Source: a virus. Taken from it: a stretch of DNA of 64,000 nucleotides. Below the pieces are notes generated by a model. That model did not search any database, was not told the origin of the DNA, and worked only from the letters and a program-made list of their open reading frames with translations. Location: IMG/VR virus record IMGVR_UViG_3300028864_000019, positions 1-64,000 of that record. One strand, given 5' to 3'. A program made the position numbers and the translations under genes. The first letter of the stretch is position 1. The number at the start of each line of letters is the position of its first letter. Below are positions 1-64,000 of this stretch, piece by piece.

Positions 1-30
1 ATAAAAGACATCTTTTATGTGGTTATGTAT

Positions 31-52
31 AGGTTACAACCTAGTTATAGCC
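31..52 (-). repeat. Dispersed 3'-UTR element, copy A
   Basis: On the minus strand this reads GGCTATAACTAGGTTGTAAC plus CT. It lies directly after the stop of the gene ending at 59. Related copies lie at 4283-4302 and 30151-30172, with a partial copy at 7261-7290. It can fold as a short AGGTT/AACCT hairpin. Function unknown. Confidence 0.55.
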
Positions 53-58
53 TTATTA

Positions 59-460
59 TTACTTTTCATTTTTAAGCTTTAGCAGATGTTCCAAACACTC
101 TTGTTCAGTAATTAATTTAATATCATCAACTTCTTCAGGTAAATAAGGTGAACATTGAAAATTTTCAATCTCGTACAATACATTATCTATTATCATAGGT
201 AATACCCACTTATTAATATATTCCTGTTCATCTGCATCATCTTCTAGTAATCCTTCAATATATTCTTTTGCAAACTCTTCAACTGGTTTATCAACTTCTG
301 TAATTTTGTATAATTCACAAGGAGACTCTAAGAACCAATCTCTACCCTCATAATCATGCCTAGAAAACCAAGTTGCTTCAGTTTTATCATTATAGGTTAC
401 TAAAGCATATGTACCAATTTCTAAATTACTATCTATCAAAAACGTTTCTACATTAATCAC
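59..460 (-). CDS. Hypothetical acidic protein (133 aa)
   Basis: The product is acidic with no recognised motif. The longest reading starts at 487, but the only good ribosome-binding site (ATGGAGGT) sits 8 nt before a GTG at 460. That start overlaps the end of the upstream gene by a few bases, so the two are probably translationally coupled. The gene is followed by repeat copy A. Soluble and cytoplasmic by composition. No function can be given. Confidence 0.75.
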   Translation of the reverse strand: MINVETFLIDSNLEIGTYALVTYNDKTEATWFSRHDYEGRDWFLESPCELYKITEVDKPVEEFAKEYIEGLLEDDADEQEYINKWVLPMIIDNVLYEIENFQCSPYLPEEVDDIKLITEQECLEHLLKLKNEK

Positions 461-845
461 AATTTTTACCTCCATTAATAAAATCATTTAACTTATTTTT
501 TAATTCATTGTACTTAGTACAATCGTTAGAATTATAAAACACATAAATATCTATTAGTTCAAGAAACAATTCATTATGTTTTTGTTTTACTTCTCTATCA
601 CGAACACCTTCTTCACATTTTGAACAGTCATCATTACATTCACTACAATCAGGAGCATCTTGCCAATAACCTAACCTTGGTAAATACCACAATAATAATT
701 CTCTAAATGAAATATTTTTACATTCATCTCTACTATAGAATTCAACCTTACCATTTTCTAAAGTATCTTCATCAAGAAAATTACACTGTTTCCAATACAC
801 ATCACAATCTAAATAACTAACAATTTCTTTTAATCTTTCTTTCAT
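453..845 (-). CDS. Hypothetical cysteine-containing protein (130 aa)
   Basis: A central CSECNDDCSKCEEG segment has four closely spaced cysteines that could bind a metal. AAAGGAGG lies 8 nt before the ATG at 845, which is preferred over the ATG at 881. The end overlaps the next gene by 8 nt, indicating an operon. Family not recognised. Confidence 0.75.
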   Translation of the reverse strand: MKERLKEIVSYLDCDVYWKQCNFLDEDTLENGKVEFYSRDECKNISFRELLLWYLPRLGYWQDAPDCSECNDDCSKCEEGVRDREVKQKHNELFLELIDIYVFYNSNDCTKYNELKNKLNDFINGGKNCD

Positions 846-899
846 TAACTTTTCCTCCTTTAATATTTCAATAAAATACATATATTAAAAGTCAAACAT

Positions 900-1253
900 T
901 TATAATGTTACTTTGTCTAACATATTAATTTCAATGATTTCATAATCTCTGTAGCCATAATTATTTAATATATACTCTCTAATTGCATCATCATCATCTG
1001 CTCCGTTAGGTCTGTCTTTTTGTTCTACTTTAATTCTTATAGTATCTACATCTTCATTTTCATTAAATACTATACAATAATCACGATATACTTTATTTTC
1101 GTATGTATTATCACTCATAATTTCCTTAATCAATAAATCCAATTTTTCTTCATCGTCAGTGTTTAATTTATATTTTTGAGTTATATCGTCTAGACTCTTT
1201 TGACATTCTTGTTTTATATGTTCAAATAACTCATCTATATTATCAAATTCCAT
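900..1253 (-). CDS. Hypothetical acidic protein (117 aa)
   Basis: A charged soluble protein with an Asp-rich stretch (GADDDDAIREYI) near residues 90-101. GAGGTG precedes the ATG at 1253. The start lies within a few bases of the stop of the gene at 1258-1515, so they are likely co-transcribed. No family recognised. Confidence 0.75.
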   Translation of the reverse strand: MEFDNIDELFEHIKQECQKSLDDITQKYKLNTDDEEKLDLLIKEIMSDNTYENKVYRDYCIVFNENEDVDTIRIKVEQKDRPNGADDDDAIREYILNNYGYRDYEIIEINMLDKVTL

Positions 1254-1257
1254 AACA

Positions 1258-1515
1258 TTACACCTCACAATTTAATAAATTAATAATTTCTAATACTTTA
1301 GTTCTTGCAGACTTTTCGGTTAGTTTAATATGAAAATCATATTCTCTATCTTCTAAAACACACAAAGCTTCAATCCAACCTAGTCCACCACGTTCTGTTA
1401 ACCTTTTTAATGTTTGACTATGATTTCTAATTGCTTGTTTTTCATGTAGTTTTATTATATCTAATGGTATATACTCTTTCGGTTTTGAACCGAGTATTGG
1501 AAATTTATTATCCAT
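1258..1515 (-). CDS. Hypothetical small protein, paralogue of 17929-18177
   Basis: 85 residues beginning MDNKFPILGSKPKEYI. It is clearly homologous over its whole length to the 82-residue protein at 17929-18177, with shared HSQTLKRL(T/A)ERGGL and ARTKVLEIINL blocks. AAAGGGTG precedes the ATG. Two diverged copies in one element show an internal duplication or separate acquisition. Function unknown. Confidence 0.85.
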   Translation of the reverse strand: MDNKFPILGSKPKEYIPLDIIKLHEKQAIRNHSQTLKRLTERGGLGWIEALCVLEDREYDFHIKLTEKSARTKVLEIINLLNCEV

Positions 1516-1584
1516 CTTACTTCACCCTTTCTAATATATCTCGTGTACAAGGTATTTAAAGCCACTTGTCATGGCAGTTTATAC

Positions 1585-1613
1585 ATAGACTACATATAAA
1601 CAATGTAGTCTAT
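1585..1613. repeat. 10-bp inverted repeat after the tnpC-like gene
   Basis: ATAGACTACA and TGTAGTCTAT form a perfect 10-bp dyad with a 9-nt loop, overlapping the TAG stop of the tnpC-like gene. No U-run follows on the minus strand, so it is either a weak terminator or a site tied to the transposon-type genes. Confidence 0.6.
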
Positions 1614-1984
1614 AACTTTTCATATAATTTCCCTCTAAGAACTTCTAATTGTTCTTTGAGCTTTCTATTTTCTTCTTGCAATTCTTTAATCTTTTTATCC
1701 TTAGCCATTATAATAATATTTTTCGATTTATCAGTTTTATCATATTTAAGTCTTTGCTTTATAACTTTTTCAGTTTGTTTATCTCTAAGTTCTTCAATTC
1801 TTTTCTTAATTTCAGCATTATTGTACATAAAAGTTTTAGATACACCACTTAGATTACAAACACTATTAAAGTTAATTTTCTGTTCGCCAAGCGACAGCTC
1901 TCGGATGGCTTTATCTACTTTTTCTAATGTTATTTTACTTTTATTTTTAGCATACTCATTTAAACCTTTTGTGCTTCCAACCAT
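1610..1984 (-). CDS. TnpC-like transposition regulator (Tn554 type)
   Basis: 124 residues. The N-terminal half resembles a helix-turn-helix (NLSGVSKTFMYNNAEIKKRIEE) and the C-terminal third is a Lys/Glu coiled coil, the layout of Tn554-family TnpC/DUF6262 proteins, which assist the recombinases. GGGAGG lies 9 nt before the ATG at 1984, one base after the stop of the recombinase gene, so the two are coupled. The TnpA partner of complete Tn554 cassettes was not found in the window. Confidence 0.7.
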   Translation of the reverse strand: MVGSTKGLNEYAKNKSKITLEKVDKAIRELSLGEQKINFNSVCNLSGVSKTFMYNNAEIKKRIEELRDKQTEKVIKQRLKYDKTDKSKNIIIMAKDKKIKELQEENRKLKEQLEVLRGKLYEKL

Positions 1985-1985
1985 C

Positions 1986-3644
1986 TTAAGATTCCTCCCT
2001 TGACTTACCATTCTTGTGAACTAATTTATATTGTCTAACTTTTTCTAATGTCTTTTCTAACATATCTAAATATTGTTGATTCTTTTCAGCCCAAAGTTCT
2101 CTACCAAACTTATTACTAGTTTCTATTTGGGTTTTAACCTTGTCTATTTCTTCTTCATATTCGGGAATATTTTCAGTTGTAGTACAGAAACTTGCACAAG
2201 TTAAGCAATGATTCATTTGTTGCTTACAAGGTAATTTGGAAGGCTTAAAACATACTCCAAAAGGAACTCTAACTGCATCTAAATTCTTTTTAACATATTC
2301 ATATCTAATCAAATTCTCGCCAGTATCAGAAGTTAAATCTATCTTTTCAAGGTCGTTAGTTTTGGTATCAACTTTGAAAAGTTCTAAGTCCTCAGTATCC
2401 TTCCATTTTTCGTAAAGAATATTTTCACTAACAGTCGCATAATGAACTGTCATTTGAAGGCTTCTATGACCTAAAATTTGTTGTATAATACTAATCCCAA
2501 TACCTTGTTCAACATATTCTTTAGCTCTTGTATGACGTAATGAATGAAGTTTAAAATGATATAACTCTCCATTAGCATTTCTAATATCTTTTTGTTCAAT
2601 TAGTCTTTTAATACAATCTACAAAAGTTCTTTTATTTATTGGAGTTCCTCTTAATTTTCCTTCATAAATATTAAATAAATACTTATTAGGATTATTTACT
2701 TCTGTACTTAATTCCTTAGCTTTATCAATAGACCTTTGAACCATTTCAGCAATTTTGTCTCTTATTGGAATTTTAAGTTGTGCTATTCCTGTCTTAGTTA
2801 TTTCACCACTTATTTTTATAAATACATGATTAGTTTCAACTTCTTCTGTATGATATTCAGCTATATATTCCATAAACATATCAGCCAAATTTTGATATAT
2901 ATCAATTCTTCTTGGACTTGATACTGTTTTTATTTCAGCATTATTCTCAAGCTCACCACGGTCTTTAAGGTCAATTATCATATTACTAATATCAAAGTCT
3001 TCAATCCATAATGACAAGGCTTCGCCGATGCGTATGCCAGTTTCATAAAGCAAGTTTAATAAAAATTTATCTCTAAAATTATTACAAGTGTTTATGAGTA
3101 TTGTTATTTCTTCCTTAGTTAATGTTTTAGGTTTAGACTTTGGAACTTTAAGCCTTAATATATTGCTTGTAACTTTCTTTTGTTCATGAGCAATTCCATA
3201 TAAGAATCCTTTAAAATTTCTACTTGGAGTAGATACAAACTTTTTAAGTCTCTCTGAAATATTATTGCTATATTCCTCATGTCTTAAAATATAATCATAG
3301 AAAGCTAAAACTGTATTTACCACGATATTTATGGTTCTTGGACTTCTTGCTGAATCTACTTTATTAGTTGGTATTACCTTTAAACTCTTATAAGGATTTT
3401 GTAACCAATTAACAAACAAAGCTAAATCATCAATAGTTACCTTTTGAAAGTCTAAATCTCTTTGTTCTAAATACTCAAAGTATAACTTCAAATGTTGACA
3501 ATACATTCTCAAAGTATTTCTTGCGAAATTAGTATTATCTTTAAATCTTATAAACTTCAATATTGATTCTATGGGTAGCCCATCATCGTCTGCTACAAAA
3601 TATCTCTCTTTATCATCTTCTGTTCTTACCTTTACTACTTCCAT
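1986..3644 (-). CDS. Tyrosine site-specific recombinase, Tn554 TnpB-like
   Basis: 552 residues. A core-binding (SAM-like) domain covers about residues 25-135. The catalytic domain has Arg205 (ETGIRIGEAL), H367-x-x-R370 (LHSLRHTRA), LGH near 393 and nucleophile Tyr402 (VHYATVSENI), so all key residues are present. After it comes a Cys/His cluster (CKQQMNHCLTCASFC) near 475-490 and a helical tail, as in TnpB of Tn554-type transposons. It should cut and rejoin DNA through a phosphotyrosine intermediate. Paired with the TnpC-like gene, it could be an integrated element or have been adopted by the phage. Confidence 0.85.
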   Translation of the reverse strand: MEVVKVRTEDDKERYFVADDDGLPIESILKFIRFKDNTNFARNTLRMYCQHLKLYFEYLEQRDLDFQKVTIDDLALFVNWLQNPYKSLKVIPTNKVDSARSPRTINIVVNTVLAFYDYILRHEEYSNNISERLKKFVSTPSRNFKGFLYGIAHEQKKVTSNILRLKVPKSKPKTLTKEEITILINTCNNFRDKFLLNLLYETGIRIGEALSLWIEDFDISNMIIDLKDRGELENNAEIKTVSSPRRIDIYQNLADMFMEYIAEYHTEEVETNHVFIKISGEITKTGIAQLKIPIRDKIAEMVQRSIDKAKELSTEVNNPNKYLFNIYEGKLRGTPINKRTFVDCIKRLIEQKDIRNANGELYHFKLHSLRHTRAKEYVEQGIGISIIQQILGHRSLQMTVHYATVSENILYEKWKDTEDLELFKVDTKTNDLEKIDLTSDTGENLIRYEYVKKNLDAVRVPFGVCFKPSKLPCKQQMNHCLTCASFCTTTENIPEYEEEIDKVKTQIETSNKFGRELWAEKNQQYLDMLEKTLEKVRQYKLVHKNGKSREES

Positions 3645-3811
3645 ATTTCCATATACACTCCTATACTTCGATTAATATCTACATATAGTTTGCTATAATT
3701 ACTATAAAATATACAACAATATATCAAGTTATTATAGTTTTATTCTTATAGTAAAGTGTTATATAAAATACTATAAATACTACTTAGTTATCTACACTAT
3801 ATTCTCTAATT
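3645..3811 (-). promoter_or_regulatory. Upstream region of the recombinase with repeated TATAGT/ACTATA words
   Basis: This gap has several interleaved ACTATA/TATAGT repeats and a weak promoter-like pair (TTGATA, 17 nt, TAGTAA) reading toward the recombinase. The repeats could be protein-binding sites, for example recombinase or TnpC arm sites. No gene was seen in it. Confidence 0.35.
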
Positions 3812-4204
3812 TTAATTATTCCATAATTCATATGGAATAGAGTCATCAATATCTATAAAAGCTATTTCTTTTTCTTCTTCATCTATAAACACTGCATATT
3901 TATCTACAAGCTTAGTGGACATACCATGTTCTTTATTCCATTCTATTTCTGCTACTTGATTATATGGTTTAATAGTATCTTCATCAATAATAACTTTACT
4001 AAATCCTAAATCAGTTGCTCCTCCACAAATACCTCTACTACCATATGTATTTTTAATCAAATAGTAAGTCCATTGATCTTCCATTGTATACCAAGGTTTT
4101 TCAACTGCAACATATCCTATTTCTAATTCACCAGTTTCTATATTTCTAGCTATATATTGAAAATCTTGTTGTTTATTTTCTTTGTCAAATATTAATACAT
4201 TCAT
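3812..4204 (-). CDS. Hypothetical protein (130 aa)
   Basis: Soluble protein of mixed composition beginning [13 protein letters not shown], with GAGGAG before the start. Its leader carries the shared leader-box pattern (TTTTATTTGGAAATTGATAA). No family recognised. Confidence 0.75.
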
Positions 4205-4282
4205 TTTTATTTTTCTCCTCTATCATTTTATATAATTTATCAATTTCCAAATAAAATACATTTTTTAATTGGAAATTCAATT

Positions 4283-4302
4283 GCTACAACCCAGTCATAG
4301 AC
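4283..4302 (-). repeat. Dispersed 3'-UTR element, copy B
   Basis: Minus strand GTCTATGACTGGGTTGTAGC, directly after the stop of the first methyltransferase gene. It is preceded in the transcript by AAGAATGAG, as in copies C and D. Part of the family at 31-52, 7261-7290 and 30151-30172. Confidence 0.55.
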
Positions 4303-4317
4303 TCATTCTTGTTTTTA

Positions 4318-5271
4318 CTAAAATTTATATTGTTTCAATATATCTACTATAGCATCAGCAGTCCAACCATTGCCAATAGCTTTTATTCTAGCTTTATCAC
4401 TTAATCCATATGTATATCCATCTGGTAATGTCTGAAGTCGTTCTAACTCGGTAATAGTAAACTTTCTGACTATGCCATCATAATAAACACATATATCACA
4501 ACTACAATCTAAGGTGTTTGATTTGTCTTTTATAACTCGTCCACGTCTTGTCTTACTTGTTGGGAACTGAAGATTAACTCCATCTCCATTCTCTGCCACA
4601 ATATACCCTTGCTTAGTAGCTTGCCTTATTCTTACCTCACCATTAACAACATCTATTAAATTATAGCATTTCTCACTTATGTTAGGATCTATTAATAATC
4701 CTTTATATTTTATGTAATTGCTTGTATCAACTTTTTCTAATATGTCTAATAATTTAATTCGTTTATCTTTTGGCGGTTCTATATATGTACTTGTCCAATA
4801 TAAACGTGGTCGGTTTTGTGCTGAAATAAGTTTACTATTAATCAATGTATATTCACATTTTAAATAATCACTTATAACGTCCCTCCATTCTTTTTTCATT
4901 TCAACATTTTCAAGTAGAAATTGCACATTAGGATTATTATATTTTCTAATTAAATCTAAAACTCTTACATAATCAAAAAATAATTTACTTCTAATATCTT
5001 CAAAATTTAAACATAACCCATTTTTTGAAAACCCCTGACAAGGTGAACCTCCAATAAGTAAATCAATCTTGGGTAAACTTTGTATTAATTCTTTATCTAT
5101 TTTAGTTATATCACCTAATCTAATTATATCGTCAAAGTTATTTTTACTAATATGTATTGCATTTTCATCAATCTCACTTGCATAATACTTATCCACATCA
5201 ATTCCTGCTCTTTGGCATACTAATCTTCCTGTACTGTGTCCATCGAATAAACTTACTATATTTATTTCCAT
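4318..5271 (-). CDS. DNA (cytosine-5) methyltransferase, copy 1
   Basis: 317 residues. Motif I is LFDGHSTG (8-15), motif IV is GSPCQGFS with catalytic Cys78, motif VI is ENV (121-123), motif VIII QNRPRLYW (152-159), motif IX ELERLQTLPDGYT, and motif X ends IGNGW. All residues needed to transfer a methyl group from AdoMet to C5 of cytosine are present. The specificity region between VIII and IX is short. It is most like copy 3 (6274-7176). It is the last of three tandem methyltransferase genes and no restriction endonuclease is adjacent, which fits self-protection of phage DNA. The recognition site cannot be read from sequence. Confidence 0.92.
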   Translation of the reverse strand: MEINIVSLFDGHSTGRLVCQRAGIDVDKYYASEIDENAIHISKNNFDDIIRLGDITKIDKELIQSLPKIDLLIGGSPCQGFSKNGLCLNFEDIRSKLFFDYVRVLDLIRKYNNPNVQFLLENVEMKKEWRDVISDYLKCEYTLINSKLISAQNRPRLYWTSTYIEPPKDKRIKLLDILEKVDTSNYIKYKGLLIDPNISEKCYNLIDVVNGEVRIRQATKQGYIVAENGDGVNLQFPTSKTRRGRVIKDKSNTLDCSCDICVYYDGIVRKFTITELERLQTLPDGYTYGLSDKARIKAIGNGWTADAIVDILKQYKF

Positions 5272-5282
5272 ATATTTTCTCC

Positions 5283-6245
5283 TTAGTTGAAATTATTTTC
5301 TATGTATTCTTTTAATTTATCTGCAATTGCTTGTACTACGTTTAAACTCATAGCATTACCCATCATTCTATATGCTTGTGTGTCACTAATAACTATTCTA
5401 TATGTATCAGGTAATCCTTGAAGTTTTAAGCATTCTATAGGAGTTAACCTTCTAACATTAGTTTTGTTTACTGGTTTGTATTCTGTAGATATGTAATTAT
5501 CAGTATCAGCTCTATGCATCTTGTGCATTGTTGAAGTCAACGTTCTAGCTATAGGTAAATTAATCTCCATCTTGCCACTAATCCAACCTTTTGTTCCGGG
5601 ACTCATTATACAATCATACATTTTTTGAGTTAAATAATATTTATCATCAACACTAGGTTCTAATAAATCTTGCATTGTTAATTTTAGTTCTACTGGCTTT
5701 GGAAATTCAAAATTAAATTCACCTAAGTCTTTTCTTTGACCTATTATATACCATCTTCTTCTTGAATGTGGAATTCCAAATTCTGATGTATTTATTAATT
5801 GATATTTTATATTATAATTTTCTTGCATCATTTCTATAACTACCTTAAAATCTTCTCCATTATTACTACTAGATAAATTTCTAACATTTTCAAATATGAA
5901 CCAGCTAGGTAATTTTTCATTTAATATTCTCATGTAATCAAAGAACAAGCAACTTTCTTCACCTTTTAAACCCTTAACTTTGTTATCTTCCGACCATGTT
6001 TTAGACATCATAGAAACTTGAGTACAAGGTGATCCACCAATTAAAATATCAAAATTTGGCAATTCTTTTTCGTTAATTTTTGTAATATCTCCATAATTAA
6101 TTCTATTAGGGAAATTAGCTTTATAGTTTTTAATTGCAAACTTATCAAATTCAGAATATCCTATATTTTCACAACCTATATTATCTAACGCAATACCTCC
6201 AATTCCTGTTCCTGCAAATAATTCAAAATACTTTTTCTTTTCCAT
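5283..6245 (-). CDS. DNA (cytosine-5) methyltransferase, copy 2
   Basis: 320 residues. Motif I is FAGTGIGG (10-17), motif IV is GSPCTQVS with Cys74, motif VI ENV (119-121), motif VIII HSRRRWYIIGQR (160-171), then ECLKLQGLPDTYR and motif X MGNAMSLNVV. Classic Dcm type, clearly less related to its two neighbours than they are to each other. PCTQ replaces the commoner PCQG after the catalytic Cys. GAAAGGAAG precedes the ATG. It lies 11 nt from copy 1, so they are co-transcribed. Confidence 0.93.
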   Translation of the reverse strand: MEKKKYFELFAGTGIGGIALDNIGCENIGYSEFDKFAIKNYKANFPNRINYGDITKINEKELPNFDILIGGSPCTQVSMMSKTWSEDNKVKGLKGEESCLFFDYMRILNEKLPSWFIFENVRNLSSSNNGEDFKVVIEMMQENYNIKYQLINTSEFGIPHSRRRWYIIGQRKDLGEFNFEFPKPVELKLTMQDLLEPSVDDKYYLTQKMYDCIMSPGTKGWISGKMEINLPIARTLTSTMHKMHRADTDNYISTEYKPVNKTNVRRLTPIECLKLQGLPDTYRIVISDTQAYRMMGNAMSLNVVQAIADKLKEYIENNFN

Positions 6246-6273
6246 TCTTTTAACTTCCTTTCTTTTTATGTAT

Positions 6274-7176
6274 TTAATTTATTTTTAATTCTTTAATAAT
6301 ATGTACAATTGTATCAATATTCCATCCGTTCCCTATGGCTTTATATCTATTACCACATGAAACCCCTTTTACATTTGTGTAATTGTCTGGTAATCCTTGT
6401 AGCCTTTCACACTCAATTTCTGTGAATCTTCTTAATCCGTAATCATCTTTAATTATATTTGGTGCTGATCTATCTCTTCTAAAGCAATGAGGAACTACAG
6501 TATTTGATTTACCATACTTTATACTCTTATTGTAGAAATCATATATAGGAGTTCCTTTTGACCATTTACATGAGACTTCTCTACAAACATCAGCATGTAA
6601 TAATTGATGCTCTTTGCAATAATGTCCTTCCTCAACCTTTTGCTTCTCTATAATATCATCTATGTATATTTCTTTATCATTTATATTTTGTATGTATTCT
6701 ATGTTTGTCCAATAATAACGCTCTCTATTTTGTGCTGAAAATAAATTTGAATTTATAAGCTTACCTTTAATTCCTATGTAGTCATTAATTACCTCAATCC
6801 ATTCTTGTTTCATTTTCACATTCTCTAATAAAAATTTAACATTGGGATTATTATTTTCTTTTATCCAATTCAAGATATTAATAAATTCAAAAAATAATTT
6901 ACTTTGTTTATGTTCAAAATTCAATCCATTCCCTATTCTTGAAAATCCTTGACATGGACTTCCTGCTAATATTAAATCAATTTTGGGCAAGTTCCAATTT
7001 TTCCACTCAGTAACGTCTCCTAATTTATTTTTAACATCTTGTGGATAATTTTTATCAGCTATTAACATTGCATCTTTATCAATCTCACTTGAATAATAAT
7101 TATCTACTTCAATCTGTGCTTTTTCTAATACTACTCTTCCACAACTTATTCCATTAAACAAACTTAATACATTCAC
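6274..7176 (-). CDS. DNA (cytosine-5) methyltransferase, copy 3
   Basis: 300 residues. Motif I LFNGISCG, motif IV GSPCQGFS with Cys75, ENV (118-120), QNRERYYW near 149, ECERLQGLPDNYT and IGNGWNIDTI. It has the same architecture as copy 1 (Dnmt3-like compact form common in phages) but a divergent central region, so a different target is likely. It is the first gene of the methyltransferase operon. Its leader shows the shared box TTTTATTTGGTTATTAATAA. Confidence 0.92.
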   Translation of the reverse strand: MNVLSLFNGISCGRVVLEKAQIEVDNYYSSEIDKDAMLIADKNYPQDVKNKLGDVTEWKNWNLPKIDLILAGSPCQGFSRIGNGLNFEHKQSKLFFEFINILNWIKENNNPNVKFLLENVKMKQEWIEVINDYIGIKGKLINSNLFSAQNRERYYWTNIEYIQNINDKEIYIDDIIEKQKVEEGHYCKEHQLLHADVCREVSCKWSKGTPIYDFYNKSIKYGKSNTVVPHCFRRDRSAPNIIKDDYGLRRFTEIECERLQGLPDNYTNVKGVSCGNRYKAIGNGWNIDTIVHIIKELKIN

Positions 7177-7260
7177 TTTTTCACTTCCTTTACATTATTC
7201 GTTTAATATAATTTATTAATAACCAAATAAAACTAATATTTTACTTGCTTGTCCAAGTCT

Positions 7261-7290
7261 GTAAAGTGTCTTATAGCCTCATTCTTTATT
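7261..7290 (-). repeat. Dispersed 3'-UTR element, partial copy D
   Basis: Minus strand begins AAAGAATGAGGCTATAAGAC, sharing the AAGAATGnGGCTAT part of copies B and C but diverging afterwards. It follows the stop of the gene at 7290-7502. Confidence 0.4.
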
Positions 7291-7502
7291 TATAATAAAT
7301 ATGATTCTTCGAAATATTTCTCTTTAAAATCTTCACTCATCCATCTTTTTAATTTTTCATCGTCAAAAGTATAGCCTATAAACCCTTTTATTTTAGTCCA
7401 TCTATTTTCTACGTAGTGCATTTTATAATGCCTATCCTTTGTGAAAATTATATCGTCAGTTGGTTCGGCTTCGATTGTTTCTTTACATATCAGCGTAGTC
7501 AT
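7290..7502 (-). CDS. Hypothetical small protein (70 aa)
   Basis: Begins MTTLICKETIEAEPTDDIIF and contains KGFIGYTFDDEKL. Small phage proteins with a similar beta-rich layout are common, but no named family is recognised. AAAGGAG precedes the start and lies inside the end of the DUF5662 gene, so the two are coupled. Confidence 0.75.
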   Translation of the reverse strand: MTTLICKETIEAEPTDDIIFTKDRHYKMHYVENRWTKIKGFIGYTFDDEKLKRWMSEDFKEKYFEESYLL

Positions 7503-7503
7503 A

Positions 7504-8226
7504 TTATCTCTTAGCTCCTTTCACTAAATCATAAATATCTATACCATACTCCTCACAAGCATGTTTTAAAAAGTCATTTATATTATCTTTTACATTTTCT
7601 TTATAAATACTTCCTGTTCTTTCTAAATGTTCTTCACTTTGTTTTATTAGTTCATCTATGTTCATATAATACTCTTCATTACATTCACAAATAGGGTCAT
7701 TATATTCTTTTATTAAATCTAATCCTATTTCTACTCTATGTCTAGTTTCATGAGTCATATCCCACTTATAATAATTCTGTAGATAGTATTCTTGGGCAGT
7801 TCCACCAAATTTTCTAGACATAGCCTTTAAATCAACGACCATCTGTCTTATATATTTCATAGGCATGTTTAATAATTCCCACTGCTCAGGATGATGAGAG
7901 TTAGATTTATAATGATGTTCCCATGCTTTATTAAACTGTTCTTCTACATCTTCTTGTGAAATACACTTATCACTCATTCCAGTTAATTCTAATAATTTTC
8001 TTGAAGCTTGTTTTCCACCATAGAACTTCCAAGCATAAGGCTTAAATTCCTTAGAACTAAATTTACTTAAATCATGTGTAAAAGCATGGACAAATAGTTC
8101 CCTAGCTATTCTCCTATTATTACTTTTATCATATTTTTCATTCCAGTATCCTTTACTTACAATCATACATTCAATAAATACATTTTTCTTATGTTCTAGT
8201 ACATATTTTAAATATTCATAATACAT
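7504..8226 (-). CDS. DUF5662 family protein
   Basis: 240 residues. Conserved signatures are HDLSKFSSKEFKPYAWKFYG (residues about 49-70) and FNKAWEHHYKSNSHHPEQW (about 98-116). The repeated His/Asp residues suggest a metal site of HD-like type. DUF5662 proteins are frequent in phages and Firmicutes; their biochemical role is not established. The start overlaps the upstream gene at TAATG. Confidence 0.82.
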   Translation of the reverse strand: MYYEYLKYVLEHKKNVFIECMIVSKGYWNEKYDKSNNRRIARELFVHAFTHDLSKFSSKEFKPYAWKFYGGKQASRKLLELTGMSDKCISQEDVEEQFNKAWEHHYKSNSHHPEQWELLNMPMKYIRQMVVDLKAMSRKFGGTAQEYYLQNYYKWDMTHETRHRVEIGLDLIKEYNDPICECNEEYYMNIDELIKQSEEHLERTGSIYKENVKDNINDFLKHACEEYGIDIYDLVKGAKR

Positions 8227-8459
8227 TATTTCTCCTCCTCAACTTCTTCTATAACTCTAATATCTTCATTTTCGATTTTAATTTCACTAGGCTTAATCCC
8301 CATCTTAAATGCTAAACCTTCAATTAGATCTTCTCTATCTTTATCAGTTACAAAAGGTTCTCTATTCTTAATTGCAGTTAACGCTTCTTCTGTTAAGTCG
8401 TTTTCATTAATATCTAATATTGCATCTATTATATAATCTAATTTGTATTTAATTTTCAT
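8226..8459 (-). CDS. Hypothetical acidic protein (77 aa)
   Basis: Strongly acidic with a helical Glu/Asp-rich C-terminus. AGGAGG precedes the ATG. The stop overlaps the DUF5662 start (TAATG), indicating coupled translation. No family recognised. Confidence 0.75.
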   Translation of the reverse strand: MKIKYKLDYIIDAILDINENDLTEEALTAIKNREPFVTDKDREDLIEGLAFKMGIKPSEIKIENEDIRVIEEVEEEK

Positions 8460-8492
8460 TTCTTTATTCCTCCTAATTTTTCTCCCATTATA

Positions 8493-8687
8493 TTATTGTC
8501 TTATAGGTATATCTAACTTAGTTATAGTTGGCATTACTTCTGCTACTAAATTAACTTTATTAAATTCTTCATTAATAATCTTCTGTATCTTCTCTAGTAC
8601 ATTAAGTAAATTATCTTCATCTGTTTTAATATCAAATTCTAGTTTAAAATGTAACTTTGGGTTTGGTATTCTTTTATTCTCAAACAT
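8493..8687 (-). CDS. Hypothetical small protein (64 aa)
   Basis: Begins MFENKRIPNPKLHFKLEFDI. The GAGGAGAAG ribosome-binding site lies in the end of the membrane-peptide gene at 8694-8795. A paralogous function with the small protein at 22631-22774 (similar size, valine-rich strand pattern) is possible but not shown. Confidence 0.65.
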   Translation of the reverse strand: MFENKRIPNPKLHFKLEFDIKTDEDNLLNVLEKIQKIINEEFNKVNLVAEVMPTITKLDIPIRQ

Positions 8688-8693
8688 TAATTA

Positions 8694-8795
8694 TCACTTC
8701 TCCTCTTTATTTTTTACTCTATAATATATTTCAAACCATACTATACCACCCATAACAAACCCTATGAACCAAGCTAAGAAATATTCCCACCACAT
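8694..8795 (-). CDS. Small single-span membrane protein (33 aa)
   Basis: Translation gives MWWEYFLAWFIGFVMGGIVW followed by FEIYYRVKNKEEK: one transmembrane helix and a positively charged tail. GGGAAGTG lies 7-8 nt before the ATG, and the reading frame fills the gap exactly. It is probably anchored in the cytoplasmic membrane. Role unknown; small spanins, holin-like or immunity peptides are alternatives. Confidence 0.65.
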   Translation of the reverse strand: MWWEYFLAWFIGFVMGGIVWFEIYYRVKNKEEK

Positions 8796-8825
8796 TTAAT
8801 TCACTTCCCTTATTAATTTAAAATA

Positions 8826-9098
8826 TTATTTTAGATCCACTATTTTATTCTTAATTAATGTAAATAATTTAATACATTCTTCATTATCTGATAATTGTAA
8901 TGTTAAATTTCCACCATTCTCATAAGAGACTATTCCATCAAAATCATCTCTGAAAAAAGACATATTTACATTATAATCTTGGGTACTTTTTATCTCATTG
9001 ATTTCATAACCTTGATCTGAAATAGCTTTTGCTAATATAATAAGCTTGTTCATATTTGGCATATCAAGACTATTATCAAAATATAATTTATTCATCAT
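8826..9098 (-). CDS. Hypothetical protein (90 aa)
   Basis: Soluble protein beginning MMNKLYFDNSLDMPNMNKL. AAAGGGAG precedes tandem ATGs. It lies between the HNH gene and the membrane peptide in the same array. No family recognised. Confidence 0.7.
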   Translation of the reverse strand: MMNKLYFDNSLDMPNMNKLIILAKAISDQGYEINEIKSTQDYNVNMSFFRDDFDGIVSYENGGNLTLQLSDNEECIKLFTLIKNKIVDLK

Positions 9099-9127
9099 TT
9101 TTTATTTCAACTCCCTTTAATTTGTCA

Positions 9128-9826
9128 TCATATTTCATTTATATTATTTTTGTCCCATTCAAGTTCAATATTCTCTAAATGATTTAATAAAATATCTACT
9201 CTTTCTTTACTATAAAAATCTTGTTTTGGATACCATTCTAAAAAGTCTCCGTCATGTTTCTTAGAATTACATCTTTTACATGCTGGAACTATATTATCTA
9301 AAGTGTATCCTCCACCTTTTATAACTGGAATGAAATGATCGTGTGTTATTGGTAAGTCTTCGCCACAATAACAACATTTATTATCAAATTTATTCTTTAT
9401 GTATTCCCATTGTTCCTCTGTTAAAGTATATGGCAGATTATCTACTCTATCTTTTCTTCTTTTTACTATCACATCCCATTTATCAGGATTTTCCATGCGA
9501 TAATTTTTATGATATTCTCTGAAATATTCTGTATGTTCTTCTCTCCATTTAATAGACTCTAATTTATATTCTTCTATATTTTTTTCGTAATATCTTCGCT
9601 TATTTTCTTTGAAAAATGGTTTAATTTTTTCTTTATTACTTTTATAATATTCTTTGGTTTGTGCTTTTATTTTATCCTTCTTTTCTTGATATCTTTTAGC
9701 ATTATATTCTTTTGTACATTTTTTACAGTTTGGGCTTAAACCATCTTTACAATTTTTATTTCTATCAAAATATTCTGCTGTAGCAGGTATCTTCTCGTTA
9801 CATGTGTAACATACTTTATAAATCAT
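9128..9826 (-). CDS. HNH endonuclease
   Basis: 232 residues. The N-terminus has a zinc-binding C-x2-C...C-x2-C unit (CYTCNEK, PNCKKC). A long Lys/Glu/Tyr-rich helical linker follows, then a C-terminal HNH fold: CCYCGEDL, the HDH motif (ITHDHFIPV), DNIVPACKRCNSKKHD. All HNH catalytic residues and both Cys pairs are visible. Enzymes of this type nick or cut double-stranded DNA and are often free-standing homing endonucleases in phages. Confidence 0.9.
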   Translation of the reverse strand: MIYKVCYTCNEKIPATAEYFDRNKNCKDGLSPNCKKCTKEYNAKRYQEKKDKIKAQTKEYYKSNKEKIKPFFKENKRRYYEKNIEEYKLESIKWREEHTEYFREYHKNYRMENPDKWDVIVKRRKDRVDNLPYTLTEEQWEYIKNKFDNKCCYCGEDLPITHDHFIPVIKGGGYTLDNIVPACKRCNSKKHDGDFLEWYPKQDFYSKERVDILLNHLENIELEWDKNNINEI

Positions 9827-9887
9827 ATACTTTATATTTCTCCTTCGTATTTATTAATTTCCTTTTAAAAACATTATTTTAAGTTAA

Positions 9888-10217
9888 TCATTTATCTTCG
9901 CTTTCTTTAAATTCAACTATTCTTTTATCTCCGTTTTTATAATAAATAATGCAACTATTTCTAAACATTTCTTTTTCTACTTCATCTACGGGTGTACTAT
10001 AAATCATTGGTTCTTCTTTTCCTTCACTATCACTTCCATAAATAACATCCCATCTAGCACCACAACATTCACAAAATTCACTATAATCTTCAGTTATATC
10101 AAACATTTTACTATTTGCTTCATGAACGTTGTCTGCCTCAATAATTAAATATTCTCTTACATTCTCATTTTCTATAAAATATCCACCACTATTATTTTGG
10201 TCATATGTATAAAACAT
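9888..10217 (-). CDS. Hypothetical protein with CxxC (109 aa)
   Basis: Begins MFYTYDQNNSGGYFIENENV and contains EFCECCGARWDVIYG, a pattern found in a widespread family of short phage proteins of unknown role. The start overlaps the end of the next gene upstream by one base, and GGAAGGTG is the ribosome-binding site. Confidence 0.75.
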   Translation of the reverse strand: MFYTYDQNNSGGYFIENENVREYLIIEADNVHEANSKMFDITEDYSEFCECCGARWDVIYGSDSEGKEEPMIYSTPVDEVEKEMFRNSCIIYYKNGDKRIVEFKESEDK

Positions 10218-10639
10218 TAAAATTCACCTTCCTTTAATTGTCTTACAACATCAATTAATTCATTTTCAACATATTCTAAAGTTCTAATTATCCCACGCAT
10301 AGGATATATTGCTTCGATATCTAATATCATTTGTACATCATCATTTTTTCCCAAAAAAGATTTAATTAATTCGAAGTCTTTACCATCACCAGCATGAGCA
10401 CAATCAAATCCTATCCAATAAACAGGTTCTTCGCATTCTACTGGATAACTATTCTCTGAGTATTCAGCATAAGTTAAACCACCATGTACAGAAATATCAA
10501 TCTCATCATAATCTTTACCATATAATTTATGTCCTTTTGGAATTGCTATGTAACCACATCTATGCCCCATATAAATACCTAAAATAACGCATCTAAAACC
10601 ATCTACAATAAAATCTTTTTCTACTTTATAATTTTTCAT
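10217..10639 (-). CDS. Conserved phage protein of unknown function (140 aa)
   Basis: Contains FRCVILGIYMGHRCGYIAIP and WIGFDCAHAGDGKD, a recognisable signature of a family seen in many Firmicute phages; no activity is established. GAAGGAG precedes the ATG. It overlaps the downstream gene by one base. Confidence 0.75.
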   Translation of the reverse strand: MKNYKVEKDFIVDGFRCVILGIYMGHRCGYIAIPKGHKLYGKDYDEIDISVHGGLTYAEYSENSYPVECEEPVYWIGFDCAHAGDGKDFELIKSFLGKNDDVQMILDIEAIYPMRGIIRTLEYVENELIDVVRQLKEGEF

Positions 10640-10641
10640 AA

Positions 10642-11025
10642 TTACATTTCTCCTTCTTCTAATAATTCAAAGTCTACACCTTCAGAATAATATCCATTTG
10701 ACTCACCATACCATTTAATATCAACATATCCTTTGACAGTAGCTAATTTATAAAATGTCCATGTAAAACTTTCATTCCATTCTTCATCTTTAGGATTATC
10801 TAAACTAGTTGATTCTTCAGCCATTTCTATAGGTGTTCCAATTAAATCGTCTAAATTCCCATTTATATCATCTATAGTTACACTTTCACAACAATCTTGC
10901 CAATGATACATTTTATATGTAATACCCTCATTAGTATAAAACATCATTTCATCTTTTTCTTTTGAAACTTCAATATTAGTTAATATCTTTCCTATTAAAT
11001 CTTTAAATTCTGCACATCTACTCAT
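10642..11025 (-). CDS. DUF7448-like protein
   Basis: 127 residues. The GITYKMYHWQDCCESVTIDD and DLIGTPIEMAEE segments match the DUF7448 pattern (a conserved histidine and a paired cysteine, then an acidic strand). Found in phages and bacteria, no known activity. It sits two bases upstream of the 10217-10639 gene, and the pair may act together. Confidence 0.72.
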   Translation of the reverse strand: MSRCAEFKDLIGKILTNIEVSKEKDEMMFYTNEGITYKMYHWQDCCESVTIDDINGNLDDLIGTPIEMAEESTSLDNPKDEEWNESFTWTFYKLATVKGYVDIKWYGESNGYYSEGVDFELLEEGEM

Positions 11026-11078
11026 TTTATATATCCCCTTTAAATTATATTATTTATTTTAATTTATTAATAATTTAT

Positions 11079-11399
11079 TTATTGTCTTTTCATCCATTCT
11101 ATAAATCTTTCAACTATTTCTTCTTCAAATGCATAAGGATTAACATCTTGACTCCAATTTGTAAATAGTTCATCTAATTGCATCTCAGGATATTTAGCTA
11201 TCATTTGTATATTAGTTGAATAAGCAATGGAAATATCTTTCTTTTGTTCTTCTATAAACTTTTCAACCAAAGGTAATTCTGATTTACTAACCCACTTAAT
11301 CCATTTACCACAGACATTACAATATAATCCTGTTTGACTTCCATTTGACTTTATAAACAAATCCATACTTCCACATTTTTCACACGCATAATTTTTCAT
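11079..11399 (-). CDS. Zinc-ribbon protein (106 aa)
   Basis: The N-terminus has CEKCGSMDLFIKSNG...CNVCGKW, two CxxC knuckles 18-20 residues apart. A helical charged C-terminal half follows. Likely a nucleic-acid or protein adaptor. The leader carries a full 14-bp AATAAATTAATATA motif at 11432-11445. Confidence 0.75.
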   Translation of the reverse strand: MKNYACEKCGSMDLFIKSNGSQTGLYCNVCGKWIKWVSKSELPLVEKFIEEQKKDISIAYSTNIQMIAKYPEMQLDELFTNWSQDVNPYAFEEEIVERFIEWMKRQ

Positions 11400-11480
11400 A
11401 ATTATTTATTCTCCTTTATTTCATTGTTTTTTATATTAATTTATTAGCATTCTTTTAAAATCAAGATTTGAACAACTTTT

Positions 11481-12197
11481 TTATTCTTGATATTCAATAA
11501 ACACTTCATCGTTACTATATTCTTCATCTAGTTCTATTTTTGAATATGTTTGATTTATATTCATCATATACATATCAAACTTCTTTAAGTATCTTAATGA
11601 TTTTAGATCACTTGTCTTTTTCCATTCTAATCTAAATTCTTTATCATACTTCTTCCATCGAGTAATCATGAACTCTACATTTAGTTCTTCATCTTCTTCG
11701 CAGGTAAATGTAACAATATAGTTTTCATAGTCACTCCAATCACTATTTACAAGTTCTGCACCTAAGCTTGTATTTATATATCCACCTTCATAGTCATAAT
11801 TATCAATTTTATCTTTATCTATTTCTTTTTCACAATATTCCTGCCACTTTTTATAAATGTCTGTAACAGCTATTTTGTTCGGAATGTTTTCTGTTGTCAT
11901 TAACTCTTTAAAATTCTCTAACATATTTTTATTTTCTAATGCTGAGTTCTTTAATACATCTACTAAAACACTATCTAATTTTGATATGTATTTGCTATAA
12001 TCATAGTTTTCTAAATAAGGTATCATTACTGCTTTTACCTTTGATTCTATAACTTTTTTAACTTCCCCATTCCAGCCAAACATATCTTCAAGTGCCTTAG
12101 TTACACTCTCTTCTAATTTTTGAGCTATTACCTTTTCTATTACACCCTTTTCTAATTCTTTTGATATACAATCTTTTAAACTATTTTCTAAATTCAT
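11481..12197 (-). CDS. Hypothetical helical acidic protein (238 aa)
   Basis: The N-terminal 120 residues are amphipathic helices (SLKDCISKELEKGVIEKVIA), followed by a beta-rich acidic half. No membrane segment. Family not recognised. The leader shows the shared TTTTAAAAGGAAAT box. Confidence 0.7.
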   Translation of the reverse strand: MNLENSLKDCISKELEKGVIEKVIAQKLEESVTKALEDMFGWNGEVKKVIESKVKAVMIPYLENYDYSKYISKLDSVLVDVLKNSALENKNMLENFKELMTTENIPNKIAVTDIYKKWQEYCEKEIDKDKIDNYDYEGGYINTSLGAELVNSDWSDYENYIVTFTCEEDEELNVEFMITRWKKYDKEFRLEWKKTSDLKSLRYLKKFDMYMMNINQTYSKIELDEEYSNDEVFIEYQE

Positions 12198-12253
12198 TTC
12201 ATTCTCTCCTTTATTTATTTATTTCCTTTTAAAATTTCCATTTACTTCCATTT

Positions 12254-12838
12254 TCACACCAAGTTTGTAGTTCTTTTAACTATATCTGTTAAATTATTGA
12301 TTATTTCTTTTAATTCTTCTATAGTATATTGCAGTGTATCATTGTTGCTTTTTGATTCTATAAGTTTTATTTCGATGTTAGAAATTTTATTATAGTTATC
12401 ATTTATTTGACAATTTAAAGCTTGATTATTTATGATATGTTTTTTTATCTCTTCTTTTAAAATTGTGACATTAGTAATTTCCTCATTTAAATTTTTTATA
12501 TCTGTTTTAAGTTTTTCAATTTCTCCATATTGTTCAAGTATTATACTATTGTTACTAAAATTATGTTGTTTGTCTACTTTTGAGACTAATTTAATATTTT
12601 CTAATTCATCTCTTAGTTGTCTACTTTCATTATAATATTTAATTGAATTATTTTGTAAATCTTCATTTTCTCTTTCTGATGCTTCATTGATTTTTCTTAG
12701 TTCCTCGGTTTCTTTTTTATAGTGTTTTAATTCTTCTTTTAGTTCATTTATTCTAACAGTTTTTCGATCTATTATTTCTAAGTCGTCAATATGTTGACTT
12801 GCATAATCTTTTAATTTTTCTTCTTGTTCAGTATTCAT
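12254..12838 (-). CDS. Coiled-coil protein (194 aa)
   Basis: Almost entirely heptad-repeat coiled coil, rich in Glu, Lys, Asn and Leu (EELRKINEASERENEDL). No enzymatic motif. Probably an oligomeric scaffold or DNA-associated structural protein; function cannot be inferred further. Confidence 0.7.
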   Translation of the reverse strand: MNTEQEEKLKDYASQHIDDLEIIDRKTVRINELKEELKHYKKETEELRKINEASERENEDLQNNSIKYYNESRQLRDELENIKLVSKVDKQHNFSNNSIILEQYGEIEKLKTDIKNLNEEITNVTILKEEIKKHIINNQALNCQINDNYNKISNIEIKLIESKSNNDTLQYTIEELKEIINNLTDIVKRTTNLV

Positions 12839-12877
12839 AAAATCCTATCCCCTCATAATTAATTTAATTTATTTGCT

Positions 12878-13156
12878 TTATTCAAATTCCCAACCATTCT
12901 CACAACAATTTTCTAAACCTTTTAATATGTATATAACATTATGTACCAATACCTCTTTAGCAAAAGCTTGACTCATTGGTATGTCGCCTAAGTTATTTTC
13001 CTGTTCTTCTTTTTGTTTCTCCCACATGATGTTTCTTCCATAATTTCTTGTATGTATTCTATTAATTACTTGCCATATGTATGCTTGATCTTGACTATAC
13101 TTATTACAGAACTCTTCAATTCTCTCTTGAAGAAATTCTCCACTACACATTGTCAT
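12878..13156 (-). CDS. Hypothetical protein (92 aa)
   Basis: Begins MTMCSGEFLQERIEEF. Contains ARNY-like RNYGRNIMWEKQKE and a C-terminal helix ending NCCENGWEFE. AAGGAG precedes the first ATG. No family recognised. Confidence 0.7.
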   Translation of the reverse strand: MTMCSGEFLQERIEEFCNKYSQDQAYIWQVINRIHTRNYGRNIMWEKQKEEQENNLGDIPMSQAFAKEVLVHNVIYILKGLENCCENGWEFE

Positions 13157-13254
13157 ATTTTCATTTCTCCTTATATATCTTTCTCATTTTCTTTTAATTT
13201 ATCTTTTGTTCCTCAATTTAATATTATATGTAATGCGATCTTCTTACTAACTAA

Positions 13255-13449
13255 TTACTTTTTGTTCTTAACTTCATAATAGCTTTTCCCGAATTTTTTA
13301 ACGATTCTTCCTGAGTATTCATACAAACCATCTACTATATTATTTTCTAACTCATGTAAGTTAACATCCAATAATAAAGTCTTTTTACTTTCCTTCACTC
13401 TCTTTGTAAAATCAATTACAACCTTTTTCTTATTCTTATTATTTGCCAT
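13255..13449 (-). CDS. Small basic protein (64 aa)
   Basis: N-terminus MANNKNKKKVVIDFTKRVKE is highly basic, suggesting nucleic-acid binding. It has its own strong promoter (13507-13535), unlike most neighbours, and GAAGGAATG ribosome-binding sequence. Role unknown. Confidence 0.7.
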   Translation of the reverse strand: MANNKNKKKVVIDFTKRVKESKKTLLLDVNLHELENNIVDGLYEYSGRIVKKFGKSYYEVKNKK

Positions 13450-13506
13450 TTTAACATTCCTTCTTTCATTTATTATTTTATTAATTTGTTTCCTTGGTAC
13501 TACTTA

Positions 13507-13535
13507 AGTATATTCCCAATAATTTCATGTGTCAA
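13507..13535 (-). promoter_or_regulatory. Sigma-A promoter for 13255-13449
   Basis: Minus strand TTGACA, 17-nt spacer, TATACT. A full AACAAATTAATATA motif (13546-13559) lies 10 nt upstream of the -35. Confidence 0.8.
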
Positions 13536-13598
13536 CATTTATTTATATATTAATTTGTTATTTTAAATTATTGTCTTAAAATTAAATTTTTATTTAGA

Positions 13599-13913
13599 CT
13601 ATAATTCTCTTCCACACATAGGACAGTATTTTATTTGTTTCCCAAACAATGAATAATCAACAGAATTGCCGACAACGCTATCTTCAAGATAGTTACATGA
13701 GTTTATCACTACATAATAGTCACCTTTATCATTTATCATTAATGGTTTTTTATCCCATTCCTTAACTTCACAGTATTCACATTTTGATTTAATATTATTA
13801 TCTAAGTTATCATCAATTATTTCAATAGATATTGTCTTGTTGCTATCCTTTTGGTTTGCTCTTTTTTCTAAATCTAAATATTCCTCATATGATAATGTTA
13901 TTAATTTTTCCAT
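13599..13913 (-). CDS. Zinc-ribbon protein (104 aa)
   Basis: Begins MEKLITLSYEEYLDLEKRAN. It has CEYCEVKEWDKKPL and a C-terminal CPMCGREL, the two halves of a treble-clef/zinc ribbon separated by a beta-rich insert, a layout common in short phage proteins. TTGGAGG precedes the ATG at 13913, preferred over the ATG at 13952. Confidence 0.75.
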   Translation of the reverse strand: MEKLITLSYEEYLDLEKRANQKDSNKTISIEIIDDNLDNNIKSKCEYCEVKEWDKKPLMINDKGDYYVVINSCNYLEDSVVGNSVDYSLFGKQIKYCPMCGREL

Positions 13914-13995
13914 ATACTTTCCTCCAATAATATATAATTTTATTATTTTCATACAAAGCTAAAGGTTTAAATGCTTGTCTCCATTTTAAATATCA

Positions 13996-14010
13996 AGGGC
14001 AGTTTGCCCT
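13996..14010 (-). terminator. GC-rich hairpin after 14015-14431
   Basis: AGGGCA and TGCCCT form a 6-bp GC-rich stem with a 3-nt loop immediately downstream of the stop codon. The following U-tract is weak (TTGATATTT), so this may be an imperfect terminator or a 3'-end protecting hairpin. Confidence 0.6.
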
Positions 14011-14014
14011 AGTT

Positions 14015-14431
14015 TCAACTATTAAACCATTTCACTAATTCTTTTTGCCTATCGCATCCAAACAAAGGTTTTTGATACATATTTTCTATTCCATATACTG
14101 TGAATTTGTTTTTCTCAAACCCACTTTTTATATTGACTTCATATACAATTTCACCACTAGTAATATTTGATATTTTAAATGAATCATATAGTGGGTGAGA
14201 TATTGGACAGTGATTTCTAAATAGAATACATTGAGTATCTAATCCTATCTTTGGAGAATCTTTGATTTTTCTTATTATATTGCTCATATAATAAGTTTTA
14301 TTTCTTAATGATGTATCTCTGCAAAACCAATCATACCAACCTGCATAACATTGAGTCGCTTTATCTTTTTCGTTAAATTCTCCATTATTAAAATTTTCAA
14401 TCCATTGCCTTACATTCATTATATTTCCCAT
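14015..14431 (-). CDS. Hypothetical protein, paralogue of 61557-61946
   Basis: 138 residues with NVRQWIENFNNGEF, QCYAGWYDWFCRD, and C-terminal LVKWFNS. The protein at 61557-61946 shares NQWIEKFNNGDF, DAGWFDWNCKD, MGNIIK and LIEWFNN at the same positions. The conserved Trp/Asp/Cys pattern hints at a ligand site. GGAGG lies 6 nt before the ATG. Confidence 0.82.
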   Translation of the reverse strand: MGNIMNVRQWIENFNNGEFNEKDKATQCYAGWYDWFCRDTSLRNKTYYMSNIIRKIKDSPKIGLDTQCILFRNHCPISHPLYDSFKISNITSGEIVYEVNIKSGFEKNKFTVYGIENMYQKPLFGCDRQKELVKWFNS

Positions 14432-14514
14432 ATAATACCTCCTAAATATATATCATTATTATGACCATATCTTTAGTAAGATATACTATTTGTAGAATTG
14501 ATAAAAGTAATAAT

Positions 14515-14880
14515 TTATTTAGTTCTCATTGATTTGCCAACTTCATCAAATTTCTTTAAAGTTTCTAAATCCATTTTATATATACTTAATCGGATTGAAT
14601 CTTTTAATTCATCTATTTCACACTTTAAATCTTGGTTATATAAAGAATCTTCTAACCATAGTTTTCCTTCATCTGAATCTAAAAATGCTTGTACTTTTTT
14701 AAATCCATCTCCTCTTTTAACGCCAGCTTTTTCTTTAATATCGTACATTCCAATATTATATGTATATCCTCTTTCATTTAAATCACTATCTTGAAACCAT
14801 ACATTTAATTCATAGTAACTGCAATAGTATTTGCAACTTGCACTAACTTTAGCTTTTATTATTTTATAATTGTCTCTCAT
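14515..14880 (-). CDS. Hypothetical protein (121 aa)
   Basis: Begins MRDNYKIIKAKVSASCKYYC; beta-rich N-terminal half and helical C-terminal half. The leader carries TTTTAATAGGAGTTAATAA, a clear copy of the leader box. No family recognised. Confidence 0.7.
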   Translation of the reverse strand: MRDNYKIIKAKVSASCKYYCSYYELNVWFQDSDLNERGYTYNIGMYDIKEKAGVKRGDGFKKVQAFLDSDEGKLWLEDSLYNQDLKCEIDELKDSIRLSIYKMDLETLKKFDEVGKSMRTK

Positions 14881-14944
14881 TTTTATATTTCCTTTCTTAT
14901 TTTAATTTATTAACTCCTATTAAAAGAAGTATTTTAACATAATT

Positions 14945-15634
14945 TTACAATTTGCTAACTTCATTAAACAATTTGTTATAGCTTTCTAAATATTTATCTT
15001 TAAATTCTGCTTTATAAAATTTATTAATTTCTTCATTCATTCCATCTTTATCACCTTTAAACAATAATTCAAATATACTTTTACGTTCTTCCCAGTTACT
15101 AAATAGTATATAGAATTCTCCATTTCTATTAAATGAACTATCAAATCCTATTTTATCAAACAAATATAAAATAGTGCCACTTGATAACCCCTCCTCATAA
15201 TTATTATTAAAATTATCCTTGATCCATTTTAAATCCGTATTTATTTTATGTAATTTATCAGAAGTTTCTTTGGCTTGTTTCAATAAATGTTCTCCACCTT
15301 CTTCTATAAACTCCAATTCACTTTCATGCTTCCAAGCCAATGAACCACCAGTATCTAAAAATATAATAGAATAATCCTTTCTATTATTCCCCCAGTATAA
15401 GTCTGCATAAGATCCTTCTATTATTGCCAATCTGCCAGCATTATTATCAATTTCAATTTCTTCATGCTCTCCATTCGTATTCATAGACCATATAGTGTGA
15501 CCTTTTAGTAACTTTACTAGATTACCTCTTTTAAATTTTTGTTTATTTATATTTTTAGGGATATCTATTGTTTCTAAATTACTAAGTATAATTTCTTCTT
15601 CTCCTGTAGTTTTATCAATCATTGTTAGTTTCAT
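14945..15634 (-). CDS. Hypothetical protein (229 aa)
   Basis: The N-terminal 110 residues look beta-barrel-like, with KFKRGNLVKLLKGHTIWSMN resembling an SH3-like fold; the C-terminal half is helical. No catalytic motif. The leader box TTTTAATAGGAGTTAAATAA precedes AAAGGAG. Confidence 0.7.
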   Translation of the reverse strand: MKLTMIDKTTGEEEIILSNLETIDIPKNINKQKFKRGNLVKLLKGHTIWSMNTNGEHEEIEIDNNAGRLAIIEGSYADLYWGNNRKDYSIIFLDTGGSLAWKHESELEFIEEGGEHLLKQAKETSDKLHKINTDLKWIKDNFNNNYEEGLSSGTILYLFDKIGFDSSFNRNGEFYILFSNWEERKSIFELLFKGDKDGMNEEINKFYKAEFKDKYLESYNKLFNEVSKL

Positions 15635-15688
15635 AATAATTTCTCCTTTATATTTTTAATTTATTTAACTCCTATTAAAATGACAATC

Positions 15689-16249
15689 TTACTTACTTTC
15701 TAGTTCCATCCAATTAGTGTTTTCTAATATATTATATAATCTTTCTACTTGTGGACTTCTCCAAGCCGTCATTGCATATGTATGTGGTTTATTATAATGA
15801 TGTTTATTTCTTTCTATATGTTCTCTACATTCCCTAAGAGTTAGAAACATTGTATCTTGTGCTATTTCTTCTCTTTCTCTATAATTACAAATAGAATATC
15901 TTTTATAATCATATTTCTCTAGAAAGTCTTTAATTTTTGATATGTCTGTAATATAAAATTCATTATCATCTTCACAAACTATTTCTAAATCACCAAAATT
16001 ACATTCACATTTTGTTATCATTTCGAAGTTTTCTTTTAACCATACTGATAAATCTTCTAGTTCCCCTTCAAATACATTTTCACATGAATCAGTATCATAA
16101 ATACATACTCCATCTACACTATCGTCAACCCAGTAATCTCTTACAGTTTGCATTACTACCCAAAATCTTGGATTCGCTTGACAAACTGTATCTTGAGTTA
16201 GCATTTCATGTTGTAATTCTTTTAAAAACTCTATATCTTCTTTATTCAT
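15689..16249 (-). CDS. Conserved phage-type hypothetical protein (186 aa)
   Basis: Contains NPRFWVVMQTVRDYWVDD and a C-terminal MFLTLRECREHIERNKHHYN followed by AMTAWRSPQVERLY. This His-rich tail is a recurrent feature of a Firmicute phage protein family of unknown role. AAGGAGG precedes the ATG. Confidence 0.72.
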   Translation of the reverse strand: MNKEDIEFLKELQHEMLTQDTVCQANPRFWVVMQTVRDYWVDDSVDGVCIYDTDSCENVFEGELEDLSVWLKENFEMITKCECNFGDLEIVCEDDNEFYITDISKIKDFLEKYDYKRYSICNYREREEIAQDTMFLTLRECREHIERNKHHYNKPHTYAMTAWRSPQVERLYNILENTNWMELESK

Positions 16250-16264
16250 TTAATTTATTCCTCC

Positions 16265-16414
16265 TTAATATCTAATATAACCTACTACACCAGTTTGAAT
16301 ATTCTTAACCTTATAATCATAACAATCTTTACTTATGTATTCATATTTATTACTATCATATCCTTGTACCTGTAAGAATAATTTAAATTGTTCTGACATT
16401 ATTGATTTCTTCAT
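16265..16414 (-). CDS. Hypothetical small protein (49 aa)
   Basis: Direct translation gives a frame beginning MKKSIMSEQFKLFLQVQGYD and ending GVVGYIRY, filling the gap between its neighbours, with GAAGGTGAGG before the ATG. No family recognised. Confidence 0.6.
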   Translation of the reverse strand: MKKSIMSEQFKLFLQVQGYDSNKYEYISKDCYDYKVKNIQTGVVGYIRY

Positions 16415-16435
16415 AATTCCTCACCTTCTTTTAAT

Positions 16436-16753
16436 TTATTTATATACTTCACAACAACGATATATAAAGCTATTTCCACCAATTAATAAATTTAATATAT
16501 CAATTTTATAATTATCAAATTTATTTTTAATACAATTATCTTCATAATATAATGCATTCCCTATTACTTCTCCATTTATATAATTTACTGGATACTTTAT
16601 TATACCAATTTCATATTCTTTATCTTTATCAATTAATATTATTGGTACTCCTATAAAGGTATTCAATGAATTTAAAATAAATTCTTTAGTTATAACTAAT
16701 CCATCATCAGTTTGTATCCCTTCTTTCATTAAAACCATTTTTATTTCTCTCAT
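16436..16753 (-). CDS. Hypothetical protein (105 aa)
   Basis: Contains KEFILNSLNTFIGVPIILID and a repeated Ile/Asn beta pattern, reminiscent of the head of phage prohead-protease-like or DUF2213-type proteins (G-V-P-I motif), but too short to be one. TAGGAG precedes the ATG. Assignment uncertain. Confidence 0.6.
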   Translation of the reverse strand: MREIKMVLMKEGIQTDDGLVITKEFILNSLNTFIGVPIILIDKDKEYEIGIIKYPVNYINGEVIGNALYYEDNCIKNKFDNYKIDILNLLIGGNSFIYRCCEVYK

Positions 16754-16796
16754 TTACTTATCTCCTATCTTTTTAGATTCTTCATTTTATTATAAT

Positions 16797-17168
16797 TTAA
16801 TTTATTTTTAAAAATTCTTTTATTTCATCGACAGTAAAGGTATATTCAAAACAATTATATGAGTTATTTAAATAAAACCCCAATAAAATGTGGTTGTTGC
16901 TGTGGATACCCTTTCCTCCATATTTTACTTTATTAAACAATTTAACTCTTAATGGTAATCTACTTTTAATTAAGTTTATACAAATGTTAATAGTTAGTTT
17001 TCCATAGATTTCGTGTGTTTCGGCTTCTATTTTTTCTATTCGTTCTTTTCTATTCAATATTTCCTGCTCTAATTCATTTCTTATAGCATAATACATTTTA
17101 TCAAAATCATTAGATATTAATTTTAAATTATTCTTAAAATCATTTTTCAATTCTTCACTTCTATCCAT
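16797..17168 (-). CDS. Hypothetical protein (123 aa)
   Basis: N-terminal half is a charged helix (MDRSEELKNDFKNNLKLI); the second half is beta-rich. The ATG at 17168 follows AAGGAGG, which places the start inside the longer open frame. No family recognised. Confidence 0.68.
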   Translation of the reverse strand: MDRSEELKNDFKNNLKLISNDFDKMYYAIRNELEQEILNRKERIEKIEAETHEIYGKLTINICINLIKSRLPLRVKLFNKVKYGGKGIHSNNHILLGFYLNNSYNCFEYTFTVDEIKEFLKIN

Positions 17169-17241
17169 TATTATTCCTCCTTCCAAGCCTTTAAAATGGC
17201 TCTTTTAATTATTCTTCTAATATAAATATTGTTAATTATTT

Positions 17242-17490
17242 CTAATCTTCCATCTCTAACCTTTCTTCAATCTGAAATAAAATAGCATTTGCACTTGCTT
17301 CATAATTGTATGCTTCTTGCTGAAGGTCTTTTATATCGAAATCAGTTATTTTATCTGAATACTTTTCAATTACCTCTTGTAATTGTTCTTTACTTAAACT
17401 TTTAGTAATATTTTCAGAATCAGATAAAGCCATAGTTGAATTTGCTATAATTTCTAATGTTTTTAATAATTCTCTTTGATTTTTATTCAA
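17242..17490 (-). CDS. Hypothetical small helical protein (82 aa), UUG start
   Basis: Helical, beginning MNKNQRELLKTLEIIANSTM when the TTG at 17490 is decoded as Met. GAGGTG lies 8 nt before this TTG and no better start is present. No family recognised. Confidence 0.68.
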   Translation of the reverse strand: MNKNQRELLKTLEIIANSTMALSDSENITKSLSKEQLQEVIEKYSDKITDFDIKDLQQEAYNYEASANAILFQIEERLEMED

Positions 17491-17541
17491 TTTATTATCA
17501 CCTCTTATTTTTAATGATATATATAATATTCTACAATAGTT

Positions 17542-17835
17542 TTATTTATTAATACAATAATTGCATATACACTCATTATTATCACGATTGTAATTAATAT
17601 TATTATCAAAACAATTATAACAAATCATTTTACCACATTTATCACATTTTGTTAATTCTTCTAAATAAAATGAATCATTACAAATTGAACAATGTTCTGT
17701 TCTTGGTAATTCGTCAATAATAATTTTTAGTTTTAAATTTGTATAATCATAAAGTACTGAATCTAATTTTTCACCATTCACTTTCCAACAATTATCAGAC
17801 TTACAATACTCTAAATTACCTTTTAATATTCTCAT
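17542..17835 (-). CDS. Zinc-finger protein, RING/FYVE-like (97 aa)
   Basis: C-terminal half has CSICNDSFYLEELTKCDKCG followed by CYNCF and CICNYC: four CxxC pairs as in a two-zinc cross-brace (RING/FYVE-like) fold. Such folds mediate protein contacts; no E3 activity is implied in bacteria. GGGAGG precedes the ATG. Confidence 0.72.
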   Translation of the reverse strand: MRILKGNLEYCKSDNCWKVNGEKLDSVLYDYTNLKLKIIIDELPRTEHCSICNDSFYLEELTKCDKCGKMICYNCFDNNINYNRDNNECICNYCINK

Positions 17836-17928
17836 AAAATGATAACCTCCCTTATTTTTTATATTTTATTTTCTTCCTACAAAAGAACTATCCCATTCTT
17901 TACAAGTTGAACATGTCTCCTATTTATA

Positions 17929-18177
17929 TTACTTATATAAGTTGATAATTTCTAATACCTTAGTTCTTGCATCAGTTTCAGATAGTTGTATTCTATAATT
18001 AAAAGGTTCATCCCTTAAAATATATAACATTTCTGCCCAACTAAGTCCTCCACGTTCTGCTAACCTTTTTAATGTTTGACTATGATTTATAAGTGCTTGG
18101 TTTTCATGAGGTTTTATTAAATCCGATTTAATATATTCTTTTGGATTTGAACCTAGTATTGGAAATTTATTATCCAT
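17929..18177 (-). CDS. Hypothetical small protein, paralogue of 1258-1515
   Basis: 82 residues beginning MDNKFPILGSNPKEYIKSDL. Same family as 1258-1515, with HSQTLKRLAERGGL and ARTKVLEIINL conserved. Here the copy lies in a cluster with the 18197/19236 paralogue pair. Function unknown. Confidence 0.85.
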   Translation of the reverse strand: MDNKFPILGSNPKEYIKSDLIKPHENQALINHSQTLKRLAERGGLSWAEMLYILRDEPFNYRIQLSETDARTKVLEIINLYK

Positions 18178-18196
18178 TTATTTCCCTTCTTTCTTC

Positions 18197-18430
18197 TTAA
18201 ATATCATATTCTGAAAAATTATCTAAAGTTCTTAATTCATAACCTTTTGTGAAGTCTTCAATTGTTGATTCTACTGCATTTAAATGTAACCCATATAAGT
18301 TTTGTGCTAATTTATGATATTCTTTAGGTATGATACAATATCTTTTTTCTTGATGGCTAACTAAATAAAAAGTTATATCTTTCATTCCATTACCATTCGT
18401 TAAATAATATATTTGTTGGTCATAATCCAT
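18197..18430 (-). CDS. Hypothetical small protein, paralogue of 19236-19475
   Basis: 77 residues with YLVSHQEKRYCIIPKEYHKL and NLYGLHLNAVESTIED. The gene at 19236-19475 shares YLVNHREKRWCIIPKEYHGL and NLYGLHLN. The two lie about 1 kb apart, suggesting local duplication. The stop of the upstream gene abuts its start. Confidence 0.8.
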   Translation of the reverse strand: MDYDQQIYYLTNGNGMKDITFYLVSHQEKRYCIIPKEYHKLAQNLYGLHLNAVESTIEDFTKGYELRTLDNFSEYDI

Positions 18431-18919
18431 TTATTTTCCCCTCATTTCATTTAAAATATATTTCAAAACCTTTATATTATCCAAATCAATTTTACCAGTA
18501 ACTCCTTGCATATCGTCATCATCAAAAGTAAATCCTAATTTATCCAATTCCTTTTTATTAAATAATATTTCCCAATTTTCTTCTTGTGTTAATTGTTCTT
18601 TATTATCTCCAAAGTAGCCATCATTTATAATATCATGCCAAGCATAAAAATTAGATAATAGCACTTTATCCTCAGATAATTCTATTTCTAATAATACATA
18701 ATCTTCTTCAAGTGCATCTATAATGTTAATATTATCAAGAGTTAACCATAACCAAATAGGATATTCGCCATTATAATCTTTTAATCTCTTAGACATCTGA
18801 TTTATCATCCATTGATAGTATTTTTCATCATCCATTATAAAATTTTTATTACCTTCTAAATATCCTTTTTCTTTAGATTCATTCCATGCCTTTAATGTTT
18901 GTAATGTATAATACTTCAT
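18431..18919 (-). CDS. DUF3841-like protein
   Basis: 162 residues. Begins MKYYTLQTLKAWNESKEKGY; WQxAxxxGYL-type start, QWMINQMSKRL, PIWLW and DYVLLEIELSEDKVLLSNFY all fit the DUF3841 pattern (short proteins with conserved WxW and D-x-W-H segments). No activity is established for this family. It abuts the 18197-18430 gene. Confidence 0.65.
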   Translation of the reverse strand: MKYYTLQTLKAWNESKEKGYLEGNKNFIMDDEKYYQWMINQMSKRLKDYNGEYPIWLWLTLDNINIIDALEEDYVLLEIELSEDKVLLSNFYAWHDIINDGYFGDNKEQLTQEENWEILFNKKELDKLGFTFDDDDMQGVTGKIDLDNIKVLKYILNEMRGK

Positions 18920-18943
18920 AATATTAATCCTTTCATCATTGTT

Positions 18944-19195
18944 TTAACTATTTTTAGATTTTCTCAAATATTCATTTACACTTCTTTGAAAATGCTCAAG
19001 ATCAACAAAGTCTGCATTTGTTATATTTCCCATAACATCCTCAAATTCTGTGTCAGTTACATCTATATTTCTTTCAATAAACCACTCTAATATACTATCT
19101 TCTATTCTTCTTTGTTGTTTTTGTAAATCTCTTATCTTTAGTGTCTTTACATATAAATGTTTAGGTATTTTCATTTCATAAGGCATTTTATTCAT
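18944..19195 (-). CDS. Hypothetical small helical protein (83 aa)
   Basis: Helical with KTLKIRDLQKQQRRIEDSIL and a C-terminal basic tail. AAAGGAG precedes the ATG. No family recognised. Confidence 0.7.
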   Translation of the reverse strand: MNKMPYEMKIPKHLYVKTLKIRDLQKQQRRIEDSILEWFIERNIDVTDTEFEDVMGNITNADFVDLEHFQRSVNEYLRKSKNS

Positions 19196-19235
19196 TAAAT
19201 ATCTTCTCCTTTCATCTTAAAATTATTGTTTTAAT

Positions 19236-19475
19236 TTAATCTCCTCCACCTACTCTGTCTAACTCGACTAATTCATAATCCTTAGTTTTGTCTTCAATTG
19301 TATAGTTTAATAAGGAACAATTTAAATGAAGTCCATATAAATTCTTTGCTAAACCATGATATTCTTTTGGTATAATACACCATCTCTTCTCTCTATGATT
19401 TACTAAATAATACCTTGTATTATCAAAATTATTATCATTAGTTGTAACATAGTACATTTCTTGAACACTGTCCAT
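19236..19475 (-). CDS. Hypothetical small protein, paralogue of 18197-18430
   Basis: 79 residues beginning MDSVQEMYYVTTNDNNFDNT. It shares the CIIPKEYH and LYGLHLN blocks with 18197-18430. GAGGTG lies 6 nt before the ATG at 19475, which is preferred over a GTG at 19484. Confidence 0.8.
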   Translation of the reverse strand: MDSVQEMYYVTTNDNNFDNTRYYLVNHREKRWCIIPKEYHGLAKNLYGLHLNCSLLNYTIEDKTKDYELVELDRVGGGD

Positions 19476-19532
19476 TTTTATCACCTCACTCCAAATGAAA
19501 GATAGATTTCATTTAAACCTATAAGGAAGAAA

Positions 19533-19802
19533 TTAATCTTCCTCTTTATTGTCACACTCTTCACAAATACCATTGAAAGCTGAAGCCTCATCCAAACTAA
19601 TAACTTTTCCACAGTCAGTACAATTAACATCCTTAGTCATATCTATACTATCTATTGATTCAATTATTAAACAAGCATAAACTTCGTCCATAGTTTCGTT
19701 GTAATGATCTGCAACTTCTTCTACATCGGATTCACTCAGTTCATCATTTTCTTTTAATTCCATTAATCTTGTAATATCTTCATCCCATATACCTATTATC
19801 AT
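19533..19802 (-). CDS. Acidic zinc-ribbon protein (89 aa)
   Basis: Very acidic N-terminus followed by CTDCGKVISLDEASAFNGIC and EEC, a zinc-ribbon or DksA/TraR-like half finger. Possibly an RNA polymerase or DNA-mimic type interactor, but only the finger is supported by sequence. Confidence 0.68.
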   Translation of the reverse strand: MIIGIWDEDITRLMELKENDELSESDVEEVADHYNETMDEVYACLIIESIDSIDMTKDVNCTDCGKVISLDEASAFNGICEECDNKEED

Positions 19803-19813
19803 ATTAGTTCCTC

Positions 19814-20023
19814 CTATTCAAATATTATTTCTTTTATCTTCTCACTTCCGATATGTGTGATCATATCTACAGTATGCGTTTCATAAAATTCGTCTATTGT
19901 CATCATTTCTTTATCAAACTCTTTACAATATTCAGATACTACTTCTAATCCTGTTGTAGCATATATTAAACAATAGTCCTCGATATATCCATTTTTATAA
20001 ACAACCCATAAATTCTTTTTCAT
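19814..20023 (-). CDS. Hypothetical small protein (69 aa)
   Basis: Begins MKKNLWVVYKNGYIEDYCLI. The ATG at 20023 follows AAAGGAG and lies inside the 3' end of the upstream gene, with a 29-nt overlap in another frame. No family recognised. Confidence 0.65.
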   Translation of the reverse strand: MKKNLWVVYKNGYIEDYCLIYATTGLEVVSEYCKEFDKEMMTIDEFYETHTVDMITHIGSEKIKEIIFE

Positions 20024-20204
20024 TATTACACTCCTTTTTTTCTTCAATTTCCAACACTCTTGCACAACTCCAATTTCCGTGAACTTTTCCCCAATATTTT
20101 ATATAATTCTTCCAGTAATCCTTACAATCTTCTTGAGTTTTATCTTCAGTTTCTTGTGTTATTGTTTTACCATCATTTAATTGAATTGTTGTAATATGTT
20201 TCAT
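19995..20204 (-). CDS. Hypothetical small protein (69 aa)
   Basis: Begins MKHITTIQLNDGKTITQETE. GAGGG precedes the ATG at 20204. It overlaps the downstream gene by 29 nt. No family recognised. Confidence 0.65.
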   Translation of the reverse strand: MKHITTIQLNDGKTITQETEDKTQEDCKDYWKNYIKYWGKVHGNWSCARVLEIEEKKECNNEKEFMGCL

Positions 20205-20253
20205 TATTATTTCCCTCACATATTTTGGTAAAATATAGTTTTTACTTGCTTAT

Positions 20254-20979
20254 TTACATTCTCTCTACGTTAAACACATTTTCAGGGAATACTAGCACTT
20301 CAGATTCACTTCTGCCTTCTAAATAATCTAATATGTCTTTCACATTAACTTGACCTTTATATATTTTACCATTCTTACTAAATCTATTAGCAAACCATTT
20401 AGCAGTTTCTAAATTAGTAGTCCACGAATACGCTTTTTTATATGGAGTAGATTTACTATCTTCACCTCTATATATCGGGATAACGTCAGTATCAAATAGC
20501 TCTTTATCTGTTGTGTGATCTTTAAATATTTCTTCAACTAGCGTCCTATCTAAATTCCTAAATCCATATTCACTTGAAGAATAAATATCTATAAACACTT
20601 CATATTTTTGGTCATCTGGAATTTTATCAAATAATTTTTTATACCATTCAAATCTAAGGGGTTTATCTATAAGTATAAACAAATAGCTATAATCATTTTC
20701 TTCGAAACATTTTTTATGAGCTTGTGTTGTTTGTTCAATTCTTTTCTTAATTTGGAATGCCTCAAATGATTGTTTGCTTATTTCATAAATTTCAATATAT
20801 ACCGTACCACCTACATAGCAGTATGGGTGTAATTTACCTTCGACTTGGTAAAATTTATTAATATCCAAATTATAACTAGATATAACTTTTTCAAACTCTT
20901 TATTTTTCAAAACTTTTAAAGGTATTAATTGCAACATATTATTTGAGTGTGCCATTTCATAGATATTATTCTTAGTCAT
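20254..20979 (-). CDS. Possible ADP-ribosyltransferase
   Basis: 241 residues. The C-terminal part has the order of motifs of R-S-E type ADP-ribosyltransferases: Arg171 in PIYRGED, the SWTT segment (185-188) followed by a helix ETAKWFANRF, and ESE (225-227) in SESEVLVF, where the last Glu would be catalytic. Such enzymes move ADP-ribose from NAD+ to a protein or nucleic acid; phages use them on host RNA polymerase or ribosome components. The target is unknown and the call rests on motifs only. TGGAG precedes the ATG at 20979, and a strong promoter lies upstream. Confidence 0.55.
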   Translation of the reverse strand: MTKNNIYEMAHSNNMLQLIPLKVLKNKEFEKVISSYNLDINKFYQVEGKLHPYCYVGGTVYIEIYEISKQSFEAFQIKKRIEQTTQAHKKCFEENDYSYLFILIDKPLRFEWYKKLFDKIPDDQKYEVFIDIYSSSEYGFRNLDRTLVEEIFKDHTTDKELFDTDVIPIYRGEDSKSTPYKKAYSWTTNLETAKWFANRFSKNGKIYKGQVNVKDILDYLEGRSESEVLVFPENVFNVERM

Positions 20980-21051
20980 TGTATTCACTCCATTCAATTA
21001 TTAATATTATATCTAATTTCTATGTATCTGTCACTCTTAACCCTTAAATTA

Positions 21052-21080
21052 AGTATAAACTTTCCAATCTTGAAAGTCAA
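21052..21080 (-). promoter_or_regulatory. Sigma-A promoter for the ADP-ribosyltransferase-like gene
   Basis: TTGACT, 17 nt, TATACT on the minus strand. AACAAATTAATGTA lies 7 nt upstream of the -35, in the same arrangement as at 48961-48989 and 53280-53308. Confidence 0.8.
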
Positions 21081-21147
21081 TACTTCCTACATTAATTTGT
21101 TAAATTATGTTTGGTTTATTAATTTTTAATCTTTAGTATTTTATTAA

Positions 21148-21669
21148 CTAATTTTCATCATTAGAATCTTTATTATCTTCAATTTTTTGTATTCTAAGTT
21201 CCAGCAAGTCTTCATGTAACCATTCGTCTGCTTTTAATGAAAAATCTTTATCATATTTTACTTTAACGCCTAATAATTTTAATGTTTTTTCAATTTCATG
21301 TGCTTTTAAGCTTATAATTTCTTTTAATTGAAGTGATCTTGTTGCTAATCTTTCATGTCTCATTCCTTCATTAACTTCTAAAGCTATTTTTATGTTTTCT
21401 TTGAAATCATTCGTAAATTTAATTGTACCTCTTATTCTCTCGTCAATATCTAATTCGAGTTGATAATTGATTTTCGTAAAAGTGCGATATTTAAGGAATA
21501 TTTCAGAACCTTGAGTACTTTCTTGGGTATAAATTTTAGTTTGCTCCCTATACTCTTTTACCAAATCTTCATAATCGTCTAATAATTTTATTTTTAGTTT
21601 TTGCTTATCTGTCTCCCAAAGCTCTATTACCTCGTCCATATCCATAGTTCTAAGTTCAATTGTTAACAT
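21148..21669 (-). CDS. Hypothetical helical protein (173 aa)
   Basis: Highly charged, mostly helical, ending in an Asp/Glu tail. Contains QTKIYTQESTQGSEIF. No catalytic motif. AAGGGAG precedes the ATG; upstream is a weaker promoter candidate (TTGAAA, 17 nt, TAGTAT) and a copy of AATAAATTAATATA near 21747. Confidence 0.7.
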   Translation of the reverse strand: MLTIELRTMDMDEVIELWETDKQKLKIKLLDDYEDLVKEYREQTKIYTQESTQGSEIFLKYRTFTKINYQLELDIDERIRGTIKFTNDFKENIKIALEVNEGMRHERLATRSLQLKEIISLKAHEIEKTLKLLGVKVKYDKDFSLKADEWLHEDLLELRIQKIEDNKDSNDEN

Positions 21670-21782
21670 TATAAAAACTCCCTTACATTTAATCTTATAC
21701 TAAAGTATATGCAAAGGAGTTTCAAAAAGTACTATTTATTTTTTGTATATTAATTTATTTCTAGTTATAATTAGAATTTTAC

Positions 21783-22136
21783 TTAAACTAATAATCCTAG
21801 CAATTTATCTAATTCATTTTCAGTTATTCCTCCATCATACCATTGTTTATAAGCTTTTATATTTTTCAATGATTCAAATAAAATTTCTTCATAAGTCCAA
21901 GAATATTCATCTTTATAAGAAAGAATGTCTTCTTTTCTCTCACCACAATAACTCTTCTTGAACCCATTATGTAACATCCATTCCATTTTAATGTTATGTT
22001 GTTTTTCAGCTACTGTAGGTTCACAAAATTCTTGATAGAAAATCCCTGTCATTTCATCTTCATTTATATCAGTCTTAATTTGTTCTTTTACTATTTTAGT
22101 TGCACGTTCAGCTAAATCCCATAAATCTTTACTCAT
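21783..22136 (-). CDS. Hypothetical protein (117 aa)
   Basis: Begins MSKDLWDLAERATKIVKEQI. GGAAAGGAGG lies in the end of the upstream gene, and the ATG at 22136 follows it. Contains a C-terminal YKQWYDGGITENELDKLLGL helix typical of small phage proteins. Family not named. Confidence 0.7.
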   Translation of the reverse strand: MSKDLWDLAERATKIVKEQIKTDINEDEMTGIFYQEFCEPTVAEKQHNIKMEWMLHNGFKKSYCGERKEDILSYKDEYSWTYEEILFESLKNIKAYKQWYDGGITENELDKLLGLLV

Positions 22137-22138
22137 AA

Positions 22139-22615
22139 TTATTCCTCCTTTCCTATCCAAGTACATTCATATTCTTGTTTGAACTTATCCTTATTTATTT
22201 CTTTAGGATTTATCATATCATTCCATCTATCTAATTTTTCTTTATCACAATGAATTAATTCAGCATCTTCATCATATAAAAGTTCGCCTACATCTATGCT
22301 TTCAACAAATCTAATTTTTCTAATAGGTTCTTTCCTGACAGATAAAAATGTTATAGGTTCTATAATATCTTCTAGGATTTCTTTTCTGATTTCTACACCT
22401 TGAATCATATATACTATTTCAGGTTTATATCCTCTAGCGTTTTCATTCATGGTATGCTTTATGTAAATGTCATAGCCATTAATAGATATATAATAATAAT
22501 TGTTGAATTCCTTTCTATAATTGAATTTATAATTGTCTGGTATTTGTGAAATAATATATCCTAAAGCTTCATTAATATTACTTGTAAGAATAAATACTGT
22601 TCCTTTTCTAATCAT
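22139..22615 (-). CDS. Hypothetical protein (158 aa)
   Basis: Begins MIRKGTVFILTSNINEALGY. AAAGGAG precedes the ATG at 22615 by 9 nt (the ATG at 22624 is too close). Mixed alpha/beta, no recognised motif. Its stop overlaps the next gene's ribosome-binding site. Confidence 0.7.
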   Translation of the reverse strand: MIRKGTVFILTSNINEALGYIISQIPDNYKFNYRKEFNNYYYISINGYDIYIKHTMNENARGYKPEIVYMIQGVEIRKEILEDIIEPITFLSVRKEPIRKIRFVESIDVGELLYDEDAELIHCDKEKLDRWNDMINPKEINKDKFKQEYECTWIGKEE

Positions 22616-22630
22616 TATTTTCATCTCCTT

Positions 22631-22774
22631 TTATTCTGAAATTTCATCAGTAACATTTACACTATTCGTTATTCCTGCATCACTTATAATATCATGTATA
22701 TCTTTAGCAATGTCTCTTGCCTCATCCATATCATTTACAGTTACATTCACTTCTATTAATACTGAAAACATCAT
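22631..22774 (-). CDS. Small protein (47 aa)
   Basis: Translation from tandem ATGs gives MMFSVLIEVNVTVNDMDEAR followed by a helix, ending TDEISE. The strand-helix-strand pattern suggests a ferredoxin-like half. AAAGGAG precedes it. No family recognised. Confidence 0.62.
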   Translation of the reverse strand: MMFSVLIEVNVTVNDMDEARDIAKDIHDIISDAGITNSVNVTDEISE

Positions 22775-22813
22775 TATATCTCCTTTCGACTTCCAATAAA
22801 ACATTTATTTCAT

Positions 22814-22987
22814 TTACTCTTCATATCCTTTTATATAATTTTCCCATTTAATTGACCTACAATAGAGACTTAAACTTCCTTTAAGATGAAAATTATCTTT
22901 GCAATAATCACACCGACTTGTTCCATTATTTAATCAATCTTTATGTTCTGGACAAGAATTATATCTTTATCTTTTCTTTAATTCCAC
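22814..22987 (-). pseudogene. Broken small zinc-ribbon gene with two in-frame stops
   Basis: From a GTG at 22987 with an intact AAAGGAG site, one frame of 58 codons reads MELKKR-stop-RYNSCPEHKD-stop-LNNGTSRCDYC and on to KWENYIKGYEE. The stops are TAA at 22967-22969 and TGA at 22934-22936. The frame otherwise encodes CPEH...CDYC like a zinc ribbon and ends in a normal stop. Both stops could be single C-to-T or G-to-A changes (CAA, TGG). Decay, sequencing error or readthrough are the options. Confidence 0.6.
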
Positions 22988-23043
22988 TTTATAATCTCCT
23001 TTCTATTTTTCATAAAATAACATTTTTACTTGGTTTATATTAC

Positions 23044-23316
23044 TTAATACAATCTTACTTGATAATATTCTCTTAATTTCTTTATAGCCTTCTTTTCTAA
23101 TCTTGAAATTAATGCTTGTGATTTCCATAACATATTAGCAACTCCATACTGCGATTCACCTTCAAAGAATCTTAATCTTATAACTTCTTTTTGAATTGGT
23201 TCTAGTTGAGATAATGCTCTGCTTAAATCTAATTTTTTGATTAAACTATCTTCATAATTAATTTGTAATTTATCTATGTAATTTTCTATATTTACTTCTT
23301 CAAATACTTTGTTCAT
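23044..23316 (-). CDS. Sigma-70 region 4-like protein
   Basis: 90 residues. ALSQLEPIQKEVIRLRFFEG followed by ESQYGVANMLWKSQALISRL and KKAIKKLREYY is a sigma region 4 helix-turn-helix, which contacts the -35 element. Region 2 is absent, so it cannot open DNA by itself. Phage proteins of this kind act as late-gene activators (ArpU/Xpf-like) or co-sigma factors. AAAGGAGG precedes the ATG at 23316. Confidence 0.8.
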   Translation of the reverse strand: MNKVFEEVNIENYIDKLQINYEDSLIKKLDLSRALSQLEPIQKEVIRLRFFEGESQYGVANMLWKSQALISRLEKKAIKKLREYYQVRLY

Positions 23317-23363
23317 ATATCCTCCTTTTAAACTTACAATTAAATCCATATTTGATTAACTTT

Positions 23364-23720
23364 TTATGACATCTGTTTTAATATTATATTTTTTGCTATT
23401 TCTGCCATGATAGTTATAGATACTGATTTTAAATTACTGGTTTCTTTCTTTACTAATTTCCATATCTTATCATCTTTAATATTTTCTAAATATTGATGTC
23501 CTCTAAAGGTAATTTCATGTATAAATTCAATTTCACTATCACTATATTCTCCAACAATTAATTCAACCTCTATCAGTTTGTCCATAGTATATCTTACTTC
23601 TTTTTCATTATATTTATTTATATTATTTTGTATATCATTTATATCTACAAAAACATCATAATCTAATGTATTTTCTAAATATAACAAAATATCTCTTACA
23701 CAATCATTATTTAATTTCAT
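23364..23720 (-). CDS. DUF2513-like protein
   Basis: 118 residues. The order MKLNNDCVRDILLYLENTLD, MDKLIEVELIVGEY, EIEFIHEITFRGHQYLENI and a C-terminal helical ANTAIK-like tail fits DUF2513, a winged-helix-type family found near phage and mobile-element genes. Possibly a transcriptional regulator. AAAGGAG precedes the start at 23720. Confidence 0.72.
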   Translation of the reverse strand: MKLNNDCVRDILLYLENTLDYDVFVDINDIQNNINKYNEKEVRYTMDKLIEVELIVGEYSDSEIEFIHEITFRGHQYLENIKDDKIWKLVKKETSNLKSVSITIMAEIAKNIILKQMS

Positions 23721-23785
23721 CACAATCACTTCTCCTTTTATAACTATTTATTACTTTCTTATAAAATCAACCTATTATTTCCTTT

Positions 23786-24283
23786 TTATACAAACATTTT
23801 GTCTAATCTTGACTGTTCATCTATCCATTTGCTTCCTTTATTTTTGTTTATATTGTCAATAGCATTTCTAAAAATAAATATATCATTACTAATTTGTTCT
23901 AATAGTTTTTTAGGTGAATTATGATTCCATCCACTTTTTACATTTTCAAATAATCCAGAATTACAATTTTCTTTAGCATTATGATATATTACAATATCTT
24001 CAACTTTTATATAAACAAATATATGTCTATCTGCTTCTTCTTCAACCCCATATGAAATATTACCCAAATTAATGTTAAATCTTTTTCTACTAATATTATA
24101 ATTTAATAAATTATAATGATACTCAAGTGTTTCATATGTTGCATATGGGAATTCTATAGTTAGTAGTTCTTTAAAATTTGACTTTTCTTTTATCATTTTC
24201 CCCAATGTTGTTAATTCGCTTATTATATTTTCTGGATTTTCTAGCCTTTCTGTTTTGTTGATTTTATTTTTTCTAAAAAACAT
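23786..24283 (-). CDS. Hypothetical protein (165 aa)
   Basis: Begins MFFRKNKINKTERLENPENI. The ATG at 24283 follows AAAGGAG. The leader box TTTGATTGGGTTTTAATAAA lies just upstream, inside the longer open frame, which supports this start. No family recognised. Confidence 0.7.
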   Translation of the reverse strand: MFFRKNKINKTERLENPENIISELTTLGKMIKEKSNFKELLTIEFPYATYETLEYHYNLLNYNISRKRFNINLGNISYGVEEEADRHIFVYIKVEDIVIYHNAKENCNSGLFENVKSGWNHNSPKKLLEQISNDIFIFRNAIDNINKNKGSKWIDEQSRLDKMFV

Positions 24284-24332
24284 TTCAATCTCTCCTTTTA
24301 TTAATTTATTAAAACCCAATCAAATTAACTTT

Positions 24333-24719
24333 TTATCTGGACTTGTCTTCTATTCCTACAACTTCAACCTCATATTCACTACAAAATTCTTCTATTAAAG
24401 TATCAGAATACATACAATTATAATCAAACATATACCATTTGCTTAATTCTTGATTACTCCAATATTCACTCATCAGAATTAAAGTTTGTCGTTCTTTATA
24501 CCCTTCCACTATAACAGTTTCTATTAACTGTTCGTCTTCATCTTTAAAAGTTATTGTAGTCCCTACTGGGAGAACAGATTTCATTCCTTTTTCAAATCTA
24601 CTTATTATTAATTTCAATTCATCAATTTCATGCTTTATTTCTATTCCATTTTTAATATTTTGCTTATAGTCCTCTTTCTTTCGATCTAATGCTTTTTGAT
24701 ATTTTTCTAAATCGTTCAT
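24333..24719 (-). CDS. Hypothetical protein (128 aa)
   Basis: Helical N-terminus (MNDLEKYQKALDRKKEDYKQ) followed by a small beta-barrel-like region with LPVGTTITFKDEDEQLIETV. No catalytic motif. AAAGGAG precedes the start. Confidence 0.68.
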   Translation of the reverse strand: MNDLEKYQKALDRKKEDYKQNIKNGIEIKHEIDELKLIISRFEKGMKSVLPVGTTITFKDEDEQLIETVIVEGYKERQTLILMSEYWSNQELSKWYMFDYNCMYSDTLIEEFCSEYEVEVVGIEDKSR

Positions 24720-24767
24720 CTCTTTCAATTTCTCCTTTAATAATTAATCAATACCTTACCAGTTTAT

Positions 24768-24941
24768 TTATAATCCAATTCCTATACTTCCTAAGATCAA
24801 CCTCAACACAGAACCTACAATCCCTAATGACAAGCCACACATTTCAATAATGAAAATTATAAGTAACATAAGGCATATCTTATCGAATATGATTTTAATA
24901 CCATCTATAACAAACTCAAAAATTGCTTTTATTATGTTCAT
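24768..24941 (-). CDS. Small membrane protein (57 aa)
   Basis: Translates as MNIIKAIFEFVIDGIKIIFD, then a hydrophobic KICLMLLIIFIIEMCGLSLG and a second hydrophobic glycine-rich segment ending IGIGL. One or two membrane helices. AAAGGAG precedes the ATG. Role unknown; holin-like or toxin-like peptides are alternatives. Confidence 0.65.
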   Translation of the reverse strand: MNIIKAIFEFVIDGIKIIFDKICLMLLIIFIIEMCGLSLGIVGSVLRLILGSIGIGL

Positions 24942-24960
24942 AATTAAATTCTCCTTTGTT

Positions 24961-25119
24961 TTAATATAGTTCTATGTATGATGCAATCATCTTTTCTCCA
25001 TCGGCTTCACAAAGTCCAGTAACTTTAACTCCTGTTTGGTTCTGATATTGAAATGAATACCAATCCATATACTCTTGAATATCATTGAAGATTTTCTCTT
25101 GGACTTCTCTAATTGACAT
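24961..25119 (-). CDS. Hypothetical small protein (52 aa)
   Basis: Begins MSIREVQEKIFNDIQEYMDW. The ATG at 25119 follows GAGGAGGG and lies just after the stop of the upstream gene. No family recognised. Confidence 0.62.
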   Translation of the reverse strand: MSIREVQEKIFNDIQEYMDWYSFQYQNQTGVKVTGLCEADGEKMIASYIELY

Positions 25120-25120
25120 A

Positions 25121-25369
25121 CTACTTACCCTCCTCAGATTCATTTATTTGGTCAATTTGTCTTTTTACAAAATCAAAAGCACCAATATCTTCATCAGCAT
25201 CTTCTACATCTAACAATATAATATTTCCCCTGTATGTCGCTAAATTAAATCCCTCACCTTTAAATTTATATCTTTCATAATCAGCTCTCAGCACTTCATT
25301 TATTGACTTGAAACTTTGTAATCCTACTATAATTGAACTTTTTAATCCATCTTTTAATTCTTTATTCAT
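25121..25369 (-). CDS. Hypothetical small protein (82 aa)
   Basis: Begins MNKELKDGLKSSIIVGLQSF. AAAGGAG precedes the ATG at 25369. Ends in an acidic helix. Its gene ends one base before the next gene begins, so they are coupled. Confidence 0.65.
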   Translation of the reverse strand: MNKELKDGLKSSIIVGLQSFKSINEVLRADYERYKFKGEGFNLATYRGNIILLDVEDADEDIGAFDFVKRQIDQINESEEGK

Positions 25370-25488
25370 CTTACATTTCTCCTTTATCATTTTAATATTT
25401 TATACATTAATTTATCATTTAATTTTATTTTCTTCTAAATATATTACACCGAATATTAATACTGTCATTGTTAATGCAAATAGCCCAC

Positions 25489-25686
25489 CTAACACTCTTC
25501 TAATTCCTTAATTGTATCAAGTTCTTTTACTATTCTAGCGAGTAGAATATAGTCTTGTTTCAACCATTTATCGTTGTCTTCTTTTCTTTTACCTTCATCT
25601 AATACACAATCATATTGAATCCTTAAACCGATGTTAGAATTTATACAGTGCTTCAATTCTTTCAGTTCTTCTTTTGAAAATTCCAT
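25489..25686 (-). CDS. Hypothetical small protein (65 aa)
   Basis: Helical, beginning MEFSKEELKELKHCINSNIG and ending LDTIKELEEC. A frequent type of Firmicute phage small protein with no assigned role. GGAGGAATAAAC precedes the ATG. Confidence 0.7.
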   Translation of the reverse strand: MEFSKEELKELKHCINSNIGLRIQYDCVLDEGKRKEDNDKWLKQDYILLARIVKELDTIKELEEC

Positions 25687-25690
25687 TTGT

Positions 25691-26248
25691 TTATTCCTCC
25701 ATTAACATTAATTGTATAAATAATCCGACTTGTTTTTTTAAATCTTCTAATGTTCCATTGTTTTGAAAAATACAATCAAATTTGAAATTGTCTAAGTCTA
25801 TTTCTGACTGATGTTCCAATTGATCTTTATTAAGATCACTTCTTGAATCGTCACTTTCTACTCTCACAGATATAACATCGTCTGGAAACATAGCCTTCAT
25901 AAAATATATTTCTCTTCTAAATCTACAATCATCTATTATGAAATAATTAATTCCAAAATGGCTTAGTATTTGTATATCTTCAGAAATCCTATTTGGGTGA
26001 AATACCTTCATATTTAAATCATATTGGATTAATTCAGTTCCAATTTTTTGTAAGAAATTTCTCCAATATTCATTTTTAGTAACTCCGTCCCATCCTAATT
26101 CCATTGCATATTGTTTTATGTATTTTGCAAATAAAGTTTGTACTACTTTATTATCTAGTGACTTTAACTTTTGGTTAAGTATTTTTGAGAATTCACCTTT
26201 GCCACTTCTTGCTTTTCCTGATACTAAAATTACTTTAAACTTAGCCAT
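25691..26248 (-). CDS. Deoxynucleoside monophosphate kinase-like P-loop protein
   Basis: 185 residues. Walker A GKARSGKG at 11-18, a Walker B-like FIIDDCRF near 105-112, and an Arg-containing lid region (RVESDDSRSDL). The order fits phage dNMP kinases, which phosphorylate dNMPs to dNDPs for DNA synthesis. The exact substrate cannot be read. GGAGGTG precedes the ATG; the start overlaps the end of the upstream gene by one base. Confidence 0.75.
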   Translation of the reverse strand: MAKFKVILVSGKARSGKGEFSKILNQKLKSLDNKVVQTLFAKYIKQYAMELGWDGVTKNEYWRNFLQKIGTELIQYDLNMKVFHPNRISEDIQILSHFGINYFIIDDCRFRREIYFMKAMFPDDVISVRVESDDSRSDLNKDQLEHQSEIDLDNFKFDCIFQNNGTLEDLKKQVGLFIQLMLMEE

Positions 26249-26613
26249 TACATCTCACCTCCAACATAAATGCTATTATAAATTGCAGTCATTTTGTCTT
26301 TGACCTGAAACTTTATGCGTCCATTCCTATTTTGACTTGAATTATGTATATCTATTATTAGATTCCTTTTATTATCTTTTATTATTTTAAGGAATCCATA
26401 ATTTAATATGCTTCTATTTTCATTTACACTATCGGTACTTCCACAATAGTAACTTCTATTTAATTTGAAAGCAATTTCGTCATCTGTTAGGTTCTTATTA
26501 TCTCTTGTGGTATCCCTATATTTTTGAATTATATCTTTATGTACTGTTATAAATGGAAATCCATTTTCTTTTAACTTTTGTTTAAGTATGAATTTTTTAA
26601 ATACATTTGTCAT
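26248..26613 (-). CDS. Hypothetical protein (121 aa)
   Basis: Begins MTNVFKKFILKQKLKENGFP. AAGGAG precedes the ATG at 26613. Basic and beta-rich, with RNGRIKFQVKDKMTAIYNS. It overlaps the kinase-like gene by one base. No family recognised. Confidence 0.68.
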   Translation of the reverse strand: MTNVFKKFILKQKLKENGFPFITVHKDIIQKYRDTTRDNKNLTDDEIAFKLNRSYYCGSTDSVNENRSILNYGFLKIIKDNKRNLIIDIHNSSQNRNGRIKFQVKDKMTAIYNSIYVGGEM

Positions 26614-26650
26614 TATTATCACTCCTTATATATTAATTTATTCTTATTTA

Positions 26651-26959
26651 TTAACATGGATATCCTTCATATAGATTACCTTGCTTATCAGTATAAAAAC
26701 TACCACTAACATTATGAGTTGAGCTATCGCAAACTATTTCTTCCCAATCCTCAAATCCATTATCTTTTAAATATTGTCCTAGTTCATCTTCCGTAATTTT
26801 TAAATAATTTAATGCTTCTTCGTTGGTTTCAAAACCTTCATGATTAGGACATCTATAAATATCGCCACTTTTACCATTGTTGTTACCATATATTATATAA
26901 TCTCTATTACCGTAACTATCTTCATATTCTAATTCAGCACCACAATATGTACATTCCAT
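26651..26959 (-). CDS. Zinc-ribbon protein (102 aa)
   Basis: N-terminal CTYCGAELEYEDS and RCPNHEGFETNEEALNYL form a zinc-ribbon-like site (CxxC...CxxH). The C-terminus is YTDKQGNLYEGYPC. Small phage proteins of this type are common and unassigned. AGAGGAG precedes the ATG. Confidence 0.72.
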   Translation of the reverse strand: MECTYCGAELEYEDSYGNRDYIIYGNNNGKSGDIYRCPNHEGFETNEEALNYLKITEDELGQYLKDNGFEDWEEIVCDSSTHNVSGSFYTDKQGNLYEGYPC

Positions 26960-26976
26960 TTTATCAACTCCTCTCT

Positions 26977-27540
26977 TTATTCCTCTAATAAACTCATATC
27001 TACATATTTTCTACTAGCAATATAATCAGCTAAATGAACTAGTTTTTCCAATCTACTGTCAGGAACAGGTAAAACTTCATTACCTTCTTTATCCGTATTC
27101 CATTTACCCATATGAGTTTGTATACTAATTTGTATAAGACTAATTATTGATGAATAAAAACTCCATTCTTTAGATTTGTAAATATCAGTTATGAAATCAC
27201 AAGCTAATAAAGGATGTTCAGTTAATGTCTTACCGCTATCTTCAAAACCATTTTTAATTACATCATGTAATAAACAAGCTGAGACAATTATATCTTTAAT
27301 TTCTTCCTCATCTTTTACAAACTGTTCACATCTAATTAGATCTATTGCAACTTGTACAACTGCTTTTGTATGCCTAACAAGTCCCCCTTCACCTAAATCT
27401 TGTTTAGGATGATATTTACCACTAGAACTTGCAGGAATATGATAAAAATATTCTGGTGCTTTCTCTAAACATTCTATTATAAATTCTTTTAATTTTTCAT
27501 TTGATATATAATTTAATTCTTTCTCAAATACTTCATACAT
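26977..27540 (-). CDS. HD-domain phosphohydrolase
   Basis: 187 residues. His57 (GGLVRHTKAVV), His92-Asp93 (ACLLHDVIKNG), His109 (LTEHPLL), a later His (QTHMGKW) and Asp (LADYIAS) form the metal-binding set of HD-family hydrolases. Phage homologues act on nucleotides or cyclic nucleotides; the substrate is not determined here. It is near the kinase-like gene, which suits nucleotide metabolism. Confidence 0.85.
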   Translation of the reverse strand: MYEVFEKELNYISNEKLKEFIIECLEKAPEYFYHIPASSSGKYHPKQDLGEGGLVRHTKAVVQVAIDLIRCEQFVKDEEEIKDIIVSACLLHDVIKNGFEDSGKTLTEHPLLACDFITDIYKSKEWSFYSSIISLIQISIQTHMGKWNTDKEGNEVLPVPDSRLEKLVHLADYIASRKYVDMSLLEE

Positions 27541-27586
27541 TATATTTTATATCTCCTCTTATAATTTATTGTTTAATCTTAGAAAT

Positions 27587-27650
27587 TCAATTTTAAACTC
27601 TCTCATACTTCCATATACTCACTCATGCTCTGTTTTTCAAGCCTAACTTT
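27587..27650. repeat. Dispersed intergenic repeat, copy 1
   Basis: Minus strand contains TTGAAAAACAGAGCATGAGT, then TGGAAGTATGAGAGAGTTTA. Variants lie at 34716-34770 and 61331-61378. It is in a 150-bp gap without a gene. Confidence 0.6.
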
Positions 27651-27689
27651 CACAATAAAATCAGTATTTTATTTGATAATTATTATCAA

Positions 27690-28055
27690 CTACTCTTCTA
27701 AATACCATCTACCATCTTTTATAATCTCTCTTAGTGTTGAAGGTGGATATTTACTTGATAAAAAATGCAATAAACTATCTAAACATTGAAAACCTTCATT
27801 TGTTTGCGTATCACAGTTTTCATATTCAACTCTACATAATTTATTTGAATTAATAACGTCCATAAAACTTACTGGTTCTTGGACTTTTATAAACTTCATA
27901 TGTACATACATTTTTGTTAGTCTTACACTTTGTTTGTCATTTGGCTTAAACCAATTATACAAAACTCCATTTCTAACTTCAAAGTGTGCATCTGCATTTA
28001 TAAATTCTATTCCTTCAGGTAAATCGAATATTTCTTGTAATGTATATTCTTTCAC
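27690..28055 (-). CDS. Hypothetical protein (121 aa), GUG start
   Basis: Begins at GTG 28055 as MKEYTLQEIFDLPEGIEFIN, after AAGGAGG. Contains EVRNGVLYNWFKPNDKQSVR, a small beta fold often seen in phage proteins. No named family. Confidence 0.68.
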   Translation of the reverse strand: MKEYTLQEIFDLPEGIEFINADAHFEVRNGVLYNWFKPNDKQSVRLTKMYVHMKFIKVQEPVSFMDVINSNKLCRVEYENCDTQTNEGFQCLDSLLHFLSSKYPPSTLREIIKDGRWYLEE

Positions 28056-28085
28056 TTGCTTGTCCTCCTTCACTATTTATTTTAT

Positions 28086-28331
28086 TTAATTATACCAAAC
28101 AGTATTAATACAAAAATTCAATATATTTAATTCAGTTTGAAGCTTTTTATATACGTCACAATTATTTGTTTCACTAGCTTTTTTCATTAAGTCTTGTCTT
28201 TCTAAACTTCCTTTTTTAAGTTTCTTAGCTTCAGCTCTAAGTTCATTGATTACAAAATCATAGTTTTCTAATTGTTCTTCTATAGCTTGTCTTTTAGCTG
28301 AAAGTTTATAGAATGCTTTTATTTTTCCCAT
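28086..28331 (-). CDS. Coiled-coil small protein (81 aa)
   Basis: Begins MGKIKAFYKLSAKRQAIEEQ; amphipathic helices throughout with a C-terminal NTVWYN. GGAGGGG precedes the ATG. No family recognised. Confidence 0.68.
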   Translation of the reverse strand: MGKIKAFYKLSAKRQAIEEQLENYDFVINELRAEAKKLKKGSLERQDLMKKASETNNCDVYKKLQTELNILNFCINTVWYN

Positions 28332-28354
28332 ATTACCCCTCCTTGAATATTATT

Positions 28355-28612
28355 TTACAACTTTTCTCGTTGCTTGTCTATATTTATTTTAATTTGTTTT
28401 TCTATCCATCTATCTATTTCTTTCCAATGTTCATAGTTACACCATTGAAAATTTTCTATCCTCAAATTCTTGCTTAATTCATATTGTATAAAATATTTTT
28501 CTAACCATACTATAGTTGTTGAATTTATTTTGGTTGGTAATATAGCAAATCTCTTAGTTGTTTTCTTATCGCCAACTTTATGTTTTTCTTTTTCTTTGAT
28601 TTTAAATATCAT
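28355..28612 (-). CDS. Hypothetical basic protein (85 aa)
   Basis: N-terminus is highly basic and includes MIFKIKEKEKHKVGDKKTTK and RFAILPTKINSTTIVWLEKY. The pattern of a processing-like K/R region followed by one strand-helix unit is shared by many short phage proteins. GGAAGGTG precedes the ATG. Confidence 0.68.
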   Translation of the reverse strand: MIFKIKEKEKHKVGDKKTTKRFAILPTKINSTTIVWLEKYFIQYELSKNLRIENFQWCNYEHWKEIDRWIEKQIKINIDKQREKL

Positions 28613-28626
28613 AATTCACCTTCCTA

Positions 28627-28851
28627 TTACTCGTTTATTAGATCTAATATAATTCTTTGACCACAATTCTTACAATATTTATCATCAGTCTCCACATGTT
28701 TCTTACATACAGGGCAAATATTTAAATCATTTTCATCAAATTGAATTGCTTTAGGTATTTGTTTTTCACAAGCTTTTTTAATTCCTTTTCTTTTAATTTC
28801 TGTAATATCTAAATTATCAATCTCATATAAATACATTCTTGTTAAATTCAT
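28627..28851 (-). CDS. Zinc-ribbon protein (74 aa)
   Basis: Begins MNLTRMYLYEIDNLDITEIK and ends with CPVCKKHVETDDKYCKNCGQ, a canonical zinc ribbon. GAAAGGATAGG precedes the ATG at 28851. Probably a small DNA/RNA-binding or adaptor protein. Confidence 0.72.
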   Translation of the reverse strand: MNLTRMYLYEIDNLDITEIKRKGIKKACEKQIPKAIQFDENDLNICPVCKKHVETDDKYCKNCGQRIILDLINE

Positions 28852-28902
28852 AATTAATCCTATCCTTTCTAATTGATAACCATTCCCCTTAAAACACGTC
28901 AT

Positions 28903-29379
28903 TTATCTACATCTTAAATTAGGTACTGCCCCACCAGTTCTTTTTCCATCAGTTTTTATTTCGTCCCTTTTTGTATCTATAATTTCAATTCTTCCTTCAT
29001 CAAACCAAGTAGCATCATTATTCCTACTTTCTTTTGCAAATTCAGGTGATAATCCATAAGAAATATCTCCAGTTATACTAATTGATATTGTTATTATTTT
29101 CCCTTGGAAATTTGTTATCTTATCTTTTGCCAACATACCAAATTCATATAGTGCCTGATCAATATCATCATATTTATTACAAGAACTATTTTCTTCTAAT
29201 TCTTTATATACACCTTCATCTAAAAATTTAAGTGTTGGAGCATCTACCCATTCAGATTCTTTTCCACTTATCAACTCAACTCTATCACATCCAGTAATGA
29301 ATTTAGCTCTACCTTTTAAAATCCCCTCAAATCCTGTAACAATATCCTTACAATTATAACCAAATTCTAATTTTTTCAT
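28903..29379 (-). CDS. Hypothetical protein with two small beta-barrel segments (158 aa)
   Basis: Begins MKKLEFGYNCKDIVTGFEGI. The N-terminal GRAKFITGCDRVELISG resembles SH3-like repeats of phage proteins; the middle has KDKITNFQGKIITISISITG. The end is GKRTGGAVPNLRCR. No catalytic motif. Confidence 0.65.
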   Translation of the reverse strand: MKKLEFGYNCKDIVTGFEGILKGRAKFITGCDRVELISGKESEWVDAPTLKFLDEGVYKELEENSSCNKYDDIDQALYEFGMLAKDKITNFQGKIITISISITGDISYGLSPEFAKESRNNDATWFDEGRIEIIDTKRDEIKTDGKRTGGAVPNLRCR

Positions 29380-29456
29380 TTTAATCATTCTCCTTTTAAT
29401 TATATATTTTAATCTTATTTAATCATTTAAACTATCACTTTTAAAATGACTTACAT

Positions 29457-29723
29457 TTAATCATGTTTTAAATAAATTTCATAATCTAATACTTTATAAG
29501 CCTCAGTTTCTCCACCATCCATATTCATTTTATTAACAATCTCTTCTATTGTATTACTTAAATAGAAATAACCTGTACCATCAAATCTAATCAAAGCAAA
29601 TTTTGACATATCCTCATTTATGATTCTTGGTAAACATCCTACTATGTAATATTTTTCTGTATAATTACTATAAACTATATTTCCTACTTGTAATTCATTA
29701 TTGTTGATTTTATTTAATTTCAT
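29457..29723 (-). CDS. Hypothetical protein (88 aa)
   Basis: Begins MKLNKINNNELQVGNIVYSN. The first half is a short beta-barrel-like unit; no known family. GGAG precedes the ATG. The end of the upstream gene overlaps its start by 4 nt. Confidence 0.68.
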   Translation of the reverse strand: MKLNKINNNELQVGNIVYSNYTEKYYIVGCLPRIINEDMSKFALIRFDGTGYFYLSNTIEEIVNKMNMDGGETEAYKVLDYEIYLKHD

Positions 29724-29980
29724 AATTTTTTCTCCTTTTTTATTTGTTCTTTTAAATTATATTTAATTATTATTTGATTTATATTTAGTCCATTAGATAA
29801 TTCAGTATAAACTAAATTTAAAACCATAGCATAAGAGTTCGATGTTTTAATATTTATATCTTTACATAGTTTTTTTAAATATGTTTCTCCAACATTGAAC
29901 TCTTGTGATAATCTTTTAATAATATCATCATACATTATTAACTGTGTTTCAATCTGATATTTTAAATCTAAGAATCCCAT
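29720..29980 (-). CDS. Hypothetical protein with predicted helix-turn-helix (86 aa)
   Basis: Central RLSQEFNVGETYLKKLCKDI looks like a helix-turn-helix unit, so it may bind DNA. AAAGGAG precedes the ATG, and a good promoter with an extended -10 lies upstream at 30022-30050. Confidence 0.6.
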   Translation of the reverse strand: MGFLDLKYQIETQLIMYDDIIKRLSQEFNVGETYLKKLCKDINIKTSNSYAMVLNLVYTELSNGLNINQIIIKYNLKEQIKKEKKL

Positions 29981-30021
29981 TTTAATCTCTCCTTTTTATA
30001 TTAATTTGTTTGTCTAAACTA

Positions 30022-30050
30022 ATATTAGCATAAACTTCCAATCAATGCAA
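30022..30050 (-). promoter_or_regulatory. Promoter for 29720-29980
   Basis: TTGCAT, 17 nt, TAATAT with a TG just before the -10. AACAAATTAATATA lies downstream in the leader (about 29997-30010), and a second AATAAATTAATA lies upstream of the -35. Confidence 0.7.
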
Positions 30051-30150
30051 TAGTAATTCTATTAATTTATTTAATTATTTACATTTTGCTAATTGAAAAT
30101 AAATATCAACTTAAAATGCAAATTTTATTTGGATTTTAGCGAAAATTAAA

Positions 30151-30172
30151 AGGCTACAACCTAGTCATAGCC
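30151..30172 (-). repeat. Dispersed 3'-UTR element, copy C
   Basis: Minus strand GGCTATGACTAGGTTGTAGC plus CTTTTAATTTT. GGCTA/TAGCC can pair and a U-rich run follows, so this copy looks like a terminator. Two related copies lie at the window start and at 4283-4302. Confidence 0.6.
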
Positions 30173-30222
30173 ACATTCTTGATTTTTGTTAATTTACTAA
30201 AAACATTTCTGTCTTCATTAAA

Positions 30223-30297
30223 TTAAGATACTTTATTTTCAACCTCATTTTTAATAGCTTCAATAATCTCTTCATTACTAAATGATACTATTATCAC
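30223..30297 (-). CDS. Very small frame (24 aa), GUG start
   Basis: A GTG at 30297 preceded by AAGGTGG opens MIIVSFSNEEIIEAIKNEVE, ending NKVS. The amphipathic helix is plausible but the frame is short; treat as tentative. Confidence 0.35.
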   Translation of the reverse strand: MIIVSFSNEEIIEAIKNEVENKVS

Positions 30298-30321
30298 ATT
30301 TTCATACCACCTTCTAATTAT

Positions 30322-30549
30322 TTATAAACTAATTGTATTCTCACATTCTATTTTAGTTACTCTAAAACCATAATTCCATTGTATTTCTTCTAAAAAATTA
30401 TCTTTTTCAATTTCATCACCTATTTTGCATTCTTTGATTACAATATCACAGATTTTATTAAATGCATCATTGGTTATGTATTGATCATTTAAAAGATATA
30501 TAATCTCACTTGTCTTTTCTTTTTGTAAAATTAATTTATATAAATACAT
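30322..30549 (-). CDS. Hypothetical small protein (75 aa)
   Basis: Begins MYLYKLILQKEKTSEIIYLL at 30549 after AAAGGGTGTGG. The longer frame from 30600 would place the promoter -10 (30581-30586) inside the gene, so the inner start is preferred. No family recognised. Confidence 0.65.
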   Translation of the reverse strand: MYLYKLILQKEKTSEIIYLLNDQYITNDAFNKICDIVIKECKIGDEIEKDNFLEEIQWNYGFRVTKIECENTISL

Positions 30550-30580
30550 ATAACCACACCCTTTCAAATCCCATATTACT

Positions 30581-30610
30581 ATTATACCATTAATTTGCAA
30601 TTAATATACC
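30581..30610 (-). promoter_or_regulatory. Promoter with GGTATAT...TATAAT pattern
   Basis: Minus strand AGGTATATTAATTGCAAATT AATGGTATAAT. An almost identical pattern lies upstream of 31425 (-10 at 31479-31484). There is no good TTGACA box, so these two may share another activator or operator. Confidence 0.5.
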
Positions 30611-30714
30611 TATTTATTAATACTGTTTATATTAATTTATTATCATTCTTATAGCATGTGAGTTTTATAAAACTCTTAATATAAGATCAGAGAAGGTATA
30701 TTGCCTTCTCACCT

Positions 30715-31425
30715 CTAAGCAGTTTTTACAACTTTAAAATTATTATCCATAAATTCAATAATGTTGTTTAATAACTCATAACCATCTTTAGTTTTACATC
30801 CATTAAAACTCTTATATAGACTATAGATATAATCTTCATCTTTCATGAAATCTACACTGATTGAATTTATACATTTGTTATGTTCTTTATTGCTATACAC
30901 CCCTATATTAAAGCAAAATGATGTAATATATTTCCCGTCATTGCCAGTGCTACCGTATGGCTTAATATAATTTTCTGTTTTACCATCATATTTACTATTT
31001 AAAAATTCTTTAAATCTATCATTAATTGAACCTTCGGCGTAGAAAAAATCATGAGTCATTATTCCTATATTATATGTCCTATTTATATTGCACGTATAAT
31101 CCCTGAATTCCATTTGTGGCTCACTATAATCAACCAAGCTAACTCCGTAACTTAATTCTTCTCCATGACTTCCTTCTTCATCTGGAACATCTAAAAACAA
31201 TGTCCATTGAACTCTTCCTTGTTTACCACCATTTATATTTTCTATGTTCCACATTCTTATAGTAAATTCACTATCTTCACATTTAAAAAATGTTCTTGAA
31301 TCATAACATTCTATAATAGTAACATCTTTATCTACTAACCCGTATTTCTTCTTCATTGGCGTTTTGTTTATTACCTTCTTTACTAGTTGTTCTAATTCCT
31401 TACTTTCAGTTTTTTTAATTATCAT
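30715..31425 (-). CDS. Hypothetical protein (236 aa)
   Basis: Beta-rich soluble protein with GKQGRVQWTLFLDVPDEEGS and MTHDFFYAEGSINDRFKEFL. No signal peptide or membrane span. Family not recognised. GGAG precedes the ATG; the promoter-like pattern with -10 at 31479-31484 is its own. Confidence 0.68.
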   Translation of the reverse strand: MIIKKTESKELEQLVKKVINKTPMKKKYGLVDKDVTIIECYDSRTFFKCEDSEFTIRMWNIENINGGKQGRVQWTLFLDVPDEEGSHGEELSYGVSLVDYSEPQMEFRDYTCNINRTYNIGIMTHDFFYAEGSINDRFKEFLNSKYDGKTENYIKPYGSTGNDGKYITSFCFNIGVYSNKEHNKCINSISVDFMKDEDYIYSLYKSFNGCKTKDGYELLNNIIEFMDNNFKVVKTA

Positions 31426-31556
31426 ATTCTCTATCTCCTTTTAATTGCATTTACTTTAATTTCGAATCTTATAATATTATTATACCATAATATTGAAATT
31501 ATATACCTTGTTTTATTATTATTTATTTTAATTTATTTTAATTTATTTATTATGTA

Positions 31557-32972
31557 TTAAATTGCTTGTCCTAAATTTTCATTATGTAATAATTCTTTTT
31601 GTTTTATGTATTCATCAGAATATTTCCATTTCAAAGGTGTTCCATCTTCTAATTTACCACAATAAATTCTTGTTCCATTACAACATGAGTTTATATGTCT
31701 ATAAGATATTATTTTGTAATATTCTCCTGCTTCTTTAATCGTATTAAATTTTTTATTTGTAGTAACGCAAACATATTTTTCTTTACAATATACAATTGTT
31801 TTTGAATCATATGTATAATCTTGATTATACAATTCTTTTAATTTGTTTTCTATATCATATTTTATGTATTCTTCAGGAGTTAAATCTTCTATGTATTTCC
31901 ATTGTAATTTTGTTCCATCAAATAGTTTTCCACTATATTTTTGTTTCCCTTGACAACAATTTCCTATATGAGCATTATCTATATGATAAAATTTCCCAGC
32001 TCCTGCGATAGAATTAAAAACAATATTAAATGTTGTACAAATCACTTTTTTCTTAACTTCTTTTTTAATATAATTTTCTATATTCATTTTTTTAATACTA
32101 TTTATTTTATTTTGAATATCTATATCTGTCATATGTATATAATCTTCATAATAAGCCCAAATCAATCTTGTTCCATCAGGAAATCTACCCGATGTTGATT
32201 GTAATCCCCTGCAACATTTTCCTATCGTTCCACTGTCTTTTCTAAAACCACAATAGGTATTGGCATCACCTATACTTAAAAATATTTTTCTATTGTTAAG
32301 ACAAACTACCTTTTTAAATTGTACATTTAGTTCTATATCTTCCATTCGTTCTTCCGCTTTATGTATTGTATAATCATTTAAGTACATCCATACCATTTTT
32401 TCACCTGTAATTGGATTTAATCCTGCATATCTATATTCTCCTTTACATGCTAAACTAATTGTTTTTCTGTCTATATTATATTTTTTACCAGCTTGTTTAA
32501 GTGATAAAAAGGTTTCATTTGTGTTAACACATATAACAGGTAAAGATACTTCCAATTTAGATATTCTATTTTTATTTTTAGATTCCTCAGTATGTTGAAA
32601 TCCACAACCACTTCCACCGCCAATATTTTTATTGTATCCATATTTCCTATTATCAGAATCATAATAAGAAATCCAACATTGCTCTTTGATATTTAATTCT
32701 TCTTGGGAAAAAGCAATATCAAATACTTCTACTATTTCAAAAGCTTTAAATCCATGTGTTTTTATAGAACTTAATAAATGTTTATTTGCGTCTAATTTTC
32801 TTTTTAATCTACCTTTATGGTAATTATATACTCTTTCAATTCCTGTACCTTTGTAATTATATCTTTTATAAAAACCACCTTCTTGTGCGGTTTGTCCAAT
32901 ATAAACTTTGCCATTAACAATATTTGTTATTCTGTATATAATCCCATACACTTCTAAATTCCCTATTTTCAT
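31557..32972 (-). CDS. GIY-YIG endonuclease with NUMOD-type repeats
   Basis: 471 residues from the ATG at 32972, which follows GAAGGTG. GIY-YIG nuclease at 9-100: GIIYRI, KVYIGQT and EQCWISYYDS with the catalytic Glu. Next a NUMOD3-like GFQHTEESKNKNR. Then four repeats of about 60 residues, each with VxCxxxxxxFxSIxxA... and W-K/A-Y (for example KKVICTTFNIVFNSIAGAGK), the NUMOD1-like DNA-binding modules of homing endonucleases. It should nick DNA at a long site set by the repeats. It is free-standing. A partial relative lies at 63020-64000. Confidence 0.88.
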   Translation of the reverse strand: MKIGNLEVYGIIYRITNIVNGKVYIGQTAQEGGFYKRYNYKGTGIERVYNYHKGRLKRKLDANKHLLSSIKTHGFKAFEIVEVFDIAFSQEELNIKEQCWISYYDSDNRKYGYNKNIGGGSGCGFQHTEESKNKNRISKLEVSLPVICVNTNETFLSLKQAGKKYNIDRKTISLACKGEYRYAGLNPITGEKMVWMYLNDYTIHKAEERMEDIELNVQFKKVVCLNNRKIFLSIGDANTYCGFRKDSGTIGKCCRGLQSTSGRFPDGTRLIWAYYEDYIHMTDIDIQNKINSIKKMNIENYIKKEVKKKVICTTFNIVFNSIAGAGKFYHIDNAHIGNCCQGKQKYSGKLFDGTKLQWKYIEDLTPEEYIKYDIENKLKELYNQDYTYDSKTIVYCKEKYVCVTTNKKFNTIKEAGEYYKIISYRHINSCCNGTRIYCGKLEDGTPLKWKYSDEYIKQKELLHNENLGQAI

Positions 32973-33081
32973 GTCTGCACCTTCTTCTATTAATTTATTG
33001 CCAAACCATATAAAGTTAATTATTTTCAAATTTAAGGGAAGCAATTATACTTCCCACATTACCTATAAATAACCCATTTAT

Positions 33082-33840
33082 TTATAATTTGTACCCTAAT
33101 TTACTTAAAGCATAAAATACTGCACATATTCTTGTACTTGTAACTTCCATTGATTTTCTTTTAAATCTAAGTCTTCCATCACATGTTACATCAATATCTG
33201 TATTATCCAGTTCTCTAGATGTTTTTATAAATTCAATCATATCATCACTTGAACAATTGTTTGGAATTAATTTAAATAATGTGTCTTTATCATTGATAAG
33301 TTTTGCATTGTTAACAGCTATATATCTCATATCATCTAAATCTAATTCAACAATATTAGCAAATCCTTTTTCTTGAAGATAATCTACAACTGCTTGACCT
33401 ATATTTATAGTTGGTATAATAATTTTACAATTATCAATTCCTTTTATTGATTCTATCAATTTATCAGCAATATCTTCTAACTTATTTCCAGTAATTTTAA
33501 TAAATCTAATTATTTTTAATTCTGAATTGTTGTTCTCTTCGAATAATACTCCATAATTTGTTCCTTCTCTAGATACATCAAAAGATAAATAATAATTCTT
33601 ACCACTTGGAATATCACTACTATAACTAATTCTTATATCATTATTAAATATAGTTTTAACTCTATTATTTGTAACATTGTCCATTGATGTAATTATTTCC
33701 ACTTCGATAGTTTCGTCTCCATATTGACTCTTTTTAATTTCTCCTATGTATAGATTATCAATGTCTTTCAACTTTAGCATTTTGCCAAAATCACCTTTTG
33801 TAAAAAATACTTTTGCTTTTCCTAATTGTGTACTGTTCAT
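33082..33840 (-). CDS. Terminase large-subunit nuclease-like domain protein
   Basis: 252 residues. YYLSFDVSREGTNYGVLFEE followed by LKIIRFIKITGN, CKIIIPTINIGQAVVDYLQE and a C-terminal region fits the RNase H-like nuclease fold of large terminases: first Asp in the SFDVS strand, then the I-x-x-x-x-N-x-G-x-x-V-x-x-x-L segment. The ATPase half is missing and no portal or small terminase is near. It may be a stand-alone nuclease or the second half of a split gene. Tentative. Confidence 0.42.
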   Translation of the reverse strand: MNSTQLGKAKVFFTKGDFGKMLKLKDIDNLYIGEIKKSQYGDETIEVEIITSMDNVTNNRVKTIFNNDIRISYSSDIPSGKNYYLSFDVSREGTNYGVLFEENNNSELKIIRFIKITGNKLEDIADKLIESIKGIDNCKIIIPTINIGQAVVDYLQEKGFANIVELDLDDMRYIAVNNAKLINDKDTLFKLIPNNCSSDDMIEFIKTSRELDNTDIDVTCDGRLRFKRKSMEVTSTRICAVFYALSKLGYKL

Positions 33841-33993
33841 TTAATATCATCCTTTCTTTTACTGCCTTTGCAGTCATCCTTATATTTTTATAATTCACAT
33901 AGATTTTCACTTGTGAACTAATTCTAAAATACCAATATAGATATACTAGAATTACCTCAAAAGGAGGTTTTATCTTTTGTTTGATTATTTAAT

Positions 33994-34422
33994 TTATTTC
34001 TTTTCTTTAAAACTTTCAACTGAATCTTCCTTAATAATATCATCAATTATTTTAATTAATTCTTCTATCTCACTAACAGTTAATTCAATACTATCATCTG
34101 CATTAACTTCATCTTTTAACTTTACCAACTCTTCTTTTATTAATAATTTTCTATTTTCTTCATAATCGACATGTACTCTATTCATTACTCTTTTATAAAA
34201 ATCACTATATCTTTTACCTTCTGATTCATATTCAGACATTTTGCCAGCTTGTTTTAATTTTTCAACTAAATTAAAATCTTTAGGATATCCTATAGTTTGA
34301 TTTGGATTCGTTTTAAATTCATTAATTTCATCTCTTAGTTTATCAAGTTGATAAGTTCTTATATAATCATACATTGCATCAAATATTTTTATGTCCTCTT
34401 TACTTAATATTTTTTCACTCAT
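33994..34422 (-). CDS. Helical protein (142 aa)
   Basis: Begins MSEKILSKEDIKIFDAMYDY. Highly charged, all helical, ending ESFKEKK. No motif. GGAG precedes the ATG. Confidence 0.68.
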   Translation of the reverse strand: MSEKILSKEDIKIFDAMYDYIRTYQLDKLRDEINEFKTNPNQTIGYPKDFNLVEKLKQAGKMSEYESEGKRYSDFYKRVMNRVHVDYEENRKLLIKEELVKLKDEVNADDSIELTVSEIEELIKIIDDIIKEDSVESFKEKK

Positions 34423-34470
34423 TTATATATCTCCATTCTTTTTAATTTATTAATTATTCTTAGCTGTTTT

Positions 34471-34611
34471 TCAAACTTGTACATTAAATTTAGCTACTAT
34501 TGGCTTAGATTGTTTTGTATTACCTACCGTATAATAGATTTCAACAGTATTTTTATCTATGTATACTGGTTCTTCAAAACTAACGTTAATTGATAATTTA
34601 CTTGTATCCAT
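34471..34611 (-). CDS. Small protein (46 aa)
   Basis: Direct translation gives MDTSKLSINVSFEEPVYIDK then NTVEIYYTVGNTKQSKPIVA, a beta-only pattern. TAGGTGAG precedes the ATG. It fills part of a gap otherwise without a gene. Confidence 0.6.
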   Translation of the reverse strand: MDTSKLSINVSFEEPVYIDKNTVEIYYTVGNTKQSKPIVAKFNVQV

Positions 34612-34715
34612 ATTTCTCACCTACTTATATTTAATATTAATACATTAATTTGTTGTTATCAATATTTTCTTTGGAATATTTTTCTAAATTTATTTATAAG
34701 AGAGTTTTGATTATT

Positions 34716-34770
34716 CAATTTTTAAACTTCCATTTACTCTCTCATACTCCAGTTTACTCCGTTTTTCAAA
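34716..34770. repeat. Dispersed intergenic repeat, copy 2
   Basis: Minus strand TTGAAAAACGGAGTAAACTG, then GAGTATGAGAGAGTAAATGG. Same family as 27587-27650 and 61331-61378. A 20-codon ATG frame inside it is not considered a gene. Confidence 0.58.
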
Positions 34771-34824
34771 CATAAAAACCCTTTAAAATTTCCCTTTTAC
34801 TTAAAAATTGTTATATTAATTTAT

Positions 34825-34944
34825 TTATCTCGTATATGTTTTAAATATTTCATTTTCTCTAATCTCGCATTTAGTTTGTAGTCTACAAAGCGATACAACG
34901 AATAATACTGTAAAACTTATTATTATTCCTAAAATTATTAACAT
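34825..34944 (-). CDS. Small single-span membrane protein (39 aa)
   Basis: MLIILGIIISFTVLFVVSLC followed by a charged RLQTKCEIRENEIFKTYTR. Signal-anchor type with Cys near the membrane face. AAGGGGG lies in the end of the upstream gene. Role unknown. Confidence 0.68.
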   Translation of the reverse strand: MLIILGIIISFTVLFVVSLCRLQTKCEIRENEIFKTYTR

Positions 34945-34957
34945 TATTATTTCCCCC

Positions 34958-35074
34958 TTATTTGATTATTTTTATCTCATATAGAGTTTCATTATCTATA
35001 TCATTAACTGTATGTAGCCCTAATAACTTATCTAATACTATTAACCCTATTACTATCAATATTCCTTCTAACAT
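34958..35074 (-). CDS. Small single-span membrane protein (38 aa)
   Basis: MLEGILIVIGLIVLDKLLGL then an acidic tail. The start follows GAAGCGTGTAAG; the stop overlaps the next gene's ribosome-binding site, making a membrane-peptide pair with 34825-34944. Role unknown. Confidence 0.65.
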   Translation of the reverse strand: MLEGILIVIGLIVLDKLLGLHTVNDIDNETLYEIKIIK

Positions 35075-35080
35075 CTTATC

Positions 35081-35728
35081 TTACACGCTTCCTTTCTTCC
35101 TATTTATTAATTTTACAAATTTCTCTTGTTCATTTAATTCATATTCTGCATAAGATTTTGATACTGAATTTATTAAGTGTTGCTTTTGTTGTAATGATTT
35201 ATATTTAATTTTAACAGTGATTCCTTTTATCTTAGGCAATGTATCAGTTATTCCATAAATATGATCTTCATTAACTTCAATAATATTATCTTTATGTTCA
35301 TGTGAAGGGCTTCTCATATATTCTACTTTTAATATTTCGTCCACTTCATTCAATATATCACCGTTCATTTGTAATTGTCTTTTGTGATATCCGTTTTCAT
35401 AATTCAACTGGGTTAAATGATTATCTTGATTACTTATTTTCTTTTCTTGTACTTGAAATCCACCTAGTTGTCTAACTAGCATTTCCATTGTTTTTAGTTC
35501 ATTCTTTGCCTCTCTCCGAGCTTGTCTAAGTTTTTGTAATGACTTCGCTAGTTGCCACCCTGTATATAAATCGAATTTCCCTAATCCTTCTATCTTATGT
35601 AGTAAATCTTGTTGTACATCATTAAAGACTTTTTCTTTTATCTTAAGTTTATTATAATATTCTTTAGCTTCTATGATATTTGTATTAATTTGATTAGCGT
35701 AACTTGTAGCTTTACACAATTTAATCAT
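35081..35728 (-). CDS. Coiled-coil protein (215 aa)
   Basis: Long helices (AKSLQKLRQARREAKNELKT) then a beta-rich segment DTLPKIKGITVKIKYKSLQQ. A structural or scaffold role is possible, but the family is unknown. It has its own promoter (35770-35798), and AAAGAAAGG precedes the ATG. Confidence 0.68.
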   Translation of the reverse strand: MIKLCKATSYANQINTNIIEAKEYYNKLKIKEKVFNDVQQDLLHKIEGLGKFDLYTGWQLAKSLQKLRQARREAKNELKTMEMLVRQLGGFQVQEKKISNQDNHLTQLNYENGYHKRQLQMNGDILNEVDEILKVEYMRSPSHEHKDNIIEVNEDHIYGITDTLPKIKGITVKIKYKSLQQKQHLINSVSKSYAEYELNEQEKFVKLINRKKGSV

Positions 35729-35769
35729 TTCCTTTCTTTATATATTAATTTGTTTTGTATTATATATTA

Positions 35770-35798
35770 AGTATAAGGTTAAATATGGAAGATGTCAA
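35770..35798 (-). promoter_or_regulatory. Sigma-A promoter for the 34.5-35.7 kb genes
   Basis: TTGACA, 17 nt, TATACT on the minus strand. One 14-bp motif lies downstream in the leader (about 35735) and one upstream (about 35815), so the promoter is flanked by two copies. Confidence 0.82.
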
Positions 35799-35835
35799 TA
35801 GTATTTCTAGTATTTATATTAATTTATTTTATGTA

Positions 35836-36774
35836 TTAGTCCGTTATTTCAACTTTATAGTTAATCATAGCTATGTATAGGTGTTCAGGAATCTGATCTT
35901 TATAATCATTTGCTACTTGCTTAATTCGATTTTCCTTAAATTCTTTATAAGATTGAAATGCTTCTATTTTAGTATCAAATGTCCCAAGATATATACTTTT
36001 ATTATTCTTATCTGTGCCTTTTGCTCTAATTTTCCCATCTTTCTTATTTAAACTAACACCAATAGGAAAATCCCCTCTATAATTCTTTCTATTAATAAAC
36101 AAATTATTTATCCTTTCTGGAACAAAACAACAAGTATCAGGTGAATATATTTTATTTCCCTTAATTAGAATATCTTTATCAAGACACATTTTCTCTCCTT
36201 CTATCTCATAATAATTTTCTTTATACCAGCGTACAAAATTCTCAAAATTGTACCATTCTTCTGCTACAATACAATCTTTATATGTAGGATATTTTTCTTT
36301 ATACTTTTTACTATAACATCTAGTCATCATACTATTCCACTTATAGTATTCTTTACTTGTACTATTGTTTTCGTTTAAAACACTTACCTTATGGGCAATT
36401 CTATTAGTACAATTACTAACTTTTCCTTTTTTAAAATTGTCATATTGCGTTTTAACTCTATATCCACCTTCAAATTCAACTATAATATTTTGTGTATTAA
36501 TGTACTCTACAATAGTCATTTTAATACCATGATTGTTATATTTTACTTCTCCAGTTCTATCAATAAGACATGCCCTTTTAGAATTTTGTTTTTCATAGTC
36601 TGAATTTTTTATTAATCCTCTTTTAAAATTATTATATGTTTTATTATAAGATATGTAACCATCTTCAAACTCAATATCTACATCGTTACATCCTCGATAT
36701 TCTTTAATCCACATCCTTAGCCCTTGAGTGTTAATATTTTCTTCACCTATTCTATTTAATAATTTTTCTTTCAT
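35836..36774 (-). CDS. AP2-domain homing endonuclease-like protein, copy 1
   Basis: 312 residues. The N-terminus has two related repeats of about 55 residues (EFEDGYISYNKTYNNFKRG and EFEGGYRVKTQYDNFKKG). The middle has KWNSMMTRCYSKKYKEKYPT and DKDILIKGNKIYSPDTCCFV, an HNH-like nuclease core often found in phages. A C-terminal AP2/ERF DNA-binding domain (PIGVSLNKKDGKIRAKGTD to YLGTFDTKIEAFQSYKEFK) follows. Predicted DNA endonuclease with site preference. AAAAGGAG precedes the ATG at 36774. Paralogue at 43186-44145 has a different N-terminus. Confidence 0.78.
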   Translation of the reverse strand: MKEKLLNRIGEENINTQGLRMWIKEYRGCNDVDIEFEDGYISYNKTYNNFKRGLIKNSDYEKQNSKRACLIDRTGEVKYNNHGIKMTIVEYINTQNIIVEFEGGYRVKTQYDNFKKGKVSNCTNRIAHKVSVLNENNSTSKEYYKWNSMMTRCYSKKYKEKYPTYKDCIVAEEWYNFENFVRWYKENYYEIEGEKMCLDKDILIKGNKIYSPDTCCFVPERINNLFINRKNYRGDFPIGVSLNKKDGKIRAKGTDKNNKSIYLGTFDTKIEAFQSYKEFKENRIKQVANDYKDQIPEHLYIAMINYKVEITD

Positions 36775-36809
36775 TATTTTTCTCCTTTTCAATTTACTTT
36801 TAAACTAAC

Positions 36810-36849
36810 AAGAGAGTAATTCCAAGATTTCTCCCAGTCTTACTCTCTT
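36810..36849 (-). terminator. Hairpin after the peptide gene
   Basis: AAGAGAGTAA and TTACTCTCTT form a perfect 10-bp stem with a 20-nt loop that can pair further. A short GTTAGTTT follows on the minus strand. Lies downstream of the exported-peptide gene and may end the MazF-like/receptor/peptide transcript, or be a regulated site. Confidence 0.68.
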
Positions 36850-36877
36850 ATTGATACCGACTTCTAATTAATAATGA

Positions 36878-36997
36878 TTATCCACGGTCAGAAGGACCAG
36901 CCCATGCAACTAATGTAGTAACGATCATTGATGTAATTATTATAGCCATCATCATAAAGTATTTAACTCTAGCTTTTGTGTTTTTGCTTATCTTCAT
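36878..36997 (-). CDS. Candidate exported signalling pre-peptide (39 aa)
   Basis: Translation: basic start MKISKNTKARVK, hydrophobic core YFMMMAIIITSMIVTTLVAW, then AGPSDRG and stop. The AWA tripeptide fits the A-x-A rule for signal peptidase I, which would release GPSDRG, a hexapeptide. This architecture and size match propeptides of Rap/Phr, AimR/AimP and related RRNPP systems. Very strong ribosome-binding site (GGAGGAGAGGTG) before the ATG. The gene directly follows an all-helical protein gene in the same direction, as receptor and peptide genes do. Function inferred, not shown; a plain small membrane protein is the alternative. Confidence 0.55.
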   Translation of the reverse strand: MKISKNTKARVKYFMMMAIIITSMIVTTLVAWAGPSDRG

Positions 36998-37090
36998 TTT
37001 TGTTCACCTCTCCTCCATATGTACTATTAGCATAAGATTTACTTATACTAAATTGTAAATATGGAAGAAATTATCTTTTGTTTATTTAAT

Positions 37091-37744
37091 TTAGCTTACT
37101 TTATTATTTCTTTTTTCTTCTTCTTTTAATAACAATACATTTTTATATAATGCAACATCTGTTTTTTTAATTTCTTTTTCAAAACATTCAAATTGATCTT
37201 GATATTGTTTATTATTGTTATGTAATAATATGTCCATTATTTGTAGGACAATATTATCATTACGCTCTAGCAAACTTATATTAAATTTTGCTGTTAATTT
37301 ATTAAAATAACCCATTGTATCATTTGGAGTGCATGTTTTAAACGCATCATAATATTCCTCATATGCTTTTATTTTCTCCTCATTGCTCAATTCATCTTTA
37401 TAACTATCTATATAATTATTAAGGGCTTTACTATACTTGTGTTTATTCTCTTTTTTATAATTAGGAATTGAATTCAATTCATCTAATAGTAATTTCGAAT
37501 GTAATTTTGCTGATTGTAAGTGTTCAGGCTTTTTGGTTAATAGTTCTGCCACAACTAATCCATTTAATAACAATCTCCTGTTTTCTATTTTTTTTAATTT
37601 GTCGTGCATTTGAAGAAATAATTTTTGTAATTCAATTATTGCTTTATCTATATCACCTTTTTTACCATTAACCCCGTCCCAAATATCATATGCCTCATCT
37701 AATTTCTTTTTAAATAGTCGTTCAATGGCATCTTCATTTATCAT
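37091..37744 (-). CDS. All-helical protein, possible TPR-type peptide receptor
   Basis: 217 residues, no beta strand or membrane span. Repeating helix pairs (IDKAIIELQKLFLQMHDKLK, SAKLHSKLLLDELNSIPNYK, KIKAYEEYYDAFKTCTPNDT, VLQIMDILLHNNNKQYQDQF) suggest a TPR-like solenoid, but the TPR consensus is weak. No N-terminal helix-turn-helix is seen, so it resembles Rap-like rather than AimR/PlcR-like receptors. It sits 31 nt after the MazF-like gene and 93 nt before the peptide gene. It could be a peptide receptor, an antitoxin for the MazF-like protein, or both. Tentative. Confidence 0.45.
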   Translation of the reverse strand: MINEDAIERLFKKKLDEAYDIWDGVNGKKGDIDKAIIELQKLFLQMHDKLKKIENRRLLLNGLVVAELLTKKPEHLQSAKLHSKLLLDELNSIPNYKKENKHKYSKALNNYIDSYKDELSNEEKIKAYEEYYDAFKTCTPNDTMGYFNKLTAKFNISLLERNDNIVLQIMDILLHNNNKQYQDQFECFEKEIKKTDVALYKNVLLLKEEEKRNNKVS

Positions 37745-37775
37745 CTTAATGCAACCCCTTTAATCCTCATATATT

Positions 37776-38546
37776 TTACATGACTACAGATTCATCTCCT
37801 GTTTTATATATTTTATAATAATCTCTATAGTCTAATCCATTTTCTTTACAAATGTCTTCTAGTTCCATTAAAAATATTTCTCTTTCTTCTAATAAATGTT
37901 TGACTAAACTTTCAGTCTTTCTTCTTGCTATGGCTTTTTCATAAGTGTGTATGTCTTCTAATTTTTCTTCTAATCTAATTCTTATTTCTTTATTTAATTT
38001 CTCCAATGGCGTTTTCTCTTTTAAATCTCCTAATTGAATGTTTCGGGCATTATCTATGCGTTTCATGGTCAATTCGTCCACAGTACCAACATAAGTAAGC
38101 AAATCATATCTAACGTCTATAGTTGTTATTTGTTCTGTAAGAACTAGAGATTTTTCTTTTAAACCAAAATTCTCAATCTCGACGTGAACAGGAATATTAG
38201 CTTTTGACGATACTTTGCTTGTGATTGGGAATCCATTTACGATAGTTGAATATTGATTACTTAAACTATTTGAGGTTATTAAAAATGGACGTATATTACA
38301 TTGGCAACTACCATTCCTTTTCCCTAAATTAACATACCAAATTTCACATCTTTTTGCTCTTTTAATCTCTCTATATTTTGTTTCGTTATTTAATTTATTA
38401 TTACTATAACTACTCATTAGTTGATCAATTCTTTTGGTGTCCACAACTCCTCCTTTATTTGGAACATCATTTATAGCTATTTCTTTTTCTGCCAATTTAT
38501 CTCTTAATTCTTTTAATCTATTATCATTTTCTAATAAAGTTAGCAT
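37776..38546 (-). CDS. MazF/PemK-like protein with long extensions
   Basis: 256 residues from the ATG at 38546, which follows AAGGTGG. The core at about 62-170 has CEIWYVNLGKRNGSCQCNIR, RPFLITSN, FPITSK, VHVEIENFGLKEKSLVLTEQ and DRYD-like ITTIDVRYDL, the MazF order: GEIWYVDLG, RPxLI, PITS, EQI. The usual EQIRTID Arg is Thr here, so RNA cleavage may be altered. It carries an extra 60-residue N-terminus and a coiled-coil C-terminal tail of 85 residues, so it is over twice the normal 115 aa. No classic MazE antitoxin is adjacent. Three promoters lie upstream. Confidence 0.75.
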   Translation of the reverse strand: MLTLLENDNRLKELRDKLAEKEIAINDVPNKGGVVDTKRIDQLMSSYSNNKLNNETKYREIKRAKRCEIWYVNLGKRNGSCQCNIRPFLITSNSLSNQYSTIVNGFPITSKVSSKANIPVHVEIENFGLKEKSLVLTEQITTIDVRYDLLTYVGTVDELTMKRIDNARNIQLGDLKEKTPLEKLNKEIRIRLEEKLEDIHTYEKAIARRKTESLVKHLLEEREIFLMELEDICKENGLDYRDYYKIYKTGDESVVM

Positions 38547-38636
38547 TACGACCACCTTCCGCTTAATTAATTCCTTCTTAATTTCCAATTAAAATTACTT
38601 TTTTATATACTTTAATTTGTTTCATCTCATGTTTAA

Positions 38637-38665
38637 ATTTTACTGCTAATTCCATTTCTTGTCAA
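38637..38665 (-). promoter_or_regulatory. Promoter 3 of the MazF-like module
   Basis: TTGACA, 17 nt, TAAAAT on the minus strand; nearest of three promoters to the MazF-like gene. Confidence 0.78.
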
Positions 38666-38737
38666 TACCTTTTTCCAATTATTTATAATTTATTTTTAAC
38701 TTCTTTATTAATTTGTTTTGTCAATTCCTATATTCTT

Positions 38738-38766
38738 ATATTACTACTTATTTCCAAACCTGTCAA
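38738..38766 (-). promoter_or_regulatory. Promoter 2 of the MazF-like module
   Basis: TTGACA, 17 nt, TAATAT on the minus strand. Downstream, TTGACAAAACAAATTAATAA carries another motif copy that could be an operator. It has no matching -10 of its own. Confidence 0.75.
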
Positions 38767-38827
38767 TAACCTTTTTAAATATTTTTTGTTTATACAATAA
38801 TTTGTTTAATATCTTGTCCATGAGTTA

Positions 38828-38856
38828 ATAATACACCTACCTGAATACAATGTCAA
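38828..38856 (-). promoter_or_regulatory. Promoter 1 of the MazF-like module
   Basis: TTGACA, 17 nt, TATTAT on the minus strand, about 280 nt before the gene. A TACATTAATTTATT motif lies just upstream. It sits directly after the 3' end of the integrase-like gene. The 300-bp gap 38600-38930 otherwise contains only these promoters. Confidence 0.78.
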
Positions 38857-38933
38857 CAACTATTTAATAAATTAATGTAATAAGTTTTAGACTTTAAAAT
38901 ATAAAAGAAAGACTAGAAATTACTTCTAGTCTA

Positions 38934-40091
38934 CTACTCTATATCAACAGCGTCAAAGCCGATTGATGCACAAATATCTTTAACTGTTTGATATGAGTTT
39001 GGATCTATTACTTTAAACTCTGCTGTTTTAGCTTTAAAACTTCCTGTTTGTCGCTTGATAACATTATCTCCAGTCAAACTCTCATATCTCTTTCTCATCA
39101 TAGCGACTGATGTAGCATTAATTTTAGATTCATTGAAAATCTTAATTATAGCTTCAATATCATATGAACTAATCTTTCTCTCTTTTCTAATTTGTAATAA
39201 TAATTCAAACTCTCTAGTAAATAATAAATCGTTAAAAGAAATTCTATCTATTTTTTCTGCATCTATTACTTCTTCTTTTCGTTTTTTATTTAATAATTTA
39301 AACGCAGTAAACACTCTACTATTTACAGTATTATAATTAGCTATTTCTCTCGTATTAATTACATATGCGTCAGATTGGAATAATTGTTTTATTGATTCTT
39401 CTTCTACAATACTATCTACTTCTAATAAAAACTCTATAAATCTATCATCAATCGGCATCAATGTTATAAACTCTTCATTCTCATTATAAACACTGATAAA
39501 TTTGTTTACTACATCTATATCTTTATATCTCAATCGTCTCATATAAATCACTTCTCTACCTAAAACACCATATCGAGCTAATAATAGTGGCTTTATATTT
39601 TCTGAACCAACACACTCTTTCATTTCTCTCATTAAACTATAAAATTCATCCATATTGTATAATTTAGTTTGAAGTAGTTTTTTACTAGATTTTAGAGTCT
39701 TCATAGATTCTACTCCGGACAATGGGTTAACAGATATATCCCCTTTTTCAATATAGTATTCAAAATACTTATTAACAAACAGTTTTATAGTTCCCATTGT
39801 ACTCTCCATAGCATATATGAAGCTATTTAGCATAGATACTACTTCGTTACTCTTAAAGTCTTTTAAATCTTTATTTTTAGCAACTTCATAATCATGGATA
39901 TTGTTATTATAAACCGACCATAAAGGCTTTTTAGTTATTTCGTCCTCATAAGTATTATTTAACCACACAATCTTATCTATTTGAAATTGGTCATATTCAC
40001 CTAAGATTCTTTGCTTTTCCTTTTCTGTTGCTTCAGGTGTATCTCTTTCGTATTTTTGACCTATAAATTCTAAATTTTCTTTAAGCAACAC
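38934..40091 (-). CDS. Integrase-like DNA-binding protein, probably without catalysis (385 aa)
   Basis: A SAM-like core-binding region (NSFIYAMESTMGTIKLFVNK, YYIEKGDISVNPLSGVESM) is followed by a fold like a tyrosine recombinase (ARYGVLGREVIYMRRLRYKD resembles the box around the first catalytic Arg). The later H-x-x-R and final Tyr boxes are not recognisable, so it is likely a DNA-binding relative, not a recombinase. GTG start after GGAGGTG, overlapping the end of the upstream DGQHR/ParB-like gene by 11 nt, so the two proteins are probably made together. Confidence 0.55.
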   Translation of the reverse strand: MLLKENLEFIGQKYERDTPEATEKEKQRILGEYDQFQIDKIVWLNNTYEDEITKKPLWSVYNNNIHDYEVAKNKDLKDFKSNEVVSMLNSFIYAMESTMGTIKLFVNKYFEYYIEKGDISVNPLSGVESMKTLKSSKKLLQTKLYNMDEFYSLMREMKECVGSENIKPLLLARYGVLGREVIYMRRLRYKDIDVVNKFISVYNENEEFITLMPIDDRFIEFLLEVDSIVEEESIKQLFQSDAYVINTREIANYNTVNSRVFTAFKLLNKKRKEEVIDAEKIDRISFNDLLFTREFELLLQIRKERKISSYDIEAIIKIFNESKINATSVAMMRKRYESLTGDNVIKRQTGSFKAKTAEFKVIDPNSYQTVKDICASIGFDAVDIE

Positions 40092-41517
40092 GTAGCACCT
40101 CCACTGTTAAATTTGCAAAATAATTATACACATCTTTATAATTACACGTATTTGGACTATTCTTTAATTTTAATTTTTTTAGTTCAGATTCTGGAATTGA
40201 ATATATATTATCAACAATCTCATCTATCCTATTATAATCTCCTAGTACTCTCATTGTATTTGCAATCGCAAGATAACCAACAAACATATTGCAGTCTAAA
40301 AGACTACTGTTATTTTTCATTTCTTCTATATCATCATTAAAATATTTAAATTTCAATGTATCAATTAATTCATCAATTGTTGAACCCAATTTTTTTGATA
40401 TATCTCTAACTAATCCTTTTTTCTCTACAGGAATTTCGGTTAATGTTAAAGCATCTAATAATATAGTTTTATAAGTTAACTTTCTTACCATTTTACGTTC
40501 TTCAAAATTTAATGCAATTTCGTCTTTTAATACTGTTGAATTCTCTTCAATTAATTTCAAGAAATCTACATCATCGCCTTGTTTAAATCCTTTAATAAAT
40601 TCAGGATTTGTATCTGATCTCTCGAATATTTGTCTGATTAATTCTTGAGCATCAGATAAACTTCTCAATACAACCCTAATATCTAGACCACCTTGTAATA
40701 TAGCACCGTTATTTTGTGCTTTATACTGTTCTACAGCTTGATATACTGCTAACATTCTATGAAAACCATCTAACATATCTATAACTGTGAAAGTCTCACT
40801 ATCTAAATCATAATTCGGACTTACATATAAAGTTCCTACATTTGGGTATTTTTCTTCATCTATTGATTCATAATGGCGATTAGGTTCAAAATTTTCCTCT
40901 CCTTCAGCAAGTCTAATATTCACAATTATTTGAGTATCTTCTAATTTTTTGGTTTTAGACAATAATAAATTTGTCATTGCGTCAACATTTTTCTGATTAA
41001 TATCAATAATTCTAACTGAATCGTCTTTAGTCCCTAACGATTTTGTCTTGTATGCTCTCTGAGATAATTTGTTATATCTGAATAGTACAAATTTAATATA
41101 ATTATAGATTTGTTCATATGTGATTCGCCCAACATAGTTATAATTATCTACTTTTTGCATAAAAGGCAATACTACTTGTGTTACCTTCTTCTCTACATTA
41201 GTAAAACTATTATAGTCTAAAATATCTGTATCGCTAAAATATTTTCTATAGTTTAATTTTTCTAATGCTAAAACCTCATAGCAAACCTTAGTAATAGCAA
41301 TTTTTTCTTCTTTAGATAATTTGTTTAATTTAACTGAACCGTCTAAAAACAATCCTGCTGTGATGTTTGTATTCAAATTCTTTTTAGCCAATTCTACATT
41401 AATTGATTTAATCAGCCCTTTATTTTTAAATTCTTTATTAACCACATTTTCTAATTCTTTATTTAAATTGTCCTGACTATAAATCATGACTTCTTGTTGT
41501 CCTTGTTTAAGTTCCAT
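40081..41517 (-). CDS. DGQHR/ParB-like protein (478 aa)
   Basis: DMLDGFHRMLAVYQAVEQYK at 248-267 matches the DG(Q/F)HR loop of DGQHR/DndB and ParB-Srx nucleotide-binding folds; IRVVLRSLSDAQELIRQIF and RSDTNPEFIKG follow as in those families. The flanks are mostly helical. ParB-type proteins bind CTP and centromere sites; DndB-type proteins regulate DNA modification. It is the first gene of a two-gene operon with its own strong promoter (41573-41601) and an isolated terminator upstream. A partition or replication role is possible. Confidence 0.58.
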   Translation of the reverse strand: MELKQGQQEVMIYSQDNLNKELENVVNKEFKNKGLIKSINVELAKKNLNTNITAGLFLDGSVKLNKLSKEEKIAITKVCYEVLALEKLNYRKYFSDTDILDYNSFTNVEKKVTQVVLPFMQKVDNYNYVGRITYEQIYNYIKFVLFRYNKLSQRAYKTKSLGTKDDSVRIIDINQKNVDAMTNLLLSKTKKLEDTQIIVNIRLAEGEENFEPNRHYESIDEEKYPNVGTLYVSPNYDLDSETFTVIDMLDGFHRMLAVYQAVEQYKAQNNGAILQGGLDIRVVLRSLSDAQELIRQIFERSDTNPEFIKGFKQGDDVDFLKLIEENSTVLKDEIALNFEERKMVRKLTYKTILLDALTLTEIPVEKKGLVRDISKKLGSTIDELIDTLKFKYFNDDIEEMKNNSSLLDCNMFVGYLAIANTMRVLGDYNRIDEIVDNIYSIPESELKKLKLKNSPNTCNYKDVYNYFANLTVEVLRVA

Positions 41518-41572
41518 AAAAATTCACTCCTTCATTAATATATTATTTATATTATTAACATCTATATTAATT

Positions 41573-41601
41573 ATTATACTCGTTCAACAAATTAAATGCA
41601 A
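41573..41601 (-). promoter_or_regulatory. Promoter of the DGQHR/ParB-like operon
   Basis: TTGCAT, 17 nt, TATAAT. The spacer contains TTAATTTGTTG, a variant of the dispersed motif, so binding there would block RNA polymerase. Confidence 0.82.
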
Positions 41602-41606
41602 CAAAA

Positions 41607-41648
41607 AAAGTAATAAAATAATTACTATTTTTATTATTTTATTACTTT
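41607..41648. terminator. Strong AT-rich terminator after 41680-41970
   Basis: AAAGTAATAAAATAAT and ATTATTTTATTACTTT form a perfect 16-bp stem with a 10-nt loop. U-runs lie on both sides, so it may work in both directions. It insulates the ParB-like operon. Confidence 0.8.
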
Positions 41649-41679
41649 TTATTATATAATATTAAATTGTTCTTGTCCA

Positions 41680-41970
41680 TCATTTGGTAATTTTAATTCT
41701 TATGACTCTCTTGCCATATTCCAATATTAATATTTCATCTATGTAGTCACATTTTTTAAAGCTATCATTCTCTATTTCTATATCCATTATACTAATTCCT
41801 ATAGTACCCCAGAAATCTTTAGCCTTACACAGTAGATTTTGTCTATTCTCTTCTATTAATAGATTTTTATTATTTTGTTGAGCCATGAAAATATAACCTA
41901 GTATATTATCTACATTTATTCCTCTTTCTTTATTTTGTATTTGTTTAATTTTTTCTACTCTCATTTCCAT
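41680..41970 (-). CDS. Hypothetical protein (96 aa)
   Basis: Begins MEMRVEKIKQIQNKERGINV. Basic, alpha/beta, no recognised family. It is transcribed divergently from the HTH gene at 42249, sharing an operator region, so it may be a regulatory partner. AAAGGGGTG precedes the ATG. Confidence 0.65.
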   Translation of the reverse strand: MEMRVEKIKQIQNKERGINVDNILGYIFMAQQNNKNLLIEENRQNLLCKAKDFWGTIGISIMDIEIENDSFKKCDYIDEILILEYGKRVIRIKITK

Positions 41971-42046
41971 TCTCGCACCCCTTTAATTATTTTTTGATTT
42001 TATATATTAAAACAAATTAATGGTTTAAACTTATTTTCAATTTCAT

Positions 42047-42074
42047 TTTATAACAAATTAATATAGTATGTCAA
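42047..42074 (-). promoter_or_regulatory. Promoter with the dispersed motif inside its spacer
   Basis: TTGACA, 16 nt, TATAAA reading toward 41680-41970. The spacer is almost exactly TATATTAATTTGTT. A second motif variant (AACAAATTAATGG) lies at 42011-42023. Good evidence that the motif is an operator. Confidence 0.72.
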
Positions 42075-42185
42075 GTTGTTTTTGGAATTATTTACATTTT
42101 GTTCATTGTTATATGAATTAATGATATTTTTCCATTGTAATACTATTTTCGGATATTATTAACGAAAATCGGATTCACTTTTGTA

Positions 42186-42219
42186 AACATGTTGTAAATA
42201 TTATCCAACATGTTATAGA
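42186..42219 (+). promoter_or_regulatory. Promoter and twin AACATGTT operators of the first HTH gene
   Basis: Two perfect AACATGTT palindromes (42186-42193 and 42207-42214) with centres 21 bp apart, two helical turns. They surround TTGTAA (42192-42197), 16 nt, TATAGA, so a bound repressor would cover the promoter. Confidence 0.7.
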
Positions 42220-42248
42220 ATAAGAGCAAAGGAGTTGTAAAAGTAAAT

Positions 42249-42458
42249 ATGGTTAGGATGAGGTTACATATTCTGATGGCTGAACGTGGCATCACTCAAA
42301 AACAACTATCTCTTATTGTTGGGATCAGGCAAGGAACATTAAGTGGTTATTGTTCAAATAATTATAAACATATTGTAAATACACATATAAATAAGTTATG
42401 TACTTACTTTAATTGCAGTATTTCAGATTTAATTGAATATAAACAAGATAATTCTTAA
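42249..42458 (+). CDS. Small XRE-family HTH protein (69 aa)
   Basis: MRLHILMAERGITQKQLSLI, VGIRQGTLSGYCSNN and a helical end (TYFNCSISDLIEYKQD) match a Cro/YozG-type one-domain HTH_XRE protein. One of only two plus-strand genes in the window. AAAGGAG lies 14 nt before the ATG; the ATG at 42258 is an alternative. It probably binds the AACATGTT dyads in its own promoter. Confidence 0.82.
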   Translation: MVRMRLHILMAERGITQKQLSLIVGIRQGTLSGYCSNNYKHIVNTHINKLCTYFNCSISDLIEYKQDNS

Positions 42459-42488
42459 AGATTAGATATTAATATTTTTATCTAGTCT
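42459..42488 (+). terminator. Terminator of the first HTH gene
   Basis: AGATTAGATA and TATCTAGTCT form a 10-bp stem (one U-G pair) followed by TTTTTATTTT. It starts at the base after the stop codon. Confidence 0.82.
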
Positions 42489-42652
42489 TTTTATTTTCCA
42501 TATTTTAGTACGAATGTTTGTTCTCTATTGTTATTATATTACAGAACGTGCGTTTGGTCAATGCAAATTTTAACTATTCCGTATTTTGATAAATATTTAA
42601 CAAATTTATATACATTAAGATAAATTTTTATCAAGGTATTGTCTAAGTATTA

Positions 42653-42714
42653 TTATGTTCATTATGTTCATTGTCTATGTTCATTTTCTATTATACACTA
42701 ATTATCATGATAAT
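42653..42714. promoter_or_regulatory. Possible operator cluster between the HTH genes
   Basis: Three direct repeats of TATGTTCATT at 42654-42685 are followed by a perfect 14-bp palindrome ATTATCATGATAAT at 42701-42714. The 350-bp gap 42489-42839 has no gene. Confidence 0.5.
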
Positions 42715-42772
42715 AGTTTGACTCACAGGCAAACTTTAAGCTAAAGATATGTAAATTACCAATATTTATTCA

Positions 42773-42827
42773 TTGATTCGACAATAACTTTCATGATATA
42801 ATAATGAAAATAATAACTTTTGTCGAA
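42773..42827 (+). promoter_or_regulatory. Promoter and TTCGACAA dyad of the second HTH gene
   Basis: TTGATT, 18 nt, TATAAT. The arms TTCGACAA (42777-42784) and TTGTCGAA (42820-42827) form an inverted repeat across the promoter, one over the -35 and the other next to the AAAGGG ribosome-binding site. Confidence 0.68.
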
Positions 42828-42839
42828 AGGGTCTAGTTA

Positions 42840-43133
42840 ATGTATTACTTACCGATAAAAAAGATAAGGCATCTCAAGGGTATGACATTGAAAGAACTAT
42901 CAGAAAAAACTGGATTATCTATTTCTTATTTGAGTAGATTAGAAGACGATAATAGCACTAGAAGTCGGACTCCAACTTTAATAACTTTAGAAAAAATTGC
43001 AATCGGGCTTTCGGTATGTCCAACAGATTTAATCTTTTACTTATGCACTAATTGTCAAATAAACAACTGTAAAAAGAGAGATAGTATAGATTTAAATAAG
43101 TTAATTGAAGAAAATTTAAACTTTTATATTTAA
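42840..43133 (+). CDS. XRE-family HTH protein with C-terminal cysteines (97 aa)
   Basis: IRHLKGMTLKELSEKTGLSI, SYLSRLEDDN, TLITLEKIAIGLSVCPTDL is a complete HTH_XRE domain. The tail has LCTNCQINNCKK, three cysteines that may bind metal or sense redox. Plus-strand, single-gene transcript with its own promoter dyad and terminator. Likely autoregulated repressor. Confidence 0.82.
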   Translation: MYYLPIKKIRHLKGMTLKELSEKTGLSISYLSRLEDDNSTRSRTPTLITLEKIAIGLSVCPTDLIFYLCTNCQINNCKKRDSIDLNKLIEENLNFYI

Positions 43134-43144
43134 TTATATTATAT

Positions 43145-43174
43145 AAGCTAGGATAAATTTAATAATCCTAGCTT
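43145..43174 (+). terminator. Terminator of the second HTH gene
   Basis: AAGCTAGGAT and ATCCTAGCTT form a perfect 10-bp stem followed by ATTTTTATA. It also sits at the end of the opposing minus-strand AP2 gene. Confidence 0.88.
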
Positions 43175-43185
43175 ATTTTTATATA

Positions 43186-44145
43186 TTAATCATCAATATC
43201 TACTTCATATCTATACATTGAATCATAAAGTTTCTTCGGTATTTTATCTTTATAATAATCTGCTACTTCTTTAATGTGTTTTTCCTTATATACTTTATAT
43301 CTTTGAAATGCTTCATTTTGATCTGAATATGAACCAAGATAAACTTTATTATTTAATAAGGTATTCCTACATGTTGATATAAACTTACCATTATCATCAT
43401 CAAAATATACCCCTATGGGATATTTTCCTCTTGCTTTATCACATTTAGTAAATAAACTATTAATTTTTTGTGGTACAAATACACATGTTTCTGGAGAGTA
43501 TATTTTATTTCCTTTACATAGAATATCCTTATCCAATGCCATAATCTCATTATTTATTTCATAATAATTCTTTTCGTACCACGTTGCAAAGTTTTGGAAA
43601 TTATGCCACGATTTATCTGCTACGCAATATTTATAAGTTGGTGTTTTTAATTTTTGGTTCTCATTGTAGCATCGGGTCAGCATGCTTTTCCATGTCATAA
43701 ATTGCTTATTATATTTTAATTTAGAATAATCAACATGATATTTACCCTCTCCTAAGTAGCCTATATTAAATACAAATTTGTGATATGGGTTTATAATAGT
43801 CCCTAGTTTAAAACTATTATAAGTTTTATGCTTTACAATAATACCATCTTCGAATTTAACATTTATATCGTTTTGATTTATATAGTTGATTATTTCCATT
43901 TTTTCATTTACTTTATTATAATTTGTTTCACCCGTTCTATCTTTAAATTTATTTAGTAATGCACATTCTGGGCATCCATGACCACATAACAAGTTTAATG
44001 GAATAGATTTCCATTCATGATTACATGACTTGTCCTTTACTAAAATTTTAGTTGTGCTATTAATATACTCTTCGATCACCTCAATATTCGGATTAATAAC
44101 AAACATTTCTTCTTTAAATTGTTCTGTAGTTTTTCTTTTCCCCAT
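43186..44145 (-). CDS. AP2-domain homing endonuclease-like protein, copy 2
   Basis: 319 residues. The N-terminus has a zinc-knuckle treble clef (SCNHEWKSIPLNLLCGHGCP, CALLNK) unlike copy 1, then one beta repeat (KFEDGIIVKHKTYNSFKLG). The core TWKSMLTRCYNENQKLKTPT and DKDILCKGNKIYSPETCVFV plus the C-terminal AP2 domain (YPIGVYFDDDNGKFISTCR to YLGSYSDQNEAFQRYKVYK) match 35836-36774. A DNA endonuclease with swapped N-terminal recognition modules is the best reading. GAAGGAG precedes the ATG. Confidence 0.78.
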   Translation of the reverse strand: MGKRKTTEQFKEEMFVINPNIEVIEEYINSTTKILVKDKSCNHEWKSIPLNLLCGHGCPECALLNKFKDRTGETNYNKVNEKMEIINYINQNDINVKFEDGIIVKHKTYNSFKLGTIINPYHKFVFNIGYLGEGKYHVDYSKLKYNKQFMTWKSMLTRCYNENQKLKTPTYKYCVADKSWHNFQNFATWYEKNYYEINNEIMALDKDILCKGNKIYSPETCVFVPQKINSLFTKCDKARGKYPIGVYFDDDNGKFISTCRNTLLNNKVYLGSYSDQNEAFQRYKVYKEKHIKEVADYYKDKIPKKLYDSMYRYEVDIDD

Positions 44146-44198
44146 ATATTATCTTCTCCTTCATATATATTGTTTTAATTTATTTATATATGTACTAA

Positions 44199-44240
44199 TG
44201 TGATATATAATCTATCAAAAGATAAACATTGTATATCACA
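44199..44240. repeat. Inverted repeat upstream of the AP2 gene
   Basis: TGTGATATA and TATATCACA form a 9-bp dyad with a 24-nt spacer. It lies between two minus-strand genes. May be an operator for the AP2 gene or a weak terminator; no U-run follows. Confidence 0.5.
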
Positions 44241-44262
44241 TAAATATTCATAAATATTTATT

Positions 44263-44433
44263 TCAAAGTAATTTTAAATCATCAATATAGCATTCATGAA
44301 TATCTAATCTATCACCTTCATTAACCTTTACAATTGCTACAGGAAATACCTTACCTAATTGCTCTATTACGCCCTCAACTTCAACTCCATGCAGACTTAT
44401 TCCTTGCACATTATCACCAATTTTATAATCCAT
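44263..44433 (-). CDS. Small beta-barrel-like protein (56 aa)
   Basis: MDYKIGDNVQGISLHGVEVE then GVIEQLGKVFPVAIVKVNEG, a KOW/SH3-like short barrel typical of phage proteins. GAGGTGG precedes the ATG. Role unknown. Confidence 0.65.
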   Translation of the reverse strand: MDYKIGDNVQGISLHGVEVEGVIEQLGKVFPVAIVKVNEGDRLDIHECYIDDLKLL

Positions 44434-44474
44434 ATAAACCACCTCATAATATTATTTTCTATATTATAGCTATT

Positions 44475-44717
44475 TTAGCATAATTTAAATGACATTTCTT
44501 TATTTTCTTTATTACTACTGCAAAACATTAAATTCCACATACAATCACATAAATCAGACAACGGGATCACTTCTTTACTTTTATATTTTTTCTTAACTCT
44601 AAACAATTCTTTAATTTGATCTTCAATCTCACAAGGTTTAATACCAATTATGCTCCCTCTATCTACTTTAACACTTATTCCACTATCCATTTTAAAACTC
44701 ACTATACTTTCATACAT
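44475..44717 (-). CDS. Hypothetical small protein (80 aa)
   Basis: Begins MYESIVSFKMDSGISVKVDR. AAAGGTG precedes the ATG at 44717. The leader has the shared box TTTTAAATGAAATTTAATAA. Cys-rich middle LCDCMWNLMFCSS. No family recognised. Confidence 0.66.
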   Translation of the reverse strand: MYESIVSFKMDSGISVKVDRGSIIGIKPCEIEDQIKELFRVKKKYKSKEVIPLSDLCDCMWNLMFCSSNKENKEMSFKLC

Positions 44718-44785
44718 ACTTAATCTCACCTTTCTTTTATTTTTAATTTATTAAATTTCATTTAAAAGTAACATTTCATTCTAAT

Positions 44786-44992
44786 TTATCTATATAGTCT
44801 TAACTCTTTTATGCTTCCAATCAACTTAGATATTGAATCAATTCCAAACAATGATACCCATACATGCGAACAGGTTTGTGCAAGCAGTCCGGACACGGAA
44901 TATTTTATAGCTAATCCTATAGTGACAATCGTCAGCCCCGTAGTCACTATTGCTACTACTATAAATGCGTTGTATAGTTCTTTACTATTCAT
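44786..44992 (-). CDS. Small membrane protein (68 aa)
   Basis: One clear membrane helix (FIVVAIVTTGLTIVTIGLAI) near the N-terminus, then AQTCSHVWVSLFGIDSISKL. Base composition around 44860-44940 is visibly richer in G/C than the neighbours, which may mean recent acquisition. GAGGAG precedes the ATG. Confidence 0.7.
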   Translation of the reverse strand: MNSKELYNAFIVVAIVTTGLTIVTIGLAIKYSVSGLLAQTCSHVWVSLFGIDSISKLIGSIKELRLYR

Positions 44993-45024
44993 ATTTTCAA
45001 GCTCCTCATAATTATTAAGCTGAT

Positions 45025-45177
45025 TTAATTTTTATAATCTTCTTGTAACCCTAACTTATATTTTAATTCATATAACTTTTCTTGCTTTAAAATTATTTCT
45101 GCTTCTAATTCTATTATATCTTCTTGAATATCATAAATCTCGTCTTTAGTCTCATTAATCATATCTTCTTTATTCAT
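45025..45177 (-). CDS. Small coiled-coil protein (50 aa)
   Basis: MNKEDMINETKDEIYDIQED then IIELEAEIILKQEKLYELKY, a single heptad helix, ending GLQEDYKN. GGTGAGGGG lies in the end of the upstream gene. No function assigned. Confidence 0.65.
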   Translation of the reverse strand: MNKEDMINETKDEIYDIQEDIIELEAEIILKQEKLYELKYKLGLQEDYKN

Positions 45178-45179
45178 AT

Positions 45180-45470
45180 TTATCCCCTCACCTTATCTTC
45201 CTTTTTATTGATATGCAATAAAAATACTCTTTCGATATCTTTCACATCTTTTTCAAATTGTTCATCATCATAAATATCACCACTATTAACTATATTTATA
45301 AAAGGAACTATTGCTTCTTCTGTATCATTACAATTAATAAATAAGTCTGGATCTAATCCATATTCATTTTGAATCATATCAATAAATTCTTCACTTAATT
45401 CGCTTACTTTCCTAGCAGTATCATTAATTTGTATTAGTTTTCTCTTTAATTTTGATGGCAATTTATTCAA
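45180..45470 (-). CDS. Hypothetical helical protein (96 aa), UUG start
   Basis: Begins MNKLPSKLKRKLIQINDTAR when TTG 45470 is decoded as Met; GAGGTG precedes it. Contains DLFINCNDTEEAIVPFINIV. No family recognised. Confidence 0.65.
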   Translation of the reverse strand: MNKLPSKLKRKLIQINDTARKVSELSEEFIDMIQNEYGLDPDLFINCNDTEEAIVPFINIVNSGDIYDDEQFEKDVKDIERVFLLHINKKEDKVRG

Positions 45471-45543
45471 TTCTCAACACCTCTTAGTATTAATAATATT
45501 ACCAATTTACCTAGACTCTAAACCTATAAAATCAGATTTTTAT

Positions 45544-46089
45544 TCATTTGTCATTTTCTATATATTTAATAATTTCTTCTTTAAATTTTCTTAATTTTTG
45601 CAACTCTTCATCATCAGTTAATCCTAATAAATAATCGATACTAACATTGAGTAATTCAGCCATTAAAATTAGTTTTTCCGTATCTGGATAATTGACTCCA
45701 GTAGTATATTTACTGACTGTAGATTTTGTTATATTTAGTTTTTTTGCTAGTTCAGATTGTGACATATCGTTTTTATATAATACACCAATTAATCTTTTTG
45801 CAAAAATTTCTTTATTATTAGGATTATTTAACGCTTCATTTAAATTATTTTCAACTGTAAAATCTTTATTACTTATTTCTGTTACATATAACAAATCATC
45901 AATACTAATTTTCAATACCTTTGCTATGTTTGAAAGAATTTCCATTCTTGGAGTCCTATTACCTGTTAGATATCTTGATATTGTGGCTTCCGTTACCCCT
46001 ACTTTCTCTGAGAACTCTTTTTGAGTTAAATTAACAATTTCTAATTCTGCCGCAAGTCTTTCAGCAAATGTTTTATTAATGTTTCTCAC
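45544..46089 (-). CDS. Tandem HTH_XRE repressor
   Basis: Two complete XRE helix-turn-helix domains in one chain: FAERLAAELEIVNLTQKEFS and EKVGVTEATISRYLTGNRTP near residues 8-45, then FAKRLIGVLYKNDMSQSELA and KKLNITKSTVSKYTTGVNYP near 96-135. A GLTDDEELQKL tail follows. A protein with two reading heads can bind a pseudo-palindrome as a monomer, as expected for the dispersed 14-bp motif. The start is unclear: GTG at 46089 overlaps the AAGGAG site, and an ATT 9 nt later is possible. Role as the main repressor is inferred. Confidence 0.82.
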   Translation of the reverse strand: MRNINKTFAERLAAELEIVNLTQKEFSEKVGVTEATISRYLTGNRTPRMEILSNIAKVLKISIDDLLYVTEISNKDFTVENNLNEALNNPNNKEIFAKRLIGVLYKNDMSQSELAKKLNITKSTVSKYTTGVNYPDTEKLILMAELLNVSIDYLLGLTDDEELQKLRKFKEEIIKYIENDK

Positions 46090-46114
46090 TCCTTAACTTT
46101 ATAAAATTCCTATC

Positions 46115-46255
46115 TTATTTAGATTCATCGTCTTTCCATATACAAGCATAAATATCATCCTTACAAACATAAGTTAGTTTATTAGTATTGTTTAATTGTA
46201 TTTGATATGGACAACAATTATCAGGTTTATGACATTCATATATATTTTTACTCAT
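46115..46255 (-). CDS. Small cysteine-rich protein (46 aa)
   Basis: MSKNIYECHKPDNCCPYQIQ then LNNTNKLTYVCKDDIYACIW; five cysteines and one His suggest a metal site. GGAAGTG precedes the ATG. It is first in a transcript with the tandem-HTH gene, whose start lies just downstream. Confidence 0.68.
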   Translation of the reverse strand: MSKNIYECHKPDNCCPYQIQLNNTNKLTYVCKDDIYACIWKDDESK

Positions 46256-46281
46256 TACTTCACTTCCTTTATATTTATAAT

Positions 46282-46310
46282 ATTATACCATTTTACTAAA
46301 TTTTAGTCAC
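46282..46310 (-). promoter_or_regulatory. Promoter of the tandem-HTH operon with a palindromic spacer
   Basis: GTGACT, 17 nt, TATAAT on the minus strand. The -35/spacer holds the palindrome ACTAAAATTTAGT, a likely repressor site different from the 14-bp motif. Confidence 0.68.
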
Positions 46311-46339
46311 TTTTGATAAAAGATTTAATTTATAGGGTT

Positions 46340-47254
46340 TTATAAATCCTCCATAACGTTTTTCATACGCTCTTCGTCCATTGTTATATATACTCTCGAA
46401 GTGTTGATATTTTCATGCCCTAAAACTTCTGCTACCATTAAAATATCTTTAGTTTTTCTGTATACATTAGTTCCTACGGTATGCCTTGTAGTATGTGTTA
46501 CATATTTCTTATCTGTAAGACGTGCTATTTTGTATAATTTTTTCATCATAACTTGCACTGAACTTTTATCAATACCCCTTCTAAAATTTGATATGAATAG
46601 AACATTCTTATATTCCTCATCAACACCTTCTACTATTCTATTTTCCATATATTCTTTTATTGCTTCTAAACATTTTTTATTTAAATAAACAGAATCTTCT
46701 TTATTTCCTTTTCTTAATATTAGTAATTTATTTTCTTGAATATCATTTAGTTTTATATGAGCAAGTTCTGAAACACGAATACCAGTATTTAATAGTATAG
46801 TCACAATACATTTATTTCTATAATAAAACATATCTTCACGATTCAAAGCATCATATATTTTTTCAACTTGTTCATCTGTAAATGCTATTGGAATTTTCTT
46901 ACCTATTTTGGGGCTATCTAAATCTTCTGCTATATTTGTAGCTACAATATTTTCTTTACGCAAATATTTCCAATAAGATCTTAAACAAGCAACCTTTCTA
47001 GCTCTTGCATATTCTGAATTTTCTAGTTTATTTTTTGAATAGTTTATAAATTTATTTAAATCGTATGTTTGTAATGATTTTAATGTTTTATTGGAAATTT
47101 CTTTTTTATTTTTGTAATCTTTCAAGAATGTAAAAAATACTCTTAAATCTGATTCATACCCTGATATTGTTGTTTTAGCTTTATTATCTGTATTTAATTG
47201 TTCTAAAAAATCCATTGCTGATAATGGTAATTTTATATTATTTTTCTTTTCCAT
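46340..47254 (-). CDS. Tyrosine recombinase / integrase (XerC/D type)
   Basis: 304 residues from the ATG at 47254 (RBS GGAGTG). SAM-like N-terminal domain at 10-100, then the catalytic domain with NTGIRVSELAHIKL (Arg), HTTRHTVGT (H-x-x-R), LGHENINTSRVYI (His and nucleophile Tyr). All catalytic residues are present. Could integrate the element or resolve multimers. It is close to the repressor genes, as in temperate phage integration modules. Confidence 0.88.
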   Translation of the reverse strand: MEKKNNIKLPLSAMDFLEQLNTDNKAKTTISGYESDLRVFFTFLKDYKNKKEISNKTLKSLQTYDLNKFINYSKNKLENSEYARARKVACLRSYWKYLRKENIVATNIAEDLDSPKIGKKIPIAFTDEQVEKIYDALNREDMFYYRNKCIVTILLNTGIRVSELAHIKLNDIQENKLLILRKGNKEDSVYLNKKCLEAIKEYMENRIVEGVDEEYKNVLFISNFRRGIDKSSVQVMMKKLYKIARLTDKKYVTHTTRHTVGTNVYRKTKDILMVAEVLGHENINTSRVYITMDEERMKNVMEDL

Positions 47255-47285
47255 GATTGTCACTCCTTATTTTTTTGTTTACATA

Positions 47286-47339
47286 TGTAATATTACAATT
47301 TGTTTTAGTAATTATATTTTTTATATTAATTTTATGCAA
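47286..47339 (-). promoter_or_regulatory. Integrase promoter with operator palindrome
   Basis: TTGCAT (47334-47339), 17 nt, TATAAT (47311-47316). The spacer contains AAATTAATATA, the dispersed motif. A perfect 12-bp palindrome TGTAATATTACA lies at 47286-47297 in the leader. Confidence 0.75.
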
Positions 47340-47340
47340 G

Positions 47341-47372
47341 TTATAAGAAAAATATTCCTTATAACCTCTGAA
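47341..47372. repeat. Inverted repeat downstream of 47417-47821
   Basis: GTTATAAG and CTTATAAC form an 8-bp stem with a 10-nt loop between the upstream gene's stop and the integrase promoter. It could be a weak terminator or part of an attachment or Xis site. Confidence 0.45.
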
Positions 47373-47416
47373 AACTAACACTAATAACTTGGTAAATTGA
47401 TAGTTTTAGCATCTTA

Positions 47417-47821
47417 TTACATACCCATTTTAACATCTATACCTTGCCATATTATACTCCAAATACAAGCAAATCCACATAAGATTATATCGCCCCACCA
47501 AAATATATCATTATGAGTTATAAAATTTAATATCAAACTAAGTATTCCTAACATTACACTTATCCAAAATACCATATTTATAAATTTACTATCTTCTTTA
47601 TAAACTTTATTACTATGACACATATCATGCCTATAATTTTTATTTTCACAACATGGACAAATAACATAGTCTGATGATGATTTATTATTTCTATCATTCA
47701 TATAAAAATCATTTTCATGAAAAATGTGACTACATACTTTTTCTTTCCCTTTCTTATTTTTATAGAAACCTCCACAAAAATAAGAACTCTTTGTATAATA
47801 ATTTTCTTCAATACTTTTCAT
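47417..47821 (-). CDS. Zinc-finger membrane protein (134 aa)
   Basis: N-terminal CGGFYKNKKGKEKVCSHIFH and CPCCENKNYRHDMC, a zinc-binding region, followed by two membrane helices (FWISVMLGILSLILNFI and WGDIILCGFACIWSIIW). Cytoplasmic-side finger with a membrane anchor is the expected topology. No family recognised. Confidence 0.72.
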   Translation of the reverse strand: MKSIEENYYTKSSYFCGGFYKNKKGKEKVCSHIFHENDFYMNDRNNKSSSDYVICPCCENKNYRHDMCHSNKVYKEDSKFINMVFWISVMLGILSLILNFITHNDIFWWGDIILCGFACIWSIIWQGIDVKMGM

Positions 47822-47879
47822 AACACTATATCCTTCCTTAATTTATTATATTCTATTAAATCAATGTATTTATCAACTT

Positions 47880-48062
47880 TTATAAAATATGTCCACCTAA
47901 TTCAATGCTCCACTCATTTAATCTAAATATTCCATATGCACCATTGTATTTAACCTCATATCCAATTAAATCATGGTTTGAATTATATAACTCATTACTT
48001 ATTATTCCTTTATAAGTAATTGTTGTACCACCTATTTTCTTAACACATTTGATAGACCTCAA
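47880..48062 (-). CDS. Small beta-barrel-like protein (60 aa), UUG start
   Basis: Begins MRSIKCVKKIGGTTITYKGI when TTG 48062 is read as Met; GAGGTGG precedes it. SH3/KOW-like barrel pattern as at 44263-44433. Role unknown. Confidence 0.62.
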   Translation of the reverse strand: MRSIKCVKKIGGTTITYKGIISNELYNSNHDLIGYEVKYNGAYGIFRLNEWSIELGGHIL

Positions 48063-48103
48063 TTCTCCCACCTCACTTCCAATGAAATTATGATATTATT
48101 GCC

Positions 48104-48262
48104 TTATCTATCAACTTCAACTTCCATTCCTAAATCTTCTAATAAATCTTTAATATTACACGCCAACTCTCTTACACCACATTGCGAATCAAATGACCAT
48201 CCATTTACCCAAATCATAGTATCTCCTATTTCAATTATAACCTTTTTCTTTTCATCTTCCAT
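48104..48262 (-). CDS. Small protein (52 aa)
   Basis: MEDEKKKVIIEIGDTMIWVN then GWSFDSQCGVRELACNIKDL; short strand-helix unit. GGAGGAAAG precedes the ATG. Fills a gap between neighbours; no family known. Confidence 0.65.
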   Translation of the reverse strand: MEDEKKKVIIEIGDTMIWVNGWSFDSQCGVRELACNIKDLLEDLGMEVEVDR

Positions 48263-48310
48263 TTTCTCTTTCCTCCTAAACTCAATATTTTAATGACTCT
48301 TCAATTAGCA

Positions 48311-48634
48311 TCAAAACACAAGCAACCCATATTTTTCAATATATCCTTTTAAATCCATAGGCATGTTATCAAATAATCTAAACAAAAAGTATTGATAACT
48401 ATTAACTTTCATTAATTCATCTTTGTGTATACCTACTGTCAGGTTACTAAATTGATATTGAAGATTTTTATCTATAAAAGATATTCCTAAAACTAAATAA
48501 TCTGCATCATTGAATCCTTTAATGTTCATTCCAGAAATTTTTGTATGATTGTAATAGTTCATCCAATCCATAATATTATATTCAATTGTTTGACCAATTT
48601 TTATAACTTTAGCATTCTCTTTAAAATTTTTCAT
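48311..48634 (-). CDS. Hypothetical protein (107 aa)
   Basis: Begins MKNFKENAKVIKIGQTIEYN. Beta-rich with NYHTHK-like MDWMNYYNHTKISGMNIKGF. GAGAGGA precedes the ATG. Family not recognised. Confidence 0.66.
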   Translation of the reverse strand: MKNFKENAKVIKIGQTIEYNIMDWMNYYNHTKISGMNIKGFNDADYLVLGISFIDKNLQYQFSNLTVGIHKDELMKVNSYQYFLFRLFDNMPMDLKGYIEKYGLLVF

Positions 48635-48656
48635 ATAAATAATCCTCTCTTATATT

Positions 48657-48803
48657 TTATTTTATTTGCACTAATTCAACTTCATCAGTTTTCAATCTTC
48701 TAATTCCTCCATATGTAAATAATTCAATGGTATCACCTTTAACAAATCCTATAAATACTTTATCCTTTAGTTTATCATCATTTAATATTTTAAAAGCTCC
48801 CAA
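48657..48803 (-). CDS. Small protein (48 aa), UUG start
   Basis: TTG at 48803 after CAGGAGG opens MGAFKILNDDKLKDKVFIGF, then TIELFTYGGIRRLKTDEVEL. Barrel-like small protein. The upstream 29-aa gene ends in the same ribosome-binding region. Confidence 0.58.
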   Translation of the reverse strand: MGAFKILNDDKLKDKVFIGFVKGDTIELFTYGGIRRLKTDEVELVQIK

Positions 48804-48827
48804 TGTTATCTTACCTCCTGAATCCCA

Positions 48828-48917
48828 CTATATTTTTTCTTTGTTTATTCTTAGTAACATCTTTATAGCTAATTCATATTCTCCAGCTTCTAATAACCCT
48901 TTTATAATACCTTTCAT
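48828..48917 (-). CDS. Very small helical protein (29 aa)
   Basis: MKGIIKGLLEAGEYELAIKM then LLRINKEKI. Begins after AGGAGGTAG, directly below a strong promoter (48961-48989), so it is the first gene of that transcript. A short amphipathic helix; may be a leader peptide. Confidence 0.55.
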   Translation of the reverse strand: MKGIIKGLLEAGEYELAIKMLLRINKEKI

Positions 48918-48960
48918 TTCAACTACCTCCTATTTGTTATTTTCTTAATCTCTTTTCTAT

Positions 48961-48989
48961 ATTATAGCATTTATATTTCAATATTGCAA
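48961..48989 (-). promoter_or_regulatory. Sigma-A promoter of the 47.9-48.9 kb genes
   Basis: TTGCAA, 17 nt, TATAAT, with AATAAATTAATATA 7 nt upstream of the -35 (48997-49010). Confidence 0.82.
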
Positions 48990-49010
48990 TACTTTATATA
49001 TTAATTTATT

Positions 49011-49301
49011 TTAATAATTATACAATCCCAGATCTTTATGAATTGCCTTGTAAAATAACGCCATAACTTCAGCTTCTTTGAGGTAATGACACCTTACATT
49101 TCTTTCACCATCTTGATTACTCATTACAAAATCATACGTTAAGAATCCATCTACTGTTATGCTAATTTTGTAATACTCGTAGCTATCTTCATCTATAATA
49201 TACTCTAAGCAACCGTTTATATACATATTATCTTTTCTATAAGTAACACACCATTCATCTCCTAAGATTGCATTTAACTTTAACATTAAATTATATAACA
49301 T
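49011..49301 (-). CDS. Hypothetical protein (96 aa)
   Basis: Begins MLYNLMLKLNAILGDEWCVT. Mixed alpha/beta, with a beta hairpin around LEYIIDEDSYEYYKISITVD. AAGGAG precedes the ATG. No family recognised. Confidence 0.68.
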   Translation of the reverse strand: MLYNLMLKLNAILGDEWCVTYRKDNMYINGCLEYIIDEDSYEYYKISITVDGFLTYDFVMSNQDGERNVRCHYLKEAEVMALFYKAIHKDLGLYNY

Positions 49302-49417
49302 TTCAACTTGCTCCTTATTTAATTTGCTTCTTTGATATATTATATTCAGCTATACTTAAAATAGTACCACAAAAATAATAAATTAATATAATAACTTAAA
49401 AACTATATATAGATAAA

Positions 49418-49588
49418 CTATCCCAACCAATATGCAAATGCTCCTATACTTAAAATTAATAATATAATCAATATCCTAACTATTATTCCCATATAATTAT
49501 AACTCAATTTAACATCAAATATTTTATTGTCTATGTGAAATTTTCTACTTTGGTATAGATACTCACTTATTTCTTTTTTAGATTTCAT
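49418..49588 (-). CDS. Small membrane protein (56 aa)
   Basis: MKSKKEISEYLYQSRKFHID, then NKIFDVKLSYNYMGIIVRIL and a membrane helix LIILLILSIGAFAYWLG. Tail-anchored type. Its start overlaps the end of the HTH gene upstream. No family recognised. Confidence 0.62.
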   Translation of the reverse strand: MKSKKEISEYLYQSRKFHIDNKIFDVKLSYNYMGIIVRILIILLILSIGAFAYWLG

Positions 49589-49596
49589 TATATCGC

Positions 49597-49908
49597 CTAC
49601 TTTCTATTCATTTCCATTTCTAAAATAATATTTACTGTATGCTTACCCATATCATCAAGACTATTATATTTATCTAACAGTTTCTTTTCACTTTCAGTTA
49701 AATAATTATTATTCCAACCCATTAACCAATCAGGAGCGACTTCTAATATATCAGCTAATCTTTCTATCTTATCAAAAGGTATATTTGATATTACACCACT
49801 TTCATATCTTTGTAATGTTGGCTTACTTACTCCTAGTTTTCTAGATACTTCGTCTAATGTCATATTTAATTCTAATCTTCTATTTTTAATATTCTCTTTA
49901 AAACTCAT
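49597..49908 (-). CDS. XRE-family HTH regulator (103 aa)
   Basis: MSFKENIKNRRLELNMTLDE, VSRKLGVSKPTLQRYESGV and ADILEVAPDWLMGWNNN form a CI/Cro-type HTH_XRE domain. The C-terminal tail (LTESEKKLLDKYNSLDDMGK) resembles repressor linkers without a peptidase domain. GGAAG precedes the ATG. Confidence 0.85.
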   Translation of the reverse strand: MSFKENIKNRRLELNMTLDEVSRKLGVSKPTLQRYESGVISNIPFDKIERLADILEVAPDWLMGWNNNYLTESEKKLLDKYNSLDDMGKHTVNIILEMEMNRK

Positions 49909-50080
49909 AATTTTCTTCCTTTATAACTCTTCTTTGCTCTCTTTGAAGAACTAAATTAGCCATATTCATATAAAAATCCTGTTCTTCCTTTGTTTTTGCC
50001 TCATTAAATAATTCCTTTAACTCTGAATATGAATACTTTAAAAACTGATTATACAAATTAAAATTCGATTTGTTATCCAT
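49898..50080 (-). CDS. Small helical protein (60 aa)
   Basis: Begins MDNKSNFNLYNQFLKYSYSE, all helices, overlaps the HTH start by 11 nt. TGGAG precedes the ATG at 50080. Possibly a partner of the HTH protein; no family known. Confidence 0.65.
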   Translation of the reverse strand: MDNKSNFNLYNQFLKYSYSELKELFNEAKTKEEQDFYMNMANLVLQREQRRVIKEENYEF

Positions 50081-50201
50081 AATATAATTCTCCATTCATT
50101 TTATATACATATAATTATATCATATATTTATTTTAATATTATACTATATAATTCTCAAAATATTCCAGTTATTTTTAACGTAAAATACCGAATTTAATTG
50201 C

Positions 50202-50282
50202 TTATTTTTCTACAGGTCTTATTATATTACCTACCTTATTACAACCTCGTGGTGAGCCTTGTGACGTTACTATATAAGTAAT
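50202..50282 (-). pseudogene. Possible gene remnant (26 codons)
   Basis: The frame reads ITYIVTSQGSPRGCNKVGNI then IRPVEK and stop, in a locally less AT-rich stretch, with no start codon or ribosome-binding site before the upstream terminator. It looks like the end of a larger protein that lost its front. Weak evidence. Confidence 0.3.
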
Positions 50283-50293
50283 TTCTCTGCAAC

Positions 50294-50326
50294 AAAAAAG
50301 AGTACAAAGATTTTTCTTTATACTCT
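50294..50326 (-). terminator. Terminator after 50339-50863
   Basis: Minus strand AGAGTATAAAG and CTTTGTACTCT form an 11-bp stem whose one irregular pair is U-G only on this strand, followed by TTTTTTG. Strand-specific and clear. Confidence 0.85.
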
Positions 50327-50338
50327 CAATAATTTAAT

Positions 50339-50863
50339 TTAGAATCCAGTTACTTCTGCTAATTTATACGTTGCAACTGCATCATCTGTATCTATTCCCA
50401 TTGCTTTAAATTTCCATGTACCGTCTTTGGCTAAATTATTTACATTTGCAATAGCTGTTCCTAATTGATTACCATCTTTGTCAAATAAATTATATGTTAC
50501 TTGAACATAATTTAATTCTTTTCCTGAGTTGTTTTTAATTATCCCTTCTATATGAATAGCAAATGAATCTTTTGAACTTGTAACTTCTCCAACAAATTCA
50601 TATTTTTCTTTTGGTTTCTCTTCAACTTTTAGAGTTTCTGTTTTTGTTTCTTGTTTGTCTACACTTGCATTTGTTTGAGTTAAATCTGTTTTAGTCTTAC
50701 TTCCTCCCGATCCTATTGCTCCCAATAAGAAGAATACTACAATAGTAATAAACCACCATCTTAAATAAATAGGCTTTTTATTTTTAGCACCACAACTAGG
50801 ACAAGACTTAGCACTTTTTGCAATTTCAATTCCACAAGTTTTACATTTAATCATTTTAGGCAT
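50339..50863 (-). CDS. Membrane protein with zinc ribbon and FxLYD-type domain
   Basis: 174 residues. N-terminal zinc ribbon C7-x2-C10...C21-x2-C24 (IKCKTCGIEIAKSAKSCPSC), membrane helix 33-50 (WWFITIVVFFLLGAIG), Thr/Lys-rich linker, then a beta-sandwich (GIIKNNSGKELNYVQVTYNL, FDKDGNQLGTAIANVNNL) as in FxLYD/DUF3426-type domains. The zinc ribbon should be inside and the beta domain outside. Function of phage and host homologues is unknown. Confidence 0.8.
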   Translation of the reverse strand: MPKMIKCKTCGIEIAKSAKSCPSCGAKNKKPIYLRWWFITIVVFFLLGAIGSGGSKTKTDLTQTNASVDKQETKTETLKVEEKPKEKYEFVGEVTSSKDSFAIHIEGIIKNNSGKELNYVQVTYNLFDKDGNQLGTAIANVNNLAKDGTWKFKAMGIDTDDAVATYKLAEVTGF

Positions 50864-50914
50864 TTTCAGCTCTCCTCATTATTTATTATTATAATTTTAA
50901 TTTATTTATATAAG

Positions 50915-50958
50915 CACAACATACAGTTATGTATCTATTTAAAATACCGTATGTTGTG
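50915..50958. repeat. 10-bp inverted repeat between 50863 and 50991
   Basis: CACAACATAC and GTATGTTGTG form a perfect 10-bp dyad with 24 nt between. It is upstream of the zinc-ribbon membrane gene; an operator or attenuator-type hairpin is possible. Confidence 0.55.
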
Positions 50959-50990
50959 TTAAAGGTCTTGTTTTTAATGAAATAACGCTT

Positions 50991-51224
50991 TTAAAAGAAT
51001 TTAAATTTATTGTCATGTAAATCAAACCTAATTTCATAATTAATGCTCTTTGGTTCTACATGATTTTCTTCAGATAGCTCTATTATTGATTTTAAATTTT
51101 CAAACACTTCATTAACTACTTCTTTGTCAGTTTTATTATGTTCTTCTATTATTGTTTCTACTATATCTGATATACATATAACTTTAGAAAAATCATTGTT
51201 GTTTATAATCTTGTATTGCTTCAT
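50991..51224 (-). CDS. Hypothetical protein (77 aa)
   Basis: Begins MKQYKIINNNDFSKVICISD. Helical middle and a beta tail. AAGGAGTG precedes the ATG. No family recognised. Confidence 0.68.
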   Translation of the reverse strand: MKQYKIINNNDFSKVICISDIVETIIEEHNKTDKEVVNEVFENLKSIIELSEENHVEPKSINYEIRFDLHDNKFKFF

Positions 51225-51288
51225 TTTTAATCACTCCTTAATTATTAATTGATAATTATTTTCAATAAAACTCTTGATTTATTGTCTT

Positions 51289-51831
51289 TTATTTTTTTAA
51301 ATCTTCTAAAGCTTTTAATTCTTTTTCATATGCTGACATTTTAGATTCTATATAATCTTTTCTTCTATTAATTGCTTCAACTAATTCATTTTCATACTCT
51401 TCTTTCGTTGCCAACTCATATTCTTTACTATCTTCTAATACATATTCCACTTTTAAACTGCAATTATTCTTAATTTCATATTTCCCATCAAAGTCATAAT
51501 CTAGCCACAATCCACCATAAAATTCTTTTGTTCTATTTAGTTTTAATATTTCTTTCTTGTCTTTAATATACTCAGGTAAATCATCTACAAACTCATATTC
51601 CCAGTCCTTAAGCCATAATTCTTCATCATTATACTGTATACAAATCATTTCTTCATAGTCATAACTATACAAGACATCAAATGTTTTTCCTACTGAATCC
51701 TTATATTCACTATTTAATATAGATTCACATTCTAAAACTTTTGCTTTTCTAAATTTAAATGATTCTTTCTCTAAAATATATTCACCATCTTTTATTAATT
51801 GTTCTACAAAGCCATTTTCATATTTCTTCAT
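51289..51831 (-). CDS. Hypothetical protein (180 aa)
   Basis: Begins MKKYENGFVEQLIKDGEYIL. Beta-rich first 130 residues and a coiled-coil end. GAGGAG precedes the ATG at 51831. The leader has the TTTTAATCGGAGTTATAATA form of the leader box. No family. Confidence 0.67.
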   Translation of the reverse strand: MKKYENGFVEQLIKDGEYILEKESFKFRKAKVLECESILNSEYKDSVGKTFDVLYSYDYEEMICIQYNDEELWLKDWEYEFVDDLPEYIKDKKEILKLNRTKEFYGGLWLDYDFDGKYEIKNNCSLKVEYVLEDSKEYELATKEEYENELVEAINRRKDYIESKMSAYEKELKALEDLKK

Positions 51832-51886
51832 GAATATCAACTCCTCAATATTTAATTATATTATAACTCCGATTAAAAGAACTATT

Positions 51887-52666
51887 TTAAGCCAACATAT
51901 TATTTTTATTGTATAAATATCTTAAACCATCAGCTAAGTTCTTTAAAGCTTCTGGTGATGGTTTATTGCATCTTACGGTTATAGTCACTTCTCTACCACC
52001 AATAATTCTCTTATCAACCGTTGTAGTCCACTCGCTTTTATTAACAGATTCAACTTCCTCTAAATCAACTGCCTTTATTTCCTTTTCATTTAATGATTGA
52101 CATACAACATTTATTTCTAATGGAATATTTCTTTTTCTATCTCTATAATTTTTAGAAATGAATCTAGCTATATATTCTATTTTAATATCAACATCTCTAT
52201 ATTCATTGTTATCTTTTACGAAATCATCATATAAGTATTTTATCATAGAATATTCTTTTTGTATTTTTGCTAAATTTAATGACATAAATTTATGTTTATA
52301 ATCATCATATTGTTTAGATGATTTTTTATTGCTCTTTATTAATACAGGAATTAATTTATCTATTATTGTATTTATATAATCACTAATATTTTTATAATTT
52401 TTTGTAACAGCTTTTAATAAACTTGTATTGAAGTCTTTCTCCCAATTATTACATAACTTAATTAACTTGAAAATCTCAAACATTTCATATCCTTCGGTTG
52501 GAATATGAACAAATTTCAAAGGTTCGTATTTTTCAAATTCTGATTTTATAAAGTTAGCATTAATATTATATTTTTCTAGTTCTAATTTTAATCCTTCTAT
52601 AGTTGCGTTTCTGTTCCCGTACATATATTTTTTAACTATAGTCTCATATCTTTTTATTTGTGGCAT
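51887..52666 (-). CDS. Hypothetical protein (259 aa)
   Basis: Helical N-terminal three-quarters; the last 60 residues have GGREVTITVRCNKPSPEALK followed by NLADGLRYLYNK, a conserved tail seen in Firmicute mobile-element proteins of unknown role. AGGAGG precedes the ATG. Confidence 0.68.
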   Translation of the reverse strand: MPQIKRYETIVKKYMYGNRNATIEGLKLELEKYNINANFIKSEFEKYEPLKFVHIPTEGYEMFEIFKLIKLCNNWEKDFNTSLLKAVTKNYKNISDYINTIIDKLIPVLIKSNKKSSKQYDDYKHKFMSLNLAKIQKEYSMIKYLYDDFVKDNNEYRDVDIKIEYIARFISKNYRDRKRNIPLEINVVCQSLNEKEIKAVDLEEVESVNKSEWTTTVDKRIIGGREVTITVRCNKPSPEALKNLADGLRYLYNKNNMLA

Positions 52667-52743
52667 ATCAATATCCTCCTAATTTCATTCTTAATTCTCT
52701 TATGATAGTACACGATTTAACATGTACTAAGCTAAAAGAACTC

Positions 52744-53211
52744 TTATTTATTCATTAATACATTTATTAACATTCTATACTCATTAGGTATTAAACTCAA
52801 TACTAAGCTATTGTCTGTGTACTTTAAAGCCTTATCAAAATTATTTTCTATACTAAAAGTTATGAATGATTTTATATATCTTTCTTGATTATTTCTAGTA
52901 ACACCTTCAAAATTATTTAAATAGCTTTCTAACTCGTTAGTATTAATCTCTAAAATATCTTTATCAATTGCATCTATAAATCTTTTAACTGCACTCTTAT
53001 ATTGAGGTAGGCTTGATTTAGTTTTACCACTGTTACTCTCAAAGTTATTCCAGTATTCTTGATTAATCCCTTTGATTGAATAAAGTTCTTTTCTAACTTC
53101 TAACCCCTTATAAAATTGCTCCCCTTTATGATAATTTCCTTTAGTTGTACTATTTGATGCTATCAAATTATTTGATCTAGATTTATAACTTTCAAAATTT
53201 ACAAGTTCCAT
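52744..53211 (-). CDS. Integrase core-binding (SAM-like) domain protein (155 aa)
   Basis: LPQYKSAVKRFIDAIDKDIL, INTNELESYLNNFEGVTRNN, QERYIKSFITFSIENNFDKA is the N-terminal DNA-binding domain of tyrosine recombinases, but the catalytic domain is absent and the frame ends normally. Either a truncated integrase or a dedicated DNA-binding protein. GGAGTG precedes the ATG at 53211, below a strong promoter. Confidence 0.65.
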   Translation of the reverse strand: MELVNFESYKSRSNNLIASNSTTKGNYHKGEQFYKGLEVRKELYSIKGINQEYWNNFESNSGKTKSSLPQYKSAVKRFIDAIDKDILEINTNELESYLNNFEGVTRNNQERYIKSFITFSIENNFDKALKYTDNSLVLSLIPNEYRMLINVLMNK

Positions 53212-53279
53212 ATAAAACACTCCTCATTAATATTTAATTACTTTTTATGTAGCATTTCCGTAACTCTTATCTTATATTC

Positions 53280-53308
53280 ATTATAAATCTTTTCTTTATA
53301 AATTGCAA
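53280..53308 (-). promoter_or_regulatory. Sigma-A promoter for 52744-53211
   Basis: TTGCAA, 17 nt, TATAAT. AATAAATTAATGTA lies 7 nt upstream of the -35, as at 48961 and 21052. Confidence 0.83.
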
Positions 53309-53339
53309 TACTTCTTACATTAATTTATTGAATTATTTT

Positions 53340-53489
53340 TTATACTAAGCAACTTATATTATTCAAAATCCATTCTAATGAAGTACCACGTTCTAATAAT
53401 TCCTGTACTTTTCCCACAAAGCTTAAATTTATATTGATATTTTCCTTTGTACAACTTTCTACAATCTTACTGTATATATTTATACTCAT
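53340..53489 (-). CDS. Small helical protein (49 aa)
   Basis: MSINIYSKIVESCTKENINI then NLSFVGKVQELLERGTSLEW, ending NNISCLV. GGAGGTAATAC precedes the ATG. No family recognised. Confidence 0.62.
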   Translation of the reverse strand: MSINIYSKIVESCTKENININLSFVGKVQELLERGTSLEWILNNISCLV

Positions 53490-53503
53490 ATGTATTACCT
53501 CCT

Positions 53504-53698
53504 TTACCAAACTTGTATATATGGTGTTTTTATAATTTTCTTAGTTGGATTACCTAAAGTACCACCCCACTCAACTTTTACATCAACACATTCTTTTACA
53601 TTACTTAATCTGCAATTACCATTCATCATATCATAAACTTTTATTTCAATATCATCTGGATAATCTTTTATTTTTTCTAAAAATTCACCTTTGGTCAT
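53504..53698 (-). CDS. Conserved phage small protein (64 aa)
   Basis: MTKGEFLEKIKDYPDDIEIK followed by VYDMMNGNCRLSNVKECVDV is a pattern widespread in phages and prophages (M-T-K-x-E-F-x-x-x-L-x-x-x-P-D-D-x-E-I), with no known function. GAGGG precedes the ATG. Confidence 0.72.
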   Translation of the reverse strand: MTKGEFLEKIKDYPDDIEIKVYDMMNGNCRLSNVKECVDVKVEWGGTLGNPTKKIIKTPYIQVW

Positions 53699-53752
53699 TT
53701 TATTTCCCTCCTATATTTTACAATTAAAATTTGATTTTTATCAGCTTATTTT

Positions 53753-54241
53753 TTATTTATTACATAAATCTTTTCTAATTTTATCCCTTCTTTCTTCTCT
53801 ACGCTCCTTTAAAGGATGTATAAAGTCATTATTTAAGGAATCTACACAACCATTATTTATACTCCACACATATCCTATTGGAATAATATAATCATTATTA
53901 ATATCATAAAATAAGCCATCATATGTATATTCTAAAACATTATATAAATCATTGGTATTCCACATATCAACTAATAATCCATTATAATTAATTTTATATC
54001 CTCCAAAAGAATTCTTTATAAATTCTAATTTGTGATATTCAGTGAATAATTCAATACAATCTGAATCATTCAGGACTACTATATCTAAATCTTTTGGCTT
54101 TCTATCATTTAAAATATCTTTAACTGCTCCACCTATTAAAAATGTAGGACATTTAAATTCCTGTTCTAATATTATAGGAAATTTTTTTTGTAAATAATTT
54201 TTAATCTTTTCTTTATTTCTATTTAAATCATTATAATTCAT
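53753..54241 (-). CDS. Nucleotidyltransferase (polymerase-beta / CCA-adding-like)
   Basis: 162 residues. FLIGGAVKDILNDRKPKDLD at 34-53 has the G-G-x-V-K/R-D signature and the D-x-D metal pair (DLD at 51-53) of tRNA nucleotidyltransferase/poly(A) polymerase-type heads. Downstream GLLVDMWNTNDLY gives a third acidic residue. Lacks the body and tail of CCA enzymes. It could add nucleotides to RNA or a small molecule. Lies 13 nt after the CYTH gene. Confidence 0.78.
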   Translation of the reverse strand: MNYNDLNRNKEKIKNYLQKKFPIILEQEFKCPTFLIGGAVKDILNDRKPKDLDIVVLNDSDCIELFTEYHKLEFIKNSFGGYKINYNGLLVDMWNTNDLYNVLEYTYDGLFYDINNDYIIPIGYVWSINNGCVDSLNNDFIHPLKERREERRDKIRKDLCNK

Positions 54242-54254
54242 TTTTACTACTCCT

Positions 54255-54737
54255 TTATATTAAAAAATTATCTTTATCCCAATACTTAGCTATATAACCA
54301 TTCTTATATCTATTGTCATTTGTAACTTCTCTACCAAACCAATTTGGAATAATAAAACTATTACTTTTTTCTTCAGACTCAAACTCTACTTCAATTACCT
54401 TTAATGAATTAGTATCATCAACATATACATTCTCATAAAAATCAACTTCTGCTTTTAGATTATTTTTCAAAGGCACTATAAATCTAAATTTACTAATTAA
54501 ACTGTTAGGTTGTCTATTTTTATATAAATCTTCATATGTATTTTGGGATATTTCAAGTTCATATTCTTCTCTAACTTTATCACCTTTACTTTTAACAGTT
54601 AAATAATATTTATCTTGTTTTTCTCTGATCCTTACTTCTGGTGTATATGACAAATAACTTTGTTTTATTGCTTTTACTGGATATGTCCACATTTTTTCTA
54701 TATTACCTTTAAATAAAAATTTCCTTTCTATTTCCAC
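54255..54737 (-). CDS. CYTH / triphosphate tunnel metalloenzyme
   Basis: 160 residues. The E-x-E-x-K-like start MEIERKFLF (Glu2, Glu4, Lys6), SYLSYTPEVRIREKQDKYYL, TVKSKG and alternating charged strands through KAEVDFYENVYVDD form the eight-strand tunnel of CYTH proteins. They hydrolyse triphosphates (RNA 5' ends, tripolyphosphate, thiamine triphosphate) or make cAMP. Next to a nucleotidyltransferase, RNA-end processing is plausible but unproven. Confidence 0.85.
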   Translation of the reverse strand: MEIERKFLFKGNIEKMWTYPVKAIKQSYLSYTPEVRIREKQDKYYLTVKSKGDKVREEYELEISQNTYEDLYKNRQPNSLISKFRFIVPLKNNLKAEVDFYENVYVDDTNSLKVIEVEFESEEKSNSFIIPNWFGREVTNDNRYKNGYIAKYWDKDNFLI

Positions 54738-54808
54738 ATTAGTCTCTCCTTTAATTTATTATTATATAGTATTTTAAACCATTTAAAAGTGGAATTTGAT
54801 TAAAAACA

Positions 54809-55087
54809 TTAATATGCATCCCAAAGCATATATTCACCATTCATAAGTTCACTTAGTATTAAAGTTCCTTCAATTGAAGCACTCCTTAAATAATTTTCTT
54901 TTCCATATTCTTCACGCATAAATTCTTCTTCGTATAGATCTGATATAAGTAAATTTTTATCTTTTTTATATTTTTCAATAACATAGTTTATTGCTTCATC
55001 TTCATCATCAAATATATAAAACATATCATATACATCTTCACCTCGTAATTCTATTGGAATTTCAAAATTATCTTTACATGTTTTCAT
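54809..55087 (-). CDS. Hypothetical acidic protein (92 aa)
   Basis: Begins MKTCKDNFEIPIELRGEDVY. Acidic with a DEDEAINYVIEKYKKDKNLL helix. AAGGAG precedes the ATG at 55087. No family recognised. Confidence 0.67.
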   Translation of the reverse strand: MKTCKDNFEIPIELRGEDVYDMFYIFDDEDEAINYVIEKYKKDKNLLISDLYEEEFMREEYGKENYLRSASIEGTLILSELMNGEYMLWDAY

Positions 55088-55151
55088 TAAAATCATCTCC
55101 TTAAAATTATTTTTATCTGCTTTGCTTTAAAATGCAAGTTTGATTGGAACT

Positions 55152-55391
55152 CTAAACAACAAAATACTTACTATCCCATCTCTTGAAAATTTTATTTTTA
55201 TCTCTTTTCTTTACATGAAATAATATATTCTGTCTTCTAAATTGCATATATCCTTTTGTATTTTTATCTTTATATATTAGTAGTTCTCTATTATATATAA
55301 GATGCTTCAAATCATATGTATAATAGCTTATAAATAATATTAAACGCTGATACCAGTATAAATTCTTTATATCAATTAAATTTTTCCACAT
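55152..55391 (-). CDS. Hypothetical basic protein (79 aa)
   Basis: Begins MWKNLIDIKNLYWYQRLILF; aromatic- and Lys-rich, possibly nucleic-acid or membrane associated. GGAAG precedes the ATG. No family recognised. Confidence 0.6.
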   Translation of the reverse strand: MWKNLIDIKNLYWYQRLILFISYYTYDLKHLIYNRELLIYKDKNTKGYMQFRRQNILFHVKKRDKNKIFKRWDSKYFVV

Positions 55392-55500
55392 ATCGTTAAC
55401 TTCCTGAAGTTATTTTTTTTTCTCAAAAGAGACTATAAACAACCCTGCAAATAATCCCTCCTTACACCTTAATTCTTTATGTAGTACTTTATATAATATA

Positions 55501-56322
55501 TTAAATTGCTGGTGCTAAATCTTCTATTACTTTTTCTAAAGGTTTTTCTATAACCTTGCCGTCCTTTAATAATTTATTATATATGTATGTAATTCCTATA
55601 GGTTTCAAAAGTGTTTTATAGTTAGTTTGTCCTGTCCATTGATTAATTACTGGAATAACTTTAAAATACTTTGTATAAGCTTGATAAGGTACATTATTAG
55701 ACATTAATATCTTTTTATCTTTTAACCAAGCAAATAGTCTTGTTCTCCCTAATTCTTTAGATTCTAATATTTTAGCATATGTACCAATATCATAACAATT
55801 ATTTGTATTTACAAACTTGTCTACCAAACTTACAATAGGTTTCATTTCAGCATTCTCATCTTTTAATAATAAATTTTCTTCTTTCAGTCTAGTTACTTTG
55901 TTTTGTAAAATAGTCATAGCTTGGAGAATAAATTCATCATCTGACATTTCACCACCAGATACTTTTTCTTCTCCATTTATGTACGCTCCATCTTTTCTAA
56001 TTGCAGGGATAACTACTCCTGTGATCCATTTTTTAAAATCTTTAGCTATCTTAAATCTTTCAGGATTTCTTTTAGTTATAGATAATACTGAATTATATAA
56101 TCCACTTTCATTAATTACTAAACATTCTTGCTCCCCTCCAAGGGTAAGCAAAGTTTGCGTATCCTTCTCATCATCATCTAAATTCCTTGTCATATCAGTA
56201 GCTTTGTTATATTGTAATACTTTTGCAACATCTGAACCCATAAACCAAATTACATTGTCAATTTCAATTGCTCTTACCTCACCAAACCTTTCATTTAAAA
56301 ATTCTTGTACTTTATTACCCAT
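55501..56322 (-). CDS. Phage antirepressor, BRO-N plus KilAC type
   Basis: 273 residues from the ATG at 56322 (RBS GGAAGAG). BRO-N domain at about 1-105: VRAIEIDNVIWFMGSDVAKV, LQYNK, and the final FKKWITGVVIPAIRKDGAYI. A coiled-coil linker (NKVTRLKEENLLLKDENAEM) follows, then the KilAC/ANT C-terminal domain (YDIGTYAKILESKELGRTRL, LLKPIGITYIYNKL). Such proteins block or bypass a repressor and promote lytic growth. It follows a hairpin-containing leader. Confidence 0.9.
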   Translation of the reverse strand: MGNKVQEFLNERFGEVRAIEIDNVIWFMGSDVAKVLQYNKATDMTRNLDDDEKDTQTLLTLGGEQECLVINESGLYNSVLSITKRNPERFKIAKDFKKWITGVVIPAIRKDGAYINGEEKVSGGEMSDDEFILQAMTILQNKVTRLKEENLLLKDENAEMKPIVSLVDKFVNTNNCYDIGTYAKILESKELGRTRLFAWLKDKKILMSNNVPYQAYTKYFKVIPVINQWTGQTNYKTLLKPIGITYIYNKLLKDGKVIEKPLEKVIEDLAPAI

Positions 56323-56377
56323 AATTCTCTCTTCCTTCATATTTATTAAACATATTTTTTATTTAATATGCCTGTAT

Positions 56378-56404
56378 AAGGATACCCCCGTATAAGATAT
56401 CCTT
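56378..56404 (-). promoter_or_regulatory. Leader hairpin before the antirepressor
   Basis: AAGGATA and TATCCTT form a 7-bp stem with a 13-nt loop containing CCCCC, in the 75-nt leader of the antirepressor gene. The arms hold pairs of GG, so it may sequester or regulate translation. Tentative. Confidence 0.4.
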
Positions 56405-56415
56405 AAGCCTACATA

Positions 56416-57021
56416 CTATTCTGCATCAATTACCACATCTTCAACTATTGCCCTAGTAATATCAATACTTAACAACTTACAAATTAAATATGTCACATAT
56501 CCGTCCAATAATATATTTTCTTTATTAATTGTAATATCTTTATCAAATTTTTTATTAACTTTATAATAATTTAATCTTTCAGAAATTTTATCTATTGATG
56601 GCGGAGTTAATTTGAATGAATCTTGAATATTAATATTTTTTACATTAATATAAATTTTTTCTTTATTAAATTCATTGCATTTAGACTGTGCTTCTTCTTT
56701 GCTATAGAATAAATTTTCCTCAGCTCTATTTAAATTACTATGTCCACAATATCCTTTATATTTTACAGATGCTTTAAGATTACTATCTAAACTGACTTTA
56801 TAAGATGTTATTTGGAATGGTTCATCACAAACTACATGAATTTGCTTGTTAGATACAAACTTACCTTGTCCCATACATTCAGGACATCTCATAACTTTAT
56901 CATTGTATGTAATTGTCTTTTTACCCTCGCATACATGACAAACTTTTTCTTCTTTGATTTGCTTTATTGTATAGAATATCTCACCTTTTTCAAATTTAAC
57001 TGGTATTATTAATTCTTTCAT
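56416..57021 (-). CDS. Zinc-finger protein with ParB-like C-terminus (201 aa)
   Basis: Residues 28-52 have CHVCEGKKTITYNDKVMRCP and CMGQGKFV, a DnaJ-type CxxCxGxG zinc pair. The C-terminal INKKFDKDITINKENILLDG then YVTYLICKLLSIDITRA matches the short ParB-like signature (Kxx...N...LDGY.RY...K.L). A DNA-associated regulator is plausible. Driven by the promoter at 57065-57093. Confidence 0.68.
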   Translation of the reverse strand: MKELIIPVKFEKGEIFYTIKQIKEEKVCHVCEGKKTITYNDKVMRCPECMGQGKFVSNKQIHVVCDEPFQITSYKVSLDSNLKASVKYKGYCGHSNLNRAEENLFYSKEEAQSKCNEFNKEKIYINVKNINIQDSFKLTPPSIDKISERLNYYKVNKKFDKDITINKENILLDGYVTYLICKLLSIDITRAIVEDVVIDAE

Positions 57022-57064
57022 TTTACATTTCTTCTTCTTACTTTAATTTATTTTTATTAATATT

Positions 57065-57093
57065 AGTATAAACTTTCCATTTTTAATTGTCAA
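57065..57093 (-). promoter_or_regulatory. Sigma-A promoter for 56416-57021
   Basis: TTGACA, 17 nt, TATACT on the minus strand, with ATAAATTAATATA 8 nt upstream of the -35. Confidence 0.82.
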
Positions 57094-57137
57094 TTGCTTT
57101 TTATATTAATTTATCATAACCTATTCAAATGAGTAAT

Positions 57138-57662
57138 TTAATTACTCCATAAACAAGTTAAATTACCCATTGAATTATCAAAACAACCATATAAAAAGTT
57201 TAAATCTAAGTAATTATTTTCATTATTTAATCTTTCTTTTAAGAATCCATTATCTTCATTCTCTATATCATCTATAAAGTTATTCCAGCTACTTGATATA
57301 AAGTTAATAAATCCTTCATCGTTTCCACGCTCTTTAAATCTTCTTATCCATTCTACTTTTAAATCTTTATTAGGATATACCATAATAACTTTAATATTAT
57401 TCTCTTTTAGAGCTTTCCTAACATTATCATGGCTTGATACAAATATTACATCAACTTTTCCTATATTCTCTTTGATATGCTTAATATAATTCGTAGGAAA
57501 CTCAGGATTCCTCTCTTTAGTATTATTACTATTCTCGTCTTTAACCCAACTAAATTCACTACTGTCGCTATCTAACATAGCATATATATCTTGATGATTC
57601 CTAAAACAATAACTCTTTCCACATGCAGGAAATGCACTAATTACAAATGTTTGTTTTCTCAT
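57138..57662 (-). CDS. P-loop nucleotide-binding protein (phage kinase-like)
   Basis: 174 residues. Walker A AFPACGKS at 10-17, AMLDSDSSEFSWV as the metal/lid acid segment, IFVSSHDNVRKAL and KVIMVYPNKDLKVEWIRRFK. This F-P-A-C/G-x-G-K-S family occurs in many Firmicute phages and is annotated only as ATP-binding; nucleotide or nucleic-acid 5' kinases are close in pattern. GAGGT precedes the ATG. Confidence 0.75.
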   Translation of the reverse strand: MRKQTFVISAFPACGKSYCFRNHQDIYAMLDSDSSEFSWVKDENSNNTKERNPEFPTNYIKHIKENIGKVDVIFVSSHDNVRKALKENNIKVIMVYPNKDLKVEWIRRFKERGNDEGFINFISSSWNNFIDDIENEDNGFLKERLNNENNYLDLNFLYGCFDNSMGNLTCLWSN

Positions 57663-57697
57663 ATTTTTATACCTCTTTCTTTTTTATTTTTTTTAAT

Positions 57698-57967
57698 TTA
57701 GTCTATTTCAATATTAATATTATAATCGTTTTTGATATCCATAAATTCATGATCTTGAATATCAAATATTCTATATAAAATATCCCCAATTATTTCATCT
57801 TTATTAATTAATTCAAGTCTAATTTGACAATCTTCTTTTCTGTAACAACCACCCATATTATTTATAGATTTTCTAATATTCATCCTTTCTTGTAATAATG
57901 TTTCCATTGCTCTTTCTACATCTCTTTTACTTTGTGTAATTTTTAAAATTCCATTTTCAATTTTCAT
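57698..57967 (-). CDS. Hypothetical protein (89 aa)
   Basis: Begins MKIENGILKITQSKRDVERA; helical middle with GCYRKEDCQIRLELINKDEI and an Asp/Asn-rich tail. AGGAGG precedes the ATG. No family recognised. Confidence 0.67.
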   Translation of the reverse strand: MKIENGILKITQSKRDVERAMETLLQERMNIRKSINNMGGCYRKEDCQIRLELINKDEIIGDILYRIFDIQDHEFMDIKNDYNINIEID

Positions 57968-58059
57968 TTTCTTCCTCCTAATTTTAATTGATAATTATTA
58001 TTGATAAAATTCATGTTTTATTTACTATTGATTATTATTTTCAATTAGTTCTATGTAAA

Positions 58060-58084
58060 AGAAAAGGAACTTATTAAAAGCTCC
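58060..58084 (-). terminator. Terminator after 58098-58343
   Basis: Minus strand GGAGCTT and AAGTTCC form a 7-bp stem (one G-U) with a 5-nt loop, followed by TTTTCTTTTA. Confidence 0.8.
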
Positions 58085-58097
58085 TGAATTATAATTA

Positions 58098-58343
58098 TTA
58101 CTTATCTACTGCATTTGCTAAAGCTTCAGCAAAATCAAAACTCTCTCTATATTCCTTACAATTAAATTGAATCTTTTCGTCTGTTATGCCGTCTTCAATA
58201 CATCTGCAACAATCACCAGTTAACCAATCACCACATGCAGTTGCTCCATGTTTATGAATATATTTTTTAAATACTTCTTCATTTACAGAAATTTTATCTT
58301 CACCTAGACTAATTGTTTTCTTAAATTCAAATAGTTTATCCAT
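58098..58343 (-). CDS. Cysteine-rich hypothetical protein (81 aa)
   Basis: MDKLFEFKKTISLGEDKISV, then HKHGATACGDWLTGDCCRCI with a HKHGAxxC...CCRC cluster suggesting metal binding. GAAAGGAA precedes the ATG. Single-gene transcript ended by a clear terminator. Confidence 0.7.
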   Translation of the reverse strand: MDKLFEFKKTISLGEDKISVNEEVFKKYIHKHGATACGDWLTGDCCRCIEDGITDEKIQFNCKEYRESFDFAEALANAVDK

Positions 58344-58496
58344 TTTTATATTCCTTTCTTTTTTATATACTTTTTATTACGGTTTATTTTACTAATTTTA
58401 ACATACTATTTCATATTCTTCTAATATTATTTTATACGCTCTAGACCTTCTTTTGTTAACTATATAAAATCTTTATTAGTTTTTATTAGATTTTAA

Positions 58497-58523
58497 AAAG
58501 GAACTACAAAAAAATAGTAGTTA
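58497..58523 (-). terminator. Terminator after 58538-58969
   Basis: AACTAC and GTAGTT form a 6-bp stem with a 9-nt T-rich loop, then CCTTTTTAAA on the minus strand. Confidence 0.75.
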
Positions 58524-58537
58524 TCTCTTTATTACTA

Positions 58538-58969
58538 TTACCAATCTAACCCAACTAATTTATCGCCCTTTACTTCCCAACATAGATTTTTTAATTGTTC
58601 TAACAAACTCATATTATACCATTGGATACTTCTATTTCTAAAACTTGATGCAGAATGAGCATATATTTTTTGTTCCTTTAACCATTTTTCTAACTCTGAC
58701 ATGTTATTATTGAAATCTTTTAAATTTATATTACCTTTATAATTTGCTTTTATATCAAATGTTATATAAACATCTCTATCAACATTTTCTAGACTTAAAA
58801 CATTTTTTGTAAATTTTTTTTCTATAATGTCTCTATCACTTTCTTTTTGTTTCTTCAATTCTTCTCTCTTTTTATCTAAAATTATTTTTAATAAAGTTTC
58901 TCTCTTTTCTATTTCTCTTAACTCTTTTTCCATTTCTTCAACTTCATTATTTAATTTATTACTTAGCAT
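58538..58969 (-). CDS. Coiled-coil protein (143 aa)
   Basis: N-terminal half is a Glu/Lys coiled coil (LNNEVEEMEKELREIEKRET, LLKIILDKKREELKKQ); the C-terminal half is alpha/beta with HSASSFRNRSIQWYNMSLLE. AAAGGTGG precedes the ATG at 58969. No family recognised. Confidence 0.68.
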   Translation of the reverse strand: MLSNKLNNEVEEMEKELREIEKRETLLKIILDKKREELKKQKESDRDIIEKKFTKNVLSLENVDRDVYITFDIKANYKGNINLKDFNNNMSELEKWLKEQKIYAHSASSFRNRSIQWYNMSLLEQLKNLCWEVKGDKLVGLDW

Positions 58970-59028
58970 ATTAACAACCACCTTTATATTTAATTTATTT
59001 CTTTTATGTATCTCTTATCTATGTACTT

Positions 59029-59057
59029 AGTATATCATGGTTTAATCTAATTGTACA
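59029..59057 (-). promoter_or_regulatory. Promoter for 58538-58969
   Basis: TGTACA, 17 nt, TATACT; a CTATTAATTTGTTT variant of the dispersed motif lies about 10 nt upstream. The following TACATAGATAAGAGATAC is shared with the leader below 59615-59643. Confidence 0.65.
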
Positions 59058-59130
59058 TAGATTTTAAACAAATTAATAGAAAACTAATCTACATATTCCC
59101 TTAAAATAATCAGTTTATCATAATATTCCT

Positions 59131-59331
59131 TTACACTATAACTAATATATTATCATTATTATTAAAAATTATATCTTTTACAGTTGCGAAAATTATTGTC
59201 TTATTATATTCTTTTGCTAACTGTTTTAACATCTCTTTATCTGCCTTGTTAAGTTGTGCACTTCCTACCATTAAAATATCTTTTTCATTTTCTTGTAGTT
59301 CTTTTAATACTTTAGATACATATATATTCAT
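59131..59331 (-). CDS. Small protein (66 aa)
   Basis: MNIYVSKVLKELQENEKDIL, MVGSAQLNKADKEMLKQLAK: alternating helix and strand, possibly a Rossmann-like half, but no motif. AAGGAAG precedes the ATG. No family. Confidence 0.64.
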   Translation of the reverse strand: MNIYVSKVLKELQENEKDILMVGSAQLNKADKEMLKQLAKEYNKTIIFATVKDIIFNNNDNILVIV

Positions 59332-59384
59332 CGTTAATAACTTCCTTTTCTTTTGATTTAATTATTTCACAGTTTTAATTTATT

Positions 59385-59555
59385 TTAATCCTCCAACTTA
59401 CCTACTAATCTTTCAAGCTCATCAATTGATAAGTTAAATGTTTCGGGTTTGCCTTTATATCCTATGTATTGATGCACTCTTACTGCTACTTTGCCTAGTA
59501 CTATTATTTTTATAGCTCCTAATTTTTTAGTTTCATATATATTGCCTTGTTTCAT
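59385..59555 (-). CDS. Small protein (56 aa)
   Basis: MKQGNIYETKKLGAIKIIVL, then GKVAVRVHQYIGYKGKPETF and a helical LSIDELERLVGKLED, a small barrel fold similar to other short proteins here. AAGGGG precedes the ATG at 59555, below a strong promoter. Confidence 0.66.
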   Translation of the reverse strand: MKQGNIYETKKLGAIKIIVLGKVAVRVHQYIGYKGKPETFNLSIDELERLVGKLED

Positions 59556-59614
59556 ATTCAACAACCCCTTAATCACATTAATTTATTTCCGTGGTATCTC
59601 TTATCTATGTATTA

Positions 59615-59643
59615 ATTATAATGCTATATTAAATCAAAGTCAA
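59615..59643 (-). promoter_or_regulatory. Sigma-A promoter for 59385-59555
   Basis: TTGACT, 17 nt, TATAAT on the minus strand; TATATTAATTTGTT lies 2 nt upstream of the -35. Confidence 0.82.
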
Positions 59644-59689
59644 TAACAAATTAATATATAAACAAAAATTATTTTCTGGTGGTTTTGTA

Positions 59690-59842
59690 GTCAATATAGA
59701 AGTTTTAAGCGTGTTTTGTTTTTAATGGTAACTTATACTATATTTTGATTTGTGAGCGTTCTGTGGCTTATATGAGCTTAATTTTATCTATATATAAGGT
59801 TGTTAGTATTAACTAGTATTTATATTAACAACCTTATTTTTT
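59690..59842 (+). ncRNA. Candidate plus-strand small RNA with terminator
   Basis: 59796-59805 (AAGGTTGTTA) and 59826-59835 (TAACAACCTT) form a perfect 10-bp stem followed on the plus strand by ATTTTTTATTTTA, a terminator reading plus. A weak plus-strand promoter (TTTTGT, 16 nt, TACTAT) lies near 59720-59750. No gene fills 59660-59842. The transcript would end tail-to-tail with the minus-strand gene at 59846. Confidence 0.45.
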
Positions 59843-59845
59843 ATT

Positions 59846-61066
59846 TTACATTTCATCAATGAACTTTTTAGTTCTTTCAATTCCTGCATTGTAATCTGCT
59901 TCTGAATTGTAAACTTCTGCTATGAAATCACCCTCGCAATAAGTCAATATTGTTTTTAATTCATTGTTATATATATTCATTTGGTAATATTCAATATATA
60001 AATCCCTATAGCCCTTGTTTTGATAAAGTTCATACAATATACCTTTATCTATTGATCCTCTGTAAATCGTTCTAGTAGCTTCTATTGTTTCATTATCTGC
60101 ATAGATATTAATTACCTTTTTAAGTTCCTCATTATCTGTATTTATTTTAAATGGTAATATTTCATAGTTATCTAACATCTCATCATATTTGTTATGAGTA
60201 ACTTTGTTTTTGTTTTCTTGTTTGTCTGCTGATACTTCTAAATTATTTAATGTATAGCCTTTATATAAATTCCATTGGAATAGTTCGCCTGCTCCAATAC
60301 TATTAATTTCTATATCGTGTTTATGATGTCCACTTATTCCAATTGTTACAACTATTTTATTATCTTTATATATTAATACTTCTTGTAGGTTGATCCAATA
60401 TTTATCACAACTTAAAACATACTCTTGAATTTCTTGAGGTAGTTCGTTCCAGTTTGTAATATATACAGTTTTTAAAGTTTCAATATTATTAAAATCGTTA
60501 GCATTTGGACAAATTTGTTTTTCTATCATTTCATCTAATAAACTATAGTAATATTTTAAATGATTTGCAATTCCTTTTAATTCTATTTCGTTTTGTTCAT
60601 TTTCAAAATTATATTCTTCAATAGTCTTATATATTTTATCTATAAAAGTGCTAACAACTTCAAATGATTCTTTTTGAGTTTCTAAAGATTCAGTATTGAT
60701 TGATAAAATTACCTTTGAAGATTCTTTTTTTAATTCTTCTAATACTGAAGGTTCAACTTCTACAATTTCTTGAACTACTTCAACTGGATTAAGTTCTTTT
60801 ACTGCTATTATAGTGTCGTTTCTTATAGTTCTTGTATCTTCTTGCATTTCAGAAATCCATTTACCATCTTCAAGTCTTGCATGTTCATTGATATATTCAC
60901 AAGTAACTATTACACTTTTACCAGTTTTATTAGATTCAATTCTTATTATTTTTTCAGTTGATCCAAAATTAAAAACTCTTTCATCTCCAACCTTTAAGTT
61001 AATAGCTTTGATTCCTTCAACTATTCCAATTCCTTGTAGTCTTAAAATTCCTTCAAATTCTCTCAT
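59846..61066 (-). CDS. Large hypothetical protein (406 aa)
   Basis: N-terminal 110 residues are beta-rich (MREFEGILRLQGIGIVEGIK, GDERVFNFGSTEKIIRIESN); a helical middle and a mixed C-terminus with EVYNSEADYNAGIERTKKFI follow. No catalytic motif or membrane segment. Its own strong promoter (61190-61218) and a leader dyad suggest important, regulated expression. AAGGAG precedes the ATG. Confidence 0.72.
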   Translation of the reverse strand: MREFEGILRLQGIGIVEGIKAINLKVGDERVFNFGSTEKIIRIESNKTGKSVIVTCEYINEHARLEDGKWISEMQEDTRTIRNDTIIAVKELNPVEVVQEIVEVEPSVLEELKKESSKVILSINTESLETQKESFEVVSTFIDKIYKTIEEYNFENEQNEIELKGIANHLKYYYSLLDEMIEKQICPNANDFNNIETLKTVYITNWNELPQEIQEYVLSCDKYWINLQEVLIYKDNKIVVTIGISGHHKHDIEINSIGAGELFQWNLYKGYTLNNLEVSADKQENKNKVTHNKYDEMLDNYEILPFKINTDNEELKKVINIYADNETIEATRTIYRGSIDKGILYELYQNKGYRDLYIEYYQMNIYNNELKTILTYCEGDFIAEVYNSEADYNAGIERTKKFIDEM

Positions 61067-61148
61067 TTTGATCTCCTTATATGCTTTTCAGGATTAAGCA
61101 TAACCATATATTTTTTACTTTTAATATTAATTTGTTTTATTCCTATGT

Positions 61149-61167
61149 AAGTTACAAGTTGTAACTT
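61149..61167. promoter_or_regulatory. Dyad in the leader of 59846-61066
   Basis: AAGTTAC and GTAACTT form a perfect 7-bp dyad with AAGTT between, about 25 nt after the -10 of the promoter at 61190-61218. Operator or RNA hairpin. Confidence 0.6.
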
Positions 61168-61189
61168 GTTTCTGTTCTCTATATATACT

Positions 61190-61218
61190 ATTATACGCTC
61201 GTGTTTAGATAATGTCAA
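61190..61218 (-). promoter_or_regulatory. Strong sigma-A promoter for 59846-61066
   Basis: TTGACA, 17 nt, TATAAT, both boxes perfect. TACATTAATTTGTTGACA shows that the dispersed motif runs directly into the -35. Confidence 0.9.
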
Positions 61219-61264
61219 CAAATTAATGTAGAAACAACTGATATTTTTTAATTATTTTTAGGCA

Positions 61265-61289
61265 ATAAAAAGAAGCTTTTTCAAGCTCC
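61265..61289 (-). terminator. Intrinsic terminator between 61557 and 61218
   Basis: Minus strand GGAGCTT and AAGCTTC form a 7-bp stem with a GAAA loop, then TTTTTATT. A second terminator behind the one at the 61557 gene. Confidence 0.85.
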
Positions 61290-61330
61290 AGTTATTTATA
61301 TTATAGTCAGATAATATTTTAATAAATTTT

Positions 61331-61378
61331 ATCTCTTAAATACTCTCTTATGCTTCCAAATGCTCTAGTTTTCAAGGG
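61331..61378. repeat. Dispersed intergenic repeat, copy 3
   Basis: Minus strand TTGAAAACTAGAGCATTTGG, then AAGCATAAGAGAGTATTTAA. Same family as 27587-27650 and 34716-34770. It lies between two terminators in a 240-bp gap without a gene, so it is either separately transcribed or a DNA site. Confidence 0.58.
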
Positions 61379-61531
61379 TATAATTAGAATAAAATGGATA
61401 TTTTAAAGATATATGTAAAGCTCATATGGACGTTTTAAGATTATATATTTTTATATGTGTTATTCGTTGCTGAATTGATTTAATGTTGATCTGGTGGTTT
61501 GTATGATGTTTAGTTTATTAATTTTAGACAT

Positions 61532-61558
61532 TAAAAAAGAAGGTCTTTTAACCTCCTT
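61532..61558 (-). terminator. Terminator overlapping the end of 61557-61946
   Basis: Minus strand AAGGAGGT and ACCTTCTT form an 8-bp stem (one G-U) followed by TTTTTTAATG. Confidence 0.85.
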
Positions 61559-61946
61559 AATTATTAAACCATTCTATTAATTCATTTTCGTTATTACACT
61601 CGAACAATAATTCATCAAAATTATTGTCCCACCCATAAACCACAAATTTAAAATTATCTGCATCATCTATATTAATTGAATATATAAGTTGACCATCTGC
61701 ACCTGAAATATTGAGTTCATCGTAAGCTCTGTGATTTTTAAACCAAATATGCATATCTTGTGAGTCAAATTTTGAATCTTTAATATTTTTAATTATATTC
61801 CCCATGTAAATTGTTTTATCCCTTAATTGTCCATCTTTACAGTTCCAATCAAACCAGCCTGCATCAATTTGTGTATCTATTTTCTTTTTATTAAAATCTC
61901 CATTGTTAAATTTTTCAATCCATTGATTCATGTTTATTTTTATCAT
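61557..61946 (-). CDS. Hypothetical protein, paralogue of 14015-14431
   Basis: 129 residues with MNQWIEKFNNGDFNKKKIDT, DAGWFDWNCKDGQL, MGNIIKNIKD and LIEWFNN, matching 14015-14431. AAAGGAG precedes the ATG. Function unknown. It ends in a strong terminator. Confidence 0.82.
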   Translation of the reverse strand: MIKINMNQWIEKFNNGDFNKKKIDTQIDAGWFDWNCKDGQLRDKTIYMGNIIKNIKDSKFDSQDMHIWFKNHRAYDELNISGADGQLIYSINIDDADNFKFVVYGWDNNFDELLFECNNENELIEWFNN

Positions 61947-62092
61947 TATTAATTTACTCCTTTATATCTTAGTTGTTTTGCTTCTTTAATATATTATATG
62001 ATTTATGCACCTAAAAGATTCCTATTTAAATTAAATATATTAATTTATTTCTGACTACTTAAAAGTTGAAATTTATTAGCTGACAAACTAAA

Positions 62093-62112
62093 AAGAAGCC
62101 TTTCAGCTTCTT
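62093..62112 (-). terminator. Terminator after 62115-62330
   Basis: Minus strand AAGAAGC and GCTTCTT form a 7-bp stem with TGAAAG loop, followed by TTTTAG. Confidence 0.85.
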
Positions 62113-62114
62113 AA

Positions 62115-62330
62115 TTAATTTATACATATTGTTTTTAATGGTCTTGGTGCTACCATATCATCACTCATAAGTGATAAACTAAAATGTTTTGAAAAACGTT
62201 GGCTATTTTTGAAATTGTTATACATCTTTTTAGCTTCTGCAATAGTTGAACATTCAATATTGAATGATTGTACTTGATCAAAATTTCTTCCCCTTCTGCA
62301 AGATATTGAGAATGTTGATATTTTATTCAT
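62115..62330 (-). CDS. Small basic protein (71 aa)
   Basis: MNKISTFSISCRRGRNFDQV, then QSFNIECSTIAEAKKMYNNF. Basic strand-helix unit, possibly RNA-binding. AAAGGAG precedes the ATG; the leader carries the conserved hairpin at 62354-62380. Confidence 0.68.
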   Translation of the reverse strand: MNKISTFSISCRRGRNFDQVQSFNIECSTIAEAKKMYNNFKNSQRFSKHFSLSLMSDDMVAPRPLKTICIN

Positions 62331-62353
62331 TTTAAAAACTCCTTTGATATATA

Positions 62354-62380
62354 CCTTAACCGCCTTGTAGGTCGGTGGTG
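62354..62380 (-). promoter_or_regulatory. Conserved leader hairpin, copy 1
   Basis: Minus strand CACCACCGACCTACAAGGCG then GTTAAGG. The stem CCG(A)CC with GGCGG has a bulged A. Copy 2 at 62600-62630 keeps the same bulged stem, CC(A)ACTA with TAGTGG, with compensating changes, then the same GTTAAGG. Both lie the same distance before AAAGGAG/AAGGAG. A second perfect hairpin (ACCACTT/AAGTGGT) lies just upstream at 62388-62410. Confidence 0.55.
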
Positions 62381-62445
62381 TTTTTTGTAAGTGACCACTT
62401 TTTCAAGTGGTTTCGTATCAATTTTCAGATACTCTTCAGACTTAC

Positions 62446-62577
62446 TTATTTTACTCTGTTTATATATTCCATTCGTTTGATACTATTTAAACTGCTCCAA
62501 CTTGGATAAATTCCTAAACTTTCACATTCTGCATAATATAAATCAATTGCTTTTTCTCTTATTTCTAAAGTTATCAT
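62446..62577 (-). CDS. Small protein (43 aa)
   Basis: MITLEIREKAIDLYYAECES, then LGIYPSWSSLNSIKRMEYIN and RVK. Helical. AAGGAG precedes the ATG. Its leader contains hairpin copy 2. No family recognised. Confidence 0.66.
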   Translation of the reverse strand: MITLEIREKAIDLYYAECESLGIYPSWSSLNSIKRMEYINRVK

Positions 62578-62599
62578 TTTAAAATCTCCTTAATATTTG

Positions 62600-62630
62600 C
62601 CTTAACCACTATTTCTAGTTGGTGGTTTTT
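62600..62630 (-). promoter_or_regulatory. Conserved leader hairpin, copy 2
   Basis: Minus strand ACCACCAACTAGAAATAGTG then GTTAAGG; the stem CC(A)ACTA/TAGTGG has a GAAA loop and the same bulged A as copy 1. Confidence 0.55.
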
Positions 62631-62653
62631 AATTTGCTTTATCTTTATAATTT

Positions 62654-62682
62654 ATTATATGCTTATTAGATTATAATTACCA
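62654..62682 (-). promoter_or_regulatory. Promoter for 62446-62577
   Basis: TGGTAA, 17 nt, TATAAT on the minus strand; a TACATTAATCTATT motif variant lies upstream near 62694-62707. Confidence 0.55.
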
Positions 62683-62787
62683 CAACTTTTTAATAGATTA
62701 ATGTATAAACCATTCGACAAATTGCGATAAAACTGAGTTTTTATTTGGATATTGATTATTTATTTCAATTAAAATAGGAATAAAAAG

Positions 62788-62810
62788 AAAAGGATATATA
62801 AAAATATACC
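62788..62810 (-). terminator. Terminator after 62823-63035
   Basis: Minus strand GGTATAT and ATATATCC form an AT-rich stem with a TTTT loop, followed by TTTTCTTTTT. Confidence 0.7.
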
Positions 62811-62822
62811 CTCAATACCTTT

Positions 62823-63035
62823 TTAACTAACTTGATTTTTAAATGCAAAATATAATGATTTACTTTTAAAATATTTGTGACAATCAAACTTAGTATATAC
62901 TTTCCAATTCCCCTTAATACATGCTATTTGTTTGTCTGTTGGCTTGTCTTTCTTCCATTTAGCATTCTTATCTATAAAACTACTTCCATATGTATAAGCC
63001 ATATTATCAACATTATCTACTAACAATATTCCCAT
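62823..63035 (-). CDS. Small protein resembling a helicase tail (70 aa)
   Basis: MAYTYGSSFIDKNAKWKKDK then PTDKQIACIKGNWKVYTKFD. A WKxDKPTDKQ segment is common at the C-terminal end of phage helicase-like proteins. It overlaps the GIY-YIG gene end by 16 nt, and the ribosome-binding site is unclear, so the start is uncertain. Confidence 0.45.
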   Translation of the reverse strand: MGILLVDNVDNMAYTYGSSFIDKNAKWKKDKPTDKQIACIKGNWKVYTKFDCHKYFKSKSLYFAFKNQVS

Positions 63036-64000
63036 ACTAAAAGAGTTCCATCTTCTAAACTACCACATGATTTTTGATGACTTAAACAACATTGACTTAT
63101 ACCACTTCTATCACAATTATAAAACTCTGAGGCTTCTCCTATACTGTTAAATTCTTTATTAGTTGTAATACATTTTACTTTCTTTTTTCTTTTTATACTT
63201 TGTAATTCAAGTGCCTTTTCTTTTGAATTCGCTTCATATATTTTTAAGTTTATATCAGCTTGTGTCATTTTTATAAAATCACTATATCTCACCCAAATAC
63301 AAGGTTTATTATTCAGCATTCCTGCATATCTTTGTTTATTATCACAACATTTTAATATTGTACCTATACTTATATTTTTTATATCTTTTTCATTATTAAT
63401 TATATCTGATGGTCTATCATATATAATTTTTGTTTCAATATTTACAATTCTTTTATCATTAATTGAACATTCCAATTCATATATTTTATCTTTTATCTTT
63501 TCAATATCTTCATTAGTTAATTTAGAATATTCTGATTCGTATATAAAATACATTTTTATACCTTTACCTTGTACTATATAAGCATTATTCATTGCCTTAT
63601 ATATACTCTTATAACTAGTATTGTAATATATTTTTGCAGTCTCTATAAGTTCAAAATGCTTATTATCTATCACATTAACTATTTGTTTTGCATTGGGATT
63701 TTTATTTCCATCAAATACTCCTTGTTTCAATTCTGACATTCTTTTTCTAGTTTCTTCATTTTGTACACCGTTATGTCCACCATCATCATTATTATAACCA
63801 TATAATCTATTATTGCTCTTATATAATACTATGTAGGATTTTTCTTTAATATCTAATTCATCTTTACTAAAAGCATAATCAATAATATCTAATTTAAAAT
63901 TATCTACTCCATATTTTTTAGCAGAATCCTTTAAATGCTTATTCTTTGAATATATCCACCATTCTCCTGCTGGATATCTCCTATTAAACTTATTTTTAGT
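63020..64000 (-). CDS. GIY-YIG/NUMOD endonuclease, 5' end outside the window
   Basis: The frame stays open from the stop at 63020 to the right edge (327 codons). Beyond the internal ATG at 63739 it continues upstream as RRMSELK preceded by GYNNDDGGHNG, YIVLYKSNNRLYGY and FKLDIIDYAFSKDELDIKEK, the C-terminal half of a GIY-YIG nuclease like 31557-32972 (catalytic Glu in DIKEKSYI). The C-terminus holds NUMOD-like repeats (KKVKCITTNKEFNSIGEASE). The N-terminal GIY and YIG motifs should lie past 64000. Confidence 0.82.
   Translation of the reverse strand, partial: TKNKFNRRYPAGEWWIYSKNKHLKDSAKKYGVDNFKLDIIDYAFSKDELDIKEKSYIVLYKSNNRLYGYNNDDGGHNGVQNEETRKRMSELKQGVFDGNKNPNAKQIVNVIDNKHFELIETAKIYYNTSYKSIYKAMNNAYIVQGKGIKMYFIYESEYSKLTNEDIEKIKDKIYELECSINDKRIVNIETKIIYDRPSDIINNEKDIKNISIGTILKCCDNKQRYAGMLNNKPCIWVRYSDFIKMTQADINLKIYEANSKEKALELQSIKRKKKVKCITTNKEFNSIGEASEFYNCDRSGISQCCLSHQKSCGSLEDGTLLVWEYC

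What the first reader, a model, noticed from the sequence alone, without database searches (positions are those of the whole stretch)
36810..38856. MazF-like protein + helical receptor-like protein + exported hexapeptide: candidate new signalling module
Seen: three minus-strand genes in a row. A MazF-core protein of 256 aa, a 217-aa all-helical protein, then a 39-aa pre-peptide with basic start, hydrophobic core, A-W-A signal-peptidase site and C-terminal GPSDRG, then a hairpin. Known: Rap-Phr, PlcR-PapR and phage AimR-AimP cassettes place a TPR receptor before an exported pro-peptide, with mature hexapeptides; AimX of arbitrium phages has been linked to MazEF control. Inferred: GPSDRG is imported and changes the receptor's grip on the MazF-like protein. 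No classic MazE is present, so the helical protein could be the antitoxin.
Basis: partly seen in the sequence, partly recalled or inferred. Interest (0 to 1): 0.85.

Follow-up and report, generated by a model that had tools for sequence, protein, structure and literature searches.

The report
Phage toxin–receptor–peptide signalling cassette
Distant relatives of the B. subtilis phage SPbeta carry, right beside their lysogeny-repressor genes, a conserved and swappable three-gene cassette (a MazF-type RNA-cutting toxin, a helical-repeat receptor-like protein and a tiny exported-looking peptide), which may let them 'talk' by peptide through their own toxin instead of through the known arbitrium system; the cassette is real, the signalling is still inferred.

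Summary
The window belongs to a 111,869-bp virus record whose YopQ and MrpR-like genes make it a distant SPbeta-like phage. Directly downstream of yopQ–mrpR, after a terminator and three tandem strong promoters, lie mazF (256 aa) – 217-aa protein – 39-aa peptide – hairpin. The same order occurs in three further divergent phage contigs (L042, L043, L016), and a fifth (L049) carries the L043 cassette nearly unchanged beside a different yopQ–mrpR allele. The 217-aa proteins are homologous, and their alignment folds confidently (pLDDT 90) into a TPR-like solenoid. In all four distinct phages a small, basic-hydrophobic ORF with a ribosome site directly follows; among the other 183 genes tested only one does. 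Peptide tails differ: GPSDRG, TTGSGRG, SSGGGWG, DPPAIMM. MazF and the TPR protein share a tree that conflicts with that of yopQ/mrpR, so they travel together. No AimR is found in any of the records. Best reading: an RRNPP-like, HTH-less peptide receptor acting on a phage-encoded MazF, doing the job that arbitrium does through host MazEF in phi3T. Binding, toxicity, export and signalling were not tested. New variant of a known kind.

The parts
40081..41517 (-). YopQ homologue (478 aa), anchor of the SPbeta-like lysogeny locus
   Evidence: tblastn to SPbeta yopQ E 2e-11; PHROG 5732 E 4e-29; 67/64% to L042/L043, 35% to L016
38934..40091 (-). MrpR/YopR-like repressor (385 aa)
   Evidence: Pfam MrpR_N_CB E 6e-5, below the curated cut-off; PHROG integrase E 6e-10; same position after yopQ as SPbeta yopR
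38910..38932 (-). terminator between mrpR and the cassette
   Evidence: 10-bp stem plus T tail
38828..38856 (-). promoter P1, TTGACA-17-TATTAT
   Evidence: 11/12 match; conserved in L043, L042, L049 and visible in L016 as TTGACT..TATTAT
38738..38766 (-). promoter P2, TTGACA-17-TAATAT
   Evidence: conserved in L043, L042, L049
38637..38665 (-). promoter P3, TTGACA-17-TAAAAT
   Evidence: 11/12; conserved in L043 and L049
38797..38807 (-). repeated element after P1 (AAACAAATTAT), candidate repressor operator
38708..38718 (-). repeated element after P2 (AAACAAATTAA), candidate repressor operator
   Evidence: 10 in window vs 1.0 expected
38612..38622 (-). repeated element after P3 (AAACAAATTAA), candidate repressor operator
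   Evidence: resembles the SPBRE-like repeat before SPbeta aimR/yopM/yopV
37776..38546 (-). MazF/PemK endoribonuclease (256 aa) with N- and C-terminal helical extensions
   Evidence: Pfam E 9e-20; PDB MazF/EndoA E 3e-14, positions of B. subtilis R25 and T48 kept as R89 and T112 in the 259-aa numbering; extended phage MazF families PHROG 1936/35650
37091..37744 (-). 217-aa TPR-like helical-repeat protein, candidate peptide receptor and MazF partner
   Evidence: AF2 pLDDT 89.7, pTM 0.81; Foldseek hits to TPR domains; homologues in L043, L042, L016
36878..36997 (-). 39-aa exported-type peptide ...VAWA|GPSDRG, candidate signal precursor
36806..36852 (-). stem-loop after the peptide gene, probable terminator, conserved apical GGAGNAATCTTG in three phages

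Best explanation
A peptide-communication cassette of SPbeta-like phages that acts through a phage-encoded MazF. Shown here: a conserved operon mazF - TPR-like protein - basic/hydrophobic small peptide, placed after yopQ-mrpR, with its own strong promoters, inherited and exchanged as a unit, in phages where no AimR was detected. Inferred: the peptide is exported by the host, trimmed to its last 6-7 residues (GPSDRG here), accumulates with the number of producing cells and is taken up again; it binds the groove of the TPR protein, a short Rap-like receptor without a DNA-binding domain; the TPR protein is the antitoxin or inhibitor of its neighbour MazF. When peptide is scarce the TPR protein holds MazF and the lytic programme runs; when peptide builds up MazF is released, slows translation and tips the phage to lysogeny. 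phi3T reaches the same outcome with AimP/AimR/AimX and the host's MazEF. MrpR would repress or time the cassette through the repeated element at its promoters.
For: Same order yopQ-mrpR-mazF-TPR-peptide in window, L043, L042, L016. TPR proteins homologous: local-score z 38, 18 and 5.3 to window over shuffles. TPR-like solenoid: pLDDT 89.7, pTM 0.81; matches to KLC, LGN and 3gw4 TPR domains with TM up to 0.58/0.64; Pfam TPR_8 E 0.0018 in L016; profile hit to a consensus-TPR design E 0.014. Peptide rule: 4 of 4 TPR genes versus 1 of 183 others. Exchange: L049 has the L043 cassette with 2 differences from mazF to 5.2 kb downstream, both outside the three genes, but a different yopQ-mrpR allele (28-31%/36%); the break lies just before mazF. 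L042-L043 are closest in YopQ/MrpR (82/75%), whereas window-L043 are closest in MazF and TPR (49/41%; L042-L043 38/31%), so MazF and TPR share one history. mazF and the TPR gene are 17-31 bp apart in all four; no MazE-like ORF upstream. No AimR in five records while the SPbeta control scores. phi3T and SPbeta couple arbitrium to MazEF (PMC10769878; PMC10516654). Other phage MazF loci that were looked at lack such a partner.
Against: No binding, export or toxicity data. Foldseek E-values are weak (0.04 or more for natural TPR proteins), and TPR folds bind many kinds of ligand. The receptor has no detectable sequence link to AimR, nor any Rap/PlcR hit in Pfam or NCBIfam. A signal-peptidase A-X-A site is clear in only two of four peptides (window, L043/L049); L042 and L016 would need another processing route. 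Records may be incomplete, so absence of AimR is not proof. Only four independent cassette families are known, and the direction of the switch is a guess by analogy.
Confidence: 0.55

Rival explanations
1. Peptide and TPR protein are a signalling pair, but the target is the lysogeny machinery (MrpR/YopQ) and MazF is a separate effector or moron that merely shares the operon.
For: The cassette sits next to yopQ-mrpR in all relatives; arbitrium acts on phage regulation.
Against: The cassette moves between different yopQ-mrpR alleles with MazF included, and MazF and TPR share a tree that MrpR does not: the receptor tracks MazF, not MrpR.
Confidence: 0.15
2. An unusual toxin-antitoxin module: the TPR protein is simply the antitoxin of MazF, and the small ORF is a membrane peptide (leader, small toxin or holin-like) that does not signal.
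For: mazF-TPR tightly coupled (17-31 bp), no MazE; peptides are short and hydrophobic, and other small membrane ORFs lie nearby (34825-35074); only two of four peptides have a clear A-X-A site.
Against: The small ORF always directly follows the TPR gene, and its short polar Gly-rich or Pro tails vary while the hydrophobic part stays, as in Phr/AimP-type precursors.
Confidence: 0.22
3. Accessory genes carried by a homing endonuclease: the downstream HNH gene drives spread of whatever flanks it, and the three genes have no common function.
For: An HNH gene follows the cassette in window, L043 and L049; the L043/L049 exchanged block includes it.
Against: L042 and L016 have the cassette without the HNH gene.
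Confidence: 0.05
4. The peptide acts directly on MazF, in the manner claimed for extracellular death factors, with the TPR protein as cofactor.
For: Published claims that EDF peptides enhance MazF activity (PMC5930309).
Against: The peptide gene follows a TPR gene, the usual receptor fold; nothing here indicates peptide-MazF contact.
Confidence: 0.03

Closest known systems
Arbitrium (AimR-AimP-AimX) of SPbeta/phi3T phages and its MazEF branch (PMC10769878, PMC10516654)
   Same: Same phage lineage by YopQ/MrpR, same neighbourhood; a TPR-type receptor followed by a small exported-type peptide gene; MazF as effector of the lysis-lysogeny decision in phi3T.
   Different: No AimR found; receptor 172-217 aa without HTH; MazF is encoded by the phage in the same operon, downstream of mrpR rather than upstream of yopM; no AimX seen.
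Rap-Phr and other RRNPP/RRNPPA systems (PMC10075063, PMC9765709)
   Same: Receptor and pro-peptide genes adjacent; TPR fold; no DNA-binding domain, as in Rap; small basic/hydrophobic precursor with a short variable tail.
   Different: Receptor shorter than 250 aa, no detectable sequence homology, no three-helix-bundle domain annotated, always preceded by mazF.
Type II MazEF/PemIK toxin-antitoxin modules
   Same: MazF/PemK catalytic domain with the usual conserved residues.
   Different: No MazE; toxin gene first; helical N- and C-terminal extensions; candidate antitoxin is a TPR-like protein.
Extracellular death factor peptides acting on MazF (PMC5930309)
   Same: Peptide signal and MazF in one idea.
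   Different: Here a dedicated peptide gene and a receptor-like protein are linked to mazF; EDFs are said to act on MazF itself.

Membership tests
SPbeta-like phages (MrpR/YopQ lysogeny locus) | YopQ homologue followed by MrpR-like inactive tyrosine recombinase | tested here: met
   MrpR assignment rests on a sub-threshold Pfam hit (E 6e-5) plus position
Arbitrium | AimR receptor | tested here: not met
   No hit in G000-G004 at E 0.1 while SPbeta scores 3e-255; hhalign probability 0.2%
Arbitrium | Exported pro-peptide gene directly after the receptor gene | tested here: met
RRNPP quorum-sensing systems | Receptor 250-500 aa (criterion of RRNPP_detector) | tested here: not met
   172-217 aa; criterion in PMC10075063
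RRNPP quorum-sensing systems | TPR repeats in the receptor | tested here: met
   AF2 model plus Foldseek; Pfam only sub-threshold TPR_8 in L016
RRNPP quorum-sensing systems | Small Sec-type pro-peptide adjacent to the receptor | tested here: met
   Basic start, hydrophobic core, RBS in all four; no SignalP run; A-X-A site in two of four
RRNPP quorum-sensing systems | Mature peptide binds the receptor | not testable with these tools
   needs ITC or co-structure
Type II MazEF | MazF fold with catalytic Arg and Thr | tested here: met
   Pfam E 9e-20; R89, T112 aligned and invariant in four phages
Type II MazEF | MazE antitoxin gene adjacent | tested here: not met
   No ORF of 30 aa or more on the coding strand in 38589-38933; neighbour is TPR-like

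The most novel reading that the evidence does not exclude
A second, arbitrium-independent phage communication system: a peptide-gated toxin in which an HTH-less mini-TPR receptor serves as the antitoxin of a phage-encoded MazF and a secreted hexapeptide switches it, with allele swapping creating new phage 'dialects'.
Probability: 0.45. Interest if true: 0.93.

Novelty: new variant of a known kind. Interest (0 to 1): 0.8.

Why it matters
Arbitrium was recently shown to work through the host's MazEF. If this cassette works as proposed, related phages have packed toxin, sensor and signal into one exchangeable operon: a peptide-controlled toxin–antitoxin system without MazE, and phage communication beyond AimR. 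It suggests that the MazF branch is a central output of phage communication, and it offers a compact three-gene system in which peptide gating of MazF can be tested directly in B. subtilis. It would also explain why receptor searches restricted to 250-500 aa TPR proteins miss such systems.

Tried and rejected
Single-sequence fold of the 217-aa protein: pLDDT 51, uninformative. Phage and plasmid tblastn with the 217-aa protein, the MrpR-like protein and the peptide: no useful match. Both genome-contig scans found no relative, so no host genome could be named; relatives of a virus record cannot be drawn. AimR homology rejected. A weak TPR hit, MT835476 (L047), is an ordinary TPR protein without MazF or peptide. 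Other phage MazF loci checked for a TPR neighbour: none. The coiled-coil gene 35081-35728 (x215) considered as part of the cassette and set aside: it is closer to L042 (55%) than to L043 (41%), opposite to MazF/TPR, and not found near the cassette in L016. Rfam: no match. PADLOC: no relevant match.

Full report
WHAT IS THERE. The three ORFs are real and lie where stated. The window is part of a 111,869-bp IMG/VR virus record; a second contig (L002) matches it at 99.96% over 20 kb, with all its differences bunched at the far end of the alignment, so it adds no evolutionary information. The phage is therefore a distant member of the SPbeta-like lineage, and the finding lies immediately downstream of its lysogeny-repressor genes. 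In SPbeta itself and in Geobacillus E3 there is no mazF at this place.

ANATOMY. After mrpR comes a terminator (38932-38910) and then three tandem promoters with exact TTGACA boxes and 17-bp spacers. In a strict scan (exact TTGACA and a TA..[AT]T second box) they are 3 of only 10 such sites in the whole 112 kb. Each is followed by AAACAAATTA, part of an element RACAAATTAATRTATAAA that recurs between genes across the phage (AAACAAATTAA: 10 in window versus 1.0 expected; long form: 8 in the record versus 0 in simulated sequence). A shared repeat upstream of SPbeta aimR, yopM and yopV, genes reported to carry the MrpR-bound SPBRE (PMC10516654), reads ACAAAWAATATGTATA. The likeness makes this element a candidate operator, but I did not see the published motif itself, so this is inference. 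Then follow mazF (256 aa from the ATG at 38546), the 217-aa gene after 31 bp, the 39-aa peptide gene after a further 93 bp, and a strong stem-loop (z -5.5).

RELATIVES. Scans with YopQ and MrpR profiles gave L016 (elephant-feces metagenome 3300001598; sample identified from papers listed), L042 and L043. All have yopQ–mrpR–mazF–helical protein–small peptide in this order. Window H217 has 41% identity to the L043 protein, 30% to L042 and 23% to L016; local alignment scores exceed shuffles by z 38, 18 and 5.3. Folding the four-sequence alignment raised the model from pLDDT 51 to 89.7, pTM 0.81, with ten long helices in hairpins. Foldseek returns TPR domains (kinesin light chain, LGN, 3gw4 with TM 0.58/0.64), though with E-values of only 0.04-0.3. 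Pfam sees a TPR in L016 (E 0.0018, below cut-off) and the family profile finds a consensus-TPR design in the PDB (E 0.014). No HTH domain was found; the protein is not AimR.

THE PEPTIDES. Window MKISKNTKARVKYFMMMAIIITSMIVTTLVAWA|GPSDRG; L043 (and L049) MTKARFKALIITAIVTISTVVMTVVAFA|TTGSGRG; L042 MKKILSYALALAVFVAPTVIRILSSGGGWG; L016 MKKVIRIILTIIPIVVMIDPPAIMM. A rule of RBS, basic start, uncharged hydrophobic core and 20-50 aa within 130 nt downstream was applied to 187 genes in the four phages. It picked 5, of which 4 are the four TPR genes. I set the rule knowing the peptides, so the exact odds are soft, but the contrast (4/4 versus 1/183) is large. Window versus L043: dN 0.39, dS 1.14. An A-X-A cleavage site is clear only in window and L043/L049; the shorter two recall precursors processed without signal peptidase I (own knowledge of Rgg/SHP-type peptides).

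A UNIT THAT MOVES. L049 (218-kb contig) carries the L043 cassette: from mazF on there are 2 differences in 5.3 kb, both outside the three genes. Its promoter region is diverged, and its yopQ–mrpR is another allele (28-31%/36% to window, L042 and L043). The break lies just before mazF. Independently, L042 and L043 are the closest pair in YopQ/MrpR (82/75%), but in MazF and TPR the closest pair is window–L043 (49/41%, against 38/31% for L042–L043). MazF and TPR therefore share a history that the repressor genes do not. This is the pattern of an exchangeable, fast-diverging functional unit. The HNH gene that follows it in window, L043 and L049 may aid the exchange by homing; L042 and L016 lack it at this place.

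HOW IT MOST LIKELY WORKS. Shown: operon structure, fold class, conserved MazF active-site positions (R89 and T112 in the 259-aa numbering, equivalent to B. subtilis R25 and T48), absence of a MazE-like ORF, absence of detectable AimR in five records with SPbeta as positive control. Known: in phi3T, AimX and YosL bind and inactivate host MazF, phi3T_93 binds MazE and frees MazF, and rising AimP shifts the balance so that MazF activity promotes lysogeny (PMC10769878). Inferred: this lineage replaces that circuit by its own MazF, held by the TPR protein and released (or held) according to exported peptide. The tight mazF–TPR coupling and shared tree favour MazF as the receptor's target over MrpR. 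The sign of the switch is taken by analogy and is the weakest step.

LIMITS. Four independent cassettes; host unknown; no binding, export or toxicity data; virus records may be incomplete. Membership in RRNPP or arbitrium is not claimed: the receptor fails the length criterion and the AimR test, though it meets the architecture. MazEF membership holds for the toxin only.

VERDICT. The finding is strengthened by divergent relatives and by its place at the SPbeta-type lysogeny locus. The biochemical claims remain open but are directly testable.

Noticed in passing
window 42010-42020, 38612-38718, 35745-35755, 61127-61137 and elsewhere: Phage-wide intergenic repeat RACAAATTAATRTATAAA (AAACAAATTAA 10 times in the window versus 1.0 expected), near promoters or RBSs; candidate MrpR-like operator, SPBRE analogue.
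   Followed up: partly
window 35836-36774; L043 13298-14260; window 43186-44145: HNH endonuclease genes; one follows the cassette in window, L043 and L049 but not in L042, and may drive co-conversion of the cassette.
   Followed up: partly
window 35081-35728; L042 13249-13872: Conserved 215-aa coiled-coil-like gene downstream of the cassette, function unknown, identity pattern different from MazF/TPR.
   Followed up: partly
window 34825-35074: Two 38-39 aa small membrane ORFs in a row after the 215-aa gene.
   Followed up: no
window 4318-7176: Three consecutive DNA-methyltransferase-like genes (judged by eye from their N-termini).
   Followed up: no
window 31557-33044, 63020-64000 (continuing past the window end): Two large genes with GIY-YIG-type starts (IYRITNxxNxKVYIGQT), probable homing endonucleases.
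   Followed up: no
L049 6238-8785: A third, deeply diverged yopQ-mrpR allele (about 28-38% to the others) beside an L043-type cassette.
   Followed up: yes
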